Part shown: in pieces, positions 1-64,000 of the stretch | Numbering within the stretch: the stretch's first letter is position 1 | Layout: every line of letters begins with the position of its first letter | Origin: Sphaerisporangium perillae | GTDB lineage: Bacteria; Actinomycetota; Actinomycetes; Streptosporangiales; Streptosporangiaceae | Direction: 5' to 3' | Assembly (NCBI RefSeq): GCF_023276435.1 | Contig: NZ_JALLPO010000015.1 | Location: 62,001 to 126,000, forward strand | Length of the DNA stretch: 64,000 nucleotides | Notes under the pieces: model-generated | What the model saw: only the letters and a program-made list of their open reading frames with translations | Database searches by the model: none | What the model was told of the DNA's origin: nothing | Translations under genes and position numbers: made by a program

Positions 1-271
1 GGTCAGCGTGGGCGACCTGGTCCGGCTGATGACCTTCCGGCAGGGCCAGGCCAACCTGGTGGAGCTCACCCTTCCCGAGGACGCGCCCGTCGTCGGCCAG
101 CGGGCCGGCTCGGTGCCGTGGCCGCCGGACTCCGCCCTGGTGGCGATCCTGCGCGAGGGCCGTGTGCTGGTGCCTTCCGACGACGACCCTCTGGAGGCCG
201 GCGACGAGCTGCTGTTCGTGGCCAACCAGGAGGTCGAGGAGGAGCTGGCGCACCTTCTCGCCCCCCACTGA
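1..271 (+). CDS. TrkA-family potassium channel/uptake regulatory protein, C-terminal part (5' truncated by window)
   Basis: The reading frame is open from the window edge and ends at 271. The roughly 90 visible residues look like a TrkA-C (RCK-C) domain: a beta-rich stretch with VELTLPEDAPVVGQRAG, then LVAILREGRVLVPSDDDPLE and AGDELLFVANQE. In this family the domain follows an NAD-binding RCK-N domain and gates cytoplasmic K+ transport in response to ligand. The N-terminal half lies outside the window, so the exact subfamily cannot be told. It converges on the DUF3159 gene across a strong hairpin. Confidence 0.8.
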   Translation, partial: VSVGDLVRLMTFRQGQANLVELTLPEDAPVVGQRAGSVPWPPDSALVAILREGRVLVPSDDDPLEAGDELLFVANQEVEEELAHLLAPH

Positions 272-366
272 CCCGGCACTCCCCGGTCCCGTCCGGTCCC
301 GAGCGCCGCGTCCATGCGAGCGCCGGGTCCATCCGGGCGTGAGCGCCCAGGCCACCCTTGAATCAG

Positions 367-400
367 AACGGCCGCGCCCCCGCTGGGGGGCGCGGCCGTT
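367..400. terminator. Bidirectional intrinsic terminator between convergent genes
   Basis: A near-perfect GC-rich inverted repeat (ACGGCCGCGCCCCC, 3-nt loop, then its complement) is followed by TTTCT on the + side. It lies between the TrkA-like gene (+) and the DUF3159 gene (-) and can serve both. Confidence 0.75.
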
Positions 401-424
401 TCTCGTCGCGGAAGGCCGGCGCGG

Positions 425-1210
425 TCAGGTGCCGGGGTTGGGCGAGCCCTGCGAGATCGGTGTCCTGCCCCGGGCCAGCACCCACACCATGGCGGCGAGC
501 GCGGCGACCTGGACGGGCCAGCCGAGCGCGACCTTCGCCACCCCGAGGGCGGCGACCTGGTCGGCGTAGTAGAGCGGCAGCTGCACGACCACCCGCAGCA
601 GGCACGGGAGGATCAGCAGCCAGGTCAGCCGCGAGCAGAGCCGGACGATGCCGGGGTCCTGCCGCCACCCGGTCGGGTCGCCGGTCACCGAGCCGATGAG
701 GAAGCCGACCACCGGCCAGCGGACCGCGATGGACAGCACCATGCCGGCGGCGTAGGCCGCGTTGTAGATGATGCCCGGCATGAAGACGTCCTTGGCCTCG
801 CCGGTGCGGGTGGCGAAGAACGCGCCGATGCCGATGCCGACGAGGCTGTTGATCACGAACTGCGGTGTGGAGCGCTGCGCCAGCCGCACCAGCAGGAGCA
901 GCACCGCCATGCCGATGCTGATGATCAGCGACGTCTTCAGTTGCTCGGTGACGATCCAGCTGATCGTGAAGGCCACCGTCGGCACGGCGGCCTCGATGAT
1001 GCCCCGCACGCCGCCAAGAGCCTTCGCGAGCTGCGTGCGGATGGCGGCTTCGACGGTGTCGTGGGCGGCCTCTTCGCGTGCCACCTCGGCGGAGGCGCTC
1101 ACGGGCGTGCTCCCATCGCGACCGCCGGCCCGGCCGTGGTCGCCGGACTGCTCGCGCCGTCTCGCGGGTGCATGCTCATTGGTCTCCTCGCCTGGGGGAA
1201 CCGTGGTCAC
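425..1210 (-). CDS. DUF3159 family membrane protein
   Basis: 261 aa. Residues 1-60 are charged and polar. About six hydrophobic segments follow, starting near VPTVAFTISWIVTEQL and ending near VAALAAMVWVLARG. This matches the actinobacterial DUF3159 family, for which I know no established function. The start codon overlaps the stop of the upstream OB-fold gene by 4 bp, implying translational coupling. The order DUF3710, OB-fold, DUF3159, TrkA next to dut is one I recall from other actinomycetes (recall, not checked). Confidence 0.8.
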   Translation of the reverse strand: MTTVPPGEETNEHAPARRREQSGDHGRAGGRDGSTPVSASAEVAREEAAHDTVEAAIRTQLAKALGGVRGIIEAAVPTVAFTISWIVTEQLKTSLIISIGMAVLLLLVRLAQRSTPQFVINSLVGIGIGAFFATRTGEAKDVFMPGIIYNAAYAAGMVLSIAVRWPVVGFLIGSVTGDPTGWRQDPGIVRLCSRLTWLLILPCLLRVVVQLPLYYADQVAALGVAKVALGWPVQVAALAAMVWVLARGRTPISQGSPNPGT

Positions 1211-1596
1211 TGGCCGCTCGCCGGCCGCAGCTCGTAGCGAGGGTTGAACATCACCTTACGGCCGTCCTGAACGCTGACGAGCCCTTCGGCCCGCACCACC
1301 CGGCCGGGCTCGATGCCGACGATCTTGCGCCGGCCCAGCCAGACCAGGTCGATCACGTCCGACCCGTCGTACAGCTCGGCCTCCAGGGAAGGCACGCCGC
1401 CCCGGGGGCGCAGCGTCACCGTCCGGAGCGTGCCCGCCACGCAGAACCTTCTCCGCTGGCCGCACGAGGCGATCGGTGTCGCCCCGTACTGGTCGAGGTC
1501 CTCCTGGAGCTCCGCGGCCTCCAGCTCGTCCTGGCTCGTCGTCAGGCGCCGCAGGAAACCACGCAGCCCGCGTTTGACGGGCTCTGCTGTACTCAT
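1207..1596 (-). CDS. OB-fold nucleic acid-binding domain protein
   Basis: 129 aa. After a basic N-terminus (KRGLRGFLRRL), residues 45-125 form a short beta-barrel-like domain (FCVAGTLRTVTLRPRGG, AELYDGSDVIDLVWLGRR, GRVVRAEGLVSVQDGRKVMF). This is the pattern of the small RecG/tRNA-anticodon-type OB folds of actinobacteria. Coupled by a 4-bp overlap to the DUF3159 gene. The nucleic acid ligand is unknown. Confidence 0.75.
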   Translation of the reverse strand: MSTAEPVKRGLRGFLRRLTTSQDELEAAELQEDLDQYGATPIASCGQRRRFCVAGTLRTVTLRPRGGVPSLEAELYDGSDVIDLVWLGRRKIVGIEPGRVVRAEGLVSVQDGRKVMFNPRYELRPASGQ

Positions 1597-1644
1597 CTCT
1601 CGTTCAACTCCTCGGGGCCCGTGTGGTCCTGACCGCAGCTTACG

Positions 1645-2313
1645 TCAGCGGATCTCGCTGATCTCAGGCCCGCGCTGGAACGGGTTGAGGGAGGGCGTGC
1701 CCTCCTGGGCCGCCTGGTGCTCGACGGCCTGCCGCGCCTCGGCGGGCAGCCGCAGCTCGATCGGCTCTTTGGGCGCCATGGGCTGCTCGCCGCGGACCAC
1801 GACGATGTCGCGGATGACGTCCTCGAGGGTCTTGGCGGCCTCGGCGTCGGCGATGGCACGGCCGCTGATGACGCCCCGCAGGAACCAGCGGGGACCGTCG
1901 ATCCCGATGAACCGGACGGGCTGGGTGGCGCCGTCCTGCTTGATCTCGGCGGCCACCTCGGGGCCGAATGGACCCTGCTGCTCCGCACAGCTGCCTCCGG
2001 CGGCGGTCAGCTCGCGGGAGAGCTCGGCGCGGACCTCGTCCCAGATGCCGCTCTTCTTGGGAGCGGCGAACGCGTGCACCTGCAGGGCGCTCTCCTCGGC
2101 GAGCACCACGGCACCGACGATCTGGTCCCCCGCGACGTTGAGCTGGATCTCGAAGCCGGAGCCGATGGGCACGCGCATGCCGCCCAGGTCGACCCGCTCG
2201 GTCTCGGGGTGCGGCTCGTCGGCGTCCCATGGTCCCGACTCACGCTCTGGAACCGGCGCGTCGGTTACCGGTGCCGTCTCCTCTTGTCCCGCATGACGGC
2301 GGCGTCGGAACAC
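1645..2313 (-). CDS. DUF3710 domain-containing protein
   Basis: 222 aa from the chosen GTG start (MFRRRRHAGQEE). An AAGGAG ribosome-binding site ends about 10 nt upstream of it. An in-frame GTG at 2322 is only 1 nt from that site and is less likely. The body has the DUF3710 pattern (RVDLGGMRVPIG near the start, PVRFIGIDGPRWFLRG and IRDIVVVRGEQPMAPKEPI later). The family is restricted to actinobacteria and sits beside dut; I know no function for it. The gene is 22 bp downstream of dut and probably cotranscribed with it. Confidence 0.8.
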   Translation of the reverse strand: MFRRRRHAGQEETAPVTDAPVPERESGPWDADEPHPETERVDLGGMRVPIGSGFEIQLNVAGDQIVGAVVLAEESALQVHAFAAPKKSGIWDEVRAELSRELTAAGGSCAEQQGPFGPEVAAEIKQDGATQPVRFIGIDGPRWFLRGVISGRAIADAEAAKTLEDVIRDIVVVRGEQPMAPKEPIELRLPAEARQAVEHQAAQEGTPSLNPFQRGPEISEIR

Positions 2314-2335
2314 TTCGTTCACACTCCTTATCGAC

Positions 2336-2770
2336 TTATCGGCCGGTGGAGCCGAACCCGTCGGCGCCACGCGCCGACCCGGGGAGCCGCTCCACCTCGT
2401 AGAAAGCTGCCTTCTCCACCCGCTGGACGACGAGCTGGGCGATGCGCTCACCGCGCCGGAACCGTACGGTGTCCTTGGCGTCGGTGTTCAGCAGCGTCAC
2501 CTTGATCTCGCCGCGGTAGCCGGCGTCGACCGTGCCGGGCGCGTTGACCAGCGTGACGCCGAAGCGGGCCGCGAGCCCCGAACGCGGGTGGACGAAGGCG
2601 GCGTACCCGTCGGGCAGCGCGATCGCCACGCCGGTGCCCACGACGGCCCGCTCACCGGGGAGCAGCTCGACGTCCTCGGCGGCGTAAAGGTCGGCTCCGG
2701 CGTCACCCGGGTGGGCGTACGACGGGAGTGGAAGCTCGGGGTCGAGTCGCTGGATCAGCACCTCGATCAT
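2336..2770 (-). CDS. dut: Deoxyuridine 5'-triphosphate nucleotidohydrolase (dUTPase)
   Basis: 144 aa, the usual size of trimeric dUTPases, which hydrolyse dUTP to dUMP and pyrophosphate and so keep uracil out of DNA. The conserved motifs are visible: [17 protein letters not shown] (motif 1), [11 protein letters not shown] (motif 2), [16 protein letters not shown] (motif 3), [10 protein letters not shown] (motif 4) and the glycine-rich C-terminal arm GADGFGSTG (motif 5). The ATG at 2770 has GAGGTGA just upstream; the longer open frame above it is not needed. It leads the dut-DUF3710 pair. Confidence 0.95.
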
Positions 2771-2823
2771 GGATTCACCTCGTGGTCGTGGAGCCGCGCT
2801 CGGCTGACGTCGGTGTGACCCCG

Positions 2824-2881
2824 CCTGCCGGACGGCAGGCCGCCCACCCCGGCCGGCACGCCGTCGCACCTGCCGGACGGC
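2824..2881. repeat. Two copies of CCTGCCGGACGGC, 45 bp apart
   Basis: The first copy (2824) is part of a perfect CCTGCCG/CGGCAGG hairpin; the second starts at 2869. They lie upstream of dut, in the gap before the AI-2E transporter gene. They may form a weak terminator for the transporter transcript, but no T-run follows. Confidence 0.4.
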
Positions 2882-2965
2882 GCGCGGAACCGGCCCTCAG
2901 CCTCAAGGTACGCCCTCGCGCGGGCCGTGGCCGAACGGGCGTGCAACGTGTCACGAACCGAGACC

Positions 2966-4153
2966 TTACCCGCTGTGCTGCGGCGACACGTCCTCCCCCG
3001 CGCCGGTCGCGCGGTCGCCGGAGGGGCCGGGCCGTTCAGGTGTCGCGGGCGGCCCTTCTGGCGGTGGCCCCTGGGGAGCGGCGGGAGGCAGCTCAGGTGG
3101 CTTCTTGCGCAGCTCAGGCACGGCACGGTAGACCACGGCCGCGATGGGCACCGCGATCGCCGCGCCCGCGATGCCGCCGAGGATTCCTCCGATCGCCAGC
3201 ACCAGGATGATCGCGAGAGGGTGGAACTTCACGGCCCGCCCGACGATCATCGGCTGGAGCACGTGGTTCTCCAGTTGCTGTTCGACCAGGAGGATGCCGA
3301 GGAAGACCAGGGCGAGGATCGGCCCCTTGGCCCCGAGCGTCACCAGCGCGGCCAGGCCGCCGGCGATGAAGATGCCGACGATCGGGATGAAGCTCGCCAG
3401 GAAGATCAGCACCGCGAGCGGCGCCCACAGCGGCACTCCCATGGCGAACAGCACGATGCCGATGATGACGCCGTGGATGGCGGCCACGATGACCGTGCCG
3501 TGGATGTACTGCGAGAGGGTGTGCCAGGCGGCGCGGCCCGCCCGGTCGACCCGGGGCGCGGCCGAGCCGAAGGCGCGCAGGAACCACGCCCAGATGCGGT
3601 CGCCGTCCTTGAGCATGAAGAAGGTGATGAACAGCAGCAGGACGATCGAGGTGAGCACCTCGATGAAGACCGCGGCCGTCGACAGCAGCGTGCTGGTGAT
3701 CGCGCTGCGCTGCGCGTTGAGCTGCCGGATGACCTCGTCCATCATGTCGGTGAGCTGGGCCTCTTTGAGGTGGAACGGCCCGGTCAGCAGCCAGCCCTGG
3801 ACGTCGCGGGTGGTCTTTTGGATCTGCTCGAGGAGGCCGGGGAACTCGTCGTTGGCCCGCGTGCCGATGATGAAGCCGACGGCGACCAGGATGGCGAGCG
3901 CGAACAACATGGTGATCCACGTCGCCCAGATGGGACGCAGCCCCGCCTTGCGCAGCCGGTCGGTGAGCGGGAAGAGCAGGGCGGTCAGCAGTAGCGCGAT
4001 CGCTATCGGCAGCGCCACGAAGCTGAGGCGGACGATGATCTGGGCGGTGAAGTAGATCACCACGCCGATGACGATGAGCCGCCAGCTCCAGGCCGCCAAG
4101 GCCCCCAGCACCGGTGGCACGCTGTGCCCGTCAGTATCCCGTTCCGCGATCAC
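2966..4153 (-). CDS. AI-2E family transporter (UPF0118/YdiK/PerM type membrane protein)
   Basis: 395 aa. Hydrophobic segments fall in the family pattern: two or three near residues 20-110, a long soluble stretch with amphipathic helices (residues 110-180), then five or more segments. The signature region FIPIVGIFIAGGLAALVTLG and the C-terminal VGRAVKFHPLAIILVLAIGG are present. Some members export the quorum signal AI-2, others Na+/H+ antiport; substrate cannot be told from sequence. The last 50 residues are Pro/Gly-rich and probably cytoplasmic. GTG start with GGAGAG just upstream. Confidence 0.85.
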   Translation of the reverse strand: MIAERDTDGHSVPPVLGALAAWSWRLIVIGVVIYFTAQIIVRLSFVALPIAIALLLTALLFPLTDRLRKAGLRPIWATWITMLFALAILVAVGFIIGTRANDEFPGLLEQIQKTTRDVQGWLLTGPFHLKEAQLTDMMDEVIRQLNAQRSAITSTLLSTAAVFIEVLTSIVLLLFITFFMLKDGDRIWAWFLRAFGSAAPRVDRAGRAAWHTLSQYIHGTVIVAAIHGVIIGIVLFAMGVPLWAPLAVLIFLASFIPIVGIFIAGGLAALVTLGAKGPILALVFLGILLVEQQLENHVLQPMIVGRAVKFHPLAIILVLAIGGILGGIAGAAIAVPIAAVVYRAVPELRKKPPELPPAAPQGPPPEGPPATPERPGPSGDRATGAGEDVSPQHSG

Positions 4154-4268
4154 CTCTCCAGACTGGCACGTCAGGCGGCCGAACGCGCGCAGGTTACGGC
4201 CCGCGTCAAGCGATGGTCTGCTTCCTCCCTATTTCCCGCCCGGCCGCCCTGCCGTCCGCCCCGCCGGT

Positions 4269-6860
4269 CTAGCCTGCGGTCGTCGCGGCGAGCGTGACGC
4301 GCACCGTGAGCTCGCCGTCGCCGGGTGCGAGGACGAACTCCTCGACGGCTCCGGCCGCGCACAGGTCGTCCTGCGCGGAGCGGACGAGGCCGACGGCGGC
4401 GCCGTCGACGCTCAGCAGCGCCACCTCGGCCCGCATGGAGAGCTTGGCCGAGGACTTGGCCTTGCGGACCTCGCGGAGCACCTGCGACACCGCGCCCAGG
4501 ACCGCCGGGTCGCCGGAGGAGGTGAGCTCGCCGTCCGCCGGCCAGGGGGCGCGGTGCACCGAGCCCTCCCGCCACCACGACCAGACCTCCTCGGTGACGA
4601 ACGGCAGGAACGGCGCGAAGAGCCTGAGCATGACCTGCAGCGCCTGCCGGAGCGCGGCGCGCGCCGACCGCGCGCCGGCGTCGGACCCGTACGCGCGGGT
4701 CTTGACCAGTTCCAGGTAGTCGTCGCAGAACTCCCAGAAGAACCTCTCGGTCGCCTCCAGGGCGCGGGTGTAGTCGTATGCCTCGAAGGCGGCCGTGGCC
4801 TCCCGCACCACCCCGGCGAGGCGCGCGAGCATCGACCTGTCGATCGCCTCGGTGATCTCCTGCCCGTCGGTGGCGTCCCGGCCGCCGCCGGCCGGGTCAC
4901 CCTCGGCGGCCTCGCCGAAGCCCAGCACGAACTTGGAGGCGTTGAGGATCTTGATGGCGAGGCGGCGGCCGACCTTGATCTGCCCGGTGTCGAACGCCGT
5001 GTCGGTGCCGGGACGTCCCCCGGCGGCCCAGTAGCGGACCGCGTCGGAGCCGTACTCCTGGAGCAGGCCCATGGGCGTCACCACATTGCCCTTGGACTTG
5101 GACATCTTCTTGCGGTCGGGGTCGAGGATCCACCCGGAGATCGCCGCGTGCCGCCACGGCGGCACGCCGCTCTCCAGATGCGCCCTGACGACCGAGGCGA
5201 ACAGCCACGTACGGATGATCTCGTGTGCCTGGGGCCGCAGGTCCATCGGGAAGACCCGGCCGAACAGGTCGTCGTCGCGCTCCCAGCCCGAGACGATCTG
5301 CGGCGACAGCGAGGAGGTCGCCCAGGTGTCCATGACGTCGGGGTCGGCGGCGAAGCCGAACGGCTTGCCCCGCTGGTCCTCTGCGTAGCCCGGCGGCACG
5401 TCGCTGGACGGGTCGACCGGAAGGGTCTCCTCGCAGGGCACGATGGGGGCGTCGTAGATCGGCTGGCCCTCGGAGTCCAGCGGGTACCAGACGGGGATGG
5501 GCACGCCGAAGAACCGCTGGCGGGAGATCAGCCAGTCACCGGCCAGGCCCTGGACCCAGTTGTCGTACCGGACCCGCATGTGCGGCGGATGCCACCGCAA
5601 CTCACCGCCGCGCTCGAGCAGAGCCTGCCGCAGCTCGGCGTCCCGCCCGCCGTTGCGGATGTACCACTGGCGGGTGGTGACGATCTCCAGCGGCCGGTCG
5701 CCCTTCTCGTAGAACTTGACCGGGCGAGAGACCTTCCGCGGGTCGCCTTCCAGCTCGCCGGACTCCCGGAGCATCTCGACGATGCGCTCCCGGGCGCTGT
5801 GCGTGGTGTTGCCGGCCAGCTCGGCGTACGGCTCGGCGGGGACGCCCTCGGGCGGCTCGGCCAGCAGGCGGCCGTCCCACCCGATGACCGGCCGGGTCGG
5901 CAGGTCGAGCTCGCGCCACCAGACGACGTCGGTGACGTCGCCGAAGGTGCAGATCATCGCGATGCCCGAGCCCTTGTCTTTCTCGGCCAGGTGGTGTGCC
6001 AGCACCGGCACATGCACCCCGAACAGAGGGGTGCTGACCGTCTTGCCGAAGAGCGGCTGGTAGCGCTCGTCGTCGGGGTGGGCGACCAGGGCCACGCAGG
6101 CCGGGATCAGCTCGGGCCGGGTCGTCTCGATGTGGACGCCGCCGGCGTACGCCGTGCCGGGCACCCCGCCGAACCTGACGCGGTGGAAGGCCCCGGGCCA
6201 CTCGCGGTCCTCCAGCTCGGCCTGGGCGACGGCCGTGCGGAAGGTGACGTCCCACAGGGTCGGCCCCTCGGCGACATACGCCTCGCCGCGGGCGAGGTTG
6301 CGCAGGAAGGCGCGCTGGGAGGCGGCACGGGAGGTGGCGTCGATCGTGGCGTAGGTGAGCGACCAGTCGACCGAGAGCCCGAGATGGCGCCACAGCTCCT
6401 CGAAGGCCTTCTCGTCCTCCTGGGTGAGGCGCTCGCACAGCTCGATGAAGTTGCGCCGCGACACGGGGACCTGGCGCTTTGGGTCGGGCTTGGGCGGCGG
6501 CTCGAACTCGGGGTCGTAGGGAAGGGAGGGGTCGCAGCGCACGCCGAAGTGGTTCTGCACGCGGCGCTCGGTGGGCAGGCCGTTGTCGTCCCAGCCCATG
6601 GGGTAGAACACCTCACGCCCGCGCATGCGCTGGAAGCGGGCGATCGTGTCGGTGTGGGTGTAGGAGAAGACGTGGCCGACGTGCAGCGCCCCGGACACGG
6701 TCGGCGGGGGCGTGTCGATCGAGTAGATCTGCTCGCGCGTCTTCGACCGGTCGAAGCGATAGGTGCCCTCGGACTCCCAGCGGCCTACCCATACCTGCTC
6801 CAAGCCGTCGAGTGAGGGCCTTTCGGGAACGGTGGTATGGCGCAGTCGCTGTTCGGTCAT
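4269..6860 (-). CDS. valS: Valine--tRNA ligase
   Basis: 863 aa, class I aminoacyl-tRNA synthetase that charges tRNA-Val. The HIGH-type motif is HVGH in [20 protein letters not shown] near residue 60 and the KMSKS loop is KKMSKSKGN about two thirds along. The editing (CP1) domain lies between them and an anticodon-binding helical domain follows. The protein ends in a short beta-rich C-terminus and no long coiled coil is evident. Monocistronic, divergent from the DUF4235 gene. The ATG has only a weak upstream purine run. No T-box leader was seen in the 78-bp upstream gap. Confidence 0.95.
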
Positions 6861-6938
6861 GGCGCCCTATGGTATGGCGTCACGCCGCGCTCCGGTACAA
6901 GAGGCTAGGGTTCTCCTAGATCGACGAGGGGAGAGGTC

Positions 6939-7244
6939 ATGGGCAGATCAGATGACGTCGACAAGCCCGACATGGCGTGGCGGCTGATCGGCGCGGTCGT
7001 GGCGCTCGGCGTCGGGTACGGCGCCCGCAAGGCCATCGAGTTCGGCTGGCAGAAGGCCACGGGCAAGAAGCCTCCGGCGGACCCCAACTCGCTGGAGACC
7101 AGCCTCGCCGAGGCGGTCGGCTTCGCGGTGGTGCTGGGCGTCGGCATGGAGGTCGCGCGCATCGTGGCGACCCGCTCGGCCCACAAGAGGTATCAGGCGT
7201 GGAAGGCCATCCCCGAGAAGGCCGAGCGCGTCATCAAATCCTAG
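6939..7244 (+). CDS. DUF4235 domain-containing small membrane protein
   Basis: 101 aa. Hydrophobic segments WRLIGAVVALGVGYGARKAIE and AVGFAVVLGVGMEVARIVATR flank a short basic loop (GWQKATGKKPPADPNS), the typical DUF4235 layout. The family is found in actinobacteria; function unknown to me. GGGGAGAGG sits a few bases before the ATG. Divergent from valS, convergent with otsA. Confidence 0.8.
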   Translation: MGRSDDVDKPDMAWRLIGAVVALGVGYGARKAIEFGWQKATGKKPPADPNSLETSLAEAVGFAVVLGVGMEVARIVATRSAHKRYQAWKAIPEKAERVIKS

Positions 7245-7256
7245 GCGTCCCGGACG

Positions 7257-8636
7257 TCAGCGTTCCAGGGCCGCGAGGAAGTCCCCCGCCCACCGGTCCA
7301 CGTCGTAGGTGGCCACGCGGCGGCGCATCGAGCGCATGCGGCGCGACAGTTCGTGGGGTGTCGCCCGCATGGCGGCGACCATCTGCCGCTTGAGCCCTTC
7401 CACGTCGTAGGGGTTGACGAGGAAGGCGTGCTTGAGCTCGTCGGCCGCCCCGGCGAACTCGCTCAGCACCAGCGCGCCCCGAAGGTCGTGCCGGCAGGCG
7501 ACGTACTCCTTGGCGACGAGGTTCATGCCGTCGCGCAGCGGCGTCACCAACATGACGTCGGCGGCGCAGTACAGCGCGGCCAGCTCCTCGCGGTCGTAGG
7601 ACTGGTGGAAGTAGTTCACCGGCGGGACGCCGAGCACACCGTGCTGCCCGTTGATCCGCCCGACGCGCAGCTCGATCTCGTCGCGCAGGTTGCGGTACTC
7701 CTCGACGCGCTCCCTGCTGGGCGTGGCGATCTGGACGAACACCGCCTCCCCCGGGCTGATCGTCTTGTCGGCGAGCAGCTCCCCGAAGGCCTTCAGGCGC
7801 TGGCCGATGCCCTTGGTGTAGTCGAGGCGGTCGACGCCCAGCATGACGTGCTCGGGCTCGCCGAGCTCGGCGCGGATCTCCTTGGCCCGGGCGAGGATGT
7901 GCGGCTCGCGCACCAGCGTGTCCAGCTCGCCGAAGTCCACCGAGATGGGGAAGGCCTCGGCACGGACGGTGCGGTCGCCGACGAAGATCTCCTGGCGCTG
8001 GTTCTGCATGCCGAGCTGGCGGCGGCAGAGCCGGATGAAGTTGGAGGCGCCGCCGGGCCGCTGGAAGCCGACCAGGTCGGCGCCGAGCAGGCCCTCCAGG
8101 ATCTCGCGCCGCCACGGGAGCTGCCAGAACAGCTCGGCGGGCGGAAAGGGGATGTGCAGGAAGAAGCCGATGCGCAGGTCGGGACGCAACGCCCGGAGCA
8201 TCGTCGGGACGAGCTGGAGCTGGTAGTCCTGCACCCAGACGACGGCGTTCTCGGCCGCGATGTCGGCGGCCGCCCGCGCGAACCTCTCGTTGACGGCGCG
8301 GTAGGCGTCCCACAGCACCCGCGAGTAGATCGGCGTGGCCACCACGTCGTGGTAGAGCGGCCACAGGGTCGCGTTCGAGAAACCCTCGTAGTACAGCTCG
8401 ATCTCGTTGGCCGAGAGCGGGACCGGGATGAGGTTCATCCCGTCGTGCTCGAAGGGCTTGAGCTCCTCGTTGGGAGCGCCGTGCCAGCCCAGCCACGCGC
8501 CGTCGCGACGCTGCATCACGGGCGCGATCGCCGTCACCAGACCCCCGGGACTGCGCCGCCAGCTGGCGGTGCCGTCCGCTGCGACGGTCCTGTCCACGGG
8601 CAACCGGTTCGCGACGATCAGAAATGAGCTGCGCAC
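7257..8636 (-). CDS. otsA: Alpha,alpha-trehalose-phosphate synthase (UDP/GDP-glucose dependent)
   Basis: 459 aa, full length for GT20 trehalose-6-phosphate synthases, which join a nucleotide-glucose to glucose-6-phosphate in osmolyte synthesis. Visible family blocks: N-terminal [51 protein letters not shown] and [11 protein letters not shown], with the C-terminal nucleotide-sugar region [17 protein letters not shown] start preceded by GGGAGGA. No otsB phosphatase gene lies next to it in this window. Confidence 0.93.
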
Positions 8637-8785
8637 ACGTCCTCCCTCGCTACCACGTGATCGGTCATGCCCACCTTACGAAACCGGGCGTGGCTCTCAG
8701 TACGCGGGTGAGCGCCAGGAGAAAGCAGATGAGGGAGAAGACGGACGGGGAGAGAGGGATGAGGTGGGAGGAAGGGGAAGCCGGG

Positions 8786-9592
8786 TCAGCCGGCGGAGGG
8801 CAGGGCGCGCTGGCGCTGGAGATCGGCGCGCACCGCCTGGGCGAGACGCTTGGTGGCGGCCCTGTTGAGCGCGCCTCCGGCGACGGCGCCGGTGAGGAAC
8901 GGCCCGAGGGTGGTGAGGTGACGGCCCAGGGTGCGCATCAGCCGGTTGCGCAGGGCGATCTTGGCGGCGGCTCCGAGGGCCACCTGCACTGAGGTCGGCG
9001 CGAGGGGGTCGACCCCCCGCTGTTTGGACCAGGCGACCGTGAAGGCCATCGCCCGCTGGCTGCCGGTGCCCGGCACCTGGACGCCGTACACCTCGTACAA
9101 CTCGGCGATGAGCTTGACCTCGATCGCGGCGACCACGAGGGTCTCGGCCACGAGCTGGGCGGGCGCCGACAGCAGCAGCGGCGGGGCGGCGAACTCCGCG
9201 GCCGCCAGCACTCCGCCGATCGCCCCGACCGCCGTGGTCGCCTTGCCGGCGGTGCGGACGAGGTCGTCGGCGAGCGCGTCGCCGCTGAGACCGTAGTGGT
9301 GCTCCTGCAGTGTCGCGAAATCCCTGATGGGAAGGCGCGGAGCGATGGCGGCGAACATGTCGGCGAGCCAGCGGCCCCGTGCGACGCCCGATGTGCGCGC
9401 CCTCTTCCGCGCCTTCACCAGCGCAGCGCTGAGGCGGCCGAGCAGCCTGCGCCGCTCGGCCCCATCCATGTCGCCCGCGCCCGAGAGTTTCCCGACGAGC
9501 TCGGCGACCTCGGCGTCGGCCTCGGTCTCCGGCCCGGGCACCGCGGGCCGCCCGGGCTGGTCCTGCGATGATCGATCCGTTCCAGGTGTCAC
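8786..9592 (-). CDS. Conserved actinobacterial protein of unknown function
   Basis: 268 aa. Residues 1-70 are acidic and polar. The middle (about 115-165) has hydrophobic Ala/Gly-rich helices (GAIGGVLAAAEFAAPPLLLS, QLVAETLVVAAIEVKLIAEL) and the C-terminus has LGPFLTGAVAGGALNRAATK. The alternation recalls EcsC-like proteins but I cannot confirm that family. It lies 16 bp downstream of the DUF4193 gene on the same strand, so an operon is likely. Confidence 0.7.
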   Translation of the reverse strand: MTPGTDRSSQDQPGRPAVPGPETEADAEVAELVGKLSGAGDMDGAERRRLLGRLSAALVKARKRARTSGVARGRWLADMFAAIAPRLPIRDFATLQEHHYGLSGDALADDLVRTAGKATTAVGAIGGVLAAAEFAAPPLLLSAPAQLVAETLVVAAIEVKLIAELYEVYGVQVPGTGSQRAMAFTVAWSKQRGVDPLAPTSVQVALGAAAKIALRNRLMRTLGRHLTTLGPFLTGAVAGGALNRAATKRLAQAVRADLQRQRALPSAG

Positions 9593-9608
9593 GGACCCTC
9601 CCTGAGTC

Positions 9609-9908
9609 TCAGGCGGCGCATTCCCTGCAGATCTGCTGCCCGCCCTTGTCAGAGGCGAGCTGGCTGCGGTGATGCACCAGGAAGCAGCGCGAGCATGTGA
9701 ACTCGTCCGCCTGCCTGGGAATCACCCGGAGCGAGAGCTCCTCGTTCGACAGGTCCGCACCGGGCAGCTCCAAGGACTCGGCGAGATCGGTCTCGTCGAT
9801 GTCGATGCTGCCGGACGACTTGTCGGTCCGGCGAGCCTGCAGCTCCTGGAGGCTGTCCTCACTCAGGTCGTCGTCGGTCTTGCGCGGGCTGTCGTAATCG
9901 GTGGCCAT
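9609..9908 (-). CDS. DUF4193 domain-containing protein
   Basis: 99 aa from ATG 9908, which gives the family's usual beginning (MATDYDSPRKTDDDLSEDS). An in-frame ATG at 9920 lies right after GAGGGGG and would add four residues. The acidic middle (SIDIDETDLAESLELPGADL) leads to a zinc-ribbon-like end with CSRC and CREC pairs, plus HH in between. Widespread in actinobacteria and usually near dut; the molecular role is not known to me. Confidence 0.88.
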   Translation of the reverse strand: MATDYDSPRKTDDDLSEDSLQELQARRTDKSSGSIDIDETDLAESLELPGADLSNEELSLRVIPRQADEFTCSRCFLVHHRSQLASDKGGQQICRECAA

Positions 9909-10318
9909 TTGCGTATTCATCCCCCTCATCTATTGCTTGCGCGTCGCGCGTCGCGCGTCTGTAACGTCTGGGCGGTCCATCTTGTGCCCGCATCTCTCGG
10001 GGAATTTTGCAATCGGTACCCCGTGGGAACGGTCGACGAACCTCCTCACACGTGAGGGCCTTGCCGCCTTCGCCACCTGGTTAGCCAAATATGGCGAAAA
10101 CCTAAGCATTGGCCACAGGACCCATCGTGTTCGACGGCACATCCAACCACATGTCTGGCGTGAACGAGACGCCCCCCGCCGTATCGACCCGCCGGAAGTC
10201 GCACCGCCACCACGAGCCCCCTGCGGTGTCGGCCCGCCGGGAGTCGCAGCATCATCACGAGCCCCCTGCGGCGTTGCGCCACCGGGAGCCGCACCATCAT
10301 CACCAGCCCCCTGCGGCG
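9909..10318. other. Intergenic region with 7-bp repeats and the 3' extension of the kinase-gene array
   Basis: The 410 bp between the DUF4193 gene and the kinase stop codon hold three phased copies of GCGCGTC (about 9938-9958), the presumed DUF4193 promoter, and from about 10168 the 45-bp tandem units described separately. Open frames here (both strands) are products of the repeats; I see no convincing gene. Confidence 0.5.
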
Positions 10319-10376
10319 TCAACCCGCCGGGAGTCGCACCGTCATCACGAGCCCCCCGCCGTCCCTCGGGATCGCC
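10168..10376 (-). repeat. 45-bp tandem array spanning the stop codon of the histidine kinase gene
   Basis: Units start at about 10168, 10214, 10259, 10304 and 10349 (the last partial, inside the gene). On the minus strand each unit reads like the kinase's own last codons: GLVMTVRLPAG then stop in the gene copy, followed downstream by GLVMMVRLPVAQRRR, GLVMMLRLPAGRHRR and GLVVAVRLPAGRYGG. All copies are in one frame, and the gene's TGA aligns with CAA or CGA in the downstream copies. A single base change at the stop would add about 85 residues. Confidence 0.85.
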
Positions 10377-11938
10377 TTCACGGTCCCGTGGTGGGCGCGG
10401 ACCACCGCACGCACGATGGAAAGCCCCAGTCCCGCGCCGCGCGCCGATTCCACGCGGTCGGAGTGCAGGCGCCTGAACGGTTCGAACAGGTCGTCCACTT
10501 CGTACGCGGGAACGTGCGGCCCGGTATTGGCCACCTGAACAACCGGAGTGCCGTCCACCATTCCCGTACGGAGCCAGACTTCTCCGGACTCCGGGAGATT
10601 GTGCTTGATCGCGTTCTCCACGAGGTTGGCGACGAGCCGCTCCACCAGCACCGGGTCGCCCATCGTAGGCCCGGGACGAAGGTCGGTGTGCACCGTCACC
10701 CCGGACTCCTCGGCGAAGGAGGCGTGCTGCTCGACGACCGTCTGCCCGACGTCGCGAAGGTCCACGGGCTTGCGCGTCGCCAGCTCGCGTTCGCTACGGG
10801 CGAGCAGCAGCAGGCCCTCGATGAGGTGCTCGTTCCTGGCGTTGGTCCCGAGCAGGGTGCGGCCCAGGACCTTGAGATCCTCCGACGCGTGGGAGTCGCC
10901 CAGCGCGACCTCCAGCACCGTCCGGTTGATCGCGAGCGGGGTGCGCAGCTCGTGGGAGGCGTTGTCCACGAACCGCCGCTGGGCGTCGAAGGCGCGGTTC
11001 AGCCGGGTGAGCATCGCGTCGAAGGTGTCGGCGAGCTCCTTGATCTCGTCGTTCGGGCCGTCGAGGTCGATGCGCTCGTGGGCCAGCGAGGTCTCCGACA
11101 GCCGCCGGGCCGTCGTCGTCATCTTCTGGATCGGCCGTAGCGCCCGGTCGGCGACGAAGTAGCCGAAGACGAGGGCCAGGATGCCGACCCCGCCGAGGGC
11201 CAGCAGCGACCGGATCAGCAGTTGGTGGCGCGCGGCGACGATGGTGTCGGCCCGGAAGTTCGCCCACCTGTCCTGGATGCCCGCCGCCACTGCCGGCGGG
11301 TAGTCCTCCAGGTTGAACGGGAAGTCCGGCCAGGAGTCCCAGATCGCCTTGCCGACGAAGGAGTAGATCACGAAGAGCAGCAGCGCGCCCGCCGCGAAGA
11401 ACAGCGCGCCGTAGGTGAGCGTCAGCCGCACCCGGATGCTCATCCGCCCGGTGATCCGCCTCAGCCGCGCGAGAAGGTTCTCCGCGACCGGATTCGGGGA
11501 GATCGGCGGGGGGCCGTCCCAGGCGGGCGGCCCGCTGGGCGGCGGGGGCGGCGTCTTCGTGCGGAACGGGTGGCGCGCGCTCTCGACCGTCGGCTGCTCG
11601 CTGCGCCAAGGGCCGCCGGACAGCACCTCGGCCCCGGAGGGGGTCTGCGAGCCCGGACGGCCGGGCGGCTTGGGCGGGCCCTCCGCCGCGGACGACTGCT
11701 GCGCCGGCCGGATCCCGGCCGTGCCCGTCAGCGGCTGCGTGCCCGCGCCTCCCGCTCCCGCCGCGGCCGGCATGCCCTGCGTGCCGGCGCGGACCGACAG
11801 TGCGGCCGGCCCAAGGGCTCCGGGCGAGTCCTGAACGCCCGGCGGCAGTGGGGACCCCGGCGGTACGATCACCGGCTGGGGCGCGGAGAAGCTCGGGCGA
11901 CCTGCGTCCGCCGGTACCGCGTCGTGTTCCTCGCTCAC
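10319..11938 (-). CDS. Sensor histidine kinase (HAMP/HisKA/HATPase), CutS-like
   Basis: 539 aa. Residues 1-165 are an unusually long Pro/Gly/Ala-rich cytoplasmic tail. TM1 is about 173-197, an extracytoplasmic sensor of about 45 residues follows, TM2 is about 243-265, then HAMP. The H-box NASHELRTPLA has the phospho-acceptor His329, and the ATPase domain has N-box NLVENAIKHN, and G-box GAGLGLSIVRAVVRAHHG. The start overlaps the response-regulator stop by 4 bp (ATGA), so the two are coupled. It autophosphorylates and donates phosphate to that regulator. Its last codons are tandemly duplicated downstream. Confidence 0.92.
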   Translation of the reverse strand: MSEEHDAVPADAGRPSFSAPQPVIVPPGSPLPPGVQDSPGALGPAALSVRAGTQGMPAAAGAGGAGTQPLTGTAGIRPAQQSSAAEGPPKPPGRPGSQTPSGAEVLSGGPWRSEQPTVESARHPFRTKTPPPPPSGPPAWDGPPPISPNPVAENLLARLRRITGRMSIRVRLTLTYGALFFAAGALLLFVIYSFVGKAIWDSWPDFPFNLEDYPPAVAAGIQDRWANFRADTIVAARHQLLIRSLLALGGVGILALVFGYFVADRALRPIQKMTTTARRLSETSLAHERIDLDGPNDEIKELADTFDAMLTRLNRAFDAQRRFVDNASHELRTPLAINRTVLEVALGDSHASEDLKVLGRTLLGTNARNEHLIEGLLLLARSERELATRKPVDLRDVGQTVVEQHASFAEESGVTVHTDLRPGPTMGDPVLVERLVANLVENAIKHNLPESGEVWLRTGMVDGTPVVQVANTGPHVPAYEVDDLFEPFRRLHSDRVESARGAGLGLSIVRAVVRAHHGTVKAIPRDGGGLVMTVRLPAG

Positions 11939-12588
11939 AGCTTGTAACCCACTCCCGGCACGGTCTCGATCACCGCCGGCTCACCGAGCTTCTTGCGCAG
12001 CGTCATCATCGTCACCCTGACCACGTTCGTGAACGGGTCGATGTTCTCGTCCCACGCCTTGTCCAGCAGGTCCTCCTGGCTGACGACGGCGCCCTCGGCG
12101 CGCATCAGCTCCTCAAGGACCGCGAACTCCTTCTTGGTCAGCGCGATCTCGTTGCCGTCCCTGGTGACCAGGCGCTTGCCCGGATCCAGGCGGATGCCGG
12201 AGCGCTCCAGCACCGGCGGCAGCGCCGGGGCCGAGCGGCGCCCGAGCGCCCGCACCCGCGCCACGAGCTCCATGAACGCGAACGGCTTGGCGAGATAGTC
12301 GTCGGCGCCCAGCTCCAGGCCCTCGACCTTGTCGTCCACCTCCCCCGAAGCGGTGAGCATCAGGATGCGCGAGGCCGTGCGGTCGGCCACCAGCCGCCGG
12401 CACACCTCATCACCGTGGATCTTCGGCAGGTCGCGGTCCAGCACGATCACGTCGTAGTCGATGTACCCGGTGCGCTCCAGCGCGCCCGCGCCGTCGTAGG
12501 CGACGTCCACGGCCATCGCCTCCCGGCGCAGCCCCGTCGCGATCGCGTCCGCGAGCACCCGCTCATCCTCCACCACAAGCACCCGCAC
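11935..12588 (-). CDS. OmpR/PhoB-family response regulator, CutR-like
   Basis: 217 aa. The receiver domain has acidic residues E7-D8, phospho-acceptor Asp51 (VIVLDRDLP), the MLTASG threonine and KPF lysine. The winged-helix domain follows from about residue 125 (LTKKEFAVLEELMRAEGAVVS, then TNVVRVTMMTLRKKLGEP, VIETVPGVGYKL). GTG start with AGGAGG about 12 nt upstream. First gene of the two-component operon; its targets are not shown by the sequence. Confidence 0.93.
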   Translation of the reverse strand: MRVLVVEDERVLADAIATGLRREAMAVDVAYDGAGALERTGYIDYDVIVLDRDLPKIHGDEVCRRLVADRTASRILMLTASGEVDDKVEGLELGADDYLAKPFAFMELVARVRALGRRSAPALPPVLERSGIRLDPGKRLVTRDGNEIALTKKEFAVLEELMRAEGAVVSQEDLLDKAWDENIDPFTNVVRVTMMTLRKKLGEPAVIETVPGVGYKL

Positions 12589-12913
12589 GGCCCTGGCACC
12601 TCCTGTAGTTCCCGACCTCGCGCGATCAGCCTTGCCGCACGGCCGCTCGGCGGCGCTCCTCGCACGCGCCCGGCCGTACCCCTCGCAGGCTCATTGTTGC
12701 CACATTCGGCTTAAGCGCATGGTAAGCACTCGTTCGCCGTGCGGCGGACGGGTGACATAAAGCACACCACGGACATCCGGCATTCATGGTTTAGGGGCGA
12801 CGGCGTGGTGGGTAGACCCGCAAGACCCACTCAGGCGGCCGGGGAAGACTCTGTGCTCTCCGCAGGCGGTACATGGCCACACTGCTCCTTCGCCCCTCGA
12901 GAAAGAAGGTGAG
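12589..12913. other. Divergent intergenic region
   Basis: 325 bp between the response regulator (-) and a small gene (+). It should hold promoters for both. A GTGGGT/ACCCAC hairpin (12808-12830) lies in the 5' leader of the small gene. No further gene seen. Confidence 0.4.
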
Positions 12914-13078
12914 ATGGGCGAGTTCACCAGTACGATCACACACCGGCTCGACCAGGCCTACAAGGGTCTCCAGGAGGCGCGCACAAGCGGCGACGACTTC
13001 CTCGCCGACACTCTCACCGCCGAGATAGAGGATCTCCGCCGCATCGCCGACGACAACGGCGTGGCGGTCCAGGGCTGA
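12914..13078 (+). CDS. Small conserved-type protein, 54 aa, unknown function
   Basis: ATG 12914 is preceded by AAGGTGAG, a strong ribosome-binding site. The 54-residue product (MGEFTSTITHRLDQAYKGLQ at its start, LTAEIEDLRRIADDNGVAV near its end) is acidic and predicted almost entirely helical with heptad-like hydrophobics, so it could be a small coiled coil. No signal peptide or membrane segment. Codon use is GC3-rich like real genes here. A hairpin follows its stop codon. I do not recognise a family by name. Confidence 0.7.
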   Translation: MGEFTSTITHRLDQAYKGLQEARTSGDDFLADTLTAEIEDLRRIADDNGVAVQG

Positions 13079-13094
13079 CCCTCCGCACAGGCGT

Positions 13095-13126
13095 CAGGGC
13101 CCACCCGCCTCGGCGAGTGGGCCCTC
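13095..13126 (+). terminator. Hairpin after the 54-aa gene
   Basis: AGGGCCCAC and its complement (GTGGGCCCT-like arm) are separated by about 12 nt, just after the stop codon. No T-run, as is common in actinomycetes. It also lies downstream of suhB on the other strand. Confidence 0.5.
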
Positions 13127-13177
13127 GTCATGTCCGGCCTCCTGCGGCGTGTCGCCGCCGGCGCGTCCGGGCGGCCC

Positions 13178-13993
13178 TCAGGCGTCGCGCTCGGGGTCGA
13201 GCGGAACGAGCAGGCCGTGCAGGGCCTCGAACAGGCCGGGCGAGGCGCACAGCGTGAGACCCGAGTTGTACGGCCGTCCGCGCAGGCCTCCGATCCTCGC
13301 CCCGGCCTCGGTGGCGACCAGGCCGCCGGCCGCGAAGTCCCAGTACTTCGGTCCGCGCTCGAAGTAGCCGTCCACCCGTCCCGCGGCGACCGAGCAGAGG
13401 TCGACCGCGCACGACCCGCCCCTGCGGATGTCCCTGACCACCGGCAGCACGTGCGTAAGCACCTGCGCCTGCACGGCGCGCCGCTCGGACAGGTAGCCGA
13501 ACCCTGTGGCGATCAGCGCCTGGGAGAGGGGCACGTCCTCGGTGCACCGGAGCCGTTCCGCGGGGAGGCCGTCCCGCAGCAGCTCGGCCCCGCCGCCCTT
13601 CTCCGCGGCGAACAGCTCGCCCCGCGGCACCACGTTGACCACGCCGGCGACGACCTCGCCGTCGACCTCCACCGCGATGCTCACCGCCCATTCGGGCAGG
13701 CCGTACATGAAGTTGACCGTGCCGTCGATCGGGTCGACGATCCACCGGACGCGTCCCTCGCCGGTCTCGGCGCCTCCGGTCTCGCCGCCCTCCTCGCCGA
13801 GGATGGCGTCGTGAGGCCGTGCCGCCTTGACGCGGGCCCTGATCAGCTCCTCGGAGGCGCGGTCCAGGGCGGTGACCACGTCGGTCAGGCTGGACTTGGT
13901 GTGGACGGCCTCCGGCCGCGCCGGGCGCTTGGCGAGGAGCATGTCCCCCGCCTCGCGCGCGATGTCGGCCGCCAGGCGCAGGAAGTCCGTCAT
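13178..13993 (-). CDS. suhB: Inositol monophosphatase family protein
   Basis: 271 aa. Mg2+-dependent sugar/inositol phosphatase with the family motifs: GEEGG (motif near residue 75), WIVDPIDGTVNFMYG (DPIDGT metal site) and the C-terminal YWDFAAGGLVATEAGA. The ATG at 13993 is chosen because the original S9 peptidase stop codon overlaps it as ATGA; the 24 bp upstream in the longer frame belonged to that peptidase gene. It could hydrolyse inositol-1-phosphate or a related substrate (for example histidinol phosphate in some paralogues). It is now cut off from its upstream partner by an integrated element. Confidence 0.9.
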   Translation of the reverse strand: MTDFLRLAADIAREAGDMLLAKRPARPEAVHTKSSLTDVVTALDRASEELIRARVKAARPHDAILGEEGGETGGAETGEGRVRWIVDPIDGTVNFMYGLPEWAVSIAVEVDGEVVAGVVNVVPRGELFAAEKGGGAELLRDGLPAERLRCTEDVPLSQALIATGFGYLSERRAVQAQVLTHVLPVVRDIRRGGSCAVDLCSVAAGRVDGYFERGPKYWDFAAGGLVATEAGARIGGLRGRPYNSGLTLCASPGLFEALHGLLVPLDPERDA

Positions 13994-14043
13994 GCCACCG
14001 ACTCCGGCCTCTTCCACTCCTCGCCGAGGACGTGCTGCGCCAG

Positions 14044-14054
14044 GAACGCCAGCA
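14044..14054. other. Left attachment-site core (attL)
   Basis: GAACGCCAGCA, identical to 17421-17431. On its left is chromosomal S9 peptidase tail plus suhB; on its right, element sequence including GGTACC at 14073-14078 and the integrase start at 14087. Confidence 0.75.
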
Positions 14055-14086
14055 TCGCCCCGTTCCCTGACTGGTACCTTGGTCTC

Positions 14087-15589
14087 ATGCGTGCAGCCTC
14101 CTACTCCAGACGATCAGATGCCAGAGGCAAACGATCAGATCAACGCTCCGTAGAGGAACAGGACAACCTTAATCTCCAGGTTGCTCAACGGAATGACTGG
14201 GACCTACCTCCCAATCGCATGTACCGAGACAACGACATCTCTGCGTCTCGATACTCCTCAAAAGAACGTGCCGACTGGACGAGGCTGCACAACACTCTCG
14301 TCAACGGAGAGATAGACGTTCTCATCCTCTACGAGACCTCTAGAGCATGGCGCAAGGTCTACGAGTGGGTTCCGCTAGTAGAGCTATGCGCGGAGAACAA
14401 AGTCCTCATCCACGTCACTAGCGATCGTCGTACGTACGATCCAAACGACGATAGAGATTGGGAGACGCTCCTAGAAGACGGCATAGACAGCGAGAAGGAA
14501 AGCCGGAAGATCTCCAAGCGAGTTAGACGAGCTATGGATGCCAACAAAGAGCAAGGCAAGCCGCACGCTACCCCTGCCTATGGCTACGAGATCCAGATAG
14601 ACCCTGCCGACCACAGGACAAAGATTCGCGTACCTGTGCCTGAGCAAGCAGCCATCGTCAAGGAAGTCATCAGGCGAGTAGCACAGTCGGACCCGATCAC
14701 GGCTATCGCTAGGGACCTCAATGAGCGAGGCATTCCTAGCCCATCGGTCGCACTAGGGCTCAACACAGAGAAGAGATCTAAGGGGAAGACTCCCCTGTGG
14801 TCTCCCGCGATGATTCGCAAGATGTGTAAGAACGTCGCCTACATCGGCAAGCGAGAGTATGTAGAGGATGGAAGAACCATCTTCGCGGACGGCACGTGGG
14901 AACCGATCGTAGATGAAGAACTCTTCTGGAAAGCTCGGAACCTTCTGAGTGACCCAACGAGGAAGACGACTAAGCCAGGAAGGAACAAGTACCTTCTAGG
15001 TTTCCTCGGTACGTGCGATGTCTGCGGAAGCTACCTCGCTCGCATGGGAGGAAGAGATCCGTATCGGTATCGCTGCAACGCTGACAAGTCATGCGTCACC
15101 ATTCGCATGGACTGGACAGACATGTTCATAGGAGAGCTTGTCTGTCAGCGTCTCGCGAAGAAAGACATCTACGAACTACTCACTAGACAAGACGATGCGG
15201 ACAAAGCTCGTGTTGTCGAGCTAGAAGCACTCAGGGCAGACCACACAACGGCACTGGACCTCAGGGCTAAGGGGAAGCTCTCACTACTGGCTCTAAGCCA
15301 GGAAGAGGAGAGGCTACTCCCCCGCATAGCAGAGCTAGAGCAAGCTCTACGGCCGGTCACTATTCCTAAGGCTCTGGAAGACCTGACGAGAGACGCTCAG
15401 GGCAACCTACAAACCATCAGGGCTAGGTGGGCAGCTCTAGCAATACCGGCGAAGAGAGACGTCCTTAGGACCCTGTTCAAGTCCATCAGCATCAAGAAGA
15501 CGAAGACTCCAGGCCAGCACAAGACTGGAGAGCAAGTAGAGCGCATGCTGATAGAGCGCGTGGCGTTTGAATGGCTCAATGAAAGCTAG
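14087..15589 (+). CDS. Large serine recombinase (phage-type integrase)
   Basis: 500 aa and apparently intact. The N-terminal resolvase domain begins AASYSRRSD (likely nucleophile Ser10) and contains the conserved VLILYETSRAWR and ESRKISKRVRRAMD. The recombinase domain (about 160-290) has GKPHATPAYGYE, IARDLNERGIPSP and IRKMCKNVAYIGKREY. A zinc ribbon has C310, C313, C330 and C336. A charged coiled-coil stretch lies about 365-420. Codon use is AT-richer than neighbours, in keeping with phage origin. It starts 33 bp inside attL, the usual place for an integrase gene, and ends before a strong terminator. Confidence 0.95.
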   Translation: MRAASYSRRSDARGKRSDQRSVEEQDNLNLQVAQRNDWDLPPNRMYRDNDISASRYSSKERADWTRLHNTLVNGEIDVLILYETSRAWRKVYEWVPLVELCAENKVLIHVTSDRRTYDPNDDRDWETLLEDGIDSEKESRKISKRVRRAMDANKEQGKPHATPAYGYEIQIDPADHRTKIRVPVPEQAAIVKEVIRRVAQSDPITAIARDLNERGIPSPSVALGLNTEKRSKGKTPLWSPAMIRKMCKNVAYIGKREYVEDGRTIFADGTWEPIVDEELFWKARNLLSDPTRKTTKPGRNKYLLGFLGTCDVCGSYLARMGGRDPYRYRCNADKSCVTIRMDWTDMFIGELVCQRLAKKDIYELLTRQDDADKARVVELEALRADHTTALDLRAKGKLSLLALSQEEERLLPRIAELEQALRPVTIPKALEDLTRDAQGNLQTIRARWAALAIPAKRDVLRTLFKSISIKKTKTPGQHKTGEQVERMLIERVAFEWLNES

Positions 15590-15608
15590 CTAGTACTACA
15601 ACCGAAAT

Positions 15609-15650
15609 CGAAAGCCCCCTGGGACCACCCAGGGGCTTTCTTGCGTTCTA
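15609..15650 (+). terminator. Intrinsic terminator of the integrase gene
   Basis: GAAAGCCCCCTGGG and its complement with a 4-nt loop, followed by TTGCGTT, 20 bp after the integrase stop. Confidence 0.85.
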
Positions 15651-15723
15651 GGAGAGTGACGTGATCTCAGCGACTTTCCGGTAGGTGGTTATGCTCGAAA
15701 TGGGTGAGACAAGCGCTGCGCGG

Positions 15724-16742
15724 GGTTCTTGAAAGTTAAGTGGGGTCGTGTTTTCGAGCGGTCACGCTTGGTGATCGCCTGTTGGTTGCGTTCTGTGACC
15801 GGCGGGCCGAGCGGGTGCCGGCGATGCGGTTGCGGCGTTCCTGGTTGCCGCGGTTACGGAACACGCACGCCTTGCCTTGTTCATCCTTGATAACCCTGTT
15901 TATCCCTTCGCTTTGGCGTTGCTGATCCCACTGACCACGCCGCAGATGATCTCCTTGCGCCAGGCCTTGACGGTTCGCGCGAGGGTGGCGATCTCGGGTA
16001 TCCAGCGGTGGGTGTGGCAGAACGCCAGGAAGGCGTCCATGGCCCGCTCCACCTCATCGGCGTCCGGTGCGCGCCCGCTGAGGGCTCCCGCAGCCGGATC
16101 ACCTCGCGGAGCAACTCTTGGCGTCCCAGCCCACCAGGATCATCCGCCCGTACAGGTCCCGGTCCAGTAATTTGCGGATCCGCTTCACCTCGGCCGCATC
16201 CACCTGCTCGCGGTTGGTCCGAAGCACGCTGATCAGCGTGTTCTCCTCGTCCGTACGCCGTCCCGGCCGCTGGTACTTCTTGCGCACGGCACGACGGCGT
16301 ACCGCGTCCAGGCCCCGATTGCCAGTTGCACCACATGAAAGGCGTCGACGGCGAGCTGCGCCTTGGGCAGCATCCGCCAGACCGCCGCCTTAAAGACCGA
16401 ACACATGTCCCTCGGTAAACGTGCCCACCGGGCAGTCGGTGGTCAGGCACTCCCAGCGCCTTTGATCCACGGGACCCGGATCGGGGCGAACCCGCATCCC
16501 ACGTCAGCCGGCGCGGTCACCTCGACGGCCTTGACCCGCCCACCGCTCTCCCCGCACCCGGGACACCGTGATCATCGTTTCGTGAGAAAAACCATGATCC
16601 CATCGATCACGGGCACCCTGATCTTCACGCAGCCGCACGGCCACACACGCACTAACCTAGGCCGGGCATCACGCACAGTCACACATCACGATCACGAACG
16701 GTGATCAAGTGACAGCACGACCCCGCTTAACTTCCGAGATCC
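15724..16742. mobile_element. Inactive ISL3-family (IS204/IS1001/IS1096/IS1165-type) insertion sequence
   Basis: Terminal inverted repeats of about 27 bp at 15724-15750 and 16716-16742 agree at 22 positions and share GAAGTTAAG(T/C)GGGGTCGT, the kind of end seen in actinobacterial ISL3 elements. The 1019-bp length is short for the family, so it is internally deleted. It lies inside the serine-integrase element. No clear 8-bp target duplication is visible. Confidence 0.8.
15736..16580 (-). pseudogene. ISL3-family transposase, decayed by frameshifts and deletion
   Basis: Pieces in different frames follow the family order: zinc finger start RCPGCGESGGRVKAVEV near 16555, a central piece with MLPKAQLAVDAFHVVQLA near 16340-16380, VRKKYQRPGRRTDEENTLIS (16230-16287), then MDAFLAFCHTHRWIPEIATL (about 15980-16040) and SNAK-EGINR ending FRNRGNQERRNR. 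At least three frame breaks are needed, including one inside the SNA-x-EGINR motif (near 15905), and much of the N-terminal half is missing. It cannot make an active enzyme. Confidence 0.85.
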
Positions 16743-17066
16743 GCCGTCCATGGGGTGCGAGCGCATGAGGAAGATGGTCGAGTGCGTGTTCCTCAGCATC
16801 ATGAGTCCGAACATGACGAGAGCCGCTAGCCTTCCCCCTTTGGCTAGCGGCTCTCTTTGTCTGTCCGGTCTATAGTGCGTGTGGCAGGCAAATACCGGTG
16901 CTCCCTGCCTAGAGAGACCTGCTGGCACTTGTCCCTCTATGAATCTCGCGCTGTCGAGTTCGGTAATCCTAAGTTCCATAACCCAACTGAGTCCGCAGAC
17001 TACGCATGCGAGACCTCGCTCTTGCTCTTGAGTCAGAGTCTCAGGATCGAAAGTTACTTCGGTCAT
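16692..17066 (-). CDS. Small cysteine-pair protein, 3' end truncated by the IS
   Basis: ATG 17066 opens a frame of 124 codons. Residues 10-60 (LTQEQERGLACVVCGL, then VFACHTHY) resemble the short CxxC proteins often carried by actinomycete integrative elements. The frame runs through a terminator hairpin and into the IS inverted repeat, so the last residues (SRKLSGVVLSLDHRS) are IS-encoded. The true C-terminus was probably lost. Weak ribosome-binding site. It could be non-functional. Confidence 0.45.
   Translation of the reverse strand: MTEVTFDPETLTQEQERGLACVVCGLSWVMELRITELDSARFIEGQVPAGLSRQGAPVFACHTHYRPDRQREPLAKGGRLAALVMFGLMMLRNTHSTIFLMRSHPMDGGSRKLSGVVLSLDHRS
16819..16860 (+). terminator. Strong hairpin inside the element
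   Basis: AGAGCCGCTAGCC pairs perfectly with GGCTAGCGGCTCT over a 10-nt loop, followed by CTTTGTCTG on the + strand. What transcript it ends is unclear; it overlaps the small ORF on the other strand. Confidence 0.7.
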
Positions 17067-17278
17067 GAGACGACTGGCTCTTGAGTAGGGGTGTCGATTC
17101 GTCCAAGACACTTGATGCGAACAGGGCGAGTCGGAATGGTGATGTCGTAGGCGAGTACGTGGCCATGGCCACCCCTACGATGTTGTTTCGGATGAAGTTC
17201 CAAGCCCTTTCGCTGTAGTGGGTCGCGTACATGTGAGTTGGGACGGAAGCGAGCGAGCAGAGTCCTAGAACAAGATCA

Positions 17279-17312
17279 AGAGCCCCTGAGAGCGCATCTC
17301 AGGGGCTCTGTC
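17279..17312. terminator. Hairpin terminator at the right end of the element
   Basis: AGAGCCCCTGAG pairs with CTCAGGGGCTCT over a 7-nt loop. It lies 22 bp beyond the present stop codon of the S9 peptidase (minus strand), so it may now end that gene's transcript. Confidence 0.7.
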
Positions 17313-17333
17313 GGCATGCCTGCGAGACCTCTG

Positions 17334-19346
17334 CTAGTGCCTGTTGGGGTCGAGTTCTCCCAGGTCAACCAGGCCGGAGAACGTCGGAGGCTCAAAGTTA
17401 GGCTTTAGGTACCTATACAAGAACGCCAGCACCGTCTCGTACCAGGCGACAGCGTTGCCCGGTTTGAGGATCCAGTGGTTCTCGTCGGGGAAGTACAGGA
17501 ACTTCGACTCGACCGAGGATCTGCGCAGGTCCCACCACAGCCGCAGCGCCTCGCCGATCGGCACGCGGTAGTCCTTGTCCCCGTGGATCACCAGCATCGG
17601 TGTGCTGATCTTGTCCAGCCACAGGTGCGGCGACAGCGCCTCGTAGCGCGCGGATCCCGGCGGGCCGAACTCCCGCTGCCAGTAGACCGCGGAGTCGGTG
17701 GTCCCGGAGAACTGCTCCAGGTCCCACAGGGACGCGTGCGTGACGATGGCCCGGAACCTGTCGGTGTGCCCGGCGATCCAGTTGGCCATGTAGCCGCCGA
17801 AGGAGCCGCCCATGGCGCCGGTGCGCTCGGCGTCGATGTCAGGGCGGGCGACGCACGCGTCGGTGATCGCCATCAGGTCGGCGTGCGTGCGCGGGCCCCA
17901 GTCGCCCCAGCCCCGCTGGATCATGTCCTGGCCGTAGCCGCTGGACATGCAGGGGTCGGGCATGAGGACGGCGTAGCCGTGCTCGGCCATGATCCAGCAG
18001 TTCCACCGCCACATCCAGTCGTTCCAGCTGCCGACCGGACCTCCGTGGATCCACAGCAGCAGCGGCGCCGGGTTGTCCGCCGAGGCGCCCGGAGGCAGCG
18101 CGAGCCAGCCCCTGACCTCCACGCCGTCGTCGGCGACCGCGGAGATCTCGGTGAGCGTCCCGGGGACCTCCACCCGCGGCGCCGGGGAGGGCAGCTCGGT
18201 GACCTCGCCGCTGGAAAGGTCGATCCGCACGGGGACGTGCGGGGCGTCCAGGGTGCCGCGCAGCGCGTACAGGTGGCGCCCGTCGGGCGAGGGGCACAGC
18301 TCCACGTAGGCGCCGTCGTCCTGGGTCAGCCGCACGGGCTCACCGCCGAGAGGGACCCGGTAGATCGGGCGCCTGCCCTGGTGGTCGGCGGCCACGTAGA
18401 TCGACTGGGAGTCGGGCGCCCAGGCCGTGGCCCCGGGGACGAGGTCGGCGGAGTACGCGGTGCCCTCTCCCGTGGCGAGGTCGGCGATCCACAGCCGGTA
18501 CTCGACGGCCTGGTCCTCGGTGCCGTGCCGCATCCGGCGGCAGGCCACGTGACGCCCGTCCGGGGAGATCGTGAGGGGTTCCTCGAAGTCGTGCTCGTCG
18601 GAGGTGGCCAGGACGCGCCTCTGGCCGGTGGCGATGTCGATCGCCACCAGATCGGTGCGGTGGTGGCCGGCGTCCAGTGGGACGACCCACGTGGTGACGG
18701 CGGTCGAGCCGTCGGGGGTGACGGCGAACGCCACCTCCGTCAGGGCTCCCCCGGGGTCGGGGGTCAGGTCGCGGGGCTCGGCGAGGCCGGTGAGGGTCGC
18801 GGTGAACAGCCTCGTCCGCCCTGGGCCGAGGTCGTGGTCCCAGTAGCGGACGGGGTAGCCCTCGTGGAGGATCGCGCTGATCCCGGCGTCCTTCCTGGAC
18901 TTGCGGCGCTCGGCCTCGGTGGCCGCGTCCCCGGCGAGCACGTCGGCGCTGAAGACCACGGCGCCGCCGCCGACCTGGACGCCGCCGATCCCTCCGGGCC
19001 GGTCCGCCACCCTGCGCGCCTCGCCGCCCGTTCCGGGAAGCATCCAGAGGGCGGGCGCCTCGTCGTCGGGCTGGTCCTTCACTGTGGGATCGGGACGCCG
19101 CGACACGAACAGCAGGTCGCCCTCCGGCGTGAACTGGGCGCCGGTCTCGCCCTTGGCCGAGCGGGTCAGCCGGTACGGCTCGCCGCCGGGCTCGACCGGC
19201 ACCTGCCAGATGGAGGTGCCATAGGACTTGCCATCGGGATTGAGGGACTGGACGACGGTGACCAACCGGGAACCGTCCGGAGACAGCCGCAGCGACAACA
19301 GGCGCGGTATGCCGACAAATTCGCGTATGTCCTTGAAGAGGCTCAC
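17334..19346 (-). CDS. S9 family prolyl oligopeptidase-type serine peptidase with an element-derived C-terminus
   Basis: 670 aa from GTG 19346 ([20 protein letters not shown]). An N-terminal beta-propeller (TolB/DPP-like blades) of about 400 residues precedes the alpha/beta-hydrolase. Nucleophile Ser515 is in [11 protein letters not shown], the acid in HGDKDYRVP and the His in ENHWI. All catalytic parts are upstream of the attR core. The last 27 residues ([13 protein letters not shown]...) are encoded by the integrated element in place of AQHVLGEEWKRPESVA, which survives at 13990-14040. The enzyme cleaves peptides, probably in the cytoplasm, as no signal peptide is seen. Probably still active. 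Confidence 0.9.
17421..17431. other. Right attachment-site core (attR)
   Basis: Second copy of GAACGCCAGCA. Left of it is element sequence with GGTACC at 17408-17413; right of it the S9 peptidase coding sequence continues uninterrupted. Confidence 0.75.
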
Positions 19347-19419
19347 TTCTCTGAACCTACCCCTCCCGCCCGGCCCTCCCCTAGCGGCACGCTCCCCCGG
19401 ATGGGGTTGGATGGAAACC

Positions 19420-20394
19420 ATGGCACGTTACGACGCGTTGCTGGTCGTCTCCTTCGGCGGCCCCGAGAAGCCCGAGGACGTCATGCCGTTCCTCGAGAAC
19501 GTCGTCCGGGGACGAGGAGTCCCCCGCGAGCGGCTCCTGGAGGTGGAGAAGCACTACCAGGGGCTCGGCGGGGTCAGCCCGATCAACCGGCAGTGCCGCG
19601 ACCTGATCGCGGCTTTGCGGCCCGAGGTCGACCTGCCGATCTACTGGGGCAACCGCAACTGGCACCCCTTCCTCGCGGACACGCTCGGCAAGATGGCCTC
19701 CGACGGCGTCACCCGGGCGGCCGCCTTCATCACCGCCGCCTACAGCTCCTACTCCAGCTGCCGGCAGTACCTCGACGACATCGCGCGGGCACGCGCGGAG
19801 GTCCCCGGCGCGCCCGAGATCGTCCGGCTGCGGCGCTACTACGACCACCCCGGCTTCATCGCCGCCATGACCGACCACACCCGTGAGGCGCTCGACCGGC
19901 TCCCGGAGGAGCACCGCGACGGCGCGCGGCTGGTGTTCACCGCCCACAGCATCCCGACGTCCATGGCCGCCTCCGCGGGGCCTTCGGGCGGGGCGTACGA
20001 GGCCCAGCTCCGCACCGCCGCCGGGCTCGTCGCGGGCGATCGCCCGTGGGACCTGGTGTGGCAGAGCCGCAGCGGGCCGCCGCAGGTGCCGTGGCTGGAG
20101 CCCGACGTGTGCGACCACCTGAGGGCGCTCGGCGCGGCGGGCACGCAGGCCGTGGTGCTGGTGCCCATCGGGTTCGTCTCCGACCACATGGAGGTCGTCT
20201 ACGACCTCGACACCGAGGCCGCCGGCGTGGCACGCGAGCTCGGCATGCACCTCTCCCGGGCCGCCACGGCGGGCACCCATCCGCGGTTCGTCTCCATGGT
20301 CCGCGAGCTGATCGAGGAACCCGAACCCCTGCCCTGCACCCCCACCTGCTGCCCCGCCCCGCGGCGCCCGGCGGGCGGACGGCCTCAGGCGTAG
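19420..20394 (+). CDS. hemH: Coproporphyrin III ferrochelatase (ferrochelatase family)
   Basis: 324 aa. Inserts Fe2+ into coproporphyrin III in the actinobacterial/firmicute haem route. Family blocks: [55 protein letters not shown] with the metal-binding His, [10 protein letters not shown] and [14 protein letters not shown]. Cysteines in SSCRQY and in the C-terminal CTPTCC fit the four ligands of the [2Fe-2S] cluster known from actinobacterial ferrochelatases. ATG 19420 has a GGATGG-like site upstream. Its 3' end overlaps the convergent transglycosylase gene by 10 bp. Confidence 0.92.
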
Positions 20395-21674
20395 GCGCGG
20401 GCGTAGGCGTCGGCGATGCCGAGGACCTTGTTCACGTAGTCCCAGGAGTGGTTGTAGCGGTAGACGGCCGAGCGGAGCTTCGTCCCGCCTTGGCCCGCCC
20501 CGTTGGCGCACAGATAGCGGGCCGCGGACGGCACAGCGTCGTACGGGCTCCAGATGTCCGACTTGCCGTCGCCGTCGCCGTCCACCCCGTACGCCTTCCA
20601 CGTGGCGGGCATGAACTGCATGGGGCCGAGCGCGCCCGCCGAGGAGGGGCCGTTGTTACGGCCGTGGCCGCTCTCGACCTGCCCGATCGCAGCGAGCACG
20701 GTCCATGACAGGCCGGGGCAGACCCGCGCGGAGATCTGGTACAGCTCCAGGTAGCTGCCGGGCCGCCCGACCAGGGAGGTGGCGGGCTGAGCCGCCGGCG
20801 TCGTCTGGACGGTGCTCGGGGCCGGCACCGGCACCGGCGAGGCCGCCTTGCGGCCTGCGGCGCCGACCACCACGATCTGCGCCCCCGCTCCCAGCAGCCG
20901 CTTGATGCGCGCGCCGACGGCGGCCGCCTTGCCCGCCGGGGTGTGCACGAGGACGGCCACGCCGGGGACCAGGCCGAGCGCGCGGCCCACGTCCTTGCCG
21001 ACCAGCCCGTCGACGCCCGGCAGCCCGAACGGCGCCGAGGCGGCGACCCGCAGCCGGGGCCCCGCGCCCGTCTCGTACTCGCCGCCGAGCTGCAGCATGT
21101 AGCGGCCGGCCGTCTTGGACTCGGCGATGAACTCCCCGCGCGCGAGCGCGTTCCACACCTCCGGCTCCTCGGCCACGGCCTTCGGCGCCCACGGCCGGAA
21201 CTCCGCCGGGTCGACCGCCAGCAGGTTCAGCGTGGCCGTGGAGAACCGGACGGCTCCCCCGTCCGCCACCGCCACCTTCGTGACGTACTTCATGGCCCTG
21301 AGCCTGCCCAGCGCCGCCTCGGTGACCGGCTTCCGCGCGACGGCGATCAGCCTGGGCGGCGTGGCGGCCACCTTGACCGGCACGGTCGAGACCGCAGGCG
21401 TGGCCCGGCCCGAGACGGCCGCGGCCGGCGTGGACGGCGCGGGCGGGGCCGGCGTGGATGCGGGCGGGGTCAGCACCGGGAAGGGGGTCACCGGGGCCGT
21501 CAGGTCGCTGACCTCCGCCAGGGGCGTGCGTACCGCACCGGCCCGCGCGCCCGCCGGGTCGCGGGTGATCAGGAACGCGCCGCCCGCCGCCACGCCGAGC
21601 ACGATGAGGAGGGCGAGCCCCGCCATGACGGCACGCGCCGGCATGAGCCGAGGACGAGGGGACACTTGGCCCAC
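20385..21674 (-). CDS. Lytic transglycosylase-like secreted/anchored protein
   Basis: 429 aa. An N-terminal membrane anchor or signal ([22 protein letters not shown]) is followed by a Pro/Ala-rich linker. A roughly 170-residue alpha/beta region ([19 protein letters not shown] to [12 protein letters not shown]) comes next and a C-terminal SLT-type domain. The latter has [11 protein letters not shown] with the catalytic Glu, and [20 protein letters not shown], then [17 protein letters not shown]. It should cut peptidoglycan glycan strands outside the membrane. GTG 21674 is favoured by AGGGG 6 nt upstream. Confidence 0.85.
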
Positions 21675-21799
21675 GTTAGCCCCTGGAGTCCGAATTCGTG
21701 TACGTTGCCGGAAAATCACTTGATGCGCCGCTGGACCGTGCGCAAGGGTAAAAGAGCACAGTGCGACGCGCGCCGGGGGCGCGCGAAAGGGGCGAGATC

Positions 21800-23014
21800 G
21801 TGGTCGGGCCATACAGAGGGCTATTCAGCGCGCCCGGCACCAAGGGTTTCGTGATCGCGGGCTTCATCGGGCGGATGCCCATGTCAATGCTCGGCATCGG
21901 CATCGTCCTGCTCATCTCGGCCCTCACCGGCTCGTACGCGACCGCGGGAGCGATCTCGGCGACGGTCGCCATCGCCTACGCGGTCGCCGCCCCGCTCTCC
22001 GGGCGGATGGTCGACAGGTTCGGCCAGGCAAGGGTACTCATTCCGTTCGTGCTCCTGCACGGCGCCGCGCTGGTCGCGCTGATGCTGTGCACGGCCGCCG
22101 GCGCGCCGATGTGGACGCTGTTCGCCTGCGCCGTGGTCGTCGGCGCGGCCGCCACCTCGCTCGGCTCGATGGTCCGCGCCCGCTGGTCGCACATCCTCGG
22201 CCGTTCCGCCGGCCTGCACACGGCGTTCTCGTTCGAGTCGGTCGCCGACGAGGTCATCTTCGTCGCCGGTCCGGCCCTGGTCACCGGCCTCACGACCCTG
22301 GTCAACCTCTACGCCGGCCTGATCCTGGCGCTCGTGGCCACCGTCGTGGGCACCGTGGCGTTCTCGCTGCAGCGCGGCACCGAGCCGCCTGTACGGACGG
22401 CCATCGCGCAGTCGGGCAGCCCGATCACGATCCCGGGGGTCGCGCTGCTTTCGTGCGTGTTCCTCGCGATGGGCGCCGTGTTCGGCTCGGTCGACCTGAT
22501 CACCGTCGCCTTCGCCGAGGACAACGGCGCGAAGGCCGCCTCCGGCCTGCTGCTCGGGTCCTTCGCCGGCGGCAGCATGGTCTCGGGCCTTTGGTACGGG
22601 CTCCGCCAGTGGCGGATCTCGCTGCGCCACCGGTTCATGCGCGGCCTGGCGGTGTTCGCCACCGGGCTGACGCCGATCCTGCTCATCGGGGACACCCGGA
22701 TCATGGCGGTGGCCCTGTTCTTCGCCGGCCTGGCGATCTCGCCGACGATCATCACGGGCTACGCGCTCATCGAGCGGCTGGTGCCCGGCCACCTGCTCAC
22801 CGAGGGCATGTCGTGGATCTCCACGGCCGTCGGCTTCGGCGTCGCGATCGGCGCGTGGGCCGGAGGCCGGCTGACCGACTCGTTCGGCGCCTCGAACGCG
22901 TACGCCTTCTCGTTCATCTGCGCCCTGCTCGCCGTGGCGATCGGCATAGGCGGGAACACCTTCCTGCGCATCCCCGAGATCGGCTCCTCCGAGGCCCGCT
23001 CCACCCCGGCCTGA
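21800..23014 (+). CDS. Major facilitator superfamily transporter
   Basis: 404 aa from GTG 21800, preceded by AAAGGGGCGAG. About 12 hydrophobic segments, with the MFS loop motif SGRMVDRFGQARVLIP between helices 2 and 3 and a second-half equivalent GGRLTDSFGAS. Short loops and no large periplasmic domain suggest a proton-linked exporter of small molecules; substrate unknown. Divergent from the transglycosylase gene, about 125 bp apart. Confidence 0.88.
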   Translation: MVGPYRGLFSAPGTKGFVIAGFIGRMPMSMLGIGIVLLISALTGSYATAGAISATVAIAYAVAAPLSGRMVDRFGQARVLIPFVLLHGAALVALMLCTAAGAPMWTLFACAVVVGAAATSLGSMVRARWSHILGRSAGLHTAFSFESVADEVIFVAGPALVTGLTTLVNLYAGLILALVATVVGTVAFSLQRGTEPPVRTAIAQSGSPITIPGVALLSCVFLAMGAVFGSVDLITVAFAEDNGAKAASGLLLGSFAGGSMVSGLWYGLRQWRISLRHRFMRGLAVFATGLTPILLIGDTRIMAVALFFAGLAISPTIITGYALIERLVPGHLLTEGMSWISTAVGFGVAIGAWAGGRLTDSFGASNAYAFSFICALLAVAIGIGGNTFLRIPEIGSSEARSTPA

Positions 23015-23078
23015 CCCGCGGATGGCGCCATAGATCATGAGTAGTGCTCACGTCTATGGCCATCCGTCCGGTTCCTGA

Positions 23079-23447
23079 TTATCGTGCTGCACCTTGACCT
23101 TCTCTCCCTCGTGGACGAGGGGGATTCCGACCCTCGCGGGTCGGGTTTCCTGCTTCGCCGCCGGTCGCCCGCCAGAGAGGACTCTCTCTTTGAGGTCTTA
23201 CACCAGCTCCACAGGCGTTTCACCTCTCGGCCGGCCCGGCCGCGAGGACGTTCCTGGCCGCGTTGACATCCCGATCATGCAGCGCGCCGCAGCCGAACGT
23301 CCGGGCAAGCTCCTCAGCCTGCCCAGGAGCCGGATGAAAGCGGAACTTCAACGCCCGCCTCACGATGCGCGCCACAGCAAGCACCCTGGACACGATCAAC
23401 CACATACGAACACCGATTCGACTCCACACCATCCGACACCGTTCCAC
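23079..23447 (-). pseudogene. tnpB: IS200/IS605-type TnpB (OrfB) remnant, internally deleted
   Basis: The N-terminal motif RRALKFRFHPAPGQAEELARTF is joined directly to the C-terminal zinc-finger/RuvC-III part GCGALHDRDVNAARNVLAAG, so about 300 residues are missing. The frame then meets one stop (23217-23219) where full-length relatives read AERL-NACGAGV, and continues as NACGAGVRPQRE to a stop at 23079. RNA-guided nuclease activity is impossible because two of the three RuvC motifs are gone. Flanking sequence at 23462 keeps an IS605-like hairpin. Confidence 0.8.
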
Positions 23448-23460
23448 ACCGTGCCGCGTT

Positions 23461-23491
23461 TCCTCCCCCGCCTGAAGGCGGAGGTCTCCAC
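23461..23491. repeat. IS605-like end hairpin
   Basis: CGCCTGAAGGCG-type hairpin within CCTCCCCCGCCTGAAGGCGG, of the kind found at IS200/IS605 element ends and near TnpB genes. It lies immediately upstream of the lactone oxidase ribosome-binding site. Confidence 0.55.
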
Positions 23492-23506
23492 GCTCAAGGA
23501 GATTCG

Positions 23507-24787
23507 ATGAACGCCGTGTTCAGGAACTGGGCGGGAAACCAGACCGTCACCCCCGCCGAGGTTCGCACCCCCGCCTCCGCCGGCGAGGTGGCACAGGCCG
23601 TACGGGACGCCGCCGCGCGAGGGCTGCGGGTGCGCATGGTCGGCACCGGCCACTCCTTCACCGGGGTGGCGCTCACCGACGGCATCCTGCTGCGGCCGCA
23701 CGCGCTGACCGGCGTCCAGGACGCCGATGAGGGCCGCGTGCGGGTCGCGGCCGGCACCCCCCTCCGCGTGCTGAACGAGGAACTGGACCGCCGCGGGCTG
23801 GCGCTCGCCAACATGGGCGACATCACCGAGCAGACCGTCGCCGGCGCCATCCAGACCGGCACCCACGGCACCGGCCGGGACGTCGGCGGGCTCGCCGACC
23901 AGGTCACCGAGCTGGAGATGGTCCTCGCCGACGGCTCGATCACCACCGTCTCCTCCGGCGACCTCTTCGACGCCGCGAGGGTCGGGCTCGGCGCGCTCGG
24001 CATCCTCACCGCCGTGACCTTCAAGGTCGAGCCCACCTTCCTGCTGCGCAGCGTCAGGCGGCCGATGCCCCTCAGCGAGATCCTGTCCTCCCTGGAGGAG
24101 ATCACCGGCGACAACGAGCATCTCGACTTCTTCTGGCTGCCGCACACCGACACCTGCCTGACCAAGCGCAACAACCGGTCCTCCGGCCCCGCCGCGCCGC
24201 CCGGCGCCTTCCGCCACTGGCTCGACAACGTCTTCCTGGAGAACACCCTCTTCGGCGCGCTCTGCGCGGTCGGGGGACGCTTCCCCGGCGCGATCCCCGC
24301 CCTGAACGGGCTCTCCGCGGGCGCGCTCAGCCCTTCGGACTTCACCGACAAGGCCTACAAGGTGTTCACCAGCGTGCGGAACGTCCGCTTCCTGGAGATG
24401 GAGTACGCCATCCCGCGCGAGCACCTCGGCCAGGCGCTGCGCGAGACGCGCGACCTGATCGAGCTGAACGACTGGCGGATCACTTTCCCCATCGAGGTGC
24501 GCGTCACCCCGGAGAGCGACGCGTGGCTGTCCACCGCGTACGGCAGGGCCTCGGCCTACATCGCCTGCCACATCTACCGGCCGACCCCGAACCCGGCCTA
24601 CTTCGAGGGCGTCGAAGCGATCATGACCCGCCTGTCCGGGCGCCCGCACTGGGGGAAGCTGCACACCCGCGACGCGTCCTACCTCTCGACCGTCTATCCC
24701 CGGTTCGGCGACTTCCTCGCCCTGCGGGACGAGCTCGACCCCGGCCGCCTGTTCGCCAACGACTACTTGGACGTCGTCCTCGGCTGA
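23507..24787 (+). CDS. D-arabinono-1,4-lactone oxidase family FAD-dependent oxidoreductase
   Basis: 426 aa. The N-terminal FAD-binding (PCMH) domain contains MVGTGHSFTGVALTDG (GxGHSF, whose His carries FAD covalently in many relatives) and GAIQTGTHGTGRDVGGLADQ. The C-terminal ALO domain has LEMEYAIPREHLGQALRE, and ends KLHTRDASYLSTVYPRFGDF. It oxidises a sugar lactone or sugar alcohol with O2 or another acceptor. The exact substrate (L-gulonolactone, arabinonolactone, alditol) is not determined. AAGGAGATTCG precedes the ATG; that 5' end is now adjacent to the TnpB remnant. Confidence 0.88.
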   Translation: MNAVFRNWAGNQTVTPAEVRTPASAGEVAQAVRDAAARGLRVRMVGTGHSFTGVALTDGILLRPHALTGVQDADEGRVRVAAGTPLRVLNEELDRRGLALANMGDITEQTVAGAIQTGTHGTGRDVGGLADQVTELEMVLADGSITTVSSGDLFDAARVGLGALGILTAVTFKVEPTFLLRSVRRPMPLSEILSSLEEITGDNEHLDFFWLPHTDTCLTKRNNRSSGPAAPPGAFRHWLDNVFLENTLFGALCAVGGRFPGAIPALNGLSAGALSPSDFTDKAYKVFTSVRNVRFLEMEYAIPREHLGQALRETRDLIELNDWRITFPIEVRVTPESDAWLSTAYGRASAYIACHIYRPTPNPAYFEGVEAIMTRLSGRPHWGKLHTRDASYLSTVYPRFGDFLALRDELDPGRLFANDYLDVVLG

Positions 24788-25281
24788 CCTGGGACCCCGG
24801 CCCCACCCGTCGTCCCGTCGGGCACCACGATGCGGAGAAATGAACATCTTGCTCTGTTTTGGCCTGTCAAAGGCGATTCCTCACCTAGGAGAACCGGCCA
24901 TCCGTTCCCTCCGCGCACACAACCCCGCCGCCCCATCTCCCGCCGCGTCCGTCTCGGGCGCACGTTTCCGCCCGTCCGGGACTCGTCACGGACGACACGC
25001 CAGACCGGGTTCCGTGCCTTCCCGGTGTCTGTTGGGTGAAGTGGAGGGCGAGGGCGCGCGCGAACCGCGAGAATCGGTTCAGGACGCCTAACCCGTTTGC
25101 TGCATATCGAGCAGCCGATAGATAGGGTGAAAGCGACATATAAAACCGCCTCTCATCGCTTCCCACGTCTCTGAGGAAGGCGATGTTCGGACATGCCGGG
25201 TACGGTGCTGGCAGGCAACCGGCTCACGCGAGAGACTCAAGGGTCCGGGGGAAGATTGAGCACGACGACGAAGGGACTCGC
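24788..25281. other. Long intergenic region upstream of sepH
   Basis: 494 bp, less GC-rich near its right end. A GCTGC/GCAGC inverted repeat around ATATCGA (25099-25115) and nearby TAGATAGGGT could belong to the sepH promoter. Two open frames here (24840-25091 + and 24885-25166 -) lack gene-like composition and I do not call them. Confidence 0.4.
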
Positions 25282-27657
25282 ATGCAGGAGCTCCGACTCG
25301 TCGCGGTGAGCGAGGACGGAACATACCTCGTGCTGGCCACGGCCGGCAGGGGTACACGGTTCACGCTCCCCGTCGACGAACGGCTCCGAGCGGCGGTCCG
25401 CGGCAACTTCTCCCGTCTCGGCCAGTACGAGATCGAAGTGGAGAGTCCGTTGCGCCCCAAGGAGATCCAGGCCCGCATCCGTGCGGGGGAGACCGCGGAG
25501 GAGATCGCCGCCACCGCGGGTATTCCGGTGGAGCGTGTCCGCTGGTTCGAGGGACCGGTCCTGCAGGAACGCGAGTACACCGCGCAACAGGCGCAGCGTG
25601 TCGCCGTGCGCCTGCCCGGCGAGACCACCCCCGGTCCCACACTGGGCGAGCTGGTGACCGAGCGGCTGAGCCGCCGCGGCGTCCCCAGCGACGAGATCGA
25701 CTGGGACTCCTGCAAGCGTGACGACGGCCTCTGGCGCATCAAGCTGGGCTTCGTCTGGAACGGTCACACCCGCAACGCCGAATGGCTGTTCGACCTCAGG
25801 CGCCGCCACGTCACCCCCTACGACGACGAGGCGATGCGGCTCTCCGCCGCCGAGTACGTCGAGCCTTCCGAGGAAGCCACGGTGACGCCCTTCGTGCCGC
25901 GGCTCGCGGCCAAGCTCGCTCCCGTCCCCACGATCCCGGTGGAGGCGCCCACGACGCTGCCCGGCGTCGTCCGGCACGACTCCGGCCCGAGAAACCACCC
26001 CGAGCCCGCCCTCCCGCACCTCCGCGACCTCCCCGAACCCGCCCACACCGCCCACCACGAGCCCGCAGGACACGACCGTTACGAGCCTGCGGTGCAGGAC
26101 CGCCACGAGTACGCAGGACCGGACCGCGAGTTCACGGGACAGGACCGCCACGAGCCTGCCAGGCACGACCGCCACGAGTTCGCGGGACAGGACCGCCACG
26201 ACGCCCCTGCTCCGGTCCTGCGTGATCTGCCCGGCACCACCGGTTCCGACCTCCCGGAGGCCCCGCGTCGGGGCCTGCGCCATCTCGCCGAACCCGCCGA
26301 ACCTGCGGCCTTCCGCCAGGAGCCGACCTCACCGCGCCCCGCCGCCCCGGCGAACGGCCAGACCAGCGAGCCGGTGAACCGCCAAGCCACTGAGCCGGCG
26401 AACGGCCGCGACGACGCGCCGTCGGCCGTGCCCGCTCCGGGCGCGGTGGCAGGGCGTCAGGCCGAGCGTGGCCCCCGGCCCACGTTCGAGCCCGCCGTCC
26501 AGCGGGCCTTCGAGCGTTCCCCGCAGCCCACCTTCGAGGCCGCCCCGCAGCACTCCACGCACCCGGCCACCCCCGAAGCCGCCGCCCACCACGCCGCCGG
26601 ACCGCACACCACGGGAGCCGCCGCCCACCACCCCGCGGGACCGCACATCACGGCCCCCGCCGCCCAGCACCCCGCCGGACCGCAGACCACCGACCCCGCC
26701 GCCGGCGCCGTACCGCGCGCGGCGTCCGCACCAGTGCCGGCCGAGCCCTCGGAGGTCCGTCCGCACTCCCAGGCCGCGGCCACCAGTGCGGAGACCGGTA
26801 CCGCGCCGGCGGCCTCGCCCAGCACCCCGCAAGGCTCGCCCGTCCCCGGAACCGCGTCCGTGCCCGGCGACCAGGCACCGGCCGCGCGCGCCCCGATCAC
26901 CGCACCCGAGGTCCAAGCGGCCACCGCCCCGGCGTCCGAGCCGCTTCCCGCGACCCCGAACACTCCAGCGGCCGAGGCGCCGTCCACGACCTCGGCCGCT
27001 CCAGCGGCACCGTCCGCACCCACTCCAGCGGCCCAGACACCGACCGCGGCCAATCCCGCGGCGCAGGCACCGTCCGAGCTCCCGCCTGCCCAGGCGGCCC
27101 AGAACTCTTCCGAGTCCCCGGCCGCTCAGGTAGCCCAGCCGAAGGCTCAAGCAGCCGAGGAAGCTCCCCCTGCCCCGGCCGCGAAGGCACCAGTGCCCAA
27201 GGAGGCACCGCCCGCCCCGGCCGCGAAGGCGCCCGTGACCCAGGAGACATCTCCCGCCCCGGCCGCGAAGGCACCCGCGGCCCAGGCGACATCTCCTACG
27301 CCGGCCGTCTCCGGTCAGCCGGGAGGCAAGGCCGCACGGCCGACCCCGCCGGCCCCCGCCGCGCGGCCTGCGGCCTCCGCCAAGAAGGCCGCGGCCGCCA
27401 GGAAGTCCGAAGCCGAGGACGCCGCGGTAGCCGTACCGGCCGCGCGCACCAGCGGCGAGACGGCGGAACGGCCCGCAGCCTCCGCCGAGCCGGAGAAGGC
27501 CGACCAGCCAGACAAGGACCCGAAGGCCGCCGAGCCTGCGGTTCCTCCGCAGGCACCCGCGCCCAAGCCGCGGCCGGCCCGAAAGGGTTCCCGAGGCCGC
27601 CGCGCCTCGGTCCCGACCTGGGACGAGATCATGTTCGGCGCCCGCCGCCAGGACTGA
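25282..27657 (+). CDS. sepH: Septation protein SepH with a very long disordered tail
   Basis: 791 aa from ATG 25282 (AAGGGA upstream). Residues 1-165 are the SepH/DUF3071 domain: MQELRLVAVSEDGTYLVL, PKEIQARIRAGETAEEIAAT (helix-turn-helix) and ERVRWFEGPVLQEREY. The extreme C-terminus keeps the family's VPTWDEIMFG motif. In Streptomyces SepH (about 340 aa) binds FtsZ and promotes its assembly. Here about 570 residues between the two are Pro/Ala/His-rich low complexity. They include QDRHE-type repeats (about residues 255-310), HPAGPHTT-type repeats (about 435-475) and PAPAAKAP repeats (about 635-680). Confidence 0.93.
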   Translation: MQELRLVAVSEDGTYLVLATAGRGTRFTLPVDERLRAAVRGNFSRLGQYEIEVESPLRPKEIQARIRAGETAEEIAATAGIPVERVRWFEGPVLQEREYTAQQAQRVAVRLPGETTPGPTLGELVTERLSRRGVPSDEIDWDSCKRDDGLWRIKLGFVWNGHTRNAEWLFDLRRRHVTPYDDEAMRLSAAEYVEPSEEATVTPFVPRLAAKLAPVPTIPVEAPTTLPGVVRHDSGPRNHPEPALPHLRDLPEPAHTAHHEPAGHDRYEPAVQDRHEYAGPDREFTGQDRHEPARHDRHEFAGQDRHDAPAPVLRDLPGTTGSDLPEAPRRGLRHLAEPAEPAAFRQEPTSPRPAAPANGQTSEPVNRQATEPANGRDDAPSAVPAPGAVAGRQAERGPRPTFEPAVQRAFERSPQPTFEAAPQHSTHPATPEAAAHHAAGPHTTGAAAHHPAGPHITAPAAQHPAGPQTTDPAAGAVPRAASAPVPAEPSEVRPHSQAAATSAETGTAPAASPSTPQGSPVPGTASVPGDQAPAARAPITAPEVQAATAPASEPLPATPNTPAAEAPSTTSAAPAAPSAPTPAAQTPTAANPAAQAPSELPPAQAAQNSSESPAAQVAQPKAQAAEEAPPAPAAKAPVPKEAPPAPAAKAPVTQETSPAPAAKAPAAQATSPTPAVSGQPGGKAARPTPPAPAARPAASAKKAAAARKSEAEDAAVAVPAARTSGETAERPAASAEPEKADQPDKDPKAAEPAVPPQAPAPKPRPARKGSRGRRASVPTWDEIMFGARRQD

Positions 27658-28104
27658 CCCGCGAAACCGACGCCGCCAGGGCTCGATGCCCCAACAACAT
27701 CGAGCCCACCCCGGCGCCCCCTCCCCCACCCCGGACGAACCGCAAGCACGGGCGGCCCTGAACGAACCGCAAGCACGGGGCCGCCTCCCCCCTTCCGCCC
27801 ACTGTCGCCCGCGCACATCCGGCGCCGCGACGACGAGAAGCGGTACGGCGACACCGGCGCCGCCCTACGTCGGCCAACCCGGTGTACGGTCCCGGAGACC
27901 GCCCTAGCGGACCCGCTCCCTGGACAACGCGCCTCCAACCGGCCCTCTAGTCCAGCAGCCCCGTCTATCCCCGTTGACCCGGCCCCCTTCCCCACCCCGT
28001 TGTCGGGCCTTCATTTCGGCGCCGGGGCGGCGGGGCGTGGTACGGGGAAACCGGCGCCCCCGTGCGGGCGGTCAGTTGGTGGGCTTAGTTCTTGCTTTGA
28101 GGGC
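27658..28104. other. Intergenic region between sepH and the PH-domain genes
   Basis: 447 bp, very C-rich on the + strand. It contains two small tandem duplications listed separately (27736-27779 and 28081-28120). I see no gene or clear terminator. Confidence 0.4.
27736..27779. repeat. 27-bp-period direct repeat
   Basis: CGAACCGCAAGCACGGG occurs at 27736-27752 and again at 27763-27779. Confidence 0.7.
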
Positions 28105-28120
28105 TTAGTTCTTGCTGAGG
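28081..28120 (-). repeat. 20-bp tandem duplication containing the PH-domain gene stop codon
   Basis: GGGCTTAGTTCTTGCT is repeated at 28081 and 28101. On the minus strand the gene ends ...AGC AAG AAC TAA, and the copy just downstream repeats GCAAGAACTAAG, so the stop codon and last two codons are duplicated. Confidence 0.75.
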
Positions 28121-29715
28121 AAGGGGGTGATCCACTCGGGGGTCACTTCGGCGGCGAAGTGGACGCCTTGTTCCTCGCCTGTGTCGATCGCGGGGTAACC
28201 GCCGCTGCCCGCCCCGACTCCGGCGATCACGGTCAGGACGCGGGAGCGCCGCTGGAACCAGGTCTGGCGCAGTGTCCAGCCGACCACGGCCCGGCGCTCG
28301 ACCACCGCCTGCGACCGGGGTAGCGACCCCGATCGCACCGAGAGCCGCACGCCGTCGTAGGCGTGGCCGAGCGAGCGGTACCGGTCCAGCCCGAGCGGGA
28401 CGCCGAGCGCGGCGACGACCAGTCCGAGCACGCCGACCGCGACCCAGCCGAGCAGCAGGGCGACGGCGGCCACGGCGACGCCGGGGGCGACCGCCCGGAA
28501 GAGCCGCCTCCGCCGCGCCACGGACGGATGCGGTCGCAACTCGGCGTCGAACGGGCCGATCGCCTCGGCCGCGACCTGGAGGGCGAAACGGCGCGGTACG
28601 ACAGGCAGCAACTGGCCCCGGGTGCGCGAGTCACCGAGCCCGGTGACGATCGCCCAGAGCCGCGCTACCTTGGCCCGCCGCTCCAGGAGACCGTCGGCGA
28701 TCTCGTAGCCGCGAATCCGGCTGTGCTCGAGTGACACGCTGCGCCGGGTGATCAGCCCTCGCCCGGCGACCAGCGAGGAACCGCGGCGGCGAAGGGTGAA
28801 GTTCCAGTTGAAGACGGTGTACATGACCGCACCGGCCAGAGGCATGGCGAGGATCAGCGCGATCCCGGCCAGCACGAGCAGGATCGGCCGGTGCCACAGC
28901 CACTCCCCCACGCCGATGGCTGCGCGCTCGCTCAGCCCGAACTCGTTGCCCCACTGGAAGGCCAGGCCGATCGCACCGCCCAGCAGGGCGAACGGCGTGA
29001 ACAGGAACGCCCCCGACAGCGGTCCGTACAGCAGCCAGCGCCAGGGCACCCGGGCGTAGACCCGCTCCTCTACCGCGGCGGGCTGTCCCGCGTGCGACGG
29101 ACCAGAGGGAAGCGCGGGCGCGGTACCCGCCGCCGGCCCTGCACCGGGAACGGCGCCGACGTCCGGATGTGTGGCCCGGCTCCTGCGCAGAAGCACCTCG
29201 CGCAGCCGTTCGGCCTCGGGGAGGGGAAGCCCGTCCAGTTCCCCTTCCTGTTTGTCACCGCCGCTCGCACCGGTGTCGATGCGGACGACGGCGAGACCGA
29301 ACAGGCGGTGCAGGGGCGGCGTCGTGACGTCCACGCCCCTGACGCGGTCCAGGGGGATGGTCCGGACCGTACGGCTGATCAGCGACCGCGTGAGCTCCAG
29401 CCGGTCGCCCGCGATCCGGTACGTGAAGGTGGCCCACCGCACCGCGGCGTACCCGATCGAGCCCAGGACCCCGAGCGCCGCCCAGACGAACGACGACGGG
29501 GAGAATCCGCCGACGAAGAGCACGCCTGCCAAGGGAAAGAACAGGGAAGGCAGCATCCGCACAGGGTCGATCAGCAGCACCAGCGGGCTGAGCCGTGACG
29601 GCACCGCCCACGGCCCGGCACGGCGTTCTTGCTCGCTGGACGGCTCAGATGGGCCCTGTGCGCCGGGGACGCCTGATCGGTTGTGCTGTCCGGAGGGGCC
29701 GGCGTCCTCGGTCAT
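28105..29715 (-). CDS. Bacterial PH domain (bPH2) membrane protein, YdbT-like
   Basis: 536 aa. A disordered N-terminus is followed by paired hydrophobic hairpins each leading into a PH-like domain: first FTYRIAGDRLELTRSLISRT...RVRGVDVTTPPLHRLFGLAVV, second NWNFTLRRRGSSLVAGRGLI...HSRIRGYEIADGLLERRAKVA, third YDGVRLSVRSGSLPRSQAVV. Three bPH2 copies in one protein is the YdbT arrangement. B. subtilis YdbS/YdbT are linked to resistance to an antibacterial compound, but function is poorly known. The start overlaps the upstream PH gene by 4 bp. Confidence 0.85.
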   Translation of the reverse strand: MTEDAGPSGQHNRSGVPGAQGPSEPSSEQERRAGPWAVPSRLSPLVLLIDPVRMLPSLFFPLAGVLFVGGFSPSSFVWAALGVLGSIGYAAVRWATFTYRIAGDRLELTRSLISRTVRTIPLDRVRGVDVTTPPLHRLFGLAVVRIDTGASGGDKQEGELDGLPLPEAERLREVLLRRSRATHPDVGAVPGAGPAAGTAPALPSGPSHAGQPAAVEERVYARVPWRWLLYGPLSGAFLFTPFALLGGAIGLAFQWGNEFGLSERAAIGVGEWLWHRPILLVLAGIALILAMPLAGAVMYTVFNWNFTLRRRGSSLVAGRGLITRRSVSLEHSRIRGYEIADGLLERRAKVARLWAIVTGLGDSRTRGQLLPVVPRRFALQVAAEAIGPFDAELRPHPSVARRRRLFRAVAPGVAVAAVALLLGWVAVGVLGLVVAALGVPLGLDRYRSLGHAYDGVRLSVRSGSLPRSQAVVERRAVVGWTLRQTWFQRRSRVLTVIAGVGAGSGGYPAIDTGEEQGVHFAAEVTPEWITPFLSKN

Positions 29716-30227
29716 GTGGCGTCGTCCCTCAGTTCGTGGGCGCGGTGGGCGAGGTCCTCGGCTAGACGGGCGGCCACGCCGACGTCCAGGCCCTTGATGG
29801 AGGACGAACCGGCGTAGGACGCCGTGCGGATCTCAACGGTGGCGAGGCCGAGAAGGCGCTCGAACCAGCCCTGCTCCTTGTCCACGGTCTGGATGCGGCT
29901 CACGGGAACGAACACCCACTGCCGGCTGAACCACCCCGACCGCGCGTAGACGACATCGTCGGCCAGTTCCCAACGGTGGACGGCGTAGCGCCACAACGGC
30001 TCGATCACCACGAAGGGAAGCTCCACGACACCGATCAGCACGGGCAGCCACCAGATGTGCTCGGGGATCCACGACGGCAGCCACGACCAGCCGGAACCGG
30101 AGATCCAGGATGCCGCGACGGCCGACCCTCCGACGAGCAGGAGGAACCCGACCAGTGCCTCCAGCAACCACAGCGTGATCGCGCGGCGCGACACGCGGTG
30201 AGCAGGATCACGCAGGGGAGCAGTCAC
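29712..30227 (-). CDS. Bacterial PH domain membrane protein, YdbS-like
   Basis: 171 aa. Two hydrophobic segments (LWLLEALVGFLLLVGGSAVAA; IWWLPVLIGVVELPFVV) precede one bPH2 domain: WELADDVVYARSGWFSRQWV, FVPVSRIQTVDKEQGWFERL and LGLATVEIRTAS. Translationally coupled to the larger YdbT-like gene downstream; the two products probably form one membrane complex. Confidence 0.85.
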   Translation of the reverse strand: MTAPLRDPAHRVSRRAITLWLLEALVGFLLLVGGSAVAASWISGSGWSWLPSWIPEHIWWLPVLIGVVELPFVVIEPLWRYAVHRWELADDVVYARSGWFSRQWVFVPVSRIQTVDKEQGWFERLLGLATVEIRTASYAGSSSIKGLDVGVAARLAEDLAHRAHELRDDAT

Positions 30228-30360
30228 GCCCCCAGCCTAACGAGATCGTCCCCGCCCGGCGGCACCACCGGTAACCCGTGATGTCCAGGAGCGACACACC
30301 TTTACAGAGGACCCCGCTTCCCCCCTGTCACACGCCCAGGTGCCTCGGTATCAGCGATCT

Positions 30361-30373
30361 GTCAGCCGCTGAC
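30361..30373. promoter_or_regulatory. Perfect 13-bp palindrome, candidate operator of the ABC transporter
   Basis: GTCAGCCGCTGAC (6-1-6) lies about 117 bp upstream of the ABC ATPase start. Further GTCAG words occur nearby (30388 and 30403 areas). The binding protein is unknown. Confidence 0.4.
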
Positions 30374-30489
30374 TGCGGGGAGCGGTCAGGTCTCAGAGAA
30401 ATGTCAGTGCCATGCAGCAGACTTCGGGTCAGTCACCCGGACCGCGAGCCGAGAGTGACCGCCAGCCCGTTCACTGAGGAGTCGAAACG

Positions 30490-31478
<989 letters not shown>

Positions 31479-31482
<4 letters not shown>

Positions 31483-32291
31483 CCACGTTCACCGAAGCCG
31501 CGCCGGCGGCCGCCATCTCCAACCGCGTCGGCCCGGCCGCCGCGCTGCGGCACACCATGACGCTCGCCTGGCGGAGCCTGGTGCAGATCAAGCACAACCC
31601 GATGGAGCTGCTCGACCTGTCGGTCCAGCCGATCATGTTCTTGCTGCTCTTCACCTATGTGTTCGGCGGTGCGATCGCCGGGTCCACCAGCGACTACCTG
31701 CAGTTCTCGCTGCCGGGGCTGGTCGTGCAGAACATGCTGTTCGCGACGCTGACGACGGCGATCGGCCTGAGCACCGACATCACCAAGGGCGTGTTCGACC
31801 GGCTTCGCAGCCTGCCGATCGCCCGCTCCGCGCCACTCGCCGGCCGCATCGTCGCGGACACGCTGAAGCAGGTGTGGGCCTTCGCGCTGTTCGTCGGCCT
31901 CGGCGCCGTGCTGGGCTTCCGGGTGCACACCGGAGTGGCCGGAGTCCTCGGCGCGCTGGCGCTGCTGCTCGCGTTCGCCCTGGCGATGTCGTGGCTGTCG
32001 GTCCTCATCGGCCTCACCGCCTCCGAGCCCGAGAAGGTGCAGATCGTCGCCTTCTCGTTGATGATGCCGCTCACGTTCACCTCGAACGCGTTCGTGCCGA
32101 CCAAGACGCTGCCCGAGTGGCTGCAGAGATGGGTCGAGGTCAACCCCGTCACCCACCTGGCCGACGCGGTCCGCGGCCTGCTCAGCGGCGGTCCGGTCGC
32201 CACGCATGCGACCATCTCGCTGATCTGGGCTCTCGGCATCGCCTTGGTCTTCGCCCCACTGTCCCTGCGCGCCTTCCGCTCCCGCGGCTGA
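31479..32291 (+). CDS. ABC-2 type transporter permease, DrrB type
   Basis: 270 aa from GTG 31479, overlapping the ATPase stop (GTGA). Six hydrophobic segments are visible. The first, QPIMFLLLFTYVFGGAIAGS, and the conserved stretch PLTFTSNAFVPTKTLPEWLQ followed by NPVTHLADAVRGLL identify the ABC-2/DrrB family. Forms the membrane channel for the neighbouring ATPase. The adjacent SARP-type regulator, convergent with it, may or may not control it. Confidence 0.92.
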
Positions 32292-32345
32292 CCACCCGGC
32301 CGGCGGACGACCGGCCCGGGCGGACGAAAGATCAGCCCTGGCGGG

Positions 32346-32460
32346 CGGAGGATCAGTTCCGGCCGGTGGAGGGCGGGTCCGGCACCGCGGGGGGGCGGAT
32401 CCGGCACCGCGGAGGATCAGTTCCGGCCGGTGGAGGGCGGATCCGGGACCGCGGAGGGGC
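32346..32460 (-). repeat. 64-bp tandem duplication of the 3' end of the SARP regulator gene
   Basis: CGGAGGATCAGTTCCGGCCG begins at 32346 and again at 32410, with near-identity for about 50 bp. On the minus strand both copies read AVPDPPSTGRN followed by TGA, so the gene's last 11 codons and stop are present twice. A more decayed third piece (GATCAGCCCTGGC) lies at about 32330. Confidence 0.8.
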
Positions 32461-35400
32461 GGGCCCGGGTCATGGTGGAGTGTTCGCGGGCGAGGGTGAG
32501 GAGGCGGGGATGGGGCAGCGAGCGGCCGCGTTCGAAGCACCGGGAGTACTCCTCCCGGCCGAGCGCGGCCATCGTGGCGTCGGTGATGCGCACATGGTCG
32601 TAGCCGACCACGTCGTCGACGCCCCGCAGGCGAGCCGCGCCGCCCAGCAGCATGGCCGCGGCGGCGGCGTCGCCCTCGAGCACGACCAGGCCGGCGAGCG
32701 CGATGAGCACCAGGCCGAGCGCGGAGCCGTCGTGGGTGTCCCGCGCGAGCCGCAGCGCCTCGGCGTGCGCGTCGCGGGCCGCTTCCAGGTCGCCTTCCTG
32801 CTCGGCGAGCAGCCCCAGAGACGAGCGCAGCATCGCGCGGAAGTGCGCGGGGGAGGTCATCTCCTCGGAGGCCAGGTTGAGGGCCCGTTCGTAGTCGCGT
32901 CTCGCGAGGCGCAGGTCGCCGTTCTCCCTGGCGAAGTCGCCCCGCACGATGTGCACCCCGGACTCCCCCATGCGGTCGGCCGCGGTCCGGCAGATGTCCA
33001 GCGCCTCGTCGAGCACCGCGTCTGCGCCGGCCGGGTCGCCGGAGGCGTGCAGTGCCATGGCGAGCCGGCTGCGCATGTACGGCGTGTCCTCCACGGCGCC
33101 GATCTCGTCGACCAGCTCGAGGGCCTCCTTGATGACCGCGATCGTGGTGGCGTTGTCTCCGCGCAGCGTGCTGACCTCGGCGAGGGCGGCCATGGCGGTG
33201 CTGATGCCCCACCGGTCGCCCACGGCCCGGTAGTGCTCAAGGGACGCGCGGACGTCGGCCTCGCCCTTCGCGATCTGGCCGGCGTTGTAGTGGATGTGCG
33301 CGCGCAGGAGATGGGCGCAGGCGACCACCCACCGGTCGGGGTCGTCGAACAGCTCGGCCATGAACCGGCCGGGGTCGGGGGCGACGTCGAGGAAGAGGGT
33401 CAGCACCGGTTCGGCCAGCGAGATCATCGGCGGCCAGGGGCGCGGCACCGACGACCTGGCCAGCCGCAGGGCTGTTCCGAGCACTTCCTTGGACTCCTGC
33501 CACTGGTCGGTCCCACCCGCCATGAGGATGCCGTGCACCGTGAGGGCCAGTGCCAGATCACGCTGGCCGACGTCGACGGCGTCGCCCGTGAGGGCGATGA
33601 CCTCCGCGGCCCGCTGCGCGCCCTCGGCGCGGCGTCCCATGAGGAACCAGTACCACCCGAGCGCGCCGACCAGCCGCAGCCCGAGGGCGAGATCGGCGGA
33701 TCCGACGGCGCAGCGCAGCGCCGCCGTGAGGTTGTCGTGCTCGGCGGACAGCGCGGCGAGCCATTTGACCTGCTCGGCCCGGCGCAGCTCCGGCTCGGCG
33801 GTCTCGGCCAGGTGAGTGAAGAACCGCGCGTGCGCCAGCCGTACCGGGTGCTCCTCCCCCGACTCCACCAGCCGTTCGGTGGCGTACGCCCGGATGGTCT
33901 CGAGCATCCGGTAGCGCTGGTTCTCGTAGACCACAAGAGATTTGTCGACAAGCCTGGCGAGGAGGTCGAGCACCTCTTCGCGCGGCAGGGCATCATCGGA
34001 GCACACCGTCTCGACCGCCTCCAGGGTGGCGCCGCCCGCGAACGCGGCGAGCCTGCGCGCGAGCACCCGTTCACGCTGGTCGAGCAGGTCCCAGCTCCAC
34101 TCCACCACCGCCCGCAGGGTCTGGTGGCGCGGCAGCGCCGTACGGCTGCCGCCGGTGAGCAGGCGGAACCGGTCGTCGAGGCGGTCGGCGATCTGCCCGG
34201 CGGACAGGGTGCGCAGCCGGGCGGCGGCCAGCTCGATCGCGAGGGGCATGCCGTCGAGCTCCCGGCAGATGCGCGCGACCGCCCCCGCGTCGCCGTCCAG
34301 GACGTAGCCGGGGCGGGCCGTGGCGGCACGGTCGGCGAACAGGCTCTGCGCGTGTTCCTGGGCCAGGGGCTGGACGGGCCAGAGCAGCTCGCCGGTGATG
34401 CCGAGCGGTTCGCGGCTGGTGGCGAGGATGCGCACCTCCGGGCACTCGGCCAGGATCCGGTCGGCCAGCCGCGCGGCGGCCTCGACCAGGTGCTCGCAGT
34501 TGTCCAGGATGATCAGCCGGCGGCTCGAGCGCAGGCCGGCCACCAGGCGTGTGGTCGGATCGCCCGCTTCGGCGGTGGCGAGGCCCTGCGTCCGTACGGG
34601 GGCGCGGCCGGTGTCGCGGATGCCGAGAGCGGCGAGCACGGCCTGCGGCACGTCCTCGGCTTCGCGCACCGGCGCCAGCTCGGCCAGCCAGACGCCCTCG
34701 GGCATCCTGCCGGCGAGCGCCTCACCTGACTCGACGGCGAGCCTCGTCTTGCCGGCGCCACCCGGGCCGAGCATCGTGACCAGCCGATGCCGGGCCAGCA
34801 GCTCGCCGGCCCGTTCGAGGTCCTTCTCCCGCCCGACGAAGCTGGTGAGCCGGGCCCGCAGGTTCCCCCTCCGCACCGCCGCCACCTGCGGCATGTCCTC
34901 GGACGCAGCGGCGGCGGGCGGTTCCGGGGCGACCGGCGGACGCGTGGCCGCGGACGGTTCCGCTACCACGGCCGGGCGCGGGGCCGTTCCCGCGCCCACA
35001 GCCGGGCGATGGTCGCGGAACATGGAGGGGTCGTCGTCGCGGAGCATCGAGAGGTGGAGCTCGGCGAGTGCGGGTGAGGGGCCGGTGCCGAGCCGGTCGG
35101 CGAAGGTCTCCCGCGCGACCTGATAGGCGGCGAGCGCCTCCACCCGGCGCCCCGACGCGTACAGCGCGCGCATGAGCAGGCCGTGCGGACGCTCCCTCAA
35201 GGGATGGGCGGCGATCAGCGCCGGAAGGTCGGCGAGGACCTCGGCGTGGCGGCCGAGGCGCAGGTCGGCGTCGATGCGTTCCTCGATCGCGGCCAGGCGG
35301 AGCCCTTCCAGGCGGGCGATCTCGGCCTCGGCGGCCCCGACGCCGCTCAGGTCGGCGAACGCGGGGCCGCGCCAGAGGGCCAGAGCGTCCCTGAGCGTGC

Positions 35401-35785
35401 TCGCGGCCTCGCCGGACTCGCCTCGGGCGAGCGCCGCACGGCCATCGGCGACAAGGCGGACGAATCTGTGGACATCCACTTGATCCGGAGATATAACCAA
35501 CCGGTAACCTGACGTCTCGGCGGCCACCAGATCGCGCCCGACCGCGGCCCGGAGACGTGAGACGAGGGCCTGCAACGCGTTCCCCACGCCACTGGGCGGA
35601 TCGACATCCCACACCCCGGAGACGAGCATCTCGAAGGGCACCATGCGACCCGGGCTGAGCAGCAACGATGCCAGGAGCGCACGCAGCCGCCGCCCGCCGA
35701 TCTCGAGCGGAGCGCCGTCGTGACGCACCTCCAGCGGGCCGAGCAGGGCGAAGCTCACACGCGTGTCGGGCTCCGCCGCATCCAT
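32417..35785 (-). CDS. AfsR/SARP-family transcriptional regulator with NB-ARC ATPase and TPR domains
   Basis: 1122 aa. The winged-helix DNA-binding domain (about 10-100: LLGPLEVRHDGAPLEIGGRR) and BTAD domain (about 105-255) form a SARP module. Then comes a P-loop ATPase with Walker A TMLGPGGAGKTRLAVE near residue 340 and Walker B-like LIILDNCEHLVEA. Winged-helix and TPR-like repeats fill the rest. Such proteins activate secondary-metabolism or stress genes on binding nucleotide/ligand. Start ATG 35785; ribosome-binding site weak. Convergent with the DrrAB-like genes. Its 3' end is tandemly duplicated. Confidence 0.92.
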   Translation of the reverse strand: MDAAEPDTRVSFALLGPLEVRHDGAPLEIGGRRLRALLASLLLSPGRMVPFEMLVSGVWDVDPPSGVGNALQALVSRLRAAVGRDLVAAETSGYRLVISPDQVDVHRFVRLVADGRAALARGESGEAASTLRDALALWRGPAFADLSGVGAAEAEIARLEGLRLAAIEERIDADLRLGRHAEVLADLPALIAAHPLRERPHGLLMRALYASGRRVEALAAYQVARETFADRLGTGPSPALAELHLSMLRDDDPSMFRDHRPAVGAGTAPRPAVVAEPSAATRPPVAPEPPAAAASEDMPQVAAVRRGNLRARLTSFVGREKDLERAGELLARHRLVTMLGPGGAGKTRLAVESGEALAGRMPEGVWLAELAPVREAEDVPQAVLAALGIRDTGRAPVRTQGLATAEAGDPTTRLVAGLRSSRRLIILDNCEHLVEAAARLADRILAECPEVRILATSREPLGITGELLWPVQPLAQEHAQSLFADRAATARPGYVLDGDAGAVARICRELDGMPLAIELAAARLRTLSAGQIADRLDDRFRLLTGGSRTALPRHQTLRAVVEWSWDLLDQRERVLARRLAAFAGGATLEAVETVCSDDALPREEVLDLLARLVDKSLVVYENQRYRMLETIRAYATERLVESGEEHPVRLAHARFFTHLAETAEPELRRAEQVKWLAALSAEHDNLTAALRCAVGSADLALGLRLVGALGWYWFLMGRRAEGAQRAAEVIALTGDAVDVGQRDLALALTVHGILMAGGTDQWQESKEVLGTALRLARSSVPRPWPPMISLAEPVLTLFLDVAPDPGRFMAELFDDPDRWVVACAHLLRAHIHYNAGQIAKGEADVRASLEHYRAVGDRWGISTAMAALAEVSTLRGDNATTIAVIKEALELVDEIGAVEDTPYMRSRLAMALHASGDPAGADAVLDEALDICRTAADRMGESGVHIVRGDFARENGDLRLARRDYERALNLASEEMTSPAHFRAMLRSSLGLLAEQEGDLEAARDAHAEALRLARDTHDGSALGLVLIALAGLVVLEGDAAAAAMLLGGAARLRGVDDVVGYDHVRITDATMAALGREEYSRCFERGRSLPHPRLLTLAREHSTMTRARPSAVPDPPSTGRN

Positions 35786-35878
35786 GCCTCGATTGTGGCC
35801 GATTCGGCGGCCTCGCGGCGCCGCCCGTTCGGGCGATGGGGTCAGCGCACCCTCCAGACGCGCGTAGCATCAGCGGGC

Positions 35879-36460
35879 ATGGGGCAGCCGAGAAATTCCG
35901 TGCGTGTTGGGCGCATGGGACGCGTACGCATAGTGGTTGCCGCGGCGATGGTCGTGGCGGCATCGGCCGGCTGTGGCATCGTGGGCGGCGGTTCACCGAC
36001 CGACAGGTCGTTGGACGGGCTCAGCGTGTCCAGTCCGCGTTTCCGTGACGAGGCTCCCCTTCCGGCCGAGTACACCTGCACAGGGCAGTCCGGGAACCCA
36101 CCGCTCCGGTGGTCCGGTGTCCCGCAGAAGCAGACCAAGTCGATCGCCCTGGTGGTCGACGCCAACAACGCGCAAGGAGCGGCGGAGGTGCACTGGGTGT
36201 TGTTCAACATCGACCCACTGACCACCGAGCTGGCGCAGAGCAGCGTGCCGCGGGGAGCCGGAGCCCTCCAAGGGCTGACCTCGTCGGGCAAGGTCGGCTA
36301 CTCGCCCCCGTGCCGCCCCGATGACACTTATCGTTTCAGTGTCTACGCGCTCGACTCGAAGCTCGATCTCAAGGAGGGCGCGGGCCTCCTGAAGACCCTG
36401 GAGACGATCGCCCAGCACACCATCGCTCGCGGACGGCTCTCAGCGGCGCACATCGAGTGA
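35879..36460 (+). CDS. YbhB/YbcL (PEBP-like) family lipoprotein
   Basis: 193 aa. The N-terminus has a signal peptide with lipobox VVAASAGC, so it should be lipid-anchored outside the membrane. An in-frame ATG at 35915 would give a more standard signal length and could be the true start. The mature part has PEBP-family blocks: EYTCTGQSGNPPLRWSGVP, SIALVVDANN, EVHWVLFNIDP, GYSPPCRPDDTYRFSVYALD. The family binds small ligands; the bacterial role is unclear. Confidence 0.85.
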   Translation: MGQPRNSVRVGRMGRVRIVVAAAMVVAASAGCGIVGGGSPTDRSLDGLSVSSPRFRDEAPLPAEYTCTGQSGNPPLRWSGVPQKQTKSIALVVDANNAQGAAEVHWVLFNIDPLTTELAQSSVPRGAGALQGLTSSGKVGYSPPCRPDDTYRFSVYALDSKLDLKEGAGLLKTLETIAQHTIARGRLSAAHIE

Positions 36461-36643
36461 CATGCTGAGTACCACAGGTAGTACTCGATACCGGATCTTC
36501 TCGTAGGGTGTGACAACGGTCATAGTGGTCGGACAGAATCAGATGCAATCCTCGAGCGCAGGTGGTCAACGGAGGCAGGTCGCGTCGATGGCCGCGCGAT
36601 CTCACCAGCGCCACTGGAAGGCCATGGCCATGAAGGTGGTGCA

Positions 36644-38746
36644 ATGATCGCGGTCATTTTCGGCCTTGTCGCCGTCGTGCTCCTCGTACTGGTGGTCGTT
36701 GCACTCGGCATGCGGTCCATGAACCGCCGCGAGAGCAATCTGCCTCCTGAGCGGCTGCGGAAGATGGCCGAGCAGGCGGACGATCCGAACGCCAAGCGTC
36801 CCGGCCGTCCCGCCGAGGAGACGTTCTTCGAGAGCTTCCCCGAGGGCTTCGACGCCTTCCAGGAGCCCGAGCGGGTCACCGCGCGCCTGCGCCCGGGCAA
36901 CGGCAGGCCCTCGTCCCGTCCCGCCGGGCGGCCCGGCGGGCGTCCGGCCCCGCACGGCAAGCAGGCATCCTCACGTGGCAAGCGCGGCGTCGACGAGTGG
37001 GGCGACGCCGACGACTACGACGACGACTACTGGAGCCGGGTCCGAGCGGACGACGGCGCCTTCGGCGGCACCATCGCGGCCCGGGTAGGGGCGAGCCGCC
37101 CCGACGTGGCCTCCCCGTCCTCGCCGTCCCCTTCTCCCAAGGCCGCCGCGCCGAAGGAGAAGGAAGAGATCGACGCGAACGCCGCCACCGTCCAGGCGCC
37201 TCTTCCCACCCGGCCGACCGGCCTCGCCGGACTGGTGGAGCCCGCCCGCAACACCACGCCCACCTCCGCCGCCGCGGCCGCGGAGCGCACCGTCACCTTC
37301 TCCGCGCCCGTCCCGCCGCCGTCGGCTCCCACGCCGGCCGCGTCCGCAGCCGACGTGCTTGGCGCGATCGGCACCTCGCAGCCGTCCTCCCGCACCCGTC
37401 GCGGCTCCCGCCCCGACCCCGCCGACCCGCTGGGCGTCGCCGACGCCGGGCGCGCCAAGCCCCGGCGCCGGCCGGACCCCGCCGCGGGCGACCCCGGACG
37501 CCCGGCCGCTCCCGGCCGTGGCGCCGACGCCCGCCGTGGCGGCGACCCCAGGCGCGGTGGCGTGAGCGGCTCCGGCAGATCCGCCGACACGGGCCGTACC
37601 GACTCCGGACGAGCCGTCCCCGGCCGGCCGGACCCGCTGCGTGCCGACCCGCTCTCCAGCGGTCCGCTCGCCGGCCCTTTGCCGACCGGCTCACTCGCGA
37701 ACGACCCGCTGTCCAGCGGGCCCCTCTCCGGCGGCGCGGCATCCGCCAACCCGCTCGCCGGCAGGCCGCGACCCAACGGCGCGGCCTCCGGCGACCCGCT
37801 CGCGACCGGTCCGGCCTCCCGTACCGGCGGTCCGGGCTCCGCCGGCTCCCGTCCGGCCGGGCCCGCCTCCGCCGGGCCGCGCCCCAGCGGGCCTCTTGAC
37901 GCCCAGCGCACGGTGACGGGTCCCTTCGACGCGGGCCGCTCCTCCACGGGCTCCTTCGAGGCCCCTCGCACGACGGGGTCCTACGAGACGCCCCGCTCGA
38001 CCGGCTCGTACGAGACGCCGGGCGCGTCCCGTGCGACCGGCCCCTTCTCCACCTCCGGCTCCTATGGCCCGGCGGGCGACGCCCTGAACGGCGCCCAGGG
38101 GGCGACCGGCGACTTCCCGGCCGCCCAGCCACCGGCGCCTCAGTCGCCGGCCGCGCAGTCGTGGCCGGCGCGCCCGGCCTACCCGGCCACCGGTTCCTAC
38201 GACATCCTCGATGAGCCGACCCCGCCGTCGAGCTCTTCCAATGAGACCTGGAAGGCCTCCGACTACCAGCTGCCCTCCTATGAGGGGTACACCGCCGCCA
38301 CCCCGTCCGCTCCGGCCCCGTCCTCCTACGAGGTCCGCCCGGGCTGGGCCGTGATCGACGACTCCGACACGGTCAACGGTCCCACTCACCCCGCCGGGCT
38401 GCCGGCGGACACCTCCCGTGGGACGGCCGGGTACGACTCACGCGGCGGGGCGGGGCCCCGCGGCGACGACGCGCTTTCCGCGCCGGGCCAGGGGCAGGGA
38501 CAGGGACAGGGCTACGGCGGCTACGAGTCCGGCCGCTTCCCGGCGTCGGACCCCACCTCCTCCTCGTGGGCGCAGCCCCGGCAGAACACCGGCGGGAGCT
38601 GGCCGTCGTACGGCGAGCTGTACGGCACGGCGGCGAACGGAGACGACGTCCCCGACGAGTCCGCCACCCAGTCGTCGCAGGCGTCGCCTTCGCGCGGCGG
38701 CCACCGCCGGCCGACCGACACCGACTATCCGGACTATTACCGCTAA
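36644..38746 (+). CDS. Membrane-anchored, largely disordered protein of unknown function
   Basis: 700 aa. Residues 1-23 (MIAVIFGLVAVVLLVLVVVA) are one transmembrane helix. A conserved-looking basic/acidic segment follows: MNRRESNLPPERLRKMAEQA, ETFFESFPEGFDAF, DDYDDDYWSRVRADDGAFGG. From about residue 150 on it is Pro/Ser/Gly/Ala-rich with short repeats (LSSGPLAGPLPTGSL, TGSYETPRSTGSYETPG, GQGQGQGYGGYESG), ending RRPTDTDYPDYYR. AAGGTGGTGCA precedes the ATG. It resembles actinobacterial cell-envelope or division-associated tail proteins only in style; I recognise no family. Confidence 0.8.
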   Translation: MIAVIFGLVAVVLLVLVVVALGMRSMNRRESNLPPERLRKMAEQADDPNAKRPGRPAEETFFESFPEGFDAFQEPERVTARLRPGNGRPSSRPAGRPGGRPAPHGKQASSRGKRGVDEWGDADDYDDDYWSRVRADDGAFGGTIAARVGASRPDVASPSSPSPSPKAAAPKEKEEIDANAATVQAPLPTRPTGLAGLVEPARNTTPTSAAAAAERTVTFSAPVPPPSAPTPAASAADVLGAIGTSQPSSRTRRGSRPDPADPLGVADAGRAKPRRRPDPAAGDPGRPAAPGRGADARRGGDPRRGGVSGSGRSADTGRTDSGRAVPGRPDPLRADPLSSGPLAGPLPTGSLANDPLSSGPLSGGAASANPLAGRPRPNGAASGDPLATGPASRTGGPGSAGSRPAGPASAGPRPSGPLDAQRTVTGPFDAGRSSTGSFEAPRTTGSYETPRSTGSYETPGASRATGPFSTSGSYGPAGDALNGAQGATGDFPAAQPPAPQSPAAQSWPARPAYPATGSYDILDEPTPPSSSSNETWKASDYQLPSYEGYTAATPSAPAPSSYEVRPGWAVIDDSDTVNGPTHPAGLPADTSRGTAGYDSRGGAGPRGDDALSAPGQGQGQGQGYGGYESGRFPASDPTSSSWAQPRQNTGGSWPSYGELYGTAANGDDVPDESATQSSQASPSRGGHRRPTDTDYPDYYR

Positions 38747-38775
38747 TCGCGCCTCTTTCCCCCGGCAGATGCAAA

Positions 38776-38813
38776 ACGCGGCGGCCAAACCCTTAATCCG
38801 GTGGCCGCCGCGT
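38776..38813 (+). terminator. Terminator hairpin after the disordered-protein gene
   Basis: ACGCGGCGGCCA pairs with TGGCCGCCGCGT over a 14-nt loop. The 3' arm ends 15 bp before the SulP-carbonic anhydrase start codon. Confidence 0.7.
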
Positions 38814-38827
38814 CGTATGGTCGCACC

Positions 38828-41104
38828 ATGACCGCGGACACGGAACGTGCTTGCACCAGTACAGAACGTATTCGATCGGTGCTCCGGCATGACCTCCCGG
38901 CCTCGCTGGTGGTCTTCCTGGTCGCCGTCCCCCTCTCGCTCGGCATCGCCGTCACCTGCGGGGCGCCGCTCATCGCCGGCCTGGTCGCCGCCGTCGTCGG
39001 CGGCCTGGTGGCCGGGCCGCTCGGCGGCTCGGTCGTCCAGGTCAGCGGTCCCGCGGCCGGCCTCGCCCTCGTCGTGGCCGAGCTCGTCCGCACGTACGGC
39101 TGGCGTGCCACCTGCATGATCACGCTGATGGCGGGCGTGCTGCAGATCGTGCTCGGCAGGTTCAAGGTGGCGAGGACGGCGCTCGCCGTGTCACCCGCCG
39201 TGGTCCACGGCATGCTCGCCGGGGTCGGCGTGGTGATCGCCCTCTCGCAGCTGCACGTGGTGCTCGGCGGGCAGCCGCAGAAGTCGGCCGTGGAGAACCT
39301 CCTGGAGCTGCCGAACCAGATCGCGAACAACCACAGCCACGCGGTGGCGGTGGGCGTGCTGACCATCGCGGTGCTCGTTCTGTGGCCTCGCCTGCCGCGC
39401 CTCAACGTGGTCCCGGCCCCGCTGGCGGCGCTGGCGATCGCCGCGCTGACGGCCGGCGTGCTGGGCTGGGACATCGCCCGCGCCGACCTGTCCAAGGGGT
39501 TCGCCGACTGGGCGACGCCGGTGCTGCCGCGCGGCGACTGGCACGGCATCGCCGGGGCCGTGCTGCTGGTCGCCCTCCTCGCCGGCGTGGAGTCGCTGCT
39601 GTGCTCGGTGGCGGCCGACCGCCTGCACGACGGCCCGCGTGCCGACCTCGACCGCGAGCTGACCGGGCAGGGCCTGGCGAATCTGGTGTCGGGAGCGCTC
39701 GGCGGCCTGCCGGTCGCCGGGGTGATCGTCCGTACCACCACGAACGTGCGCGCGGGGGCGCGCAGCCGATGGTCGGCCATCCTGCACGGCGTGTGGGTGC
39801 TGCTGTTCGCGGTCTGCTTCGGCTGGAGCGTGACGCTGATCCCGCTGGAGGCGCTGGCGGCCCTGCTCGTCTTCATCGGCGTCCGCATGGTCAACCTCGG
39901 CACGATGCGCGGGCTGCACGGGCACGGGGAGCTCCCGATCTACGTGCTCACCATGGGCGCGGTCGTGGTGATCGGCCTCGCCGAGGGGGTGCTGCTCGGC
40001 CTCGGCCTCGCCGGGCTCTTCGCCCTGCGCCGCCTCACCAGGGTGTCGGTTCAGGTGCGCCTGGAGCCGGACGACCGCTGGCACGTCGTGGTGACCGGAT
40101 CGCTCACCTTCGTGAGCGTGCCGAGCCTCACCTCCAACCTGCGGGCCATCCCCGCGGGCGCCGCGGTCGACCTCGACCTCAACGTCGACTTCATGGACAA
40201 CGCCGCCTTCGAGGCCCTGCACGGCTGGCGCCTGGAGCACGAGCGCACCGGCGGCACCATCGCCATCGACGAGATCCACGACGAGTGGTACACCTCGGCG
40301 GCGAGCGGGACGCGCGTCTCGGCGGCCAAGACGCCGCCGCGGGCGCCCGAGCGCTGGTGGCTCCCCCGGGCGTACCGGCGAGGCGGGCCGCTGTCGCGGA
40401 TCCCCGTCCGCCACGGCAACGTGTGGATGCCGGCCCGGACCGAGGCCGGCGGGCCGGCGACGGGGTCGAGCGCAGTGCCCGACCTGCTGGCGGGCACGGT
40501 GGACTTCCAGCGGCGCACCGCGCCCCTGGTCCGGCCGTTCCTCACCCGCATGGCGCGCACGCAGGAGACCTCCAACCTGTTCATCACCTGCGCCGACTCC
40601 CGCGTGGTGCCCAATCTGATCACCTCGAGCGGTCCGGGCGACCTGTTCACGGTGCGCAACATCGGCAACCTCGTGCCAAGGCACGGCACGTCGCCGCCCG
40701 ACGACTCGGTCGTGGCGGCCATCGAGTACGCCACAGCGGTGCTCAACGTCTCGACGATCACGATCTGCGGGCACTCCCGGTGCGGCGCGATGGCGGCCCT
40801 GCTCAGCGCCGGCGAGAACGCGAGCGGCCTGCCGGGCCTGGGCCGCTGGCTGCGGCACGGCGACCACACGCTCGCCCGCTACATCCTGTCCGACCACACC
40901 GGTGAGGACCAGGGACCACTCGACCGGCTCTGCCGGGTGAACGTGGCCCAGCAGCTCGACAACCTGCGCACCTACCCGTCGGTGGCCCGCCTGGAGGGGG
41001 CCGGCCGGCTGCAGCTCGTCGGACTGTACTTCGACATCGGCGCCGCCCGCGTGCACGTGCTCGACCGCGAGGGGTTCAACCCGGTGGCCACCTGCCCGCT
41101 CTGA
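38828..41104 (+). CDS. SulP-family anion transporter fused to a beta-carbonic anhydrase
   Basis: 758 aa from ATG 38828. Residues 20-400 are the SulP transporter (SLGIAVTCGAPLIAGLVAAV, SGPAAGLALVVAEL, then GGLPVAGVIVRTTTNVRAGA). A short STAS domain follows (about 415-480). Residues 540-758 are a beta-carbonic anhydrase with zinc ligands C588, D590 (CADSR), H649 and C652 (HSRCG). It probably imports bicarbonate/anion and interconverts HCO3- and CO2 at the inner face. The start has no Shine-Dalgarno and lies 15 bp after a hairpin, so a leaderless transcript is possible. GTG 38801 within the hairpin is an alternative. Confidence 0.9.
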   Translation: MTADTERACTSTERIRSVLRHDLPASLVVFLVAVPLSLGIAVTCGAPLIAGLVAAVVGGLVAGPLGGSVVQVSGPAAGLALVVAELVRTYGWRATCMITLMAGVLQIVLGRFKVARTALAVSPAVVHGMLAGVGVVIALSQLHVVLGGQPQKSAVENLLELPNQIANNHSHAVAVGVLTIAVLVLWPRLPRLNVVPAPLAALAIAALTAGVLGWDIARADLSKGFADWATPVLPRGDWHGIAGAVLLVALLAGVESLLCSVAADRLHDGPRADLDRELTGQGLANLVSGALGGLPVAGVIVRTTTNVRAGARSRWSAILHGVWVLLFAVCFGWSVTLIPLEALAALLVFIGVRMVNLGTMRGLHGHGELPIYVLTMGAVVVIGLAEGVLLGLGLAGLFALRRLTRVSVQVRLEPDDRWHVVVTGSLTFVSVPSLTSNLRAIPAGAAVDLDLNVDFMDNAAFEALHGWRLEHERTGGTIAIDEIHDEWYTSAASGTRVSAAKTPPRAPERWWLPRAYRRGGPLSRIPVRHGNVWMPARTEAGGPATGSSAVPDLLAGTVDFQRRTAPLVRPFLTRMARTQETSNLFITCADSRVVPNLITSSGPGDLFTVRNIGNLVPRHGTSPPDDSVVAAIEYATAVLNVSTITICGHSRCGAMAALLSAGENASGLPGLGRWLRHGDHTLARYILSDHTGEDQGPLDRLCRVNVAQQLDNLRTYPSVARLEGAGRLQLVGLYFDIGAARVHVLDREGFNPVATCPL

Positions 41105-41209
41105 GGTGCGGCCGGGACGTCCGGCCGGCGCCGCCTGTCAGCTCGCAGCGGATCCGCTGCCGGTGAAAGGTCTCGGCACGAGGGGGTCGCAAGCCCGAGA
41201 GTGGTCGCC

Positions 41210-42220
41210 ATGAGAATTCTGGTGATGGGTGGTTCGGTGTTCCTCGGACGGGCGATCGTTGAGGAAGCGCTGCGGCAGGGGCATGAGGTCACGACGTTCA
41301 ACAGGGGCAGGTCGGGCGAGGATCTGCCGGGAGTGCGGGCCGTCCGGGGCGACCGGGAGGTCAGGGACGACCTCGAAGCGCTGGCGGCGGGCGGCGAGTG
41401 GGACGCCGTCGTGGACGTGTGCGGCTTCACGCCCCGCGTGGTCGCCGAGTCGGCCCGCGTCCTTTCGGGTCACGCGGGCACTTACGCGTTCATCTCCAGC
41501 ATCTCGGCCGTCGCAGACTGGCCGTCCAAGCAGACCGACGAGTCCTCGCCGCGGTGGGAGTGCTCGCCGGACGCCGGTCCGGACGACGGTGACTACGGGG
41601 TGCTGAAGGCCGGCTGCGAGCGGGCCGTGGAGCGCTACTTCGAGGGCAACGCGCTGATCATGCAGCCGGGGCTGATCCTCGGCCCGTGGGAGAACGTCGG
41701 CCGGCTGCCCTGGTGGTTGCGCCGCGTCGCCCGCGGCGGCCGCGTGCTGGCCCCTGGTGACCCCGACCTCCCCATGCAGCTCATCGACGCGCGTGACATC
41801 GCGAGCTTCACGCTTGACCAGGCCGCAAAGGGGGTGAACGACCGCTTCTTCACCACCGGACCCGCCGGGAACACCACCTTCGGCCGGTGGCTGGCGGACT
41901 GCGCCGAGGTGACCGGGTCGGGCGCCGAGCTGGTCTGGGTGGCGGACGGTTTCCTGCTCGACCGCGAAGTGCAGCCCTGGCAGGAGCTGCCGCTGTGGAC
42001 CCCGATCTCCGACGCCGCGGGGGTGTGGAGCTCGTCGACCGCGAAGGCCGAGGCCGCGGGGCTGCGGTGCCGCCCTGTCGCCGAGACCGTGCGGGACACC
42101 TGGGACTGGCTGAAGGATCGCGACCACGCCGCCCTGGAGGCCCGGTTCGCCTCCTGGCAGCGGCATGGCATCGCGCCCGACAAGGAGGCCCGGATCCTCA
42201 GCGAGTGGGACGCCCGCTGA
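41210..42220 (+). CDS. NAD-dependent epimerase/dehydratase-type (extended SDR) protein
   Basis: 336 aa. Rossmann start MRILVMGGSVFLGRAIVEEA (GGxxFLG), acidic/basic residue after strand 2 (TFNRGRSGED), and the atypical SDR pattern DVCGFTPRVVAESARVL with SSISAVADW. The usual YxxxK is represented by DYGVLKAGCERAVE. The C-terminal half binds substrate (PGLILGPWENVGRLPWWL). Similar proteins are annotated as reductases or RNA-binding-like SDRs; reaction unknown. Confidence 0.8.
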   Translation: MRILVMGGSVFLGRAIVEEALRQGHEVTTFNRGRSGEDLPGVRAVRGDREVRDDLEALAAGGEWDAVVDVCGFTPRVVAESARVLSGHAGTYAFISSISAVADWPSKQTDESSPRWECSPDAGPDDGDYGVLKAGCERAVERYFEGNALIMQPGLILGPWENVGRLPWWLRRVARGGRVLAPGDPDLPMQLIDARDIASFTLDQAAKGVNDRFFTTGPAGNTTFGRWLADCAEVTGSGAELVWVADGFLLDREVQPWQELPLWTPISDAAGVWSSSTAKAEAAGLRCRPVAETVRDTWDWLKDRDHAALEARFASWQRHGIAPDKEARILSEWDAR

Positions 42221-42259
42221 CTCCGGCAGCACGGGAGCGACACGGCACGGGCCGGGGCG

Positions 42260-42280
42260 CTGCCCACCGTCTGTGGGCAG
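42260..42280. terminator. Hairpin between the SDR gene and the SepF-like gene
   Basis: CTGCCCAC pairs perfectly with GTGGGCAG over a 5-nt loop, 40 bp after the SDR stop codon and just upstream of the leader ORF. No T-run. Confidence 0.5.
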
Positions 42281-42298
42281 TGCGACTAGTGAAGGAGA

Positions 42299-42340
42299 AT
42301 GACCTTGCTCGTAGTCACTGACCCCTTCGAGGGGTTTTGA
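42299..42340 (+). CDS. 13-aa leader peptide ORF upstream of the SepF-like gene
   Basis: GAAGGAG is placed 2 nt before an ATG that opens MTLLVVTDPFEGF and a TGA at 42338-42340, three bases before the GTG of the SepF-like gene. The last codons form the hairpin CCCCT-TCG-AGGGG with TTTT. This geometry suggests a translated leader coupled to the downstream gene, but such a small frame could arise by chance; only the strong ribosome-binding site argues for it. Confidence 0.4.
   Translation: MTLLVVTDPFEGF
42321..42338 (+). promoter_or_regulatory. Small hairpin with TTTT, attenuator or ribosome-binding-site lock
   Basis: CCCCT/AGGGG stem followed by TTTT. It may be a short intrinsic terminator. 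Its 3' arm, GAGGGG, is also the best Shine-Dalgarno for GTG 42344 (9 nt spacing), so folding would hide that site and translation of the leader ORF would open it. Confidence 0.4.
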
Positions 42341-42343
42341 CCC

Positions 42344-42691
42344 GTGCGCCCCCTGTGGGCCGTCTTTGGGTGTTACGGTCGCGGCGTGGCAGAAGCACGG
42401 ACCAGCGGTCCTGATGAGCACGAGTTCTCGAGGACCTACACGGGTCCCCGGCCGGATCTGGCGCTGGTGAAGACGCTGCGACCTCAGGACTACAACGAGG
42501 CTCTCTACGTCGGGCACTTCTTCCGCAAGGGACTGCCGGTGGTGATGGACCTCACCGGCATGTCGGACGCCGACGCCAAGTCTCTGGTCGACTTCGCGGC
42601 CGGGCTGGTCTTCGGCCGCCGCGGGGACATGGACCGCATCGCGCACAAGGTCTTCCTGCTGGTGCCGCACGGCATGGTCATCAGCGCCTGA
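42344..42691 (+). CDS. sepF: SepF-like cell division protein
   Basis: 115 aa from GTG 42344 (GAGGGG upstream). A shorter start at GTG 42386 is possible. The SepF core is clear: [60 protein letters not shown] and [13 protein letters not shown]. SepF binds the FtsZ C-terminus and anchors the ring to the membrane through an N-terminal amphipathic helix; the extra N-terminal residues ([14 protein letters not shown]) could do this. Probably one of several SepF paralogues, since no dcw cluster is nearby. Confidence 0.85.
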
Positions 42692-42727
42692 GCCGCCGCC
42701 CCCCGGCGGTCCGCACCGTGCACGGCG

Positions 42728-42760
42728 GTGCCGCATCCGGGACACCCCCAGATGCGGCAC
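42728..42760. terminator. Bidirectional terminator between SepF-like and collagen-like genes
   Basis: GTGCCGCATC pairs perfectly with GATGCGGCAC over a 13-nt loop, between two convergent genes. Confidence 0.75.
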
Positions 42761-42790
42761 GCGCTGTCGTTACGTCAGCCCGCGCCGGGC

Positions 42791-43417
42791 CTAGAGCGGC
42801 GGGGTGAGCTCCTGGAACGAGCTGCAGTTGCCCGGCCAGGCCGGGTTGCCACCAGTGCCGGGCGTGGGGTTGACCGTGCACGTCGTCTGGCGGATCAGAC
42901 CGGTCGAACTGAGCACCGTGACGTGGAGGTTGTTCCCCATCACGGCCAGGCTGACATCGGTCGCGTTCCCCGGATACCCGGGCAACGTGGAGACGTCGTG
43001 CCAGGGTGAGGCGGTCCTCGGGTCCCGGACGAACGTCGGGCCGTTGCCCTGGGCGTAGCCTACGAACTTGTTGTTGCCCTGGAAGGCCGTGTCGATGCCG
43101 GCGCTGCGGCCGGGAGGTCCGGGAGGTCCGGGAGGACACTCCTTGCAACACTTCTTCTTGCTGTCCTCGTCGCAACACTTCCTCTTGCCGTCCTCGTCGT
43201 TACCGACGGGCCTGTTCTTGGCGACGGCGACGAAGCCGGCGGGAGCGACCTGGTGAGCGACCCGGTGCCCCGGGACGCTCCGCACTTCCGTACCGTCCGT
43301 ACCGGCCTGGGCCGTGGCCGGGAGCGACAGCGCGACGACTCCACCGGCGATCGCCGTCGCGAACGCCAGAGTCCACGCGCGCTTGCCTATGAAAGGACCT
43401 GTTTCCCGAGGAATCAC
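42791..43417 (-). CDS. Secreted protein with a cysteine cluster and a short collagen-like GPP run
   Basis: 208 aa from GTG 43417, with GGGGGAAC about 5 nt upstream. The signal peptide is AWTLAFATAIAGGVVALSLP ending TAQA. The mature protein has a charged cysteine cluster (KRKCCDEDSKKKCCKECPPG) running directly into GPPGPPGRSAG, then a C-terminal domain of about 90 residues. That domain (NNKFVGYAQGNGPTFVRDPR, TVLSSTGLIRQTTCTV) looks like a small beta-sandwich or propeller blade. No named family recognised. Isolated gene in the accessory zone. Confidence 0.75.
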   Translation of the reverse strand: MIPRETGPFIGKRAWTLAFATAIAGGVVALSLPATAQAGTDGTEVRSVPGHRVAHQVAPAGFVAVAKNRPVGNDEDGKRKCCDEDSKKKCCKECPPGPPGPPGRSAGIDTAFQGNNKFVGYAQGNGPTFVRDPRTASPWHDVSTLPGYPGNATDVSLAVMGNNLHVTVLSSTGLIRQTTCTVNPTPGTGGNPAWPGNCSSFQELTPPL

Positions 43418-43801
43418 TCGGTTCCCCCATATCGCTTGAATTCCGATGAATCGGACCTTTTCCGTGCCACTGCGGTAGCACTGCGACCAGGGAATACCCA
43501 TTCAGCGAACCAGTGACGCCGCACCGGCGTAGTGATAGAGAAAACAGACGAACACAATAAAGAAAAGAAACCCCGACTCCCAGTCCATGCCATTGCCGAA
43601 TACTCATTAGCCGAAAATCCGTCCACTATCGAGCGTTCACCGGATTTTCCGACATAAGCAGTGCTCAGCCACCCATGTCACCCACCGGGGCACCAGGGGA
43701 ATGCGAAACGCACCACCACCGGGTGCGGTCCGACCACCGCGTGATCGCCTCACCTAAGGAGAAATCGGGTTAACGCCGCGAACCATGACGTGGGCCCGAT
43801 C
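43418..43801. other. AT-richer intergenic region
   Basis: About 380 bp upstream of the collagen-like gene. 43430-43640 is notably AT-rich for this genome and likely holds that gene's promoter. No gene seen; the frames running through here are extensions of the neighbour. Confidence 0.4.
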
Positions 43802-44083
43802 TCAGCCGGGCGCTCCGTTCTCGTAGTGCTCGTGCGCCTGGTGCGCGCTGGTGAACCGCCCGATGAAGTCCGCGGCCGAGTGTTCCGGTCTGCTCGGCCG
43901 GAAGTACCCGTTGTCAACGGCCGAGTCGTAGATCGGAGCGTCGAGAGGGTACTCGGTGAGCAACCCGGTCAGACTTCGGGCACTGATCCACTCCTCGGCC
44001 CGGCTCCGGGAGCTGAAGATCGCCGATGGCCACCGTCCGCCCTCGCCCACGAACGCCCAAACCGTTCGCCGACCGTCTTCCAT
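43802..44083 (-). CDS. DUF7710-type small protein
   Basis: 93 aa from ATG 44083. The sequence RTVWAFVGEGGRWPSAIFSS, RAEEWISARSLTGLLTEYPL, DAPIYDSAVDNGYF matches a short family I recall as DUF7710 (VWVFHGEGGRFPSGVF.., LTGTLTAYPLD). Function unknown; often found in variable regions. AGAGAGG lies 9 nt upstream. Confidence 0.65.
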   Translation of the reverse strand: MEDGRRTVWAFVGEGGRWPSAIFSSRSRAEEWISARSLTGLLTEYPLDAPIYDSAVDNGYFRPSRPEHSAADFIGRFTSAHQAHEHYENGAPG

Positions 44084-44662
44084 CGCCGCGAGCCTCTCTT
44101 GTCTGACTCGCCTCAACGTATCGGGCGTACGATCCCCTGCTCTACCGCGGCCGTGGCCACGGGCCTGGAGGATGACGCAGGAACAGGCGCCCTTGGTAAT
44201 CGATCATTGCGCACAATGATGCATCCTCATTGGCGTTAATCGCAACGTAGATGACCCGGCCGTCGACAGGCTTCATCGCTCCGGCGATGCATCCGTAACA
44301 CATTCGAGCATACGAAGGCAGGGTCGACTCATCGATCGAGAGGGGCGACCAGCCCGCGGCAAGGAAGCCGCGCTGGCGGGCATCGGGACCGCCATCGACG
44401 CGGTGGGGGGCGGCTTCACGATGCGTTACGCGACAGTGGTGGTCACCGCGGCGCGAACCGACGCCGTCTGACCCGCCGAACCCGCTACCAACCAGCGAAA
44501 CGTCAGCCAGCCGACGGTCACCCATTCTTCGGTATCGGTGCGACCGAAAGACCGTTTTCAGCTTGTCCGAGCCTGGCGTAGCCCGTTCCGTTCGACTTTG
44601 GTCGAGCGGAAGCCTACTTAAGTCCGTTGTGGGCGCCGCCGGATCAGGATCACGATGGGCGC
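44084..44662. other. Region of gene debris
   Basis: About 580 bp without an intact gene. It contains a methyltransferase-like tail (listed separately) and a minus-strand frame ending at 44142 (PVDGRVIYVAINANEDASLC) that I cannot assign. It looks like an area of decayed insertions. Confidence 0.4.
44337..44471 (+). pseudogene. C-terminal fragment resembling a SAM-dependent methyltransferase
   Basis: In one frame: RGKEAALAGIGTAIDAVGGG, FTMRYATVVVTAARTDAV and stop at 44471. The GGxFTMxYATVxVTAAR pattern is the usual last strand of some class I methyltransferases. The upstream part of the gene is absent. Confidence 0.4.
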
Positions 44663-45613
44663 ATGGCTTGGCGTCCCGTCCTCGCACTGCTGCTGATGGC
44701 GCCGTACCTGGGGGAGGTGCTGTCGACCGCGACATCCCCGCTCGATCTGCTGCTGCCGTGGAACCTCGCCCTGTTCGTCGCGCTCTACGGCAGCGGCGCG
44801 CTACTGTGCCGCGAGATGGCTCACCGGTGGGGGCTCGTCCTGCCCGGACTGGCTCTGCTCGGCGCGGCGTACGGTGTCTACGAGGAGGCGCTGGTCGACC
44901 GGTTCTGGTTCGACCCCAAATACGCGCACGACACCGGCATCGGCGACTACGCCCAGGTCTGGCACACGAACCTGTTGCTCGCCACGCATCTCACCGCCTT
45001 CCATACCGCGGTGAGCGTGTGCTCGTCGGTCCTCGTCGTCACGTGGCTGTTCCCGGGCGACCGCGACCGCGCCTGGGTCCGCCCGCGCGGCCTGGTCGTC
45101 GCCGGGATCGCGATGCTGCTGGTCCTGTTCCTCGTGTACGAGGACCACGTGCGGCCAACGCTCGGCCCGGTGCTCGTGGCGCTCGGGGTCAGCGTCCTGA
45201 TCGTGGTGACCGCGCTGCTCTCCCGGCGCCTGCCGCGCCTGGCCCGCGCTTCCTCGCGTCGCCCTCGACCGCGCTTGCTCGGCGTCGTGGCGTTCGTCTG
45301 TACCGGCACGCACTTCGTGCTCGTCTATGCGGTCCCGTCGACGGGCCTGCCGTGGCCGGCCGGACTCGCCGCCACCCTGACACCGCTCGTGGTCGGCGTC
45401 CTGGCCGCCCGACGCTGGGCCACGACGGGGCCGCTCGGACGCGACGGGCTCTGGGTGGTCACGGGGATCCTCGGTTTCTTCGTCGTGCTCGACGCACTCG
45501 TCGGACTCGGCGGCCGCTACGACCTCACCGTCAGCGCCGTGCTCACGGCTCTGGTCCTGGCCTGGCTGCACCGCCGCGTCCCCGCAGCCGCCATACCAAC
45601 GCCACCGCGTTGA
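44663..45613 (+). CDS. Multi-pass membrane protein of unknown function
   Basis: 316 aa from ATG 44663 (GATGGGCGC upstream). About nine or ten hydrophobic segments, beginning WRPVLALLLMAPYLGEVLST. Two conserved-looking polar patches occur in loops: GVYEEALVDRFWFDPKY and WHTNLLLATHLTAFHTAVS, with Glu, Asp and His residues near the membrane that could bind metal or be catalytic. Similar proteins exist in actinomycetes, but I know no function. Confidence 0.7.
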   Translation: MAWRPVLALLLMAPYLGEVLSTATSPLDLLLPWNLALFVALYGSGALLCREMAHRWGLVLPGLALLGAAYGVYEEALVDRFWFDPKYAHDTGIGDYAQVWHTNLLLATHLTAFHTAVSVCSSVLVVTWLFPGDRDRAWVRPRGLVVAGIAMLLVLFLVYEDHVRPTLGPVLVALGVSVLIVVTALLSRRLPRLARASSRRPRPRLLGVVAFVCTGTHFVLVYAVPSTGLPWPAGLAATLTPLVVGVLAARRWATTGPLGRDGLWVVTGILGFFVVLDALVGLGGRYDLTVSAVLTALVLAWLHRRVPAAAIPTPPR

Positions 45614-45743
45614 CCAGTGTGAAACAGGTCAATGCTTCATTCAAGCTGCACTGGATCCGGGGCAGCCCGCGGAGGGCTACCCGGTCGAGCGCGACGACCT
45701 GGCCGATGACCGCCGCGCCGTTGACCTGGCCGGCTGACCCTGC

Positions 45744-46346
45744 TCAGTCCTGCGGCTTGCGCCAGATGATGCTGTAACGCAACAGGAGGTGACGGCGATA
45801 CTGGGAGCCGGGCAGGATCTCGGCGGCCAACGCTCGCATCTGCGGGTACGTCACCGGCGGCGGCCACACCATGGGGGACGGATGCACCCAGTGGCCCTTC
45901 GTGGCGCGATGGAAGGTACCGACGACGACACCGGCCAGGTCGCGCGGCAGGTCGTTGGGCATGGCGCTACGGGCCAAGCCGACGATGGCCAGGACGCCGC
46001 CGGGGCGCAGCAGGTCGCGCATGCGGGCCAACCCAGCGGCGGCGTCCATGTGGTGCAGAGTGGCCACCGACGCGATGACGTCCAACGAGGCGGGCTCGAA
46101 GGGGTGGGTCAGGAAATCGCCGAGGATGTAGTCGACGTCGTCCGGGTACTCGCGGGCTTGGTCGATGCTGGGCGCGTCGAGGTCGATGCCGGTGACGTGC
46201 GGCACGGCCTGCCGCAGTTCACGGGCGAGCATGCCCTCGCCGCAGCCGACATCGAGGGCGCGCTGGGCGCCATCGGGGACCGCGCGCAGGATGCGGGGGT
46301 GGTAATGGATGTTGTGGTTCCACCGCTTGCCGTTCTTCACCGTCAT
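45744..46346 (-). CDS. Class I SAM-dependent methyltransferase
   Basis: 200 aa from ATG 46346 (AGGATGATCAC upstream). Motif I is ALDVGCGEGMLARELR, motif II VTGIDLDAPSIDQAREY, then YILGDFLTHPFE and ASVATLHHMDAAAGL, LLRPGGVLAIVGLAR. UbiE/Methyltransf_11-type fold; the ending HLLLRYSIIWRKP is typical of small-molecule methyltransferases. Substrate unknown. Confidence 0.85.
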   Translation of the reverse strand: MTVKNGKRWNHNIHYHPRILRAVPDGAQRALDVGCGEGMLARELRQAVPHVTGIDLDAPSIDQAREYPDDVDYILGDFLTHPFEPASLDVIASVATLHHMDAAAGLARMRDLLRPGGVLAIVGLARSAMPNDLPRDLAGVVVGTFHRATKGHWVHPSPMVWPPPVTYPQMRALAAEILPGSQYRRHLLLRYSIIWRKPQD

Positions 46347-46454
46347 GTGATCATCCTGCCGGACACAGGTCCTGCTGGTCGGCACCGCTGAGCCTTGCCT
46401 AACAGTCGCCCGGCTCCTCTCATCCCCCCGGGGAAACCGGGGTTGAGGAACAGC

Positions 46455-46565
46455 GGAACAGCCGTTAGCGCTGGGGCATCGACATAGTGCTCGCCGAGGT
46501 CACGGCGCACATGCAGGAGTACGAACCCGGTCCGCACCTGCTCATCATCACCGGTCGGAAGGGGG
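46455..46565 (+). pseudogene. Possible mid-domain fragment of a tyrosine recombinase
   Basis: Frame RWGIDIVLAEVTAHMQEYEP then GPHLLIITGRKG resembles the segment of phage integrases reading VxxLAxHxxxYPPGPxGLxFTxRxG that precedes the catalytic HxxR box. It ends exactly where the rnpB-like repeat starts. Short and without neighbours, so uncertain. Confidence 0.3.
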
Positions 46566-46598
46566 ACAGCGGGCGAGTCGGCCTGCAGGCCGGGTTCT
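46566..46598. other. Left copy of rnpB 3' end (attachment site)
   Basis: 33 bp matching 48578-48610 with one mismatch (46586). The right copy is the 3' end of rnpB with its P1 3' strand; this copy stands alone. Confidence 0.8.
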
Positions 46599-46693
46599 TC
46601 CGGCAGGGGTTGACCGACCTGCTGCTACTCCCCCGATAGGGCCATCTACCAGGCGCAACGCATGTGAACAGTGATGAACAAGGCTCCCGCAGG

Positions 46694-47116
46694 CTACCTG
46701 CCCAGCTCCGCCAGGACGGCGCACGTGGTGGCCCACCGTCGGGGGCCGACCCGCTCCCGCCACTCCCGCTCGAGTTCCTCAATGGCTGCCGCGCTCGCCT
46801 TCTGTAGCTCGATCCCCCGGGGCGTGGGCGTCACGAGGCGTACCCGCCGATCGTGCGGATCGGCCAAGACTCGCACGAAGCCTTCCTGTTCCAGGGTCGC
46901 GACGAACTCACCCATGGCCTGCTTCGTCATCGACGCACGAGTGGCCAGGTCGGTCAGCCGGATTCCATCGGCGGGGATCAGGTTCATGACCCGCAGAAAG
47001 GACGACCGCAGGCCGGGCGCGTGGTCGGCCATCAGTCCCTCCATGACGCGCTTGGCTGCCCGCATCGCCCGATCAAGGAGCGCGAGAATGTGCTCAGGGT
47101 CGTTGACCAATGTCAT
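46694..47116 (-). CDS. MarR-family transcriptional regulator
   Basis: 140 aa. Winged-helix core: RLTDLATRASMTKQAMGEFV (helix-turn-helix) followed by the wing RVLADPHDRRVRLVTPTPRG. Dimerisation helices at both ends. Divergent from a phosphotransferase gene 55 bp away, with an inverted repeat overlapping its own start codon, so it probably represses both genes and is released by a ligand. Confidence 0.9.
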   Translation of the reverse strand: MTLVNDPEHILALLDRAMRAAKRVMEGLMADHAPGLRSSFLRVMNLIPADGIRLTDLATRASMTKQAMGEFVATLEQEGFVRVLADPHDRRVRLVTPTPRGIELQKASAAAIEELEREWRERVGPRRWATTCAVLAELGR

Positions 47117-47155
47117 AAGGTTGCCTTACTATCCCTACTAGTCAGGTAACCTTAT
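47115..47155. promoter_or_regulatory. Inverted-repeat operator between the MarR regulator and phosphotransferase genes
   Basis: ATAAGGTTGCC (47115-47125) and GGTAACCTTAT (47145-47155) are inverted copies matching at 10 of 11 positions, 19 bp apart. The left arm covers the marR start codon and the right arm ends 4 bp before the GGAGGGG ribosome-binding site of the phosphotransferase gene. This fits binding by one or two MarR dimers. Confidence 0.75.
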
Positions 47156-47170
47156 CTTCGGAGGGGCTCC

Positions 47171-48295
47171 ATGTCGACCCATCTGATCGGCTCCGCCTCC
47201 GTGAGCGACGACGAGTTCGCCGACATCGTGAGCAAGGCACTCGGCCGCGCCGTTGCCGTCAAGGATTGGTCGGCCGAGGTTGTGGACTATCCGCTCTTCG
47301 GCTCACCCGCCACGGGCGCGCTCCGGCGGATCCGCGGCGTCACCGATGACGGCGAGCCGTTCCGCCTGTTCCTGAAGGTCATCCACAGCCCCCGGCACTG
47401 GCCTCGCCTGGACCTGGTGCCCGAGCACTCCCGGCAAGACTTCGTCGACGAGTTCCCGTGGCGGATGGAGCTCGCCGCATGGGAGCCCACCTTCGTCGAC
47501 CACCTGCCCACCGGCCTGCGGGTACCCCGCCTCTACCGCCTCGCCGAACTCGGCGACGACCGCGCCGCGCTGTGGATGGAAGACATCCAGCAGAGCGCCG
47601 ATGAGTGGGACGTGCCGCGTTTCGCACGGGCCGCCCGGCTGCTCGGAGGTTTGGCGGCCGGCCGGTCGGATCCCGGTCTGATCGCCGGTGCCGGCAGGCC
47701 ACCCGGGTTCGGGCTGCGCATGTACCGGCACGCCCGGCTGATGGGGGCGCTTGCACAGCTTGAGGATGACGCCCTATGGGCACATCCGGTGGTCGCCGCG
47801 TCCGTTGACGAACACCTCCGAGCGGACCTGCGGACCCTCGCCGGAAGGATCGACCAGATCATGGACCGGCTCGACCAATTGCCCCAGGCGCTGCCGCACG
47901 GTGACGCAAGCCCGCAGAACCTGCTCGTGCCGTCCGACGAACCCGACACCTTTGTCGCCATCGACGTCTCCTTCCAGACGCCGCATGCGATCGGCTTCGA
48001 CCTTGGTCAGCTCCTCGTAGGTCTGGTCCATGCTGGACAGTTCCCGGCTCACCGGCTGTCTGAGCTGCATGAAGTGCTCGCACCGTCCTTCGTGGACGGA
48101 ATGGCCGAGCACGGAAAGCCGTCGGCATCAAACGACGTCGCGTACGGATTTCACGGCAGCCTCGTCGTCCGCTCCGCGTTCACGGCGTTGCCCTGGGAGC
48201 GGCTCGACGGGCCGCCCAGCCCGGAGCTCGCCGCCGAATTCGGTGAACGCGCTCTGCTCACCCGGTTCATCGTCGACTGCGGGCTGGCGCTGTAG
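47171..48295 (+). CDS. Aminoglycoside phosphotransferase-like (APH/choline kinase superfamily) protein
   Basis: 374 aa. The catalytic loop is LPHGDASPQNLLV (HGDxxxxN) and the metal-binding segment FVAIDVSFQTPHAIGFDLGQ replaces the usual IDWE/IDFD with IDVSF. That changes the second metal ligand, so activity or substrate may differ from classical resistance kinases. N-terminal lobe with FRLFLKVIHSP (likely ATP-site Lys). GGAGGGG precedes the ATG. Probably controlled by the divergent MarR protein through the shared operator. Resistance or metabolite phosphorylation are both possible. Confidence 0.8.
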   Translation: MSTHLIGSASVSDDEFADIVSKALGRAVAVKDWSAEVVDYPLFGSPATGALRRIRGVTDDGEPFRLFLKVIHSPRHWPRLDLVPEHSRQDFVDEFPWRMELAAWEPTFVDHLPTGLRVPRLYRLAELGDDRAALWMEDIQQSADEWDVPRFARAARLLGGLAAGRSDPGLIAGAGRPPGFGLRMYRHARLMGALAQLEDDALWAHPVVAASVDEHLRADLRTLAGRIDQIMDRLDQLPQALPHGDASPQNLLVPSDEPDTFVAIDVSFQTPHAIGFDLGQLLVGLVHAGQFPAHRLSELHEVLAPSFVDGMAEHGKPSASNDVAYGFHGSLVVRSAFTALPWERLDGPPSPELAAEFGERALLTRFIVDCGLAL

Positions 48296-48298
48296 ATC

Positions 48299-48380
48299 AC
48301 GGACCACGTACAAGATGGCGTCCACGATGTCGCGGCGTGGGTGCTGGCTTTCTGGCCTGCCACCGGTGTTGGGGGGATGG
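48299..48380 (-). pseudogene. IS5-family transposase N-terminal fragment
   Basis: Reading the minus strand gives PESQHPRRDIVDAILYVVRD, the start of IS5/IS4-type transposases (RRxIVDAILYVVRTGCxWRxL). It is cut off where the phosphotransferase gene ends. Confidence 0.55.
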
Positions 48381-48577
48381 GAGCAGCGGATCCGAAAGTC
48401 ATACAGACTCGACTAGGTCATGCGACTATCGCGGAAACCATGGATACCTACGGGCATCTCTTTCCGAGCGATGAAGACCTAGGCCGAGGAACGATCGAGA
48501 ACATGATCCGTTCCGCAAACGGAACCGAGACGGAACTAGAGATCATCCAACAGACGTTGCGCCTGGTAGAAGGCTAA
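48380..48577 (+). pseudogene. Tyrosine integrase, C-terminal fragment
   Basis: Frame ADPKVIQTRLGHATIAETMD then TYGHLFPSDEDLGRG carries the end of a phage integrase catalytic domain: the LGH box (third catalytic residue) and the tyrosine nucleophile in TYGHL. The first arginine and HxxR box are missing. It ends at 48577, next to the attachment-site copy. Confidence 0.85.
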
Positions 48578-48580
48578 ACA

Positions 48581-48978
48581 GCGGGCGAGTCGGCCTGTAG
48601 GCCGGGTTCTGTCCTTTGCTGTGCAAAGGGGCGACCATCCATCTAGGGCCGCCGTTGCCGGCGGCCTCAAGCGGTCTACCCGCGCGACTCGGGCGGGTCA
48701 CCCTCGAACGCCGCGCGCGGGATCCTCCGGGGAGGATCCCTTCTTGACCTTGCTCCAGGTGGGGTTTACCTAGCCGCCCACGTCACCGTGGGCGCTGGTG
48801 GTCTCTTACACCACCGTTTCACCCTTACCTCCCCCGAAGGGGAGGCGGTCTGTTTTCTGTGGCACTGTCCCGCGGGTCACCCCGGGTCGGCGTTACCGAC
48901 CACCTTGCCCTGTGGAGCCCGGACCTTCCTCGGCGGGGCTGGAGAGCCCCGACGCGGTCGCCCGGCCGACTCGTCCGC
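48581..48978 (-). ncRNA. rnpB: RNase P RNA, bacterial class A
   Basis: About 398 nt. On the minus strand the 5' arm GCGGACGAGTCGGCC (ending at 48978) pairs with the 3' arm GGCCGACTCGCCCGC (48581-48595) to form P1. Conserved P4 strands are present: GAGGAAGGTCCGGGCTCC near the 5' end and ACAGAACCCGGCCTA near the 3' end. It is the catalytic RNA that matures tRNA 5' ends. An integrative element has used its 3' end as attachment site without damaging it. Confidence 0.92.
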
Positions 48979-49098
48979 TGTCGTAGCAGTCTATCGGATC
49001 ACAAGTCGCCTCCAACCCGGTGACAAGCATCACCAGGTCAAATGGGACACGTGCGGCGGTGGTCCGTGCCCCCGTGGCCGCCGCCGCACACCGCTGCC

Positions 49099-50313
49099 TC
49101 AGCGAAGGTGGGAGGTGTCGTTGAAGGCCCTCACCAACTCGGGACCGTCGGGGAAGTAGTCGACGGTGGACAGGGACGCCACGTCGAGGTGCATGCGGTA
49201 GAGCGCGGCGGGGGGCGCCAGGAGCGCGAACCGCAGGAGCAGCTTGATGGGGGTCACGTGCGAGACGAGCAGGACCTTCTTGCCTTTGTGCTCGAGCAGG
49301 AGGCGGTCCCTGGCGTCCTGCACCCGCAGCGCCGCCTGGTCGAAGCTCTCGCCGCCGGGCGGGGCCACGGAGGGGTCGGCGAGCCAGGCGGCCAGCTCGT
49401 CGGGCCAGCGGCGCTGGATCTCGGTGAACGTGTGCCCCTCCCACGCGCCGAAGTCGACCTCGCGCAGCCCGTCGTCCACGGCGACCTTCAAGTCGGCGCG
49501 CGCGGCGACGATCTCGGCGGTCTCCCGGGCGCGGCGCAGCGGGGAACTGACGATCACCTCCAGCTCGTACGGCGGGCGTGACAGCCGTACGGCGGCGGCC
49601 TCGGCCTGGGCGACGCCCTTGGGGGTCAGCTCGGGGTCGCCGATGCCGGAGAACCGGCGATCCACGGAGAACGGCGTCTCGCCGTGCCGCAGGAGCAGGA
49701 ACGTCGTGGCGGTCGCCGCCGGGCCCATCCAGCCGCTGCCGGACTTGGGTCCGGGCCTGGTGGACGCCGCGGCGGTGGTTGCGACCGGCTCCCCGGCCGG
49801 CCTGGTGGCGGCGGGGGCACGGCTCTCCGCACCCGCGGCGGGGGCATGGTCCTTCAGCTGACCGGTGAGGGCGGGGGTGGGGAGGGTCGTGGCCTGCCAC
49901 TTGCCGCCTCGGGCGGCGGCGTCCATGGCCTCGTTGGCGAGGCGGTCGGCGTCGCGGTTGCGCTCGCGGGGGATCCACTTCCACGTCACGCGCAGGCGGC
50001 GCGCGAGGTCGGCGGCTTCGTGCGCGAGCGGGCGCAGCCCTTCGTTCTTGATCTTCCAGCGGCCGGCCATCTGCTCGATGACCAGCTTGGAGTCCATGCG
50101 CACCTCGACCGTGGCGCCCTCGCCGCCGAGGCTGAGCGCCGAGCGCAGGCCGGCGATCAGGCCCTGGTACTCGGCGACGTTGTTGGTCGTGACTCCGAGG
50201 GAGTCGGCCGCCTCGGCCAGCACCTGGCCGTCAGGGTCCTTGACGACGGCGCCGTATCCTGCGGGCCCCGGGTTGCCCCGGGAGCCGCCGTCGGCCTCGA
50301 TGACAAGGTTCAC
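49099..50313 (-). CDS. Bifunctional RNase H / acid phosphatase (histidine phosphatase domain)
   Basis: 404 aa from GTG 50313. The N-terminal RNase H type I domain (about 1-135) has EADGGSRGNPGPAGYGAVV, the Glu in NNVAEYQGLIAGL, and Asp in VEVRMDSKLVIEQM and RNRDADRLAN. A Pro/Ala linker leads to a phosphoglycerate-mutase-like domain with FLLLRHGETPFSVDRRFSGI and VLLVSHVTPIKLLLRF. The fusion is known from mycobacteria (Rv2228c-type), where the C-terminal part is linked to alpha-ribazole phosphatase activity. It overlaps the zinc-ribbon gene by 4 bp. Confidence 0.92.
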   Translation of the reverse strand: MNLVIEADGGSRGNPGPAGYGAVVKDPDGQVLAEAADSLGVTTNNVAEYQGLIAGLRSALSLGGEGATVEVRMDSKLVIEQMAGRWKIKNEGLRPLAHEAADLARRLRVTWKWIPRERNRDADRLANEAMDAAARGGKWQATTLPTPALTGQLKDHAPAAGAESRAPAATRPAGEPVATTAAASTRPGPKSGSGWMGPAATATTFLLLRHGETPFSVDRRFSGIGDPELTPKGVAQAEAAAVRLSRPPYELEVIVSSPLRRARETAEIVAARADLKVAVDDGLREVDFGAWEGHTFTEIQRRWPDELAAWLADPSVAPPGGESFDQAALRVQDARDRLLLEHKGKKVLLVSHVTPIKLLLRFALLAPPAALYRMHLDVASLSTVDYFPDGPELVRAFNDTSHLR

Positions 50314-51050
50314 AGGCCTGACTCGGGGGTGCGGACCAGGATCCTGCGGCACTCCTCGCAGCGGAGCACCTCGTCGTGGGCTGCGGCCCGGATGCGGTTG
50401 AGGTCGGCGATCGAGAGCGACACCTTGCAGCCCTGGCACCGCCCGCCGTGCAGCATGGCGGCGCCCACGCCGTACTGCCCGCGCAGCTTCTCGTACAGGG
50501 CGAGCAGGTCGGCGGGGATGTCGGCGGTGATGCCCCCGCGCTTGCCCTTGGCGTCCTCGCTCTCCTTGTCGAGGGCGGCCAGGGAGACGTCGCGCTTCTC
50601 CTCGAGCGTGGACAGGCCGGCGCCGATCTCGGTGCGCTCGGCCGACAGCCGGGCGACCTCGGCGTCCGCGGCCTCACGGCGCTCCATGATCTCAAGGACG
50701 ACGTCCTCGAGGTCACCCTGGCGGCGCTGGAGCGAGACGATCTCGGACTGCAGGTTGGACAGGTCCTTCGCCGAGGAGACCTGCCCGGAGTCCAGGCGCT
50801 TCTGGTCGCGCTCGGCTCGGACGCGTACCGCGTCGACGTCGGACTCGGCCTTGGTCTGCTCTCTGGCGAGATCGCCGGCCTCGGTCTCCGCCGCGATCAC
50901 CTCGGTCGCGAGGCGGGCGAGCTTGGCCGACCGCTCGTCGATCTCGGCCAGCTCTGGCAGCGTGCGGCGGCGGTGTGCCAGCCGGTCGAGGACGGCGTCG
51001 AGCTCAGCGAGCTCGAGCAGACGCTTCTGTGCTTCAGGGGCTGCTTTCAC
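50310..51050 (-). CDS. Coiled-coil zinc-ribbon protein (C4-type, CT398-like)
   Basis: 246 aa. Residues 10-175 are a long coiled coil (LLELAELDAVLDRLAHRRRT onward). The C-terminal zinc ribbon has GGRCQGCKVSLS and VLRCEECRRILV (two CxxC pairs). The family is nearly always next to Nif3-like and RNase H genes in actinobacteria, as here; a nucleic-acid role has been suggested. The start codon directly follows the Nif3-like gene's region (stop of this operon neighbour is at 51051), so all three genes form one transcript. Confidence 0.9.
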   Translation of the reverse strand: MKAAPEAQKRLLELAELDAVLDRLAHRRRTLPELAEIDERSAKLARLATEVIAAETEAGDLAREQTKAESDVDAVRVRAERDQKRLDSGQVSSAKDLSNLQSEIVSLQRRQGDLEDVVLEIMERREAADAEVARLSAERTEIGAGLSTLEEKRDVSLAALDKESEDAKGKRGGITADIPADLLALYEKLRGQYGVGAAMLHGGRCQGCKVSLSIADLNRIRAAAHDEVLRCEECRRILVRTPESGL

Positions 51051-51896
51051 TTAATCCTCGCACTGTGCTGTTGTCGTCCAGGCGTCCGTGACCGTCTCGG
51101 AGACGCGCGTCTCCACATTAATCCCCTTGGCGGCCAACCCGGACGCGAGAATCTCGGCGGCCTGTGGCAGCCATGGCCATTCGGTCGCCCAGTGGGCGGC
51201 GTCGATCAGGGCCGGGCCGCCCGAAAAGGCCCCGGACTCCATGAACTCGCCGGCCGGGTGGTGCCTGAGGTCGGCGGTGAGGAAGACGTCGGCGCCGGCG
51301 GCGGCGACGGTGCCGAGCAGGGAGTCGCCCGCGCCGCCGCTGACGGCGACGGTGCGCACCGGGCGGGACGGGTCGCCGGCGACCCGCAGCCCCCAGGCGG
51401 TGCGCGGCAGGCCCCGGGCGGCCCGGGCGGCGAAGTCTCCGAGTGTCGTCGGGGACTCAAGTTCGCCGACGCGACCGAGGCCGCGTCTCGGGTCCTCCGG
51501 CGCCGGCTTGAGCGGGCGCAGGTCTCCAGAGAGCCCGACGGCCCTGGCGAGGGCGTCGGAGACTCCGGGATCGGCGACGTCGGCGTTGGTGTGCGCGGTG
51601 TGGAGGGCGATGTCGTGCTTGATCAGCCGGTGGACCAGCGCGCCCTTGGCGGTGTCGGCGGCCACGGTGGTGGTCCCCCGCAGGAAGAGCGGGTGGTGGG
51701 TGACGATGAGGTCGGCGCCCCACTCCAGCGCCTCGTCGGCGACGCTCGCCACCGGGTCGACGGCGAACAGGATCTTGCGTACCGGTTGTGCGGGGTCTCC
51801 GCAAACCAGGCCCACAGCGTCCCAGGGCTCCGCCCAAGCGGGGTCATACGTGGATTCAAGTTCCGCGATGATCGCGGACAAGGCTGGCGGGGACAC
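51051..51896 (-). CDS. Nif3-like dinuclear metal centre protein (GTP cyclohydrolase I type 2 family)
   Basis: 281 aa; full-length short form of the NIF3/YbgI family. Metal-ligand motifs: ADLIVTHHPLFLRG (HH), ALHTAHTNADVADPGVSDAL (HxxxD) and DAAHWATEWPWL (H..E). Forms hexameric rings with two metals per subunit; the reaction is unsettled. First gene of the operon with the zinc-ribbon and RNase H proteins. Divergent from the flavin monooxygenase gene. Confidence 0.9.
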   Translation of the reverse strand: MSPPALSAIIAELESTYDPAWAEPWDAVGLVCGDPAQPVRKILFAVDPVASVADEALEWGADLIVTHHPLFLRGTTTVAADTAKGALVHRLIKHDIALHTAHTNADVADPGVSDALARAVGLSGDLRPLKPAPEDPRRGLGRVGELESPTTLGDFAARAARGLPRTAWGLRVAGDPSRPVRTVAVSGGAGDSLLGTVAAAGADVFLTADLRHHPAGEFMESGAFSGGPALIDAAHWATEWPWLPQAAEILASGLAAKGINVETRVSETVTDAWTTTAQCED

Positions 51897-51956
51897 GTGC
51901 GCAGACTACCGGCACGATCTACCGTAAGTACGTCCTGACACCCGGAGGGCTGGCGA

Positions 51957-53399
51957 ATGGCACCAACGGTAGCGATCATTGGGGCGGGCTTCGGCGGGCT
52001 GTGCATGGGGATCCGGCTTCAGATGGCCGGGATCACCTCGTACACGATCTACGAGAAGGCCGGCGGCATCGGCGGAACGTGGCGCGACAACACCTATCCG
52101 GGAGCGGCCTGCGATGTGCCCTCCCATCTCTACTCCTTCTCCTTCGAGCAGCGCCGGGACTGGACGCGGCGCTACCCGGCCCAGCCCGAGATCCTGGCCT
52201 ATCTCGAGCACTGCGCGGACAAGTACGGCGTGCGCCCGCACCTGCGGCTGAACACCGAGGTGACGAGCGCCGTGTTCGACGAGGCGGTGAACCGCTGGCG
52301 GGTGACGACGGCCGACGGGGACGAGCGGCTGTTCGACGTCGTGGTCTCCGGAGTGGGCCAGCTCAACCGGCCCCGTTTGCCCGACATACCAGGCATGTCG
52401 TCATTCGAGGGGACGAGCTTCCACTCGGCACGCTGGGAACACGGCCACGATCTCACCGGGCGCCGCGTCGCTGTGATCGGCAACGGCTCCTCTGCCGCGC
52501 AGTTCATCCCCCGCATCGCGCCGATCGCCGATCACCTGGACGTCTTCCAGCGCACCCCGAACTGGGTCATCCCCAAGGTGGACGGAGAGTACGGCCCGCG
52601 CGAGCGGCTCGCCTTCCAGTACGTGCCGCTCCTGCAGGCCGCCAACCGTGAGCGGATCTTCCAGTTCGTCGAGAACGTCATCTACCCGGTGCTGGTCGAC
52701 GGCTGGAGCAAGCGCCTGGTCACCAACCGGGCCCAGGAGCACCTCAAGCAGCAGGTCCAGGACCCGGCCCTGCGCGCCAAGCTGACGCCGGCCTACCCGA
52801 TCGGCTGCAAGCGGATCGTCATCGACAACGACTTCTACCCGGCGCTGACCCGGCCGAATGTCGACCTCGTCACCGACCCGATCACCCGTATCGTCCCCCA
52901 CGGCATCGAGACGGCCGGCGGCACGGTGCGCGAGGCCGACACGATCATCTTCGCGACCGGCTTCCGGACGACCGACTTCCTGGCCCCCATCGAGATCGTC
53001 GGGCGGCAGGGCCACCTGCTGCACGAGAGGTGGAAGGACGGCGCCGAGGCCTACCTGGGCATCGCCATGCCGTACTTCCCGAACCTGTTCCTGCTGTACG
53101 GGCCGAACACCAACCTCGGCCACAACTCGATCATCTACATGATCGAGTCGCAGGTCCGGTACATCATGGGCTGCCTGCCGCTGCTTTCGGCGCACGGCCC
53201 GATGGAGGTGCGGCAGGCCACCATGGACGCCTGGCGCCGCGCACTCGACCGGGCCATGGCCGGCACCGTCTGGGAGGCGAGCTGCCACAGCTGGTACAAG
53301 AACGCCGCCGGCAGGGTGACCAACAACTGGCCGCGCCCGGCGGCGGTGTACCGCAGGATCTCCAGGGCGCCGCGCCGCGAGGCGTACGACTTCGGCTGA
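51957..53399 (+). CDS. Flavin-containing monooxygenase, Baeyer-Villiger type
   Basis: 480 aa. FAD-binding GAGFGGLCMGIRLQ at the N-terminus, GGIGGTWRDNTYPGAACDVP, and NADPH-binding VAVIGNGSSAAQF after the BVMO-type fingerprint FEGTSFHSARWEHG (FxGxxxHxxxW). A second ATG-like motif is FATGFRTTDFLAP. It uses NADPH and O2 to insert oxygen into ketones or aldehydes, or to oxidise heteroatoms. GGAGG lies about 9 nt before the ATG. Substrate not predictable. Confidence 0.9.
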   Translation: MAPTVAIIGAGFGGLCMGIRLQMAGITSYTIYEKAGGIGGTWRDNTYPGAACDVPSHLYSFSFEQRRDWTRRYPAQPEILAYLEHCADKYGVRPHLRLNTEVTSAVFDEAVNRWRVTTADGDERLFDVVVSGVGQLNRPRLPDIPGMSSFEGTSFHSARWEHGHDLTGRRVAVIGNGSSAAQFIPRIAPIADHLDVFQRTPNWVIPKVDGEYGPRERLAFQYVPLLQAANRERIFQFVENVIYPVLVDGWSKRLVTNRAQEHLKQQVQDPALRAKLTPAYPIGCKRIVIDNDFYPALTRPNVDLVTDPITRIVPHGIETAGGTVREADTIIFATGFRTTDFLAPIEIVGRQGHLLHERWKDGAEAYLGIAMPYFPNLFLLYGPNTNLGHNSIIYMIESQVRYIMGCLPLLSAHGPMEVRQATMDAWRRALDRAMAGTVWEASCHSWYKNAAGRVTNNWPRPAAVYRRISRAPRREAYDFG

Positions 53400-53493
53400 C
53401 CCCCGGGTGCCCGGCCTTCCCGGATACCGGATCGCTCCGAAGTGCGGATACGGTCGGTGAGACCGGGCACCAGCGGGGAGAAGGAGTCCATCA

Positions 53494-54528
53494 GTGTTCG
53501 CAGACCTGCATCAGGACGCCATCGTGGCGGACACCCACAACGACCTGCTGATGGCGGTCTCGGCCAGGCCGCCACGGACGTGGGCGTCGTTCTTCCGGGA
53601 GCAGTGGCTGCCGCAGCTGCGCGAGGGCGGCGTCGACGTGCAGGTCCTCCCGGTCTTCATCGACGCCCACTATCGCCCGGAGGGCGCGCTCCGCCAGACC
53701 CTGCGGATGATCGAGTGCGCCCACGTGCTGGCCGAGGGCAACCCCGGCGAGGTGGCCATCTGCCGCGACGGGCGGGAGATCGACGAGGCCCTCGCGCTCG
53801 GCAAGATCGCGCTGGTCATCGCGCTCGAGAGCATGCCCGGCCTGGACGCGAGCGTCGAGCTGCTGCCCACCCTGTTCCGCCTCGGCGTCCGGGTCGCCTC
53901 GATCGCCCACTGGGGCCGTACGCCGCTCGCCGACGGCAGCGGGGAGGACGCCACCGGCAGCGGCCTGACCAGCCACGGCGTCGCGGCGCTCCAGGAGATG
54001 GAACGGCTCGGCATGGTCTTCGACATCTCCCACCTCGGCGCCTCGGGCGTGGCGCACGTGCTGGAGATCGCCACCCGGCCGGTCATCGCGACGCACTCCT
54101 CCGCCCGCGCCCTGCGCGACCACCACCGCAACCTCACCGACGAGCAACTGCGCGCGGTCGGCGCCGGCGGCGGCGTGGTCTGTGTCAACTTCCTGGCGGC
54201 GTTCCTGTCGGAGAAGCCCGAGGGGTACACGGTGGAGCGGCTCGCCGACCACATCCTGCACGTCGCGGACGTCGCCGGCATCGACCACGTGGGGCTCGGC
54301 CCCGACTTCATGCGCGAGGTGATGGTCGACCTGACCCCGCCCTGCGAACCGGTGAGCACCACCGGCCTGGACACGCTCGCGGCCATCCCCGGCCTGGACG
54401 GCCCCCGCGGCATGCCCTTGGTCACCGAGCAGCTGCTCAAGCGCGGTCTCGCCGAGGACGACATCCGCAAGATCCTCGGCGGCAACGTGATGCGGCTGTT
54501 CCACGCCGAACTGGGACGTCCCGCATGA
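53494..54528 (+). CDS. Membrane dipeptidase (peptidase M19 family)
   Basis: 344 aa from GTG 53494, with AAGGAG 8 nt upstream. Zinc-site motifs: VADTHNDLLMAV (HxD) near residue 20, the bridging Glu in LVIALESMPGLD, DISHLGASGVAHVL and VIATHSSARALRDHHRN with its His residues, and DHVGLGPDF. The family cleaves dipeptides, often with a D-amino acid at the second place. Its stop overlaps the next gene's ATG, so it is coupled to an enolase-superfamily enzyme that may epimerise or racemise the released acyl-amino acids. Confidence 0.9.
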   Translation: MFADLHQDAIVADTHNDLLMAVSARPPRTWASFFREQWLPQLREGGVDVQVLPVFIDAHYRPEGALRQTLRMIECAHVLAEGNPGEVAICRDGREIDEALALGKIALVIALESMPGLDASVELLPTLFRLGVRVASIAHWGRTPLADGSGEDATGSGLTSHGVAALQEMERLGMVFDISHLGASGVAHVLEIATRPVIATHSSARALRDHHRNLTDEQLRAVGAGGGVVCVNFLAAFLSEKPEGYTVERLADHILHVADVAGIDHVGLGPDFMREVMVDLTPPCEPVSTTGLDTLAAIPGLDGPRGMPLVTEQLLKRGLAEDDIRKILGGNVMRLFHAELGRPA

Positions 54529-55631
54529 AGATCACCGGCGTTGAGCTGCGCAGGGTCGCGATGCCCCTGGTGTCGCCGTTCCGGACGTCCTTCGGCACCG
54601 AGACCGAGCGGGACGTGCTGCTGGTCAAGGTCGTCACCCCCGAGGCCGAGGGGTGGGGCGAATGCGTGGCGATGTCCGGGCCGCTCTACTCCTCCGAGTA
54701 CGCAGACGGGGCCGCCGACGTCATGCGGCGGTTCCTGATCCCGGCGCTCGCCGCGCTCCCGGACGCCGGCGCCCACGCCGCGGAGCGGGCGCTCGCGCCG
54801 TTCAAGGGCCACCGCATGGCCAAGGCCGCGCTGGAGACGGCCGTGCTGGACGCGGAGCTGCGCGCGGCGGGCACCTCCTTCGCGAGCTTCCTCGGAGCGT
54901 CCCGCGACCGGGTGCCGTGCGGGGTGTCGGTGGGCATCATGGACTCGATCCCCCGGCTCCTGGACGCGGTGGCGGGCTACGTGGACGAGGGCTACGTACG
55001 GGTGAAGATCAAGATCGAGCCCGGCTGGGACGTGGCCCCGGTGCGCGCGCTGCGCGAGCGCTTCGGCGACGACCTGCTGCTCCAGGTGGACGCCAACGCC
55101 GCCTACACCCTCGTGGACGCCCCGCACCTGGCCGAGCTGGACGCCTTCGGCCTGCTGCTCATCGAGCAGCCGCTGGCCGAGGACGACCTGGTGCAGCACG
55201 CGGCGCTCGCCAAGCGGCTGAGGACTCCCCTGTGCCTGGACGAGTCCATCGAGTCCGCCCGGGACGCCGCCGCGGCGATCTCCCTCGGCGCCTGCTCCGT
55301 CATCAACGTCAAGGCGGGGCGGGTGGGCGGATATCTCGAAGCGCGGCGCATCCACGACCTGTGCCGGGCGCACGGGGTGGCGGTGTGGTGCGGCGGCATG
55401 CTGGAGACCGGTCTCGGCCGGGCGGCCAACGTGGCGCTCGCGGCCCTGCCCGGGTTCACCTTGCCCGGCGACACCTCCGCCTCCCGCCGCTACTACGCCA
55501 CCGACGTCACCGACCCCTTCGTCCTGCAGGACGGTCACCTTCCCGTTCCCACCGGCCCGGGCCTCGGCGTGACCCCCGTCCCCGAGATCCTGGACGAGAT
55601 CACCACGTTCCGGGAGTGGATCCCCGCCTGA
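54525..55631 (+). CDS. Enolase-superfamily enzyme of the o-succinylbenzoate synthase / N-succinylamino-acid racemase group
   Basis: 368 aa. N-terminal capping domain (VELRRVAMPLVSPFRTSFGT) and C-terminal barrel with the acid-base lysines in VRVKIKIEPGWDV (KxK) and VINVKAGRVGGYLEA. Metal ligands are in LLQVDANAAY (Asp), LLIEQPLAEDD (Glu) and LCLDESIES (Asp). The KIKIEPG wording is typical of OSBS/NSAR enzymes. It could make o-succinylbenzoate for menaquinone (menC) or racemise N-acyl amino acids. Coupling to a dipeptidase rather than men genes favours the latter. Confidence 0.88.
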   Translation: MKITGVELRRVAMPLVSPFRTSFGTETERDVLLVKVVTPEAEGWGECVAMSGPLYSSEYADGAADVMRRFLIPALAALPDAGAHAAERALAPFKGHRMAKAALETAVLDAELRAAGTSFASFLGASRDRVPCGVSVGIMDSIPRLLDAVAGYVDEGYVRVKIKIEPGWDVAPVRALRERFGDDLLLQVDANAAYTLVDAPHLAELDAFGLLLIEQPLAEDDLVQHAALAKRLRTPLCLDESIESARDAAAAISLGACSVINVKAGRVGGYLEARRIHDLCRAHGVAVWCGGMLETGLGRAANVALAALPGFTLPGDTSASRRYYATDVTDPFVLQDGHLPVPTGPGLGVTPVPEILDEITTFREWIPA

Positions 55632-55735
55632 GAGGGCCCGTGGCCGTGGCGCCTCACCGGCCGTCGCAGGGGGCGACGCTCGTGGCGCACCGGTGCCCGC
55701 GGCCAGGATGGCCTGGCATCCGCGATCGGTACATC

Positions 55736-56245
55736 GTGCGACGACAGGTGATAGACCTGGTCGGTGTGACGATCGAAGGACAGAAGATCATCAAACAGCT
55801 CAGGGTGGCCGCCTACGCCGTCTGCATCGACGACGGGAAGATCCTGCTGGCTCGATGGGTCGGGCCCGATGGACGGCGCTGGACGCTTCCCGGTGGTGGC
55901 ATCGACCACGCCGAGGATCCCCTCGACGCCGCCATCCGCGAGGCGGAGGAGGAGACCGGCTACACCATCGCGATCGACGACCTTCTGGGCATCGACACGA
56001 TCCGCCGGCGCTTTTCGCGCGAGGCCGGGGGCGAGGCCGACTTCCACGGGCTTCGCGTCATCTACGCGGCCCGGGTCGTCGGCGGCGCTCTGCGGCATGA
56101 GGTCGGCGGCAGCACCGACCTGGCCGCGTGGGTGGACCTCGGCCGAGTGGCCGACCTCGACCGGGTCGAGCTGGTCGACATCGCCTTGGACCTGCACCGC
56201 GTCCGCCCCCGGGACGGCAGGGTGCCGGTCAGGCCCGGTTCGTAA
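55736..56245 (+). CDS. Nudix hydrolase
   Basis: 169 aa from GTG 55736; in-frame GTGs at 55748 and 55766 are equally possible because none has a good ribosome-binding site. The Nudix box is GGGIDHAEDPLDAAIREAEEETGY (GX5EX7REXXEEXG, with U replaced by T). The N-terminal strand AAYAVCIDDGKILLARWVGP precedes it. Hydrolyses a nucleoside diphosphate linked to another group; substrate unknown. Convergent with the acyl-CoA synthetase gene, 17 bp apart. Confidence 0.85.
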   Translation: MRRQVIDLVGVTIEGQKIIKQLRVAAYAVCIDDGKILLARWVGPDGRRWTLPGGGIDHAEDPLDAAIREAEEETGYTIAIDDLLGIDTIRRRFSREAGGEADFHGLRVIYAARVVGGALRHEVGGSTDLAAWVDLGRVADLDRVELVDIALDLHRVRPRDGRVPVRPGS

Positions 56246-56262
56246 AGCGCCGTGGGGTGTCG

Positions 56263-57798
56263 TCACGTTCCGCGCAGATACTCCTCGCGGACCTTGTAGC
56301 GGGAGAGCTTGCCCGTCGGGGTGCGCGGCAGCTCGTCGCGGTACTCGATGGCGCGGGGGTGCTTGAAGCGGGCGATGCGCGGGGCGCAGTGGTCCAGGAG
56401 CTCGGCGGTCAGCTCCGGGCCGGTGCGCGTGCCGGGCGCCGGCTGGACCACCGCGACCACCTTGTGCCCCCACTCCTCGTCCGGGACGCCGATCACGGCG
56501 ACGTCGGCGACCGCGGGATGCTCCAGCAGGGCGGCCTCGATCTCGGCGGGGTAGATGTTCACCCCGCCCGAGATGATCAGGTCGGTGCGGCGGTCGCACA
56601 GGAACAGGTAGCCGTTCTCGTCGAGGTAGCCGATGTCGCCGGGCGCGTACCACTCGCCGCGCTTGCTGGCGGCCGTCCGCCCGGGGTCCTTGCGGTACTC
56701 GAAGGCTCCCATGGACGACTTGACGTAGACCATCCCGGGCTCGCCCGGGGGGAGCTCGTCGCCGTTCTCGTCCAGGACCCTGGCCTCGAACGAGGGCGCG
56801 GGACGGCCGACGGTGCCCGGGCGGGCCAGCCAGTCGTGCGGCTTGACGGAGAAGGCGATCGTGGACTCGGTGGAGCCGTAGTACTCGTAGAGCACCGGCC
56901 CCCACCAGTCCATGATCGCCTTCTTCACCGCCACGGGGCAGGCCGCGCCGGTGTGGATCACCTGCTGGAGCGAGGAGACGTCGTACCGCTTCTTGGCCTC
57001 GTCGGGCAGCCGGAGCATGCGGTGGAACATCGTGGGGACCATCATCGCGTTGGTCACCCGGTACCGCTCGATCAGCTCGAGGATGTTCACCGGGTCGAAC
57101 CCGCCGGTGATGACGACGGTGTGCCCGAGGTTGAGCGCGATCATGGTGTGCGCGCACGGCGCCGAGTGGTACATCGGGGAGGTGACCAGGTGAACGGCGT
57201 CACCGGGCCGCAGGTCGCAGACCTCACCGACGAACCATGTGGTGAGCGGGACGGCGTCCTCGGGCGCGGCGCCCGACAGCCGCCGCTGCACACCCTTCGG
57301 GAACCCGGTCGTGCCAGAGGTGTACCACATGACCGATCCGCTGGACCGGTCATCAGGGGTGGTCGCCGGCTGCCCCTCGGCCAGGCCGGCGTACCCGGCG
57401 TAGGTGGCCTCGGCCGGAACGCCCGCCGAGGCGCAGGCCTCCTTGACCGCGCCGGCGAGCGCGCCGCCGTCGTCTCCGTACACGACGATCCGGGCGTCGC
57501 AGTCATTGAGGATGTACGCGATCTCGGCGGCCGTCAGGTGCCAGTTGACGGGGACGTAGTACAGGCCGATCTGCCCGGTCGCCAGGAGCATCACGACGAC
57601 GTCGATGCCGTTGGGCAGGACGCCCGCCACCACGTCGCCCTGGACCAGCCCGCGCGCCCTGAGCCCGTGCGCCACCTGGTCGGCGCGCGCCAGCAGCTCG
57701 CCGTACGTGGTGACCGATCCGTCGGTGTCGACGACCGCCCTGCGGCCGGAGTCGGCCTCGGCGATCCGGTAGAAGCCGGGCAAGGAGCTGATGTCCAT
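56263..57798 (-). CDS. Acyl-CoA synthetase (AMP-dependent ligase)
   Basis: 511 aa from ATG 57798 (GGAG 5 nt upstream). Adenylate-forming motifs: [15 protein letters not shown] (A3), [13 protein letters not shown] (A5), [20 protein letters not shown] (A7), [16 protein letters not shown] (A8) and the catalytic Lys region [15 protein letters not shown] (A10). It activates a fatty or related carboxylic acid to its CoA ester. Upstream on the same strand are two acyl-CoA dehydrogenase genes, which together suggest a fatty acid or steroid side-chain breakdown operon. Confidence 0.92.
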
Positions 57799-57832
57799 GG
57801 GCACTCCTATCGGTTCATGGGCGGATGGCGGG

Positions 57833-58936
57833 TCAGATCACGAGTTCGGCGAGGCGGGCGCGGTGCGTTCTGGGCGGTCCGAGCAGCACTTCGTCGCTCT
57901 TCGCCCGCTTGTAGTAGAGATGCGCGTCGTGCTCCCAGGTGAAACCGACGCCGCCGTGCAGGAGCAGGTGGTCGCGTGCGACCTCGAAGCAGGCGCGCCC
58001 GACGTACGCCTGGGCCAGGGCCGCGGCCTCGGGGAGCTCTCCGGGTGACTCGTCGGCGGCCCAGGCGGCGAAGCGGACGATCGCGTCGGCCTGCTCCAGC
58101 TTGCAGTGCATGTCGGCGAGCCGGTGCTTGACCGCCTGGTAGGAGCCGATCTGCCGGCCGAACGCCACGCGGATCCTGCTGTAGGCGACGATCGCGTCGA
58201 GCCCGGCGCGCAGCACGCCGAGCTGCTCGGCCGCGAGCGCGACCGACACCAGGTCGAAGGCCCGCGCGAGCACGTGCCCGTGGGCGTCGCCGTTCACGTC
58301 GAGCCCGCCGGTGGCGACGAGCCGGGCGGGGGTGCCGTCGAAGGTGAGGCGGGCCTGGCGGCGCGTGGGGTCCAGCGTGGTCAGCGGCGTGCGGGACAGG
58401 CCCGGCGCGCCGGCCTCCACCGCGTACAGCGCCTCCCCCTCCCCCGTGCGTGCGACGACCAGGAGCAGGTCGGCCTCGGCGCCGTTCGGCGCCACGGGGA
58501 TCTGGCCGGTCAGCGTGCCGCCCGAGGCGGTGACGCCGCCGCGGTCGCCGGAGAGCGGCGCGAGCGTGGCGACCGTGGTCCCGGCGGCGATGCCCGGCAG
58601 CAGCTCCTTGACGGCCTGACCGTCGTACGTCGCGGCCGCCTCGGTCAGGACGATGGCGGCGAACACGGTGGCGAGCAGCGGGCCGGGCAGGAGCGCGGCG
58701 CCGGTCTCCTCCAGGGCCACCGCGAGGTCGGCGTGCCCGGCGCCCGCTCCGCCGTGCTCCTCCGGGACGATCAGGCCGGACAGACCCAGCTCGCCGTTCA
58801 GCCGCCGGTAGACGGCCCGGTCGTAGCCGTCGGGACTCTCCATGTCCTGCCTGACCTTGGCGAGCGGCGAGGCGGCCGCGAGGAAGGACCGGACGGCGGC
58901 GCGGAGCTCCCGCTGCTCAGGGGACAGGATGAGCAT
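57833..58936 (-). CDS. Acyl-CoA dehydrogenase (FadE-type, second subunit)
   Basis: 367 aa. N-terminal helices ([20 protein letters not shown]), [20 protein letters not shown], and a C-terminal domain with [20 protein letters not shown] and [20 protein letters not shown]. The catalytic base position is not evident in the expected Glu context, and the middle beta-domain is reduced ([20 protein letters not shown]). Such short partners form heterotetramers with a full subunit in actinobacterial alpha2beta2 dehydrogenases. The start overlaps the stop of the next upstream gene. Confidence 0.88.
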
Positions 58937-60123
58937 CACGACTGGGTACCCACCTTCAGGTCCTTGAACGGCACGTTCTTGTCGGCTCTGGGCTCGGGAG
59001 GCAGGTTGAGCACCCGGTCGCCGATGATGTTGCGCATGATCTCGTTGGTGCCCCCGCCGAGGGACATGGCGGGGGCCAGGGCGATGGCGCCCGCCAGCCC
59101 GCCGCCGCCGGGCTCGTACGCGAGGGCCTGCGGTCCGGCGAGCGAGACGGCGAGGTCGGCCTGGAAGTTGGTGAGCTCGGCGAGCAGCAGCTTGGCCGCG
59201 CTGCCCCGGGCGCCGGGGAAGATGCCGGCCTTGGTCTCCTGGGAGAGCTTGGCATTGAACAGCGCGAGCGCGCGGCTCCTGATGTGCAGCTCGACGAGCT
59301 GGTCGCGCACCAGGGGGTCTTGGACGTCCACGACCTCGCGCAGGGCGTCCAGGGACGCGGGGTTGTCGCGCGGCCCGCTCATGCCGACGCCGCTGGAGAT
59401 CGACAGCCGTTCGTGCAGGAGCGTGGTGACCGCGCTGCTCCAGCCGCCGTTGACCTCGCCGACGACGCTGCCGGGGGCGATGTGCACGTCGTCGAAGAAG
59501 ATCTCGTTGAAGTGGGCGCGTCCGGTCATGTCCTTCAGCGGGCGGACGGTCACACCGGGGGCGTGCATGTCGACGATGAGCATCGTCAGGCCCTTGTGCT
59601 TGGGCACCTCCACATCGGTGCGGGCGAGCAGCAGGCCGTAGTCGGCGTGCTGGGCGACCGAGGTCCACACCTTCTGCCCGTTGACGATCCATCCCCCGTC
59701 GTCGGCTGGGACGGCGCGGGTCTGGAGCGCGGCCACGTCGCTGCCCGCGCCGGGCTCGGAGAACAGCTGGCACCAGATCTCCTCGCCGCGCAGGAGCCTT
59801 CTGATGTGGCGGGCCTTCTGCTCGGGGGTGCCGAGGTCGACGAGCGTGGGCCCGCACATGCCGAGGCCGATGGAGAACACGTAGATCGGGAGCGAGACGC
59901 GGGCGGCCTCGGCGGCGAAGGCGCGGTCCTCGGCCTGGGTCAGCCCCTGACCGCCCCATTCGGCGGGCCAGGTGATGCCCGAGTAGCCGGCGTCGTAGAG
60001 CCTGGCCATGAATTCCCTGGCCGTGGCGACGCCGTCCTCGGCCGCGGAACCCTCGGCGGGGGCGCCGGGGACGTTGGCCGCCAGCCAGTCCCTGGCCTGC
60101 CGCCGGTACTCCTCAAGATCCAT
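58936..60123 (-). CDS. Acyl-CoA dehydrogenase (FadE-type, first subunit)
   Basis: 395 aa from ATG 60123 (GGAG 5 nt upstream). Typical blocks: GYSGITWPAEWGGQGLTQAE, LFSEPGAGSDVAALQTRAVP, WIVNGQKVWTSVAQHADYGL and FNEIFFDDVHIAPGSVVGEV, with the C-terminal MSLGGGTNEIMRNIIGDRVL that binds FAD. Oxidises acyl-CoA to enoyl-CoA. It leads the three-gene operon with its partner subunit and the acyl-CoA synthetase. The short upstream region has AGTGAACACTTAC, a possible operator half-palindrome. Confidence 0.92.
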   Translation of the reverse strand: MDLEEYRRQARDWLAANVPGAPAEGSAAEDGVATAREFMARLYDAGYSGITWPAEWGGQGLTQAEDRAFAAEAARVSLPIYVFSIGLGMCGPTLVDLGTPEQKARHIRRLLRGEEIWCQLFSEPGAGSDVAALQTRAVPADDGGWIVNGQKVWTSVAQHADYGLLLARTDVEVPKHKGLTMLIVDMHAPGVTVRPLKDMTGRAHFNEIFFDDVHIAPGSVVGEVNGGWSSAVTTLLHERLSISSGVGMSGPRDNPASLDALREVVDVQDPLVRDQLVELHIRSRALALFNAKLSQETKAGIFPGARGSAAKLLLAELTNFQADLAVSLAGPQALAYEPGGGGLAGAIALAPAMSLGGGTNEIMRNIIGDRVLNLPPEPRADKNVPFKDLKVGTQS

Positions 60124-60303
60124 GTTCACTCCACCACGTGGACATCAGTGAACACTTACTCTAACGAGCCCCGAGTCGGTCGTACAGATCATTGCTCTGT
60201 TCGGCCATCGCCCGCAGACGGATCACCGCGCCACTCCGGGAAGGGTGAGCGAAACGTCCAGCCTCGGTTGCGCCCGCCGAGCGGAGGGGCACGATGCGGA
60301 GAC

Positions 60304-60657
60304 GTGAGCGACAGTAACCTTCTCAGCGGCCGTACGTTCGTCATGATCAGCTCGACGGCGAGCGAGGTGAACGCCGACGATCCGACCCGGTTCGTGTACG
60401 AGGAGGCCGACGGCGTCATCTGGGGCACCTACACCGGGGACACCGTCGTCCAGGGCCGGTTCGTCGGCACCAGGGACGACGACCGCCTCGTGCTCATGTA
60501 CGTGCACGCGCTCAAGGCCGGACCCCGGGCCGCGGGACGCAGCGACAGCCGCATCGAGTCGCTGCCCGACGGCCGCCTGCGCCTGGTCGAGCACTTCACC
60601 TTCGACGGCGACGACACCCCGCAGGTCAGCGTCTGCGAGGAGCTCCCGACGCGCTGA
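60304..60657 (+). CDS. Small beta-barrel-like protein of unknown function
   Basis: 117 aa from GTG 60304 (GGAGA directly upstream, spacing short). A repeated strand pattern (RFVYEEADGVIWGTYTGDTV, VQGRFVGTRDDDRLVLMYVH, RIESLPDGRLRLVEHFTFDG) suggests a small lipocalin-like barrel. Proteins of this type are sometimes labelled N-acetylglutamate synthase without support. No signal peptide. Function unknown. Confidence 0.75.
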   Translation: MSDSNLLSGRTFVMISSTASEVNADDPTRFVYEEADGVIWGTYTGDTVVQGRFVGTRDDDRLVLMYVHALKAGPRAAGRSDSRIESLPDGRLRLVEHFTFDGDDTPQVSVCEELPTR

Positions 60658-60809
60658 CCCCCTCGCCACGGACGCCACGCCGCCCGCCGTACAACGGCGC
60701 CGGCATCGCCGTACTCCTTCCCGCCGCCCCGGCGCCGAACACCGGATCCCCAGCGGGCGGGGGGAAGGGCGAACCTAGACGCCCGGCGGGGAGGGGGCCA
60801 GGGCGCCGG

Positions 60810-61460
60810 TCAGGTGTCCTTGTGCATGTCGGCGCGGCCCTCCGCCGCTCCGACGAAGCGCATCTTGCCCAGCGGCACGCCGGAGGGCGGAGGCTGGGCG
60901 GGATCGGTGGCGGGGGGCCTGCGGGGGGCCTGGCGGGGACGGCGGTCGGAGGGCAGCACGTAGGGCCGCTTGAGGACCTCGTCCAGGATGAAGACGGTCT
61001 CGGTGGCCTTGACGGCGGGGATGCTCGCCAGGCGTTCGGTCACCAGGGCGTGCACCGCCGCGACGTCGGCCATCCTGACCTGGATCATCGCGTCGTGCTG
61101 CCCGGTGGTGATCGCGCAGTACTCCACTTCGGGCATCTGCGCGAGCTGGGCGCGGAACTGCTTCCACATCTGCTGGCGCACCGTCACGAAGACCAGCGCG
61201 GTGATGCCGAGCCCGGCCCGCACGTGGTCCACCTCGGCGGTGAACCTCTTGATCACGCCGTCTGCGCGGAGCGCCTCGAACCTCGTGTAGGCGCTGGCCC
61301 GGGAGATCCCGACCCGCTCGGCGAGCGACGCCACCGAGATGCGGCCGTTCTCCCGCAGCACCTCGAGGATCTTCATGTGGGTCGCGTCAAGCTGGAGGCC
61401 GATGCCGATCCGTCCAGGGACCCCGGTCCCGGACGGTGGCGTGCTTGACATTTCGGTCAT
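60810..61460 (-). CDS. Lrp/AsnC-family transcriptional regulator
   Basis: 216 aa. N-terminal helix-turn-helix LDATHMKILEVLRENGRISV, SLAERVGISRASAYTRFEAL, then a RAM-type ligand domain (LGITALVFVTVRQQMWKQFR; YCAITTGQHDAMIQVRMADV). The last 50 residues are a basic, Pro-rich tail not usual in Lrp proteins. GGAAAG lies upstream of ATG 61460. Divergent from the peptide ABC importer genes, 120 bp apart, so it may sense an amino acid and control that importer. Confidence 0.88.
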   Translation of the reverse strand: MTEMSSTPPSGTGVPGRIGIGLQLDATHMKILEVLRENGRISVASLAERVGISRASAYTRFEALRADGVIKRFTAEVDHVRAGLGITALVFVTVRQQMWKQFRAQLAQMPEVEYCAITTGQHDAMIQVRMADVAAVHALVTERLASIPAVKATETVFILDEVLKRPYVLPSDRRPRQAPRRPPATDPAQPPPSGVPLGKMRFVGAAEGRADMHKDT

Positions 61461-61580
61461 ACATCTTTCCTATGCGCTATATCCGTCTCGGCACACTGCC
61501 ATGAGCTGGACGTTCTACCGGACAATCCTGGACCACACGCTGACAATCGTCTACTTAGCACCAATTCCGGAGGACACAGA

Positions 61581-63197
61581 ATGGCGACCCGTCCGCGGCG
61601 CCGTACGGCATGGCAGGCGAGGGCGGCTCTGCTGCCGGTCCTGCTCACCGGCGCTCTCTCCCTCGCCGCCTGCTCCGGTGGCAGCACGTCCACCACGTCA
61701 CCGCAGAGCAGCGGCGGCACGAGCAAGACCCTGGTGATGGACGCCTCCTTCACCCTCAAGACCGCCGACCCCGGCCGCAACTACGAGCCCACCGGACTGA
61801 TCGTCGGCAAGGCGCTCTACGACACCCTGCTGACCTTCGAGGGCTCGGACGTCACCAAGCCGCTCCCCTCCCTCGCCGAGTCCTACGAGCAGTCCGCCGA
61901 CGGCAAGACGCTCACGCTGAAGCTGCGGCAGGGCGCCACGTTCTCTGACGGCTCGCCTGTCACCGCCGACGACGTCGTCTTCTCCCTCAACCGCGTCCGC
62001 GACCTGAAGGGCAACCCGTCCTTCCTGCTCGACGGGGTCGAGGTGGCCAAGACCGACGAGTCGACGGTCACGATGACCTCCAAGACCGCGAGGCCGGAGC
62101 TGCCGTTCATCCTCCCGAACCCGGCACTCGGCATCCTGAACTCCAAGGTCGTCAAGGCGCACGGCGGCACCGCCGACGCCTCCGACAAGGCCGAGCAGTA
62201 CCTCAACGGCGCCTCCGCCGGCTCCGGGCCCTACGAGCTGGAGTCGTTCAACACCCAGTCGCAGGTGGTGCTGAAGGCCAACGCGAAGTACTGGGGCGCG
62301 AAGAAGCCCACCTACACCAAGGTCGTCATCCGCAACGTCGAGTCGGCCACCCAGAAGCTGAACGTGCAGCGCGGTGACAGCCAGGTCGCGCTCGACCTGT
62401 CCGGCGACCAGATCAAGAGCGTCGGCGGGAGCTTCCAGACCCTCAAGACCGCCTCGGCGAACGTCGTCTTCCTGCTGAGCAACCAGGACGCCGCGGTCAG
62501 CAAGACCACCAGCAACCCCAAGATCCTCGAAGCCATCCGCAAGGGCGTCGACTACCAGGGCCTGCTGGAACTCGCCGGCGAGGGCTCGGTGCAGGCGCCG
62601 GGCGTCATCCCGACGATGCTGCTGGGCGCGCTGCCCGCCGACCAGGCCGTCAAGCGGGACGTCGAGGGCGCCAAGGCGGCCGTGGCGGCCAGCGGGGTGA
62701 GCAACCCGAGCATCAAGCTGGAGTACCCGAGCGACCTAACGCTCCAGGGGCTGTCGTTCCAGCCGTTCGCCGAGCGCATCCAGGCCAACCTCAAGGAGGT
62801 CGGCATCACCGTCGAGCTCGCCCCCGCCCCGGTGGCGACCGCGCTGGACAACTACCGCAACGGCAAGGAGGAGCTCGGCCTGTGGTACTGGGGTCCGGAC
62901 TACCCGGACCCGACCGACTACCTGGCCTTCCTCCCCGGCAAGCTGGTCGGCCTGCGCGCCGGCTGGAAGGCCGGCGCCGACAAGGAACTGGAGGCCGTGG
63001 GCGACAAGGCGGCCACCACGATCGGTGACGACACGCGCAAGCAGCTCTACACCGACATTCAGAACAAGCTGAACGCCTCCGGCCCGTTCATCCCGCTGAT
63101 CCAGCCCAGCCAGAACATCGTGACGGCGGCGTCCGTCACCGGCCTCGCGTTCCACCCGGTGTGGACGGTCGATGTCGCAGCTCTCGGCGCCAAGTGA
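61581..63197 (+). CDS. ABC transporter substrate-binding lipoprotein, dipeptide/oligopeptide type
   Basis: 538 aa. Signal peptide with lipobox SLAAC (ALSLAACSGG), so anchored outside the membrane. SBP family 5 features: YEPTGLIVGKALYDTLLTFE, PSLAESYEQSADGKTLTLKL and FSDGSPVTADDVVFSLNRV. The middle and C-terminal parts are also of this family (YWGAKKPTYTKVVIRNVESA; LGLWYWGPDYPDPTDYLAFL). It delivers peptides or similar solutes to the permease encoded next. GGAGG lies 8 nt before the ATG. Confidence 0.92.
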   Translation: MATRPRRRTAWQARAALLPVLLTGALSLAACSGGSTSTTSPQSSGGTSKTLVMDASFTLKTADPGRNYEPTGLIVGKALYDTLLTFEGSDVTKPLPSLAESYEQSADGKTLTLKLRQGATFSDGSPVTADDVVFSLNRVRDLKGNPSFLLDGVEVAKTDESTVTMTSKTARPELPFILPNPALGILNSKVVKAHGGTADASDKAEQYLNGASAGSGPYELESFNTQSQVVLKANAKYWGAKKPTYTKVVIRNVESATQKLNVQRGDSQVALDLSGDQIKSVGGSFQTLKTASANVVFLLSNQDAAVSKTTSNPKILEAIRKGVDYQGLLELAGEGSVQAPGVIPTMLLGALPADQAVKRDVEGAKAAVAASGVSNPSIKLEYPSDLTLQGLSFQPFAERIQANLKEVGITVELAPAPVATALDNYRNGKEELGLWYWGPDYPDPTDYLAFLPGKLVGLRAGWKAGADKELEAVGDKAATTIGDDTRKQLYTDIQNKLNASGPFIPLIQPSQNIVTAASVTGLAFHPVWTVDVAALGAK

Positions 63198-63255
63198 CGA
63201 ACCGGCGGGTGGCGCGGCGCGGAGCCGCGCCGCCCGCCGGCGCGGGAGCGGCCAT

Positions 63256-64000
63256 GTGCGGCACCCTCTGGCGCGGTTCCTGCTGCGCAGGATCGCCGTC
63301 GCGGTGCTGCTCGGCCTCGGGATCACGCTGGTCACCTTCGTCCTGACCAACCTCGTCCCCGGCGACCCGGTGACGGCCAACCTCGGCCAGCGGGCGCTCG
63401 GCGACCCGGCGATCGTCGCGCAGTTCCGCGCCGAGCACGGCCTGGACAAGTCGCTGCCGGTGCAGTACCTCACCTACCTCGGCGGGCTCGTCCAGGGCGA
63501 CCTCGGCATGAGCCAGCAGAGCCACCGTCCGGTCCTGGACGATCTGGCGGAGTTCGTCCCCTCCACGATCGAACTGGCGGGCGGCGCGATCCTGATCTCC
63601 CTGGTGGCGGGCGTCGCCTTCGGCGTCATCGCCGCGCTGCGCCGCGACCGGCTGTCGGACCAGGTGCTGCGCGTCCTCAGCCTGGTCGGCATCTCGGTGC
63701 CGACGTTCTGGCTCGCGCTGGTGGCGTTCTACGTGTTCTTCTTCCGGCTGCAGATCACCCCGGGCAGCGGCCGTATCGCCCCGGACATGAACGCCCCGCC
63801 GGGCGTCACCGGCCTGTACACCCTCGACGCCGCCCTCGCGGGGCAGTGGGACGTGTTCGCCTCGGCCGTGGGCCACCTGCTGACCCCCGCGCTGGTGCTC
63901 GCCGCCTACACGATCGGGCTGCTCACCCGCTTCACCCGGTCGGCGGTGCTGGAGGTGCTCGGGCAGGACTACGTGCGCGCGGCGCGGGCCAAGGGCCTGC
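63256..64000 (+). CDS. ABC transporter permease, DppB type (3' end outside the window)
   Basis: 248 codons visible from GTG 63256 (GGGAGC 6 nt upstream). Membrane helix FLLRRIAVAVLLGLGITLVT, the family-typical LVPGDPVTANLG and YLGGLVQGDLGMSQQSHRPV, then AGGAILISLVAGVAFGVIAA and the start of the EAA loop (GQDYVRAARAKGL) at the edge. The 58 bp between the binding-protein stop and this start hold a GC-rich hairpin (GGCGCGGCGC/GCGCCGCGCC-like), possibly lowering permease expression relative to the binding protein. Confidence 0.9.
   Translation, partial: MRHPLARFLLRRIAVAVLLGLGITLVTFVLTNLVPGDPVTANLGQRALGDPAIVAQFRAEHGLDKSLPVQYLTYLGGLVQGDLGMSQQSHRPVLDDLAEFVPSTIELAGGAILISLVAGVAFGVIAALRRDRLSDQVLRVLSLVGISVPTFWLALVAFYVFFFRLQITPGSGRIAPDMNAPPGVTGLYTLDAALAGQWDVFASAVGHLLTPALVLAAYTIGLLTRFTRSAVLEVLGQDYVRAARAKGL

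Follow-up and report, generated by a model that had tools for sequence, protein, structure and literature searches.

Integration into tRNA and tmRNA genes is well known. For AICEs that use a tyrosine integrase, tRNA genes are given as the sites of the vast majority, the pSLS subfamily being excepted, with its site unnamed in section 6 of that review; neither "rnpB" nor "RNase P" occurs in its main text (PMC3218068), and the main text of the Islander paper likewise mentions neither term (PMC4383910). The TIGER/Islander resource, which maps islands at any site, distinguishes tRNA/tmRNA, protein-coding and intergenic sites (PMC12424338), and rnpB sites are therefore probably unlabelled there. A search of the open literature by titles and abstract openings, with the TIGER mapping paper (10.1093/nar/gkaa156) outside its coverage, returned no paper in which rnpB is given as an attachment site; in the portions of text covered, rnpB was encountered as a promoter, as a typing or qPCR gene, in gene lists and in references.

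The window analyzed here is a stretch of 64,000 nucleotides from the 9.3-Mb draft genome (120 contigs) of Sphaerisporangium perillae. The features of its rnpB region are as follows.

43502..46467, no strand: variable stretch between island and backbone; the backbone starts with the gene at 42791-43501
46468..46565 (about), + strand: second integrase of the same kind (A), middle fragment, abutting the outer side of the distal core
46566..46598, no strand: distal attachment core, the displaced copy of the rnpB 3' end, with 1 mismatch
46616..46622, - strand: attP arm site GCAGGTC, just inside the distal core, at a position conserved in relatives
46641..46665, no strand: inverted repeat, distal half (25 nt, 88% complementary; 16 nt exact at 46645-46660)
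46694..47116, - strand: MarR-family regulator (PF01047, 35.8 bits, cut-off 24.6)
47171..48295, + strand: 374-aa ORF, kinase-like
48300..48392, - strand: transposase gene fragment, 5' part, 93 bp; a repeat about 80% identical in many relatives
48390..48577, + strand: C-terminal fragment of a tyrosine integrase (kind A), its stop codon adjoining the core
48550..48574, no strand: inverted repeat, gene-side half, within the integrase tail
48578..48610, no strand: gene-side attachment core (rnpB 3' end)
48582..48973, - strand: rnpB, RNase P RNA class A (Rfam RF00010, 305.5 bits, full length)

To judge by its sequence, the rnpB gene is intact and its 3' end is the attachment core. The two 33-bp cores lie 2,012 bp apart in the same orientation. 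An earlier note on this DNA had described a copy of the rnpB 3' end, with one mismatch, about 2 kb from the gene, and an integrase tail stopping directly at the rnpB end; both descriptions agree with the coordinates (46566-46598 and 48578-48610 for the copies, TAA at 48575-48577 and the core from 48578 for the tail). The note had also considered that the copy might be a common dispersed repeat. A genome-wide probe for further copies found just these two, at up to three mismatches to a 30-nt pattern, so that the 33-bp copy is no dispersed repeat. An intact RNA gene at one island end and its displaced 3' fragment at the other are the arrangement of tDNA-type islands, except that their target is a tRNA or tmRNA gene and that of the present island is rnpB; no tRNA or tmRNA gene was found in the window.

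Of the integrase, the island retains only a C-terminal fragment, which has full-length counterparts in relatives. Over 43 aa, this tail shares 86% identity with the integrase of a related locus, L034, and it matches HMM positions 336-383 of a profile built from eight rnpB-side integrases. With a kind-A integrase as query, the own genome returned the window fragment at 82% identity over 45 aa, and the remaining matches listed were at most 41% identical; thus, no cognate integrase seems at hand. The transposase gene fragment, which is presumably of the IS5 type and whose repeat overlaps a transposase-like frame in L217, probably interrupts the integrase gene, since its end is the start of the integrase fragment. 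The 374-aa ORF is taken to encode a phosphotransferase/kinase-like protein because of its HGDxxxxN motif; it had no match in Pfam, NCBIfam or PDB sequences. Together with the MarR gene it forms a stretch that recurs, at 87% identity, on contig C21 of genome G064, in which two rnpB-end copies lie in one array on a different contig (C36).

The second integrase fragment, outside the distal core, had been missed in the earlier note. It is 64% identical to the L034 integrase over 28 aa and 79% identical at the DNA level to genome G025 over about 67 bp, and its position beyond the distal copy points to an earlier insertion in tandem. Overlapping its outer limit, about 35 bp (46440-46475) recur at 91-95% identity in G100, G009 and G120. 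A 17-nt inverted repeat, 88% complementary, links 46413-46429 with 48371-48387, one arm lying inside the transposase fragment; its arms may be old insertion-sequence ends. Further out, four ORFs tested from the variable stretch had no match in the compared loci of relatives, and the gene at 42791-43501 and the genes next to it lie behind rnpB in relatives as well.

Among the window proteins scanned there was no transfer, replication or capsid gene. Of the set that marks AICEs (Rep, FtsK-like Tra, Int), the window segment has an Int fragment only, and structural or packaging genes, as expected of a prophage, were absent from the scanned proteins. As a complete integrase is lacking as well, mobility cannot be claimed, and the window's own element looks dead. 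The earlier proposal of an integrative island at the rnpB 3' end is supported, with the reservation that the island in the window is a truncated remnant and no intact element.

The limits of the core were derived from 33 gene/distal pairs of 26 genomes. The two copies are highly identical between about -4 and +25 around CCGGCCTACAGGCCGACTCG, and their identity falls off on both sides. The attP arm motif GCAGGT is found within 75 bp inside 23 of the 33 distal copies, mainly at -28 (13) and -59 (9); 10 distal copies, however, are without it. None of 26 gene copies has the motif, and of 6,600 random positions 317 do. The two cores are unequal in 13 pairs. The departure from the clade consensus is confined to the distal copy in 10 of these, which counts in favour of insertion by an integrase; one pair departing in the gene copy only and two departing in both count against it.

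The window very probably contains a decayed integrative element, of the phage or AICE type, that was inserted into the 3' end of rnpB by tyrosine-integrase recombination. The element would have brought in, within its attP, a copy of the final ~25-30 nt of rnpB. Recombination, with strand exchange within the core, would have split off the host 3' end, which became the distal copy, and would have restored rnpB intact. Later, a transposase-gene fragment would have ended up within the integrase gene, and the interior would have been lost or replaced, with both att ends, the MarR and kinase-like pair and the integrase tail remaining. The second integrase fragment would stem from an older insertion. 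Support for insertion comes from the presence of only two copies in the genome and from the coherent ends, that is, the arm site and the 25-nt inverted repeat.

Other origins of the 33-bp copy have to be weighed against this. Its short inverted repeat CGGCCT..AGGCCG would be compatible with a terminator; yet the 33-bp repeat did not occur in any of 100 shuffled sequences and is present twice in the whole genome, by which a terminator or a chance repeat is refuted and its probability brought close to nil. Local duplication of the rnpB end through slippage or unequal exchange, in which an integrase would have no part, does exist: in G432 (L207) a longer 3' piece of rnpB has a second copy at a distance of 1.1 kb, the profile detected no integrase within the 14 kb examined, and this second match is no attachment site. 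For the window such an event is highly improbable, because the copy stops near the att-core limits of the 33 pairs, comes with an arm at the conserved position and with the paired inverted repeat, and is, like the gene copy, adjoined by an integrase fragment.

It is also conceivable, though rather unlikely, that the MarR and kinase-like genes are cargo moved by an insertion sequence into a pre-existing integrase beside rnpB, the distal copy then belonging to the older element only. The location of the 87% identical stretch in G064 on a contig other than that of rnpB, the transposase fragment at the right edge and the flanking integrase fragments, which are of one kind and in order, all fit such a course of events. 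By coordinates, however, these fragments omit about 43 residues that simple insertion would keep, and the intervening stretch begins with the rnpB core and the attP arm, neither of which would have come with an insertion sequence.

The preferred reading, insertion at the rnpB end by an integrase, can be examined in relatives. Among ten other genomes of the same genus, a second copy near rnpB is present in four (G001, G005, G006 and G009), five (G002, G003, G007, G008 and G010) show none over 10.5-12.5 kb downstream of rnpB, and G004 has one core match genome-wide; in G008, an integrase remnant lies beside rnpB despite the lack of a second copy in the examined downstream stretch. A left copy in relatives devoid of the island had been named in the earlier note as speaking against its reading; loci lacking the island have now been compared, and none of the five showed such a copy in the 10.5-12.5 kb covered. 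Relatives with an unoccupied site and no second copy within that distance are in line with tDNA-type islands.

On a broader scale, the core patterns matched 40 of 60 genomes and at least 226 of 297 genomes of the family, the own genome being included in both counts. From these sets, 76 family rnpB loci were compared: 19 from the 60-genome set, picked to include second copies near rnpB and with the own locus among them (sample A), 17 from the family set picked for nearby second copies (sample B), and 40 from the family set without a nearby second copy among the matches listed (sample C), three of which extend just 0.6-6.3 kb downstream. A second copy with up to three mismatches, or an integrase ending no more than 150 bp from rnpB, was found in 9 of 19 loci of sample A, in 17 of 17 of sample B, by choice, and in 8 of 40 of sample C. 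Against the preferred reading stand the other 32 loci of sample C, with neither second copy nor integrase end within 150 bp, and the fact that two of the three second copies in this sample have 3 mismatches and are more than 10 kb distant.

The search of relatives for rnpB 3'-end repeats followed by tyrosine integrases, as suggested in the earlier note, was rewarding. All 47 integrase stretches detected by the profile downstream of rnpB in the 76 loci face rnpB, and 31 of 38 C-terminal stretches end 64-141 bp from a core, the other seven, which count against the association, being more than 1 kb from any core. Integrases of 385-408 aa with PF00589 end beside rnpB in L034, L036, L045 and L069, and in L066 a 441-aa frame at this place matches integrase PHROGs. 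Several family loci are tandem. In G025, the gene copy is accompanied by further core copies at distances of 17.0 and 35.5 kb; a kind A integrase adjoins rnpB and a kind B integrase the first distal copy, and the outer island encodes a RepSA (pSAM2-type) initiator and an FtsK/SpoIIIE protein, with an integrase stretch beside its core. The island of L045 includes a phage head protein. In an integrase tree of 44 rows, the rnpB-associated rows need 4 changes, which is compatible with one origin; SH-aLRT support is 100 for kind A and 99 for kinds B with C1, and L045 and the L135 fragment stand apart. Several kinds of integrase appear to use the rnpB site in the family.

In G420, the second match is not an attachment site: two contigs (L208 and L209) terminate, and overlap each other, at the 3' end of rnpB, and perhaps the population varies in the element at this site. 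The idea that foreign 3' ends disturb helix P1 and thereby leave an island footprint was rejected, as there is no tie to island evidence. A C/A mismatch at one position of P1, present in 33 of 76 family loci, occurs in 16 of 34 loci with island evidence and in 17 of 42 without (Fisher p 0.64); the mismatch also turned up in a class-wide sample of 29 loci, two of them from the family: of the 28 that were measured, 8 have it, including one of the two family members.

Beyond the family, the genus of G057, in which the core was matched in at least 213 of 247 genomes, is probably Streptomyces, since its rnpB end has the GGCGTACAG variant of the Streptomyces globisporus rnpB record. Nine same-strand core pairs were selected in this genus. 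In G837, G890 and G815, with the cores 75-102 kb apart, rnpB is at one end and an integrase with an arm at the distal core. G870 has an integrase and an arm at one copy, with the rnpB motif in neither examined copy; G907 has the arm and no integrase match, and G879 has neither an integrase nor a clear arm at the examined copies. The second matches of G747, G849 and G775 look unrelated to attachment. In G052, from another family of the same class, copies lie 14.6 and 15.8 kb downstream of rnpB, and a 430-residue integrase frame between rnpB and the first copy faces the latter. Similar small two-gene units follow both rnpB and the distal copy in this genome (L250); by their look only, they are toxin-antitoxin-like, as though such a unit stood at the start of every tandem element.

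A scan of genome contigs yielded, among the best 80 of 533 loci, four with rnpB nearby as judged by motifs, namely, three from family genomes already counted and one from an Ilumatobacteraceae MAG (G324), in which rnpB, an integrase remnant and, 3.4 kb away, a 51-bp copy at 92% identity are found. The same MAG gives two full-length rnpB matches, of 235 and 201 bits, reflecting either contamination or two genes. Attachment at the rnpB end would also occur in probable Streptomyces, in one other family of the class and in the Ilumatobacteraceae MAG.

Phages carry the core as well. The IMG/VR contig UViG_3300044667_000048 (G323; 35,115 bp) possesses a kind-A integrase, arms and the core, in addition to terminase, portal, head protein and head protease, and, apart from a 23-bit match at the core, rnpB is absent from it. 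As this core lies inside the contig, with arm repeats adjoining, it would be a free attP, although the record may be a fragment. An rnpB-like core with up to three mismatches is present in 18 of the best 80 of 156 viral loci matched by integrase alignment (one being the G323 contig itself), the reversed-sequence control giving 1. It is situated 17-111 bp beyond the integrase frame in 17 of the 18 and overlaps the frame in L256, which seems to run into rnpB at the contig end; L307 also contains the rnpB 5' motif, and L272 and L273 look like near-copies. Among the viral contigs, nothing matched a pattern built on a different rnpB end. A phage record collection gave no convincing core match, its two best being faecal contigs with a whole rnpB. 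Three further IMG/VR contigs (L154, L155 and L156) combine the rnpB 3' end with the rnpB 5' motif and show no integrase motif in the stretch examined.

The full-length integrases beside rnpB in relatives and the phage contig with its free attP argue for rnpB as an attachment site. Going by the sequences of relatives, including the phage, mobile elements repeatedly dock at the rnpB end and leave the gene intact; phages and islands elsewhere in Actinomycetota would do so too. If this is true, rnpB joins tRNA and tmRNA genes in the rule for island targets, the variable region behind rnpB in these genomes is explained, and island finders are told where to look. It would also provide a set of integrases targeting an essential gene of every strain, for the placement of DNA in actinomycetes that are hard to engineer, and it raises the question of how cells tolerate repeated rewriting of the 3' end of a ribozyme.

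Compared with known systems, the rnpB islands share with the tRNA/tmRNA islands of the Islander class, as described in the main text of that paper, the tyrosine integrase, the split RNA gene restored by an element-borne copy, the displaced fragment at the far end and the tandem arrays; Islander seeks tRNA and tmRNA genes, whereas the target here is rnpB (PMC4383910). The likeness to AICEs, as portrayed in the main text of the review, lies in the outer island of G025 with its RepSA (pSAM2-type) and FtsK/SpoIIIE proteins (PMC3218068). G323 resembles temperate actinophages with a tyrosine integrase in its terminase, portal, head protein, protease, integrase and attP, but differs from them in that its attP core is the rnpB 3' end. 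In our verdict, rnpB would represent a new site class for a known mechanism.
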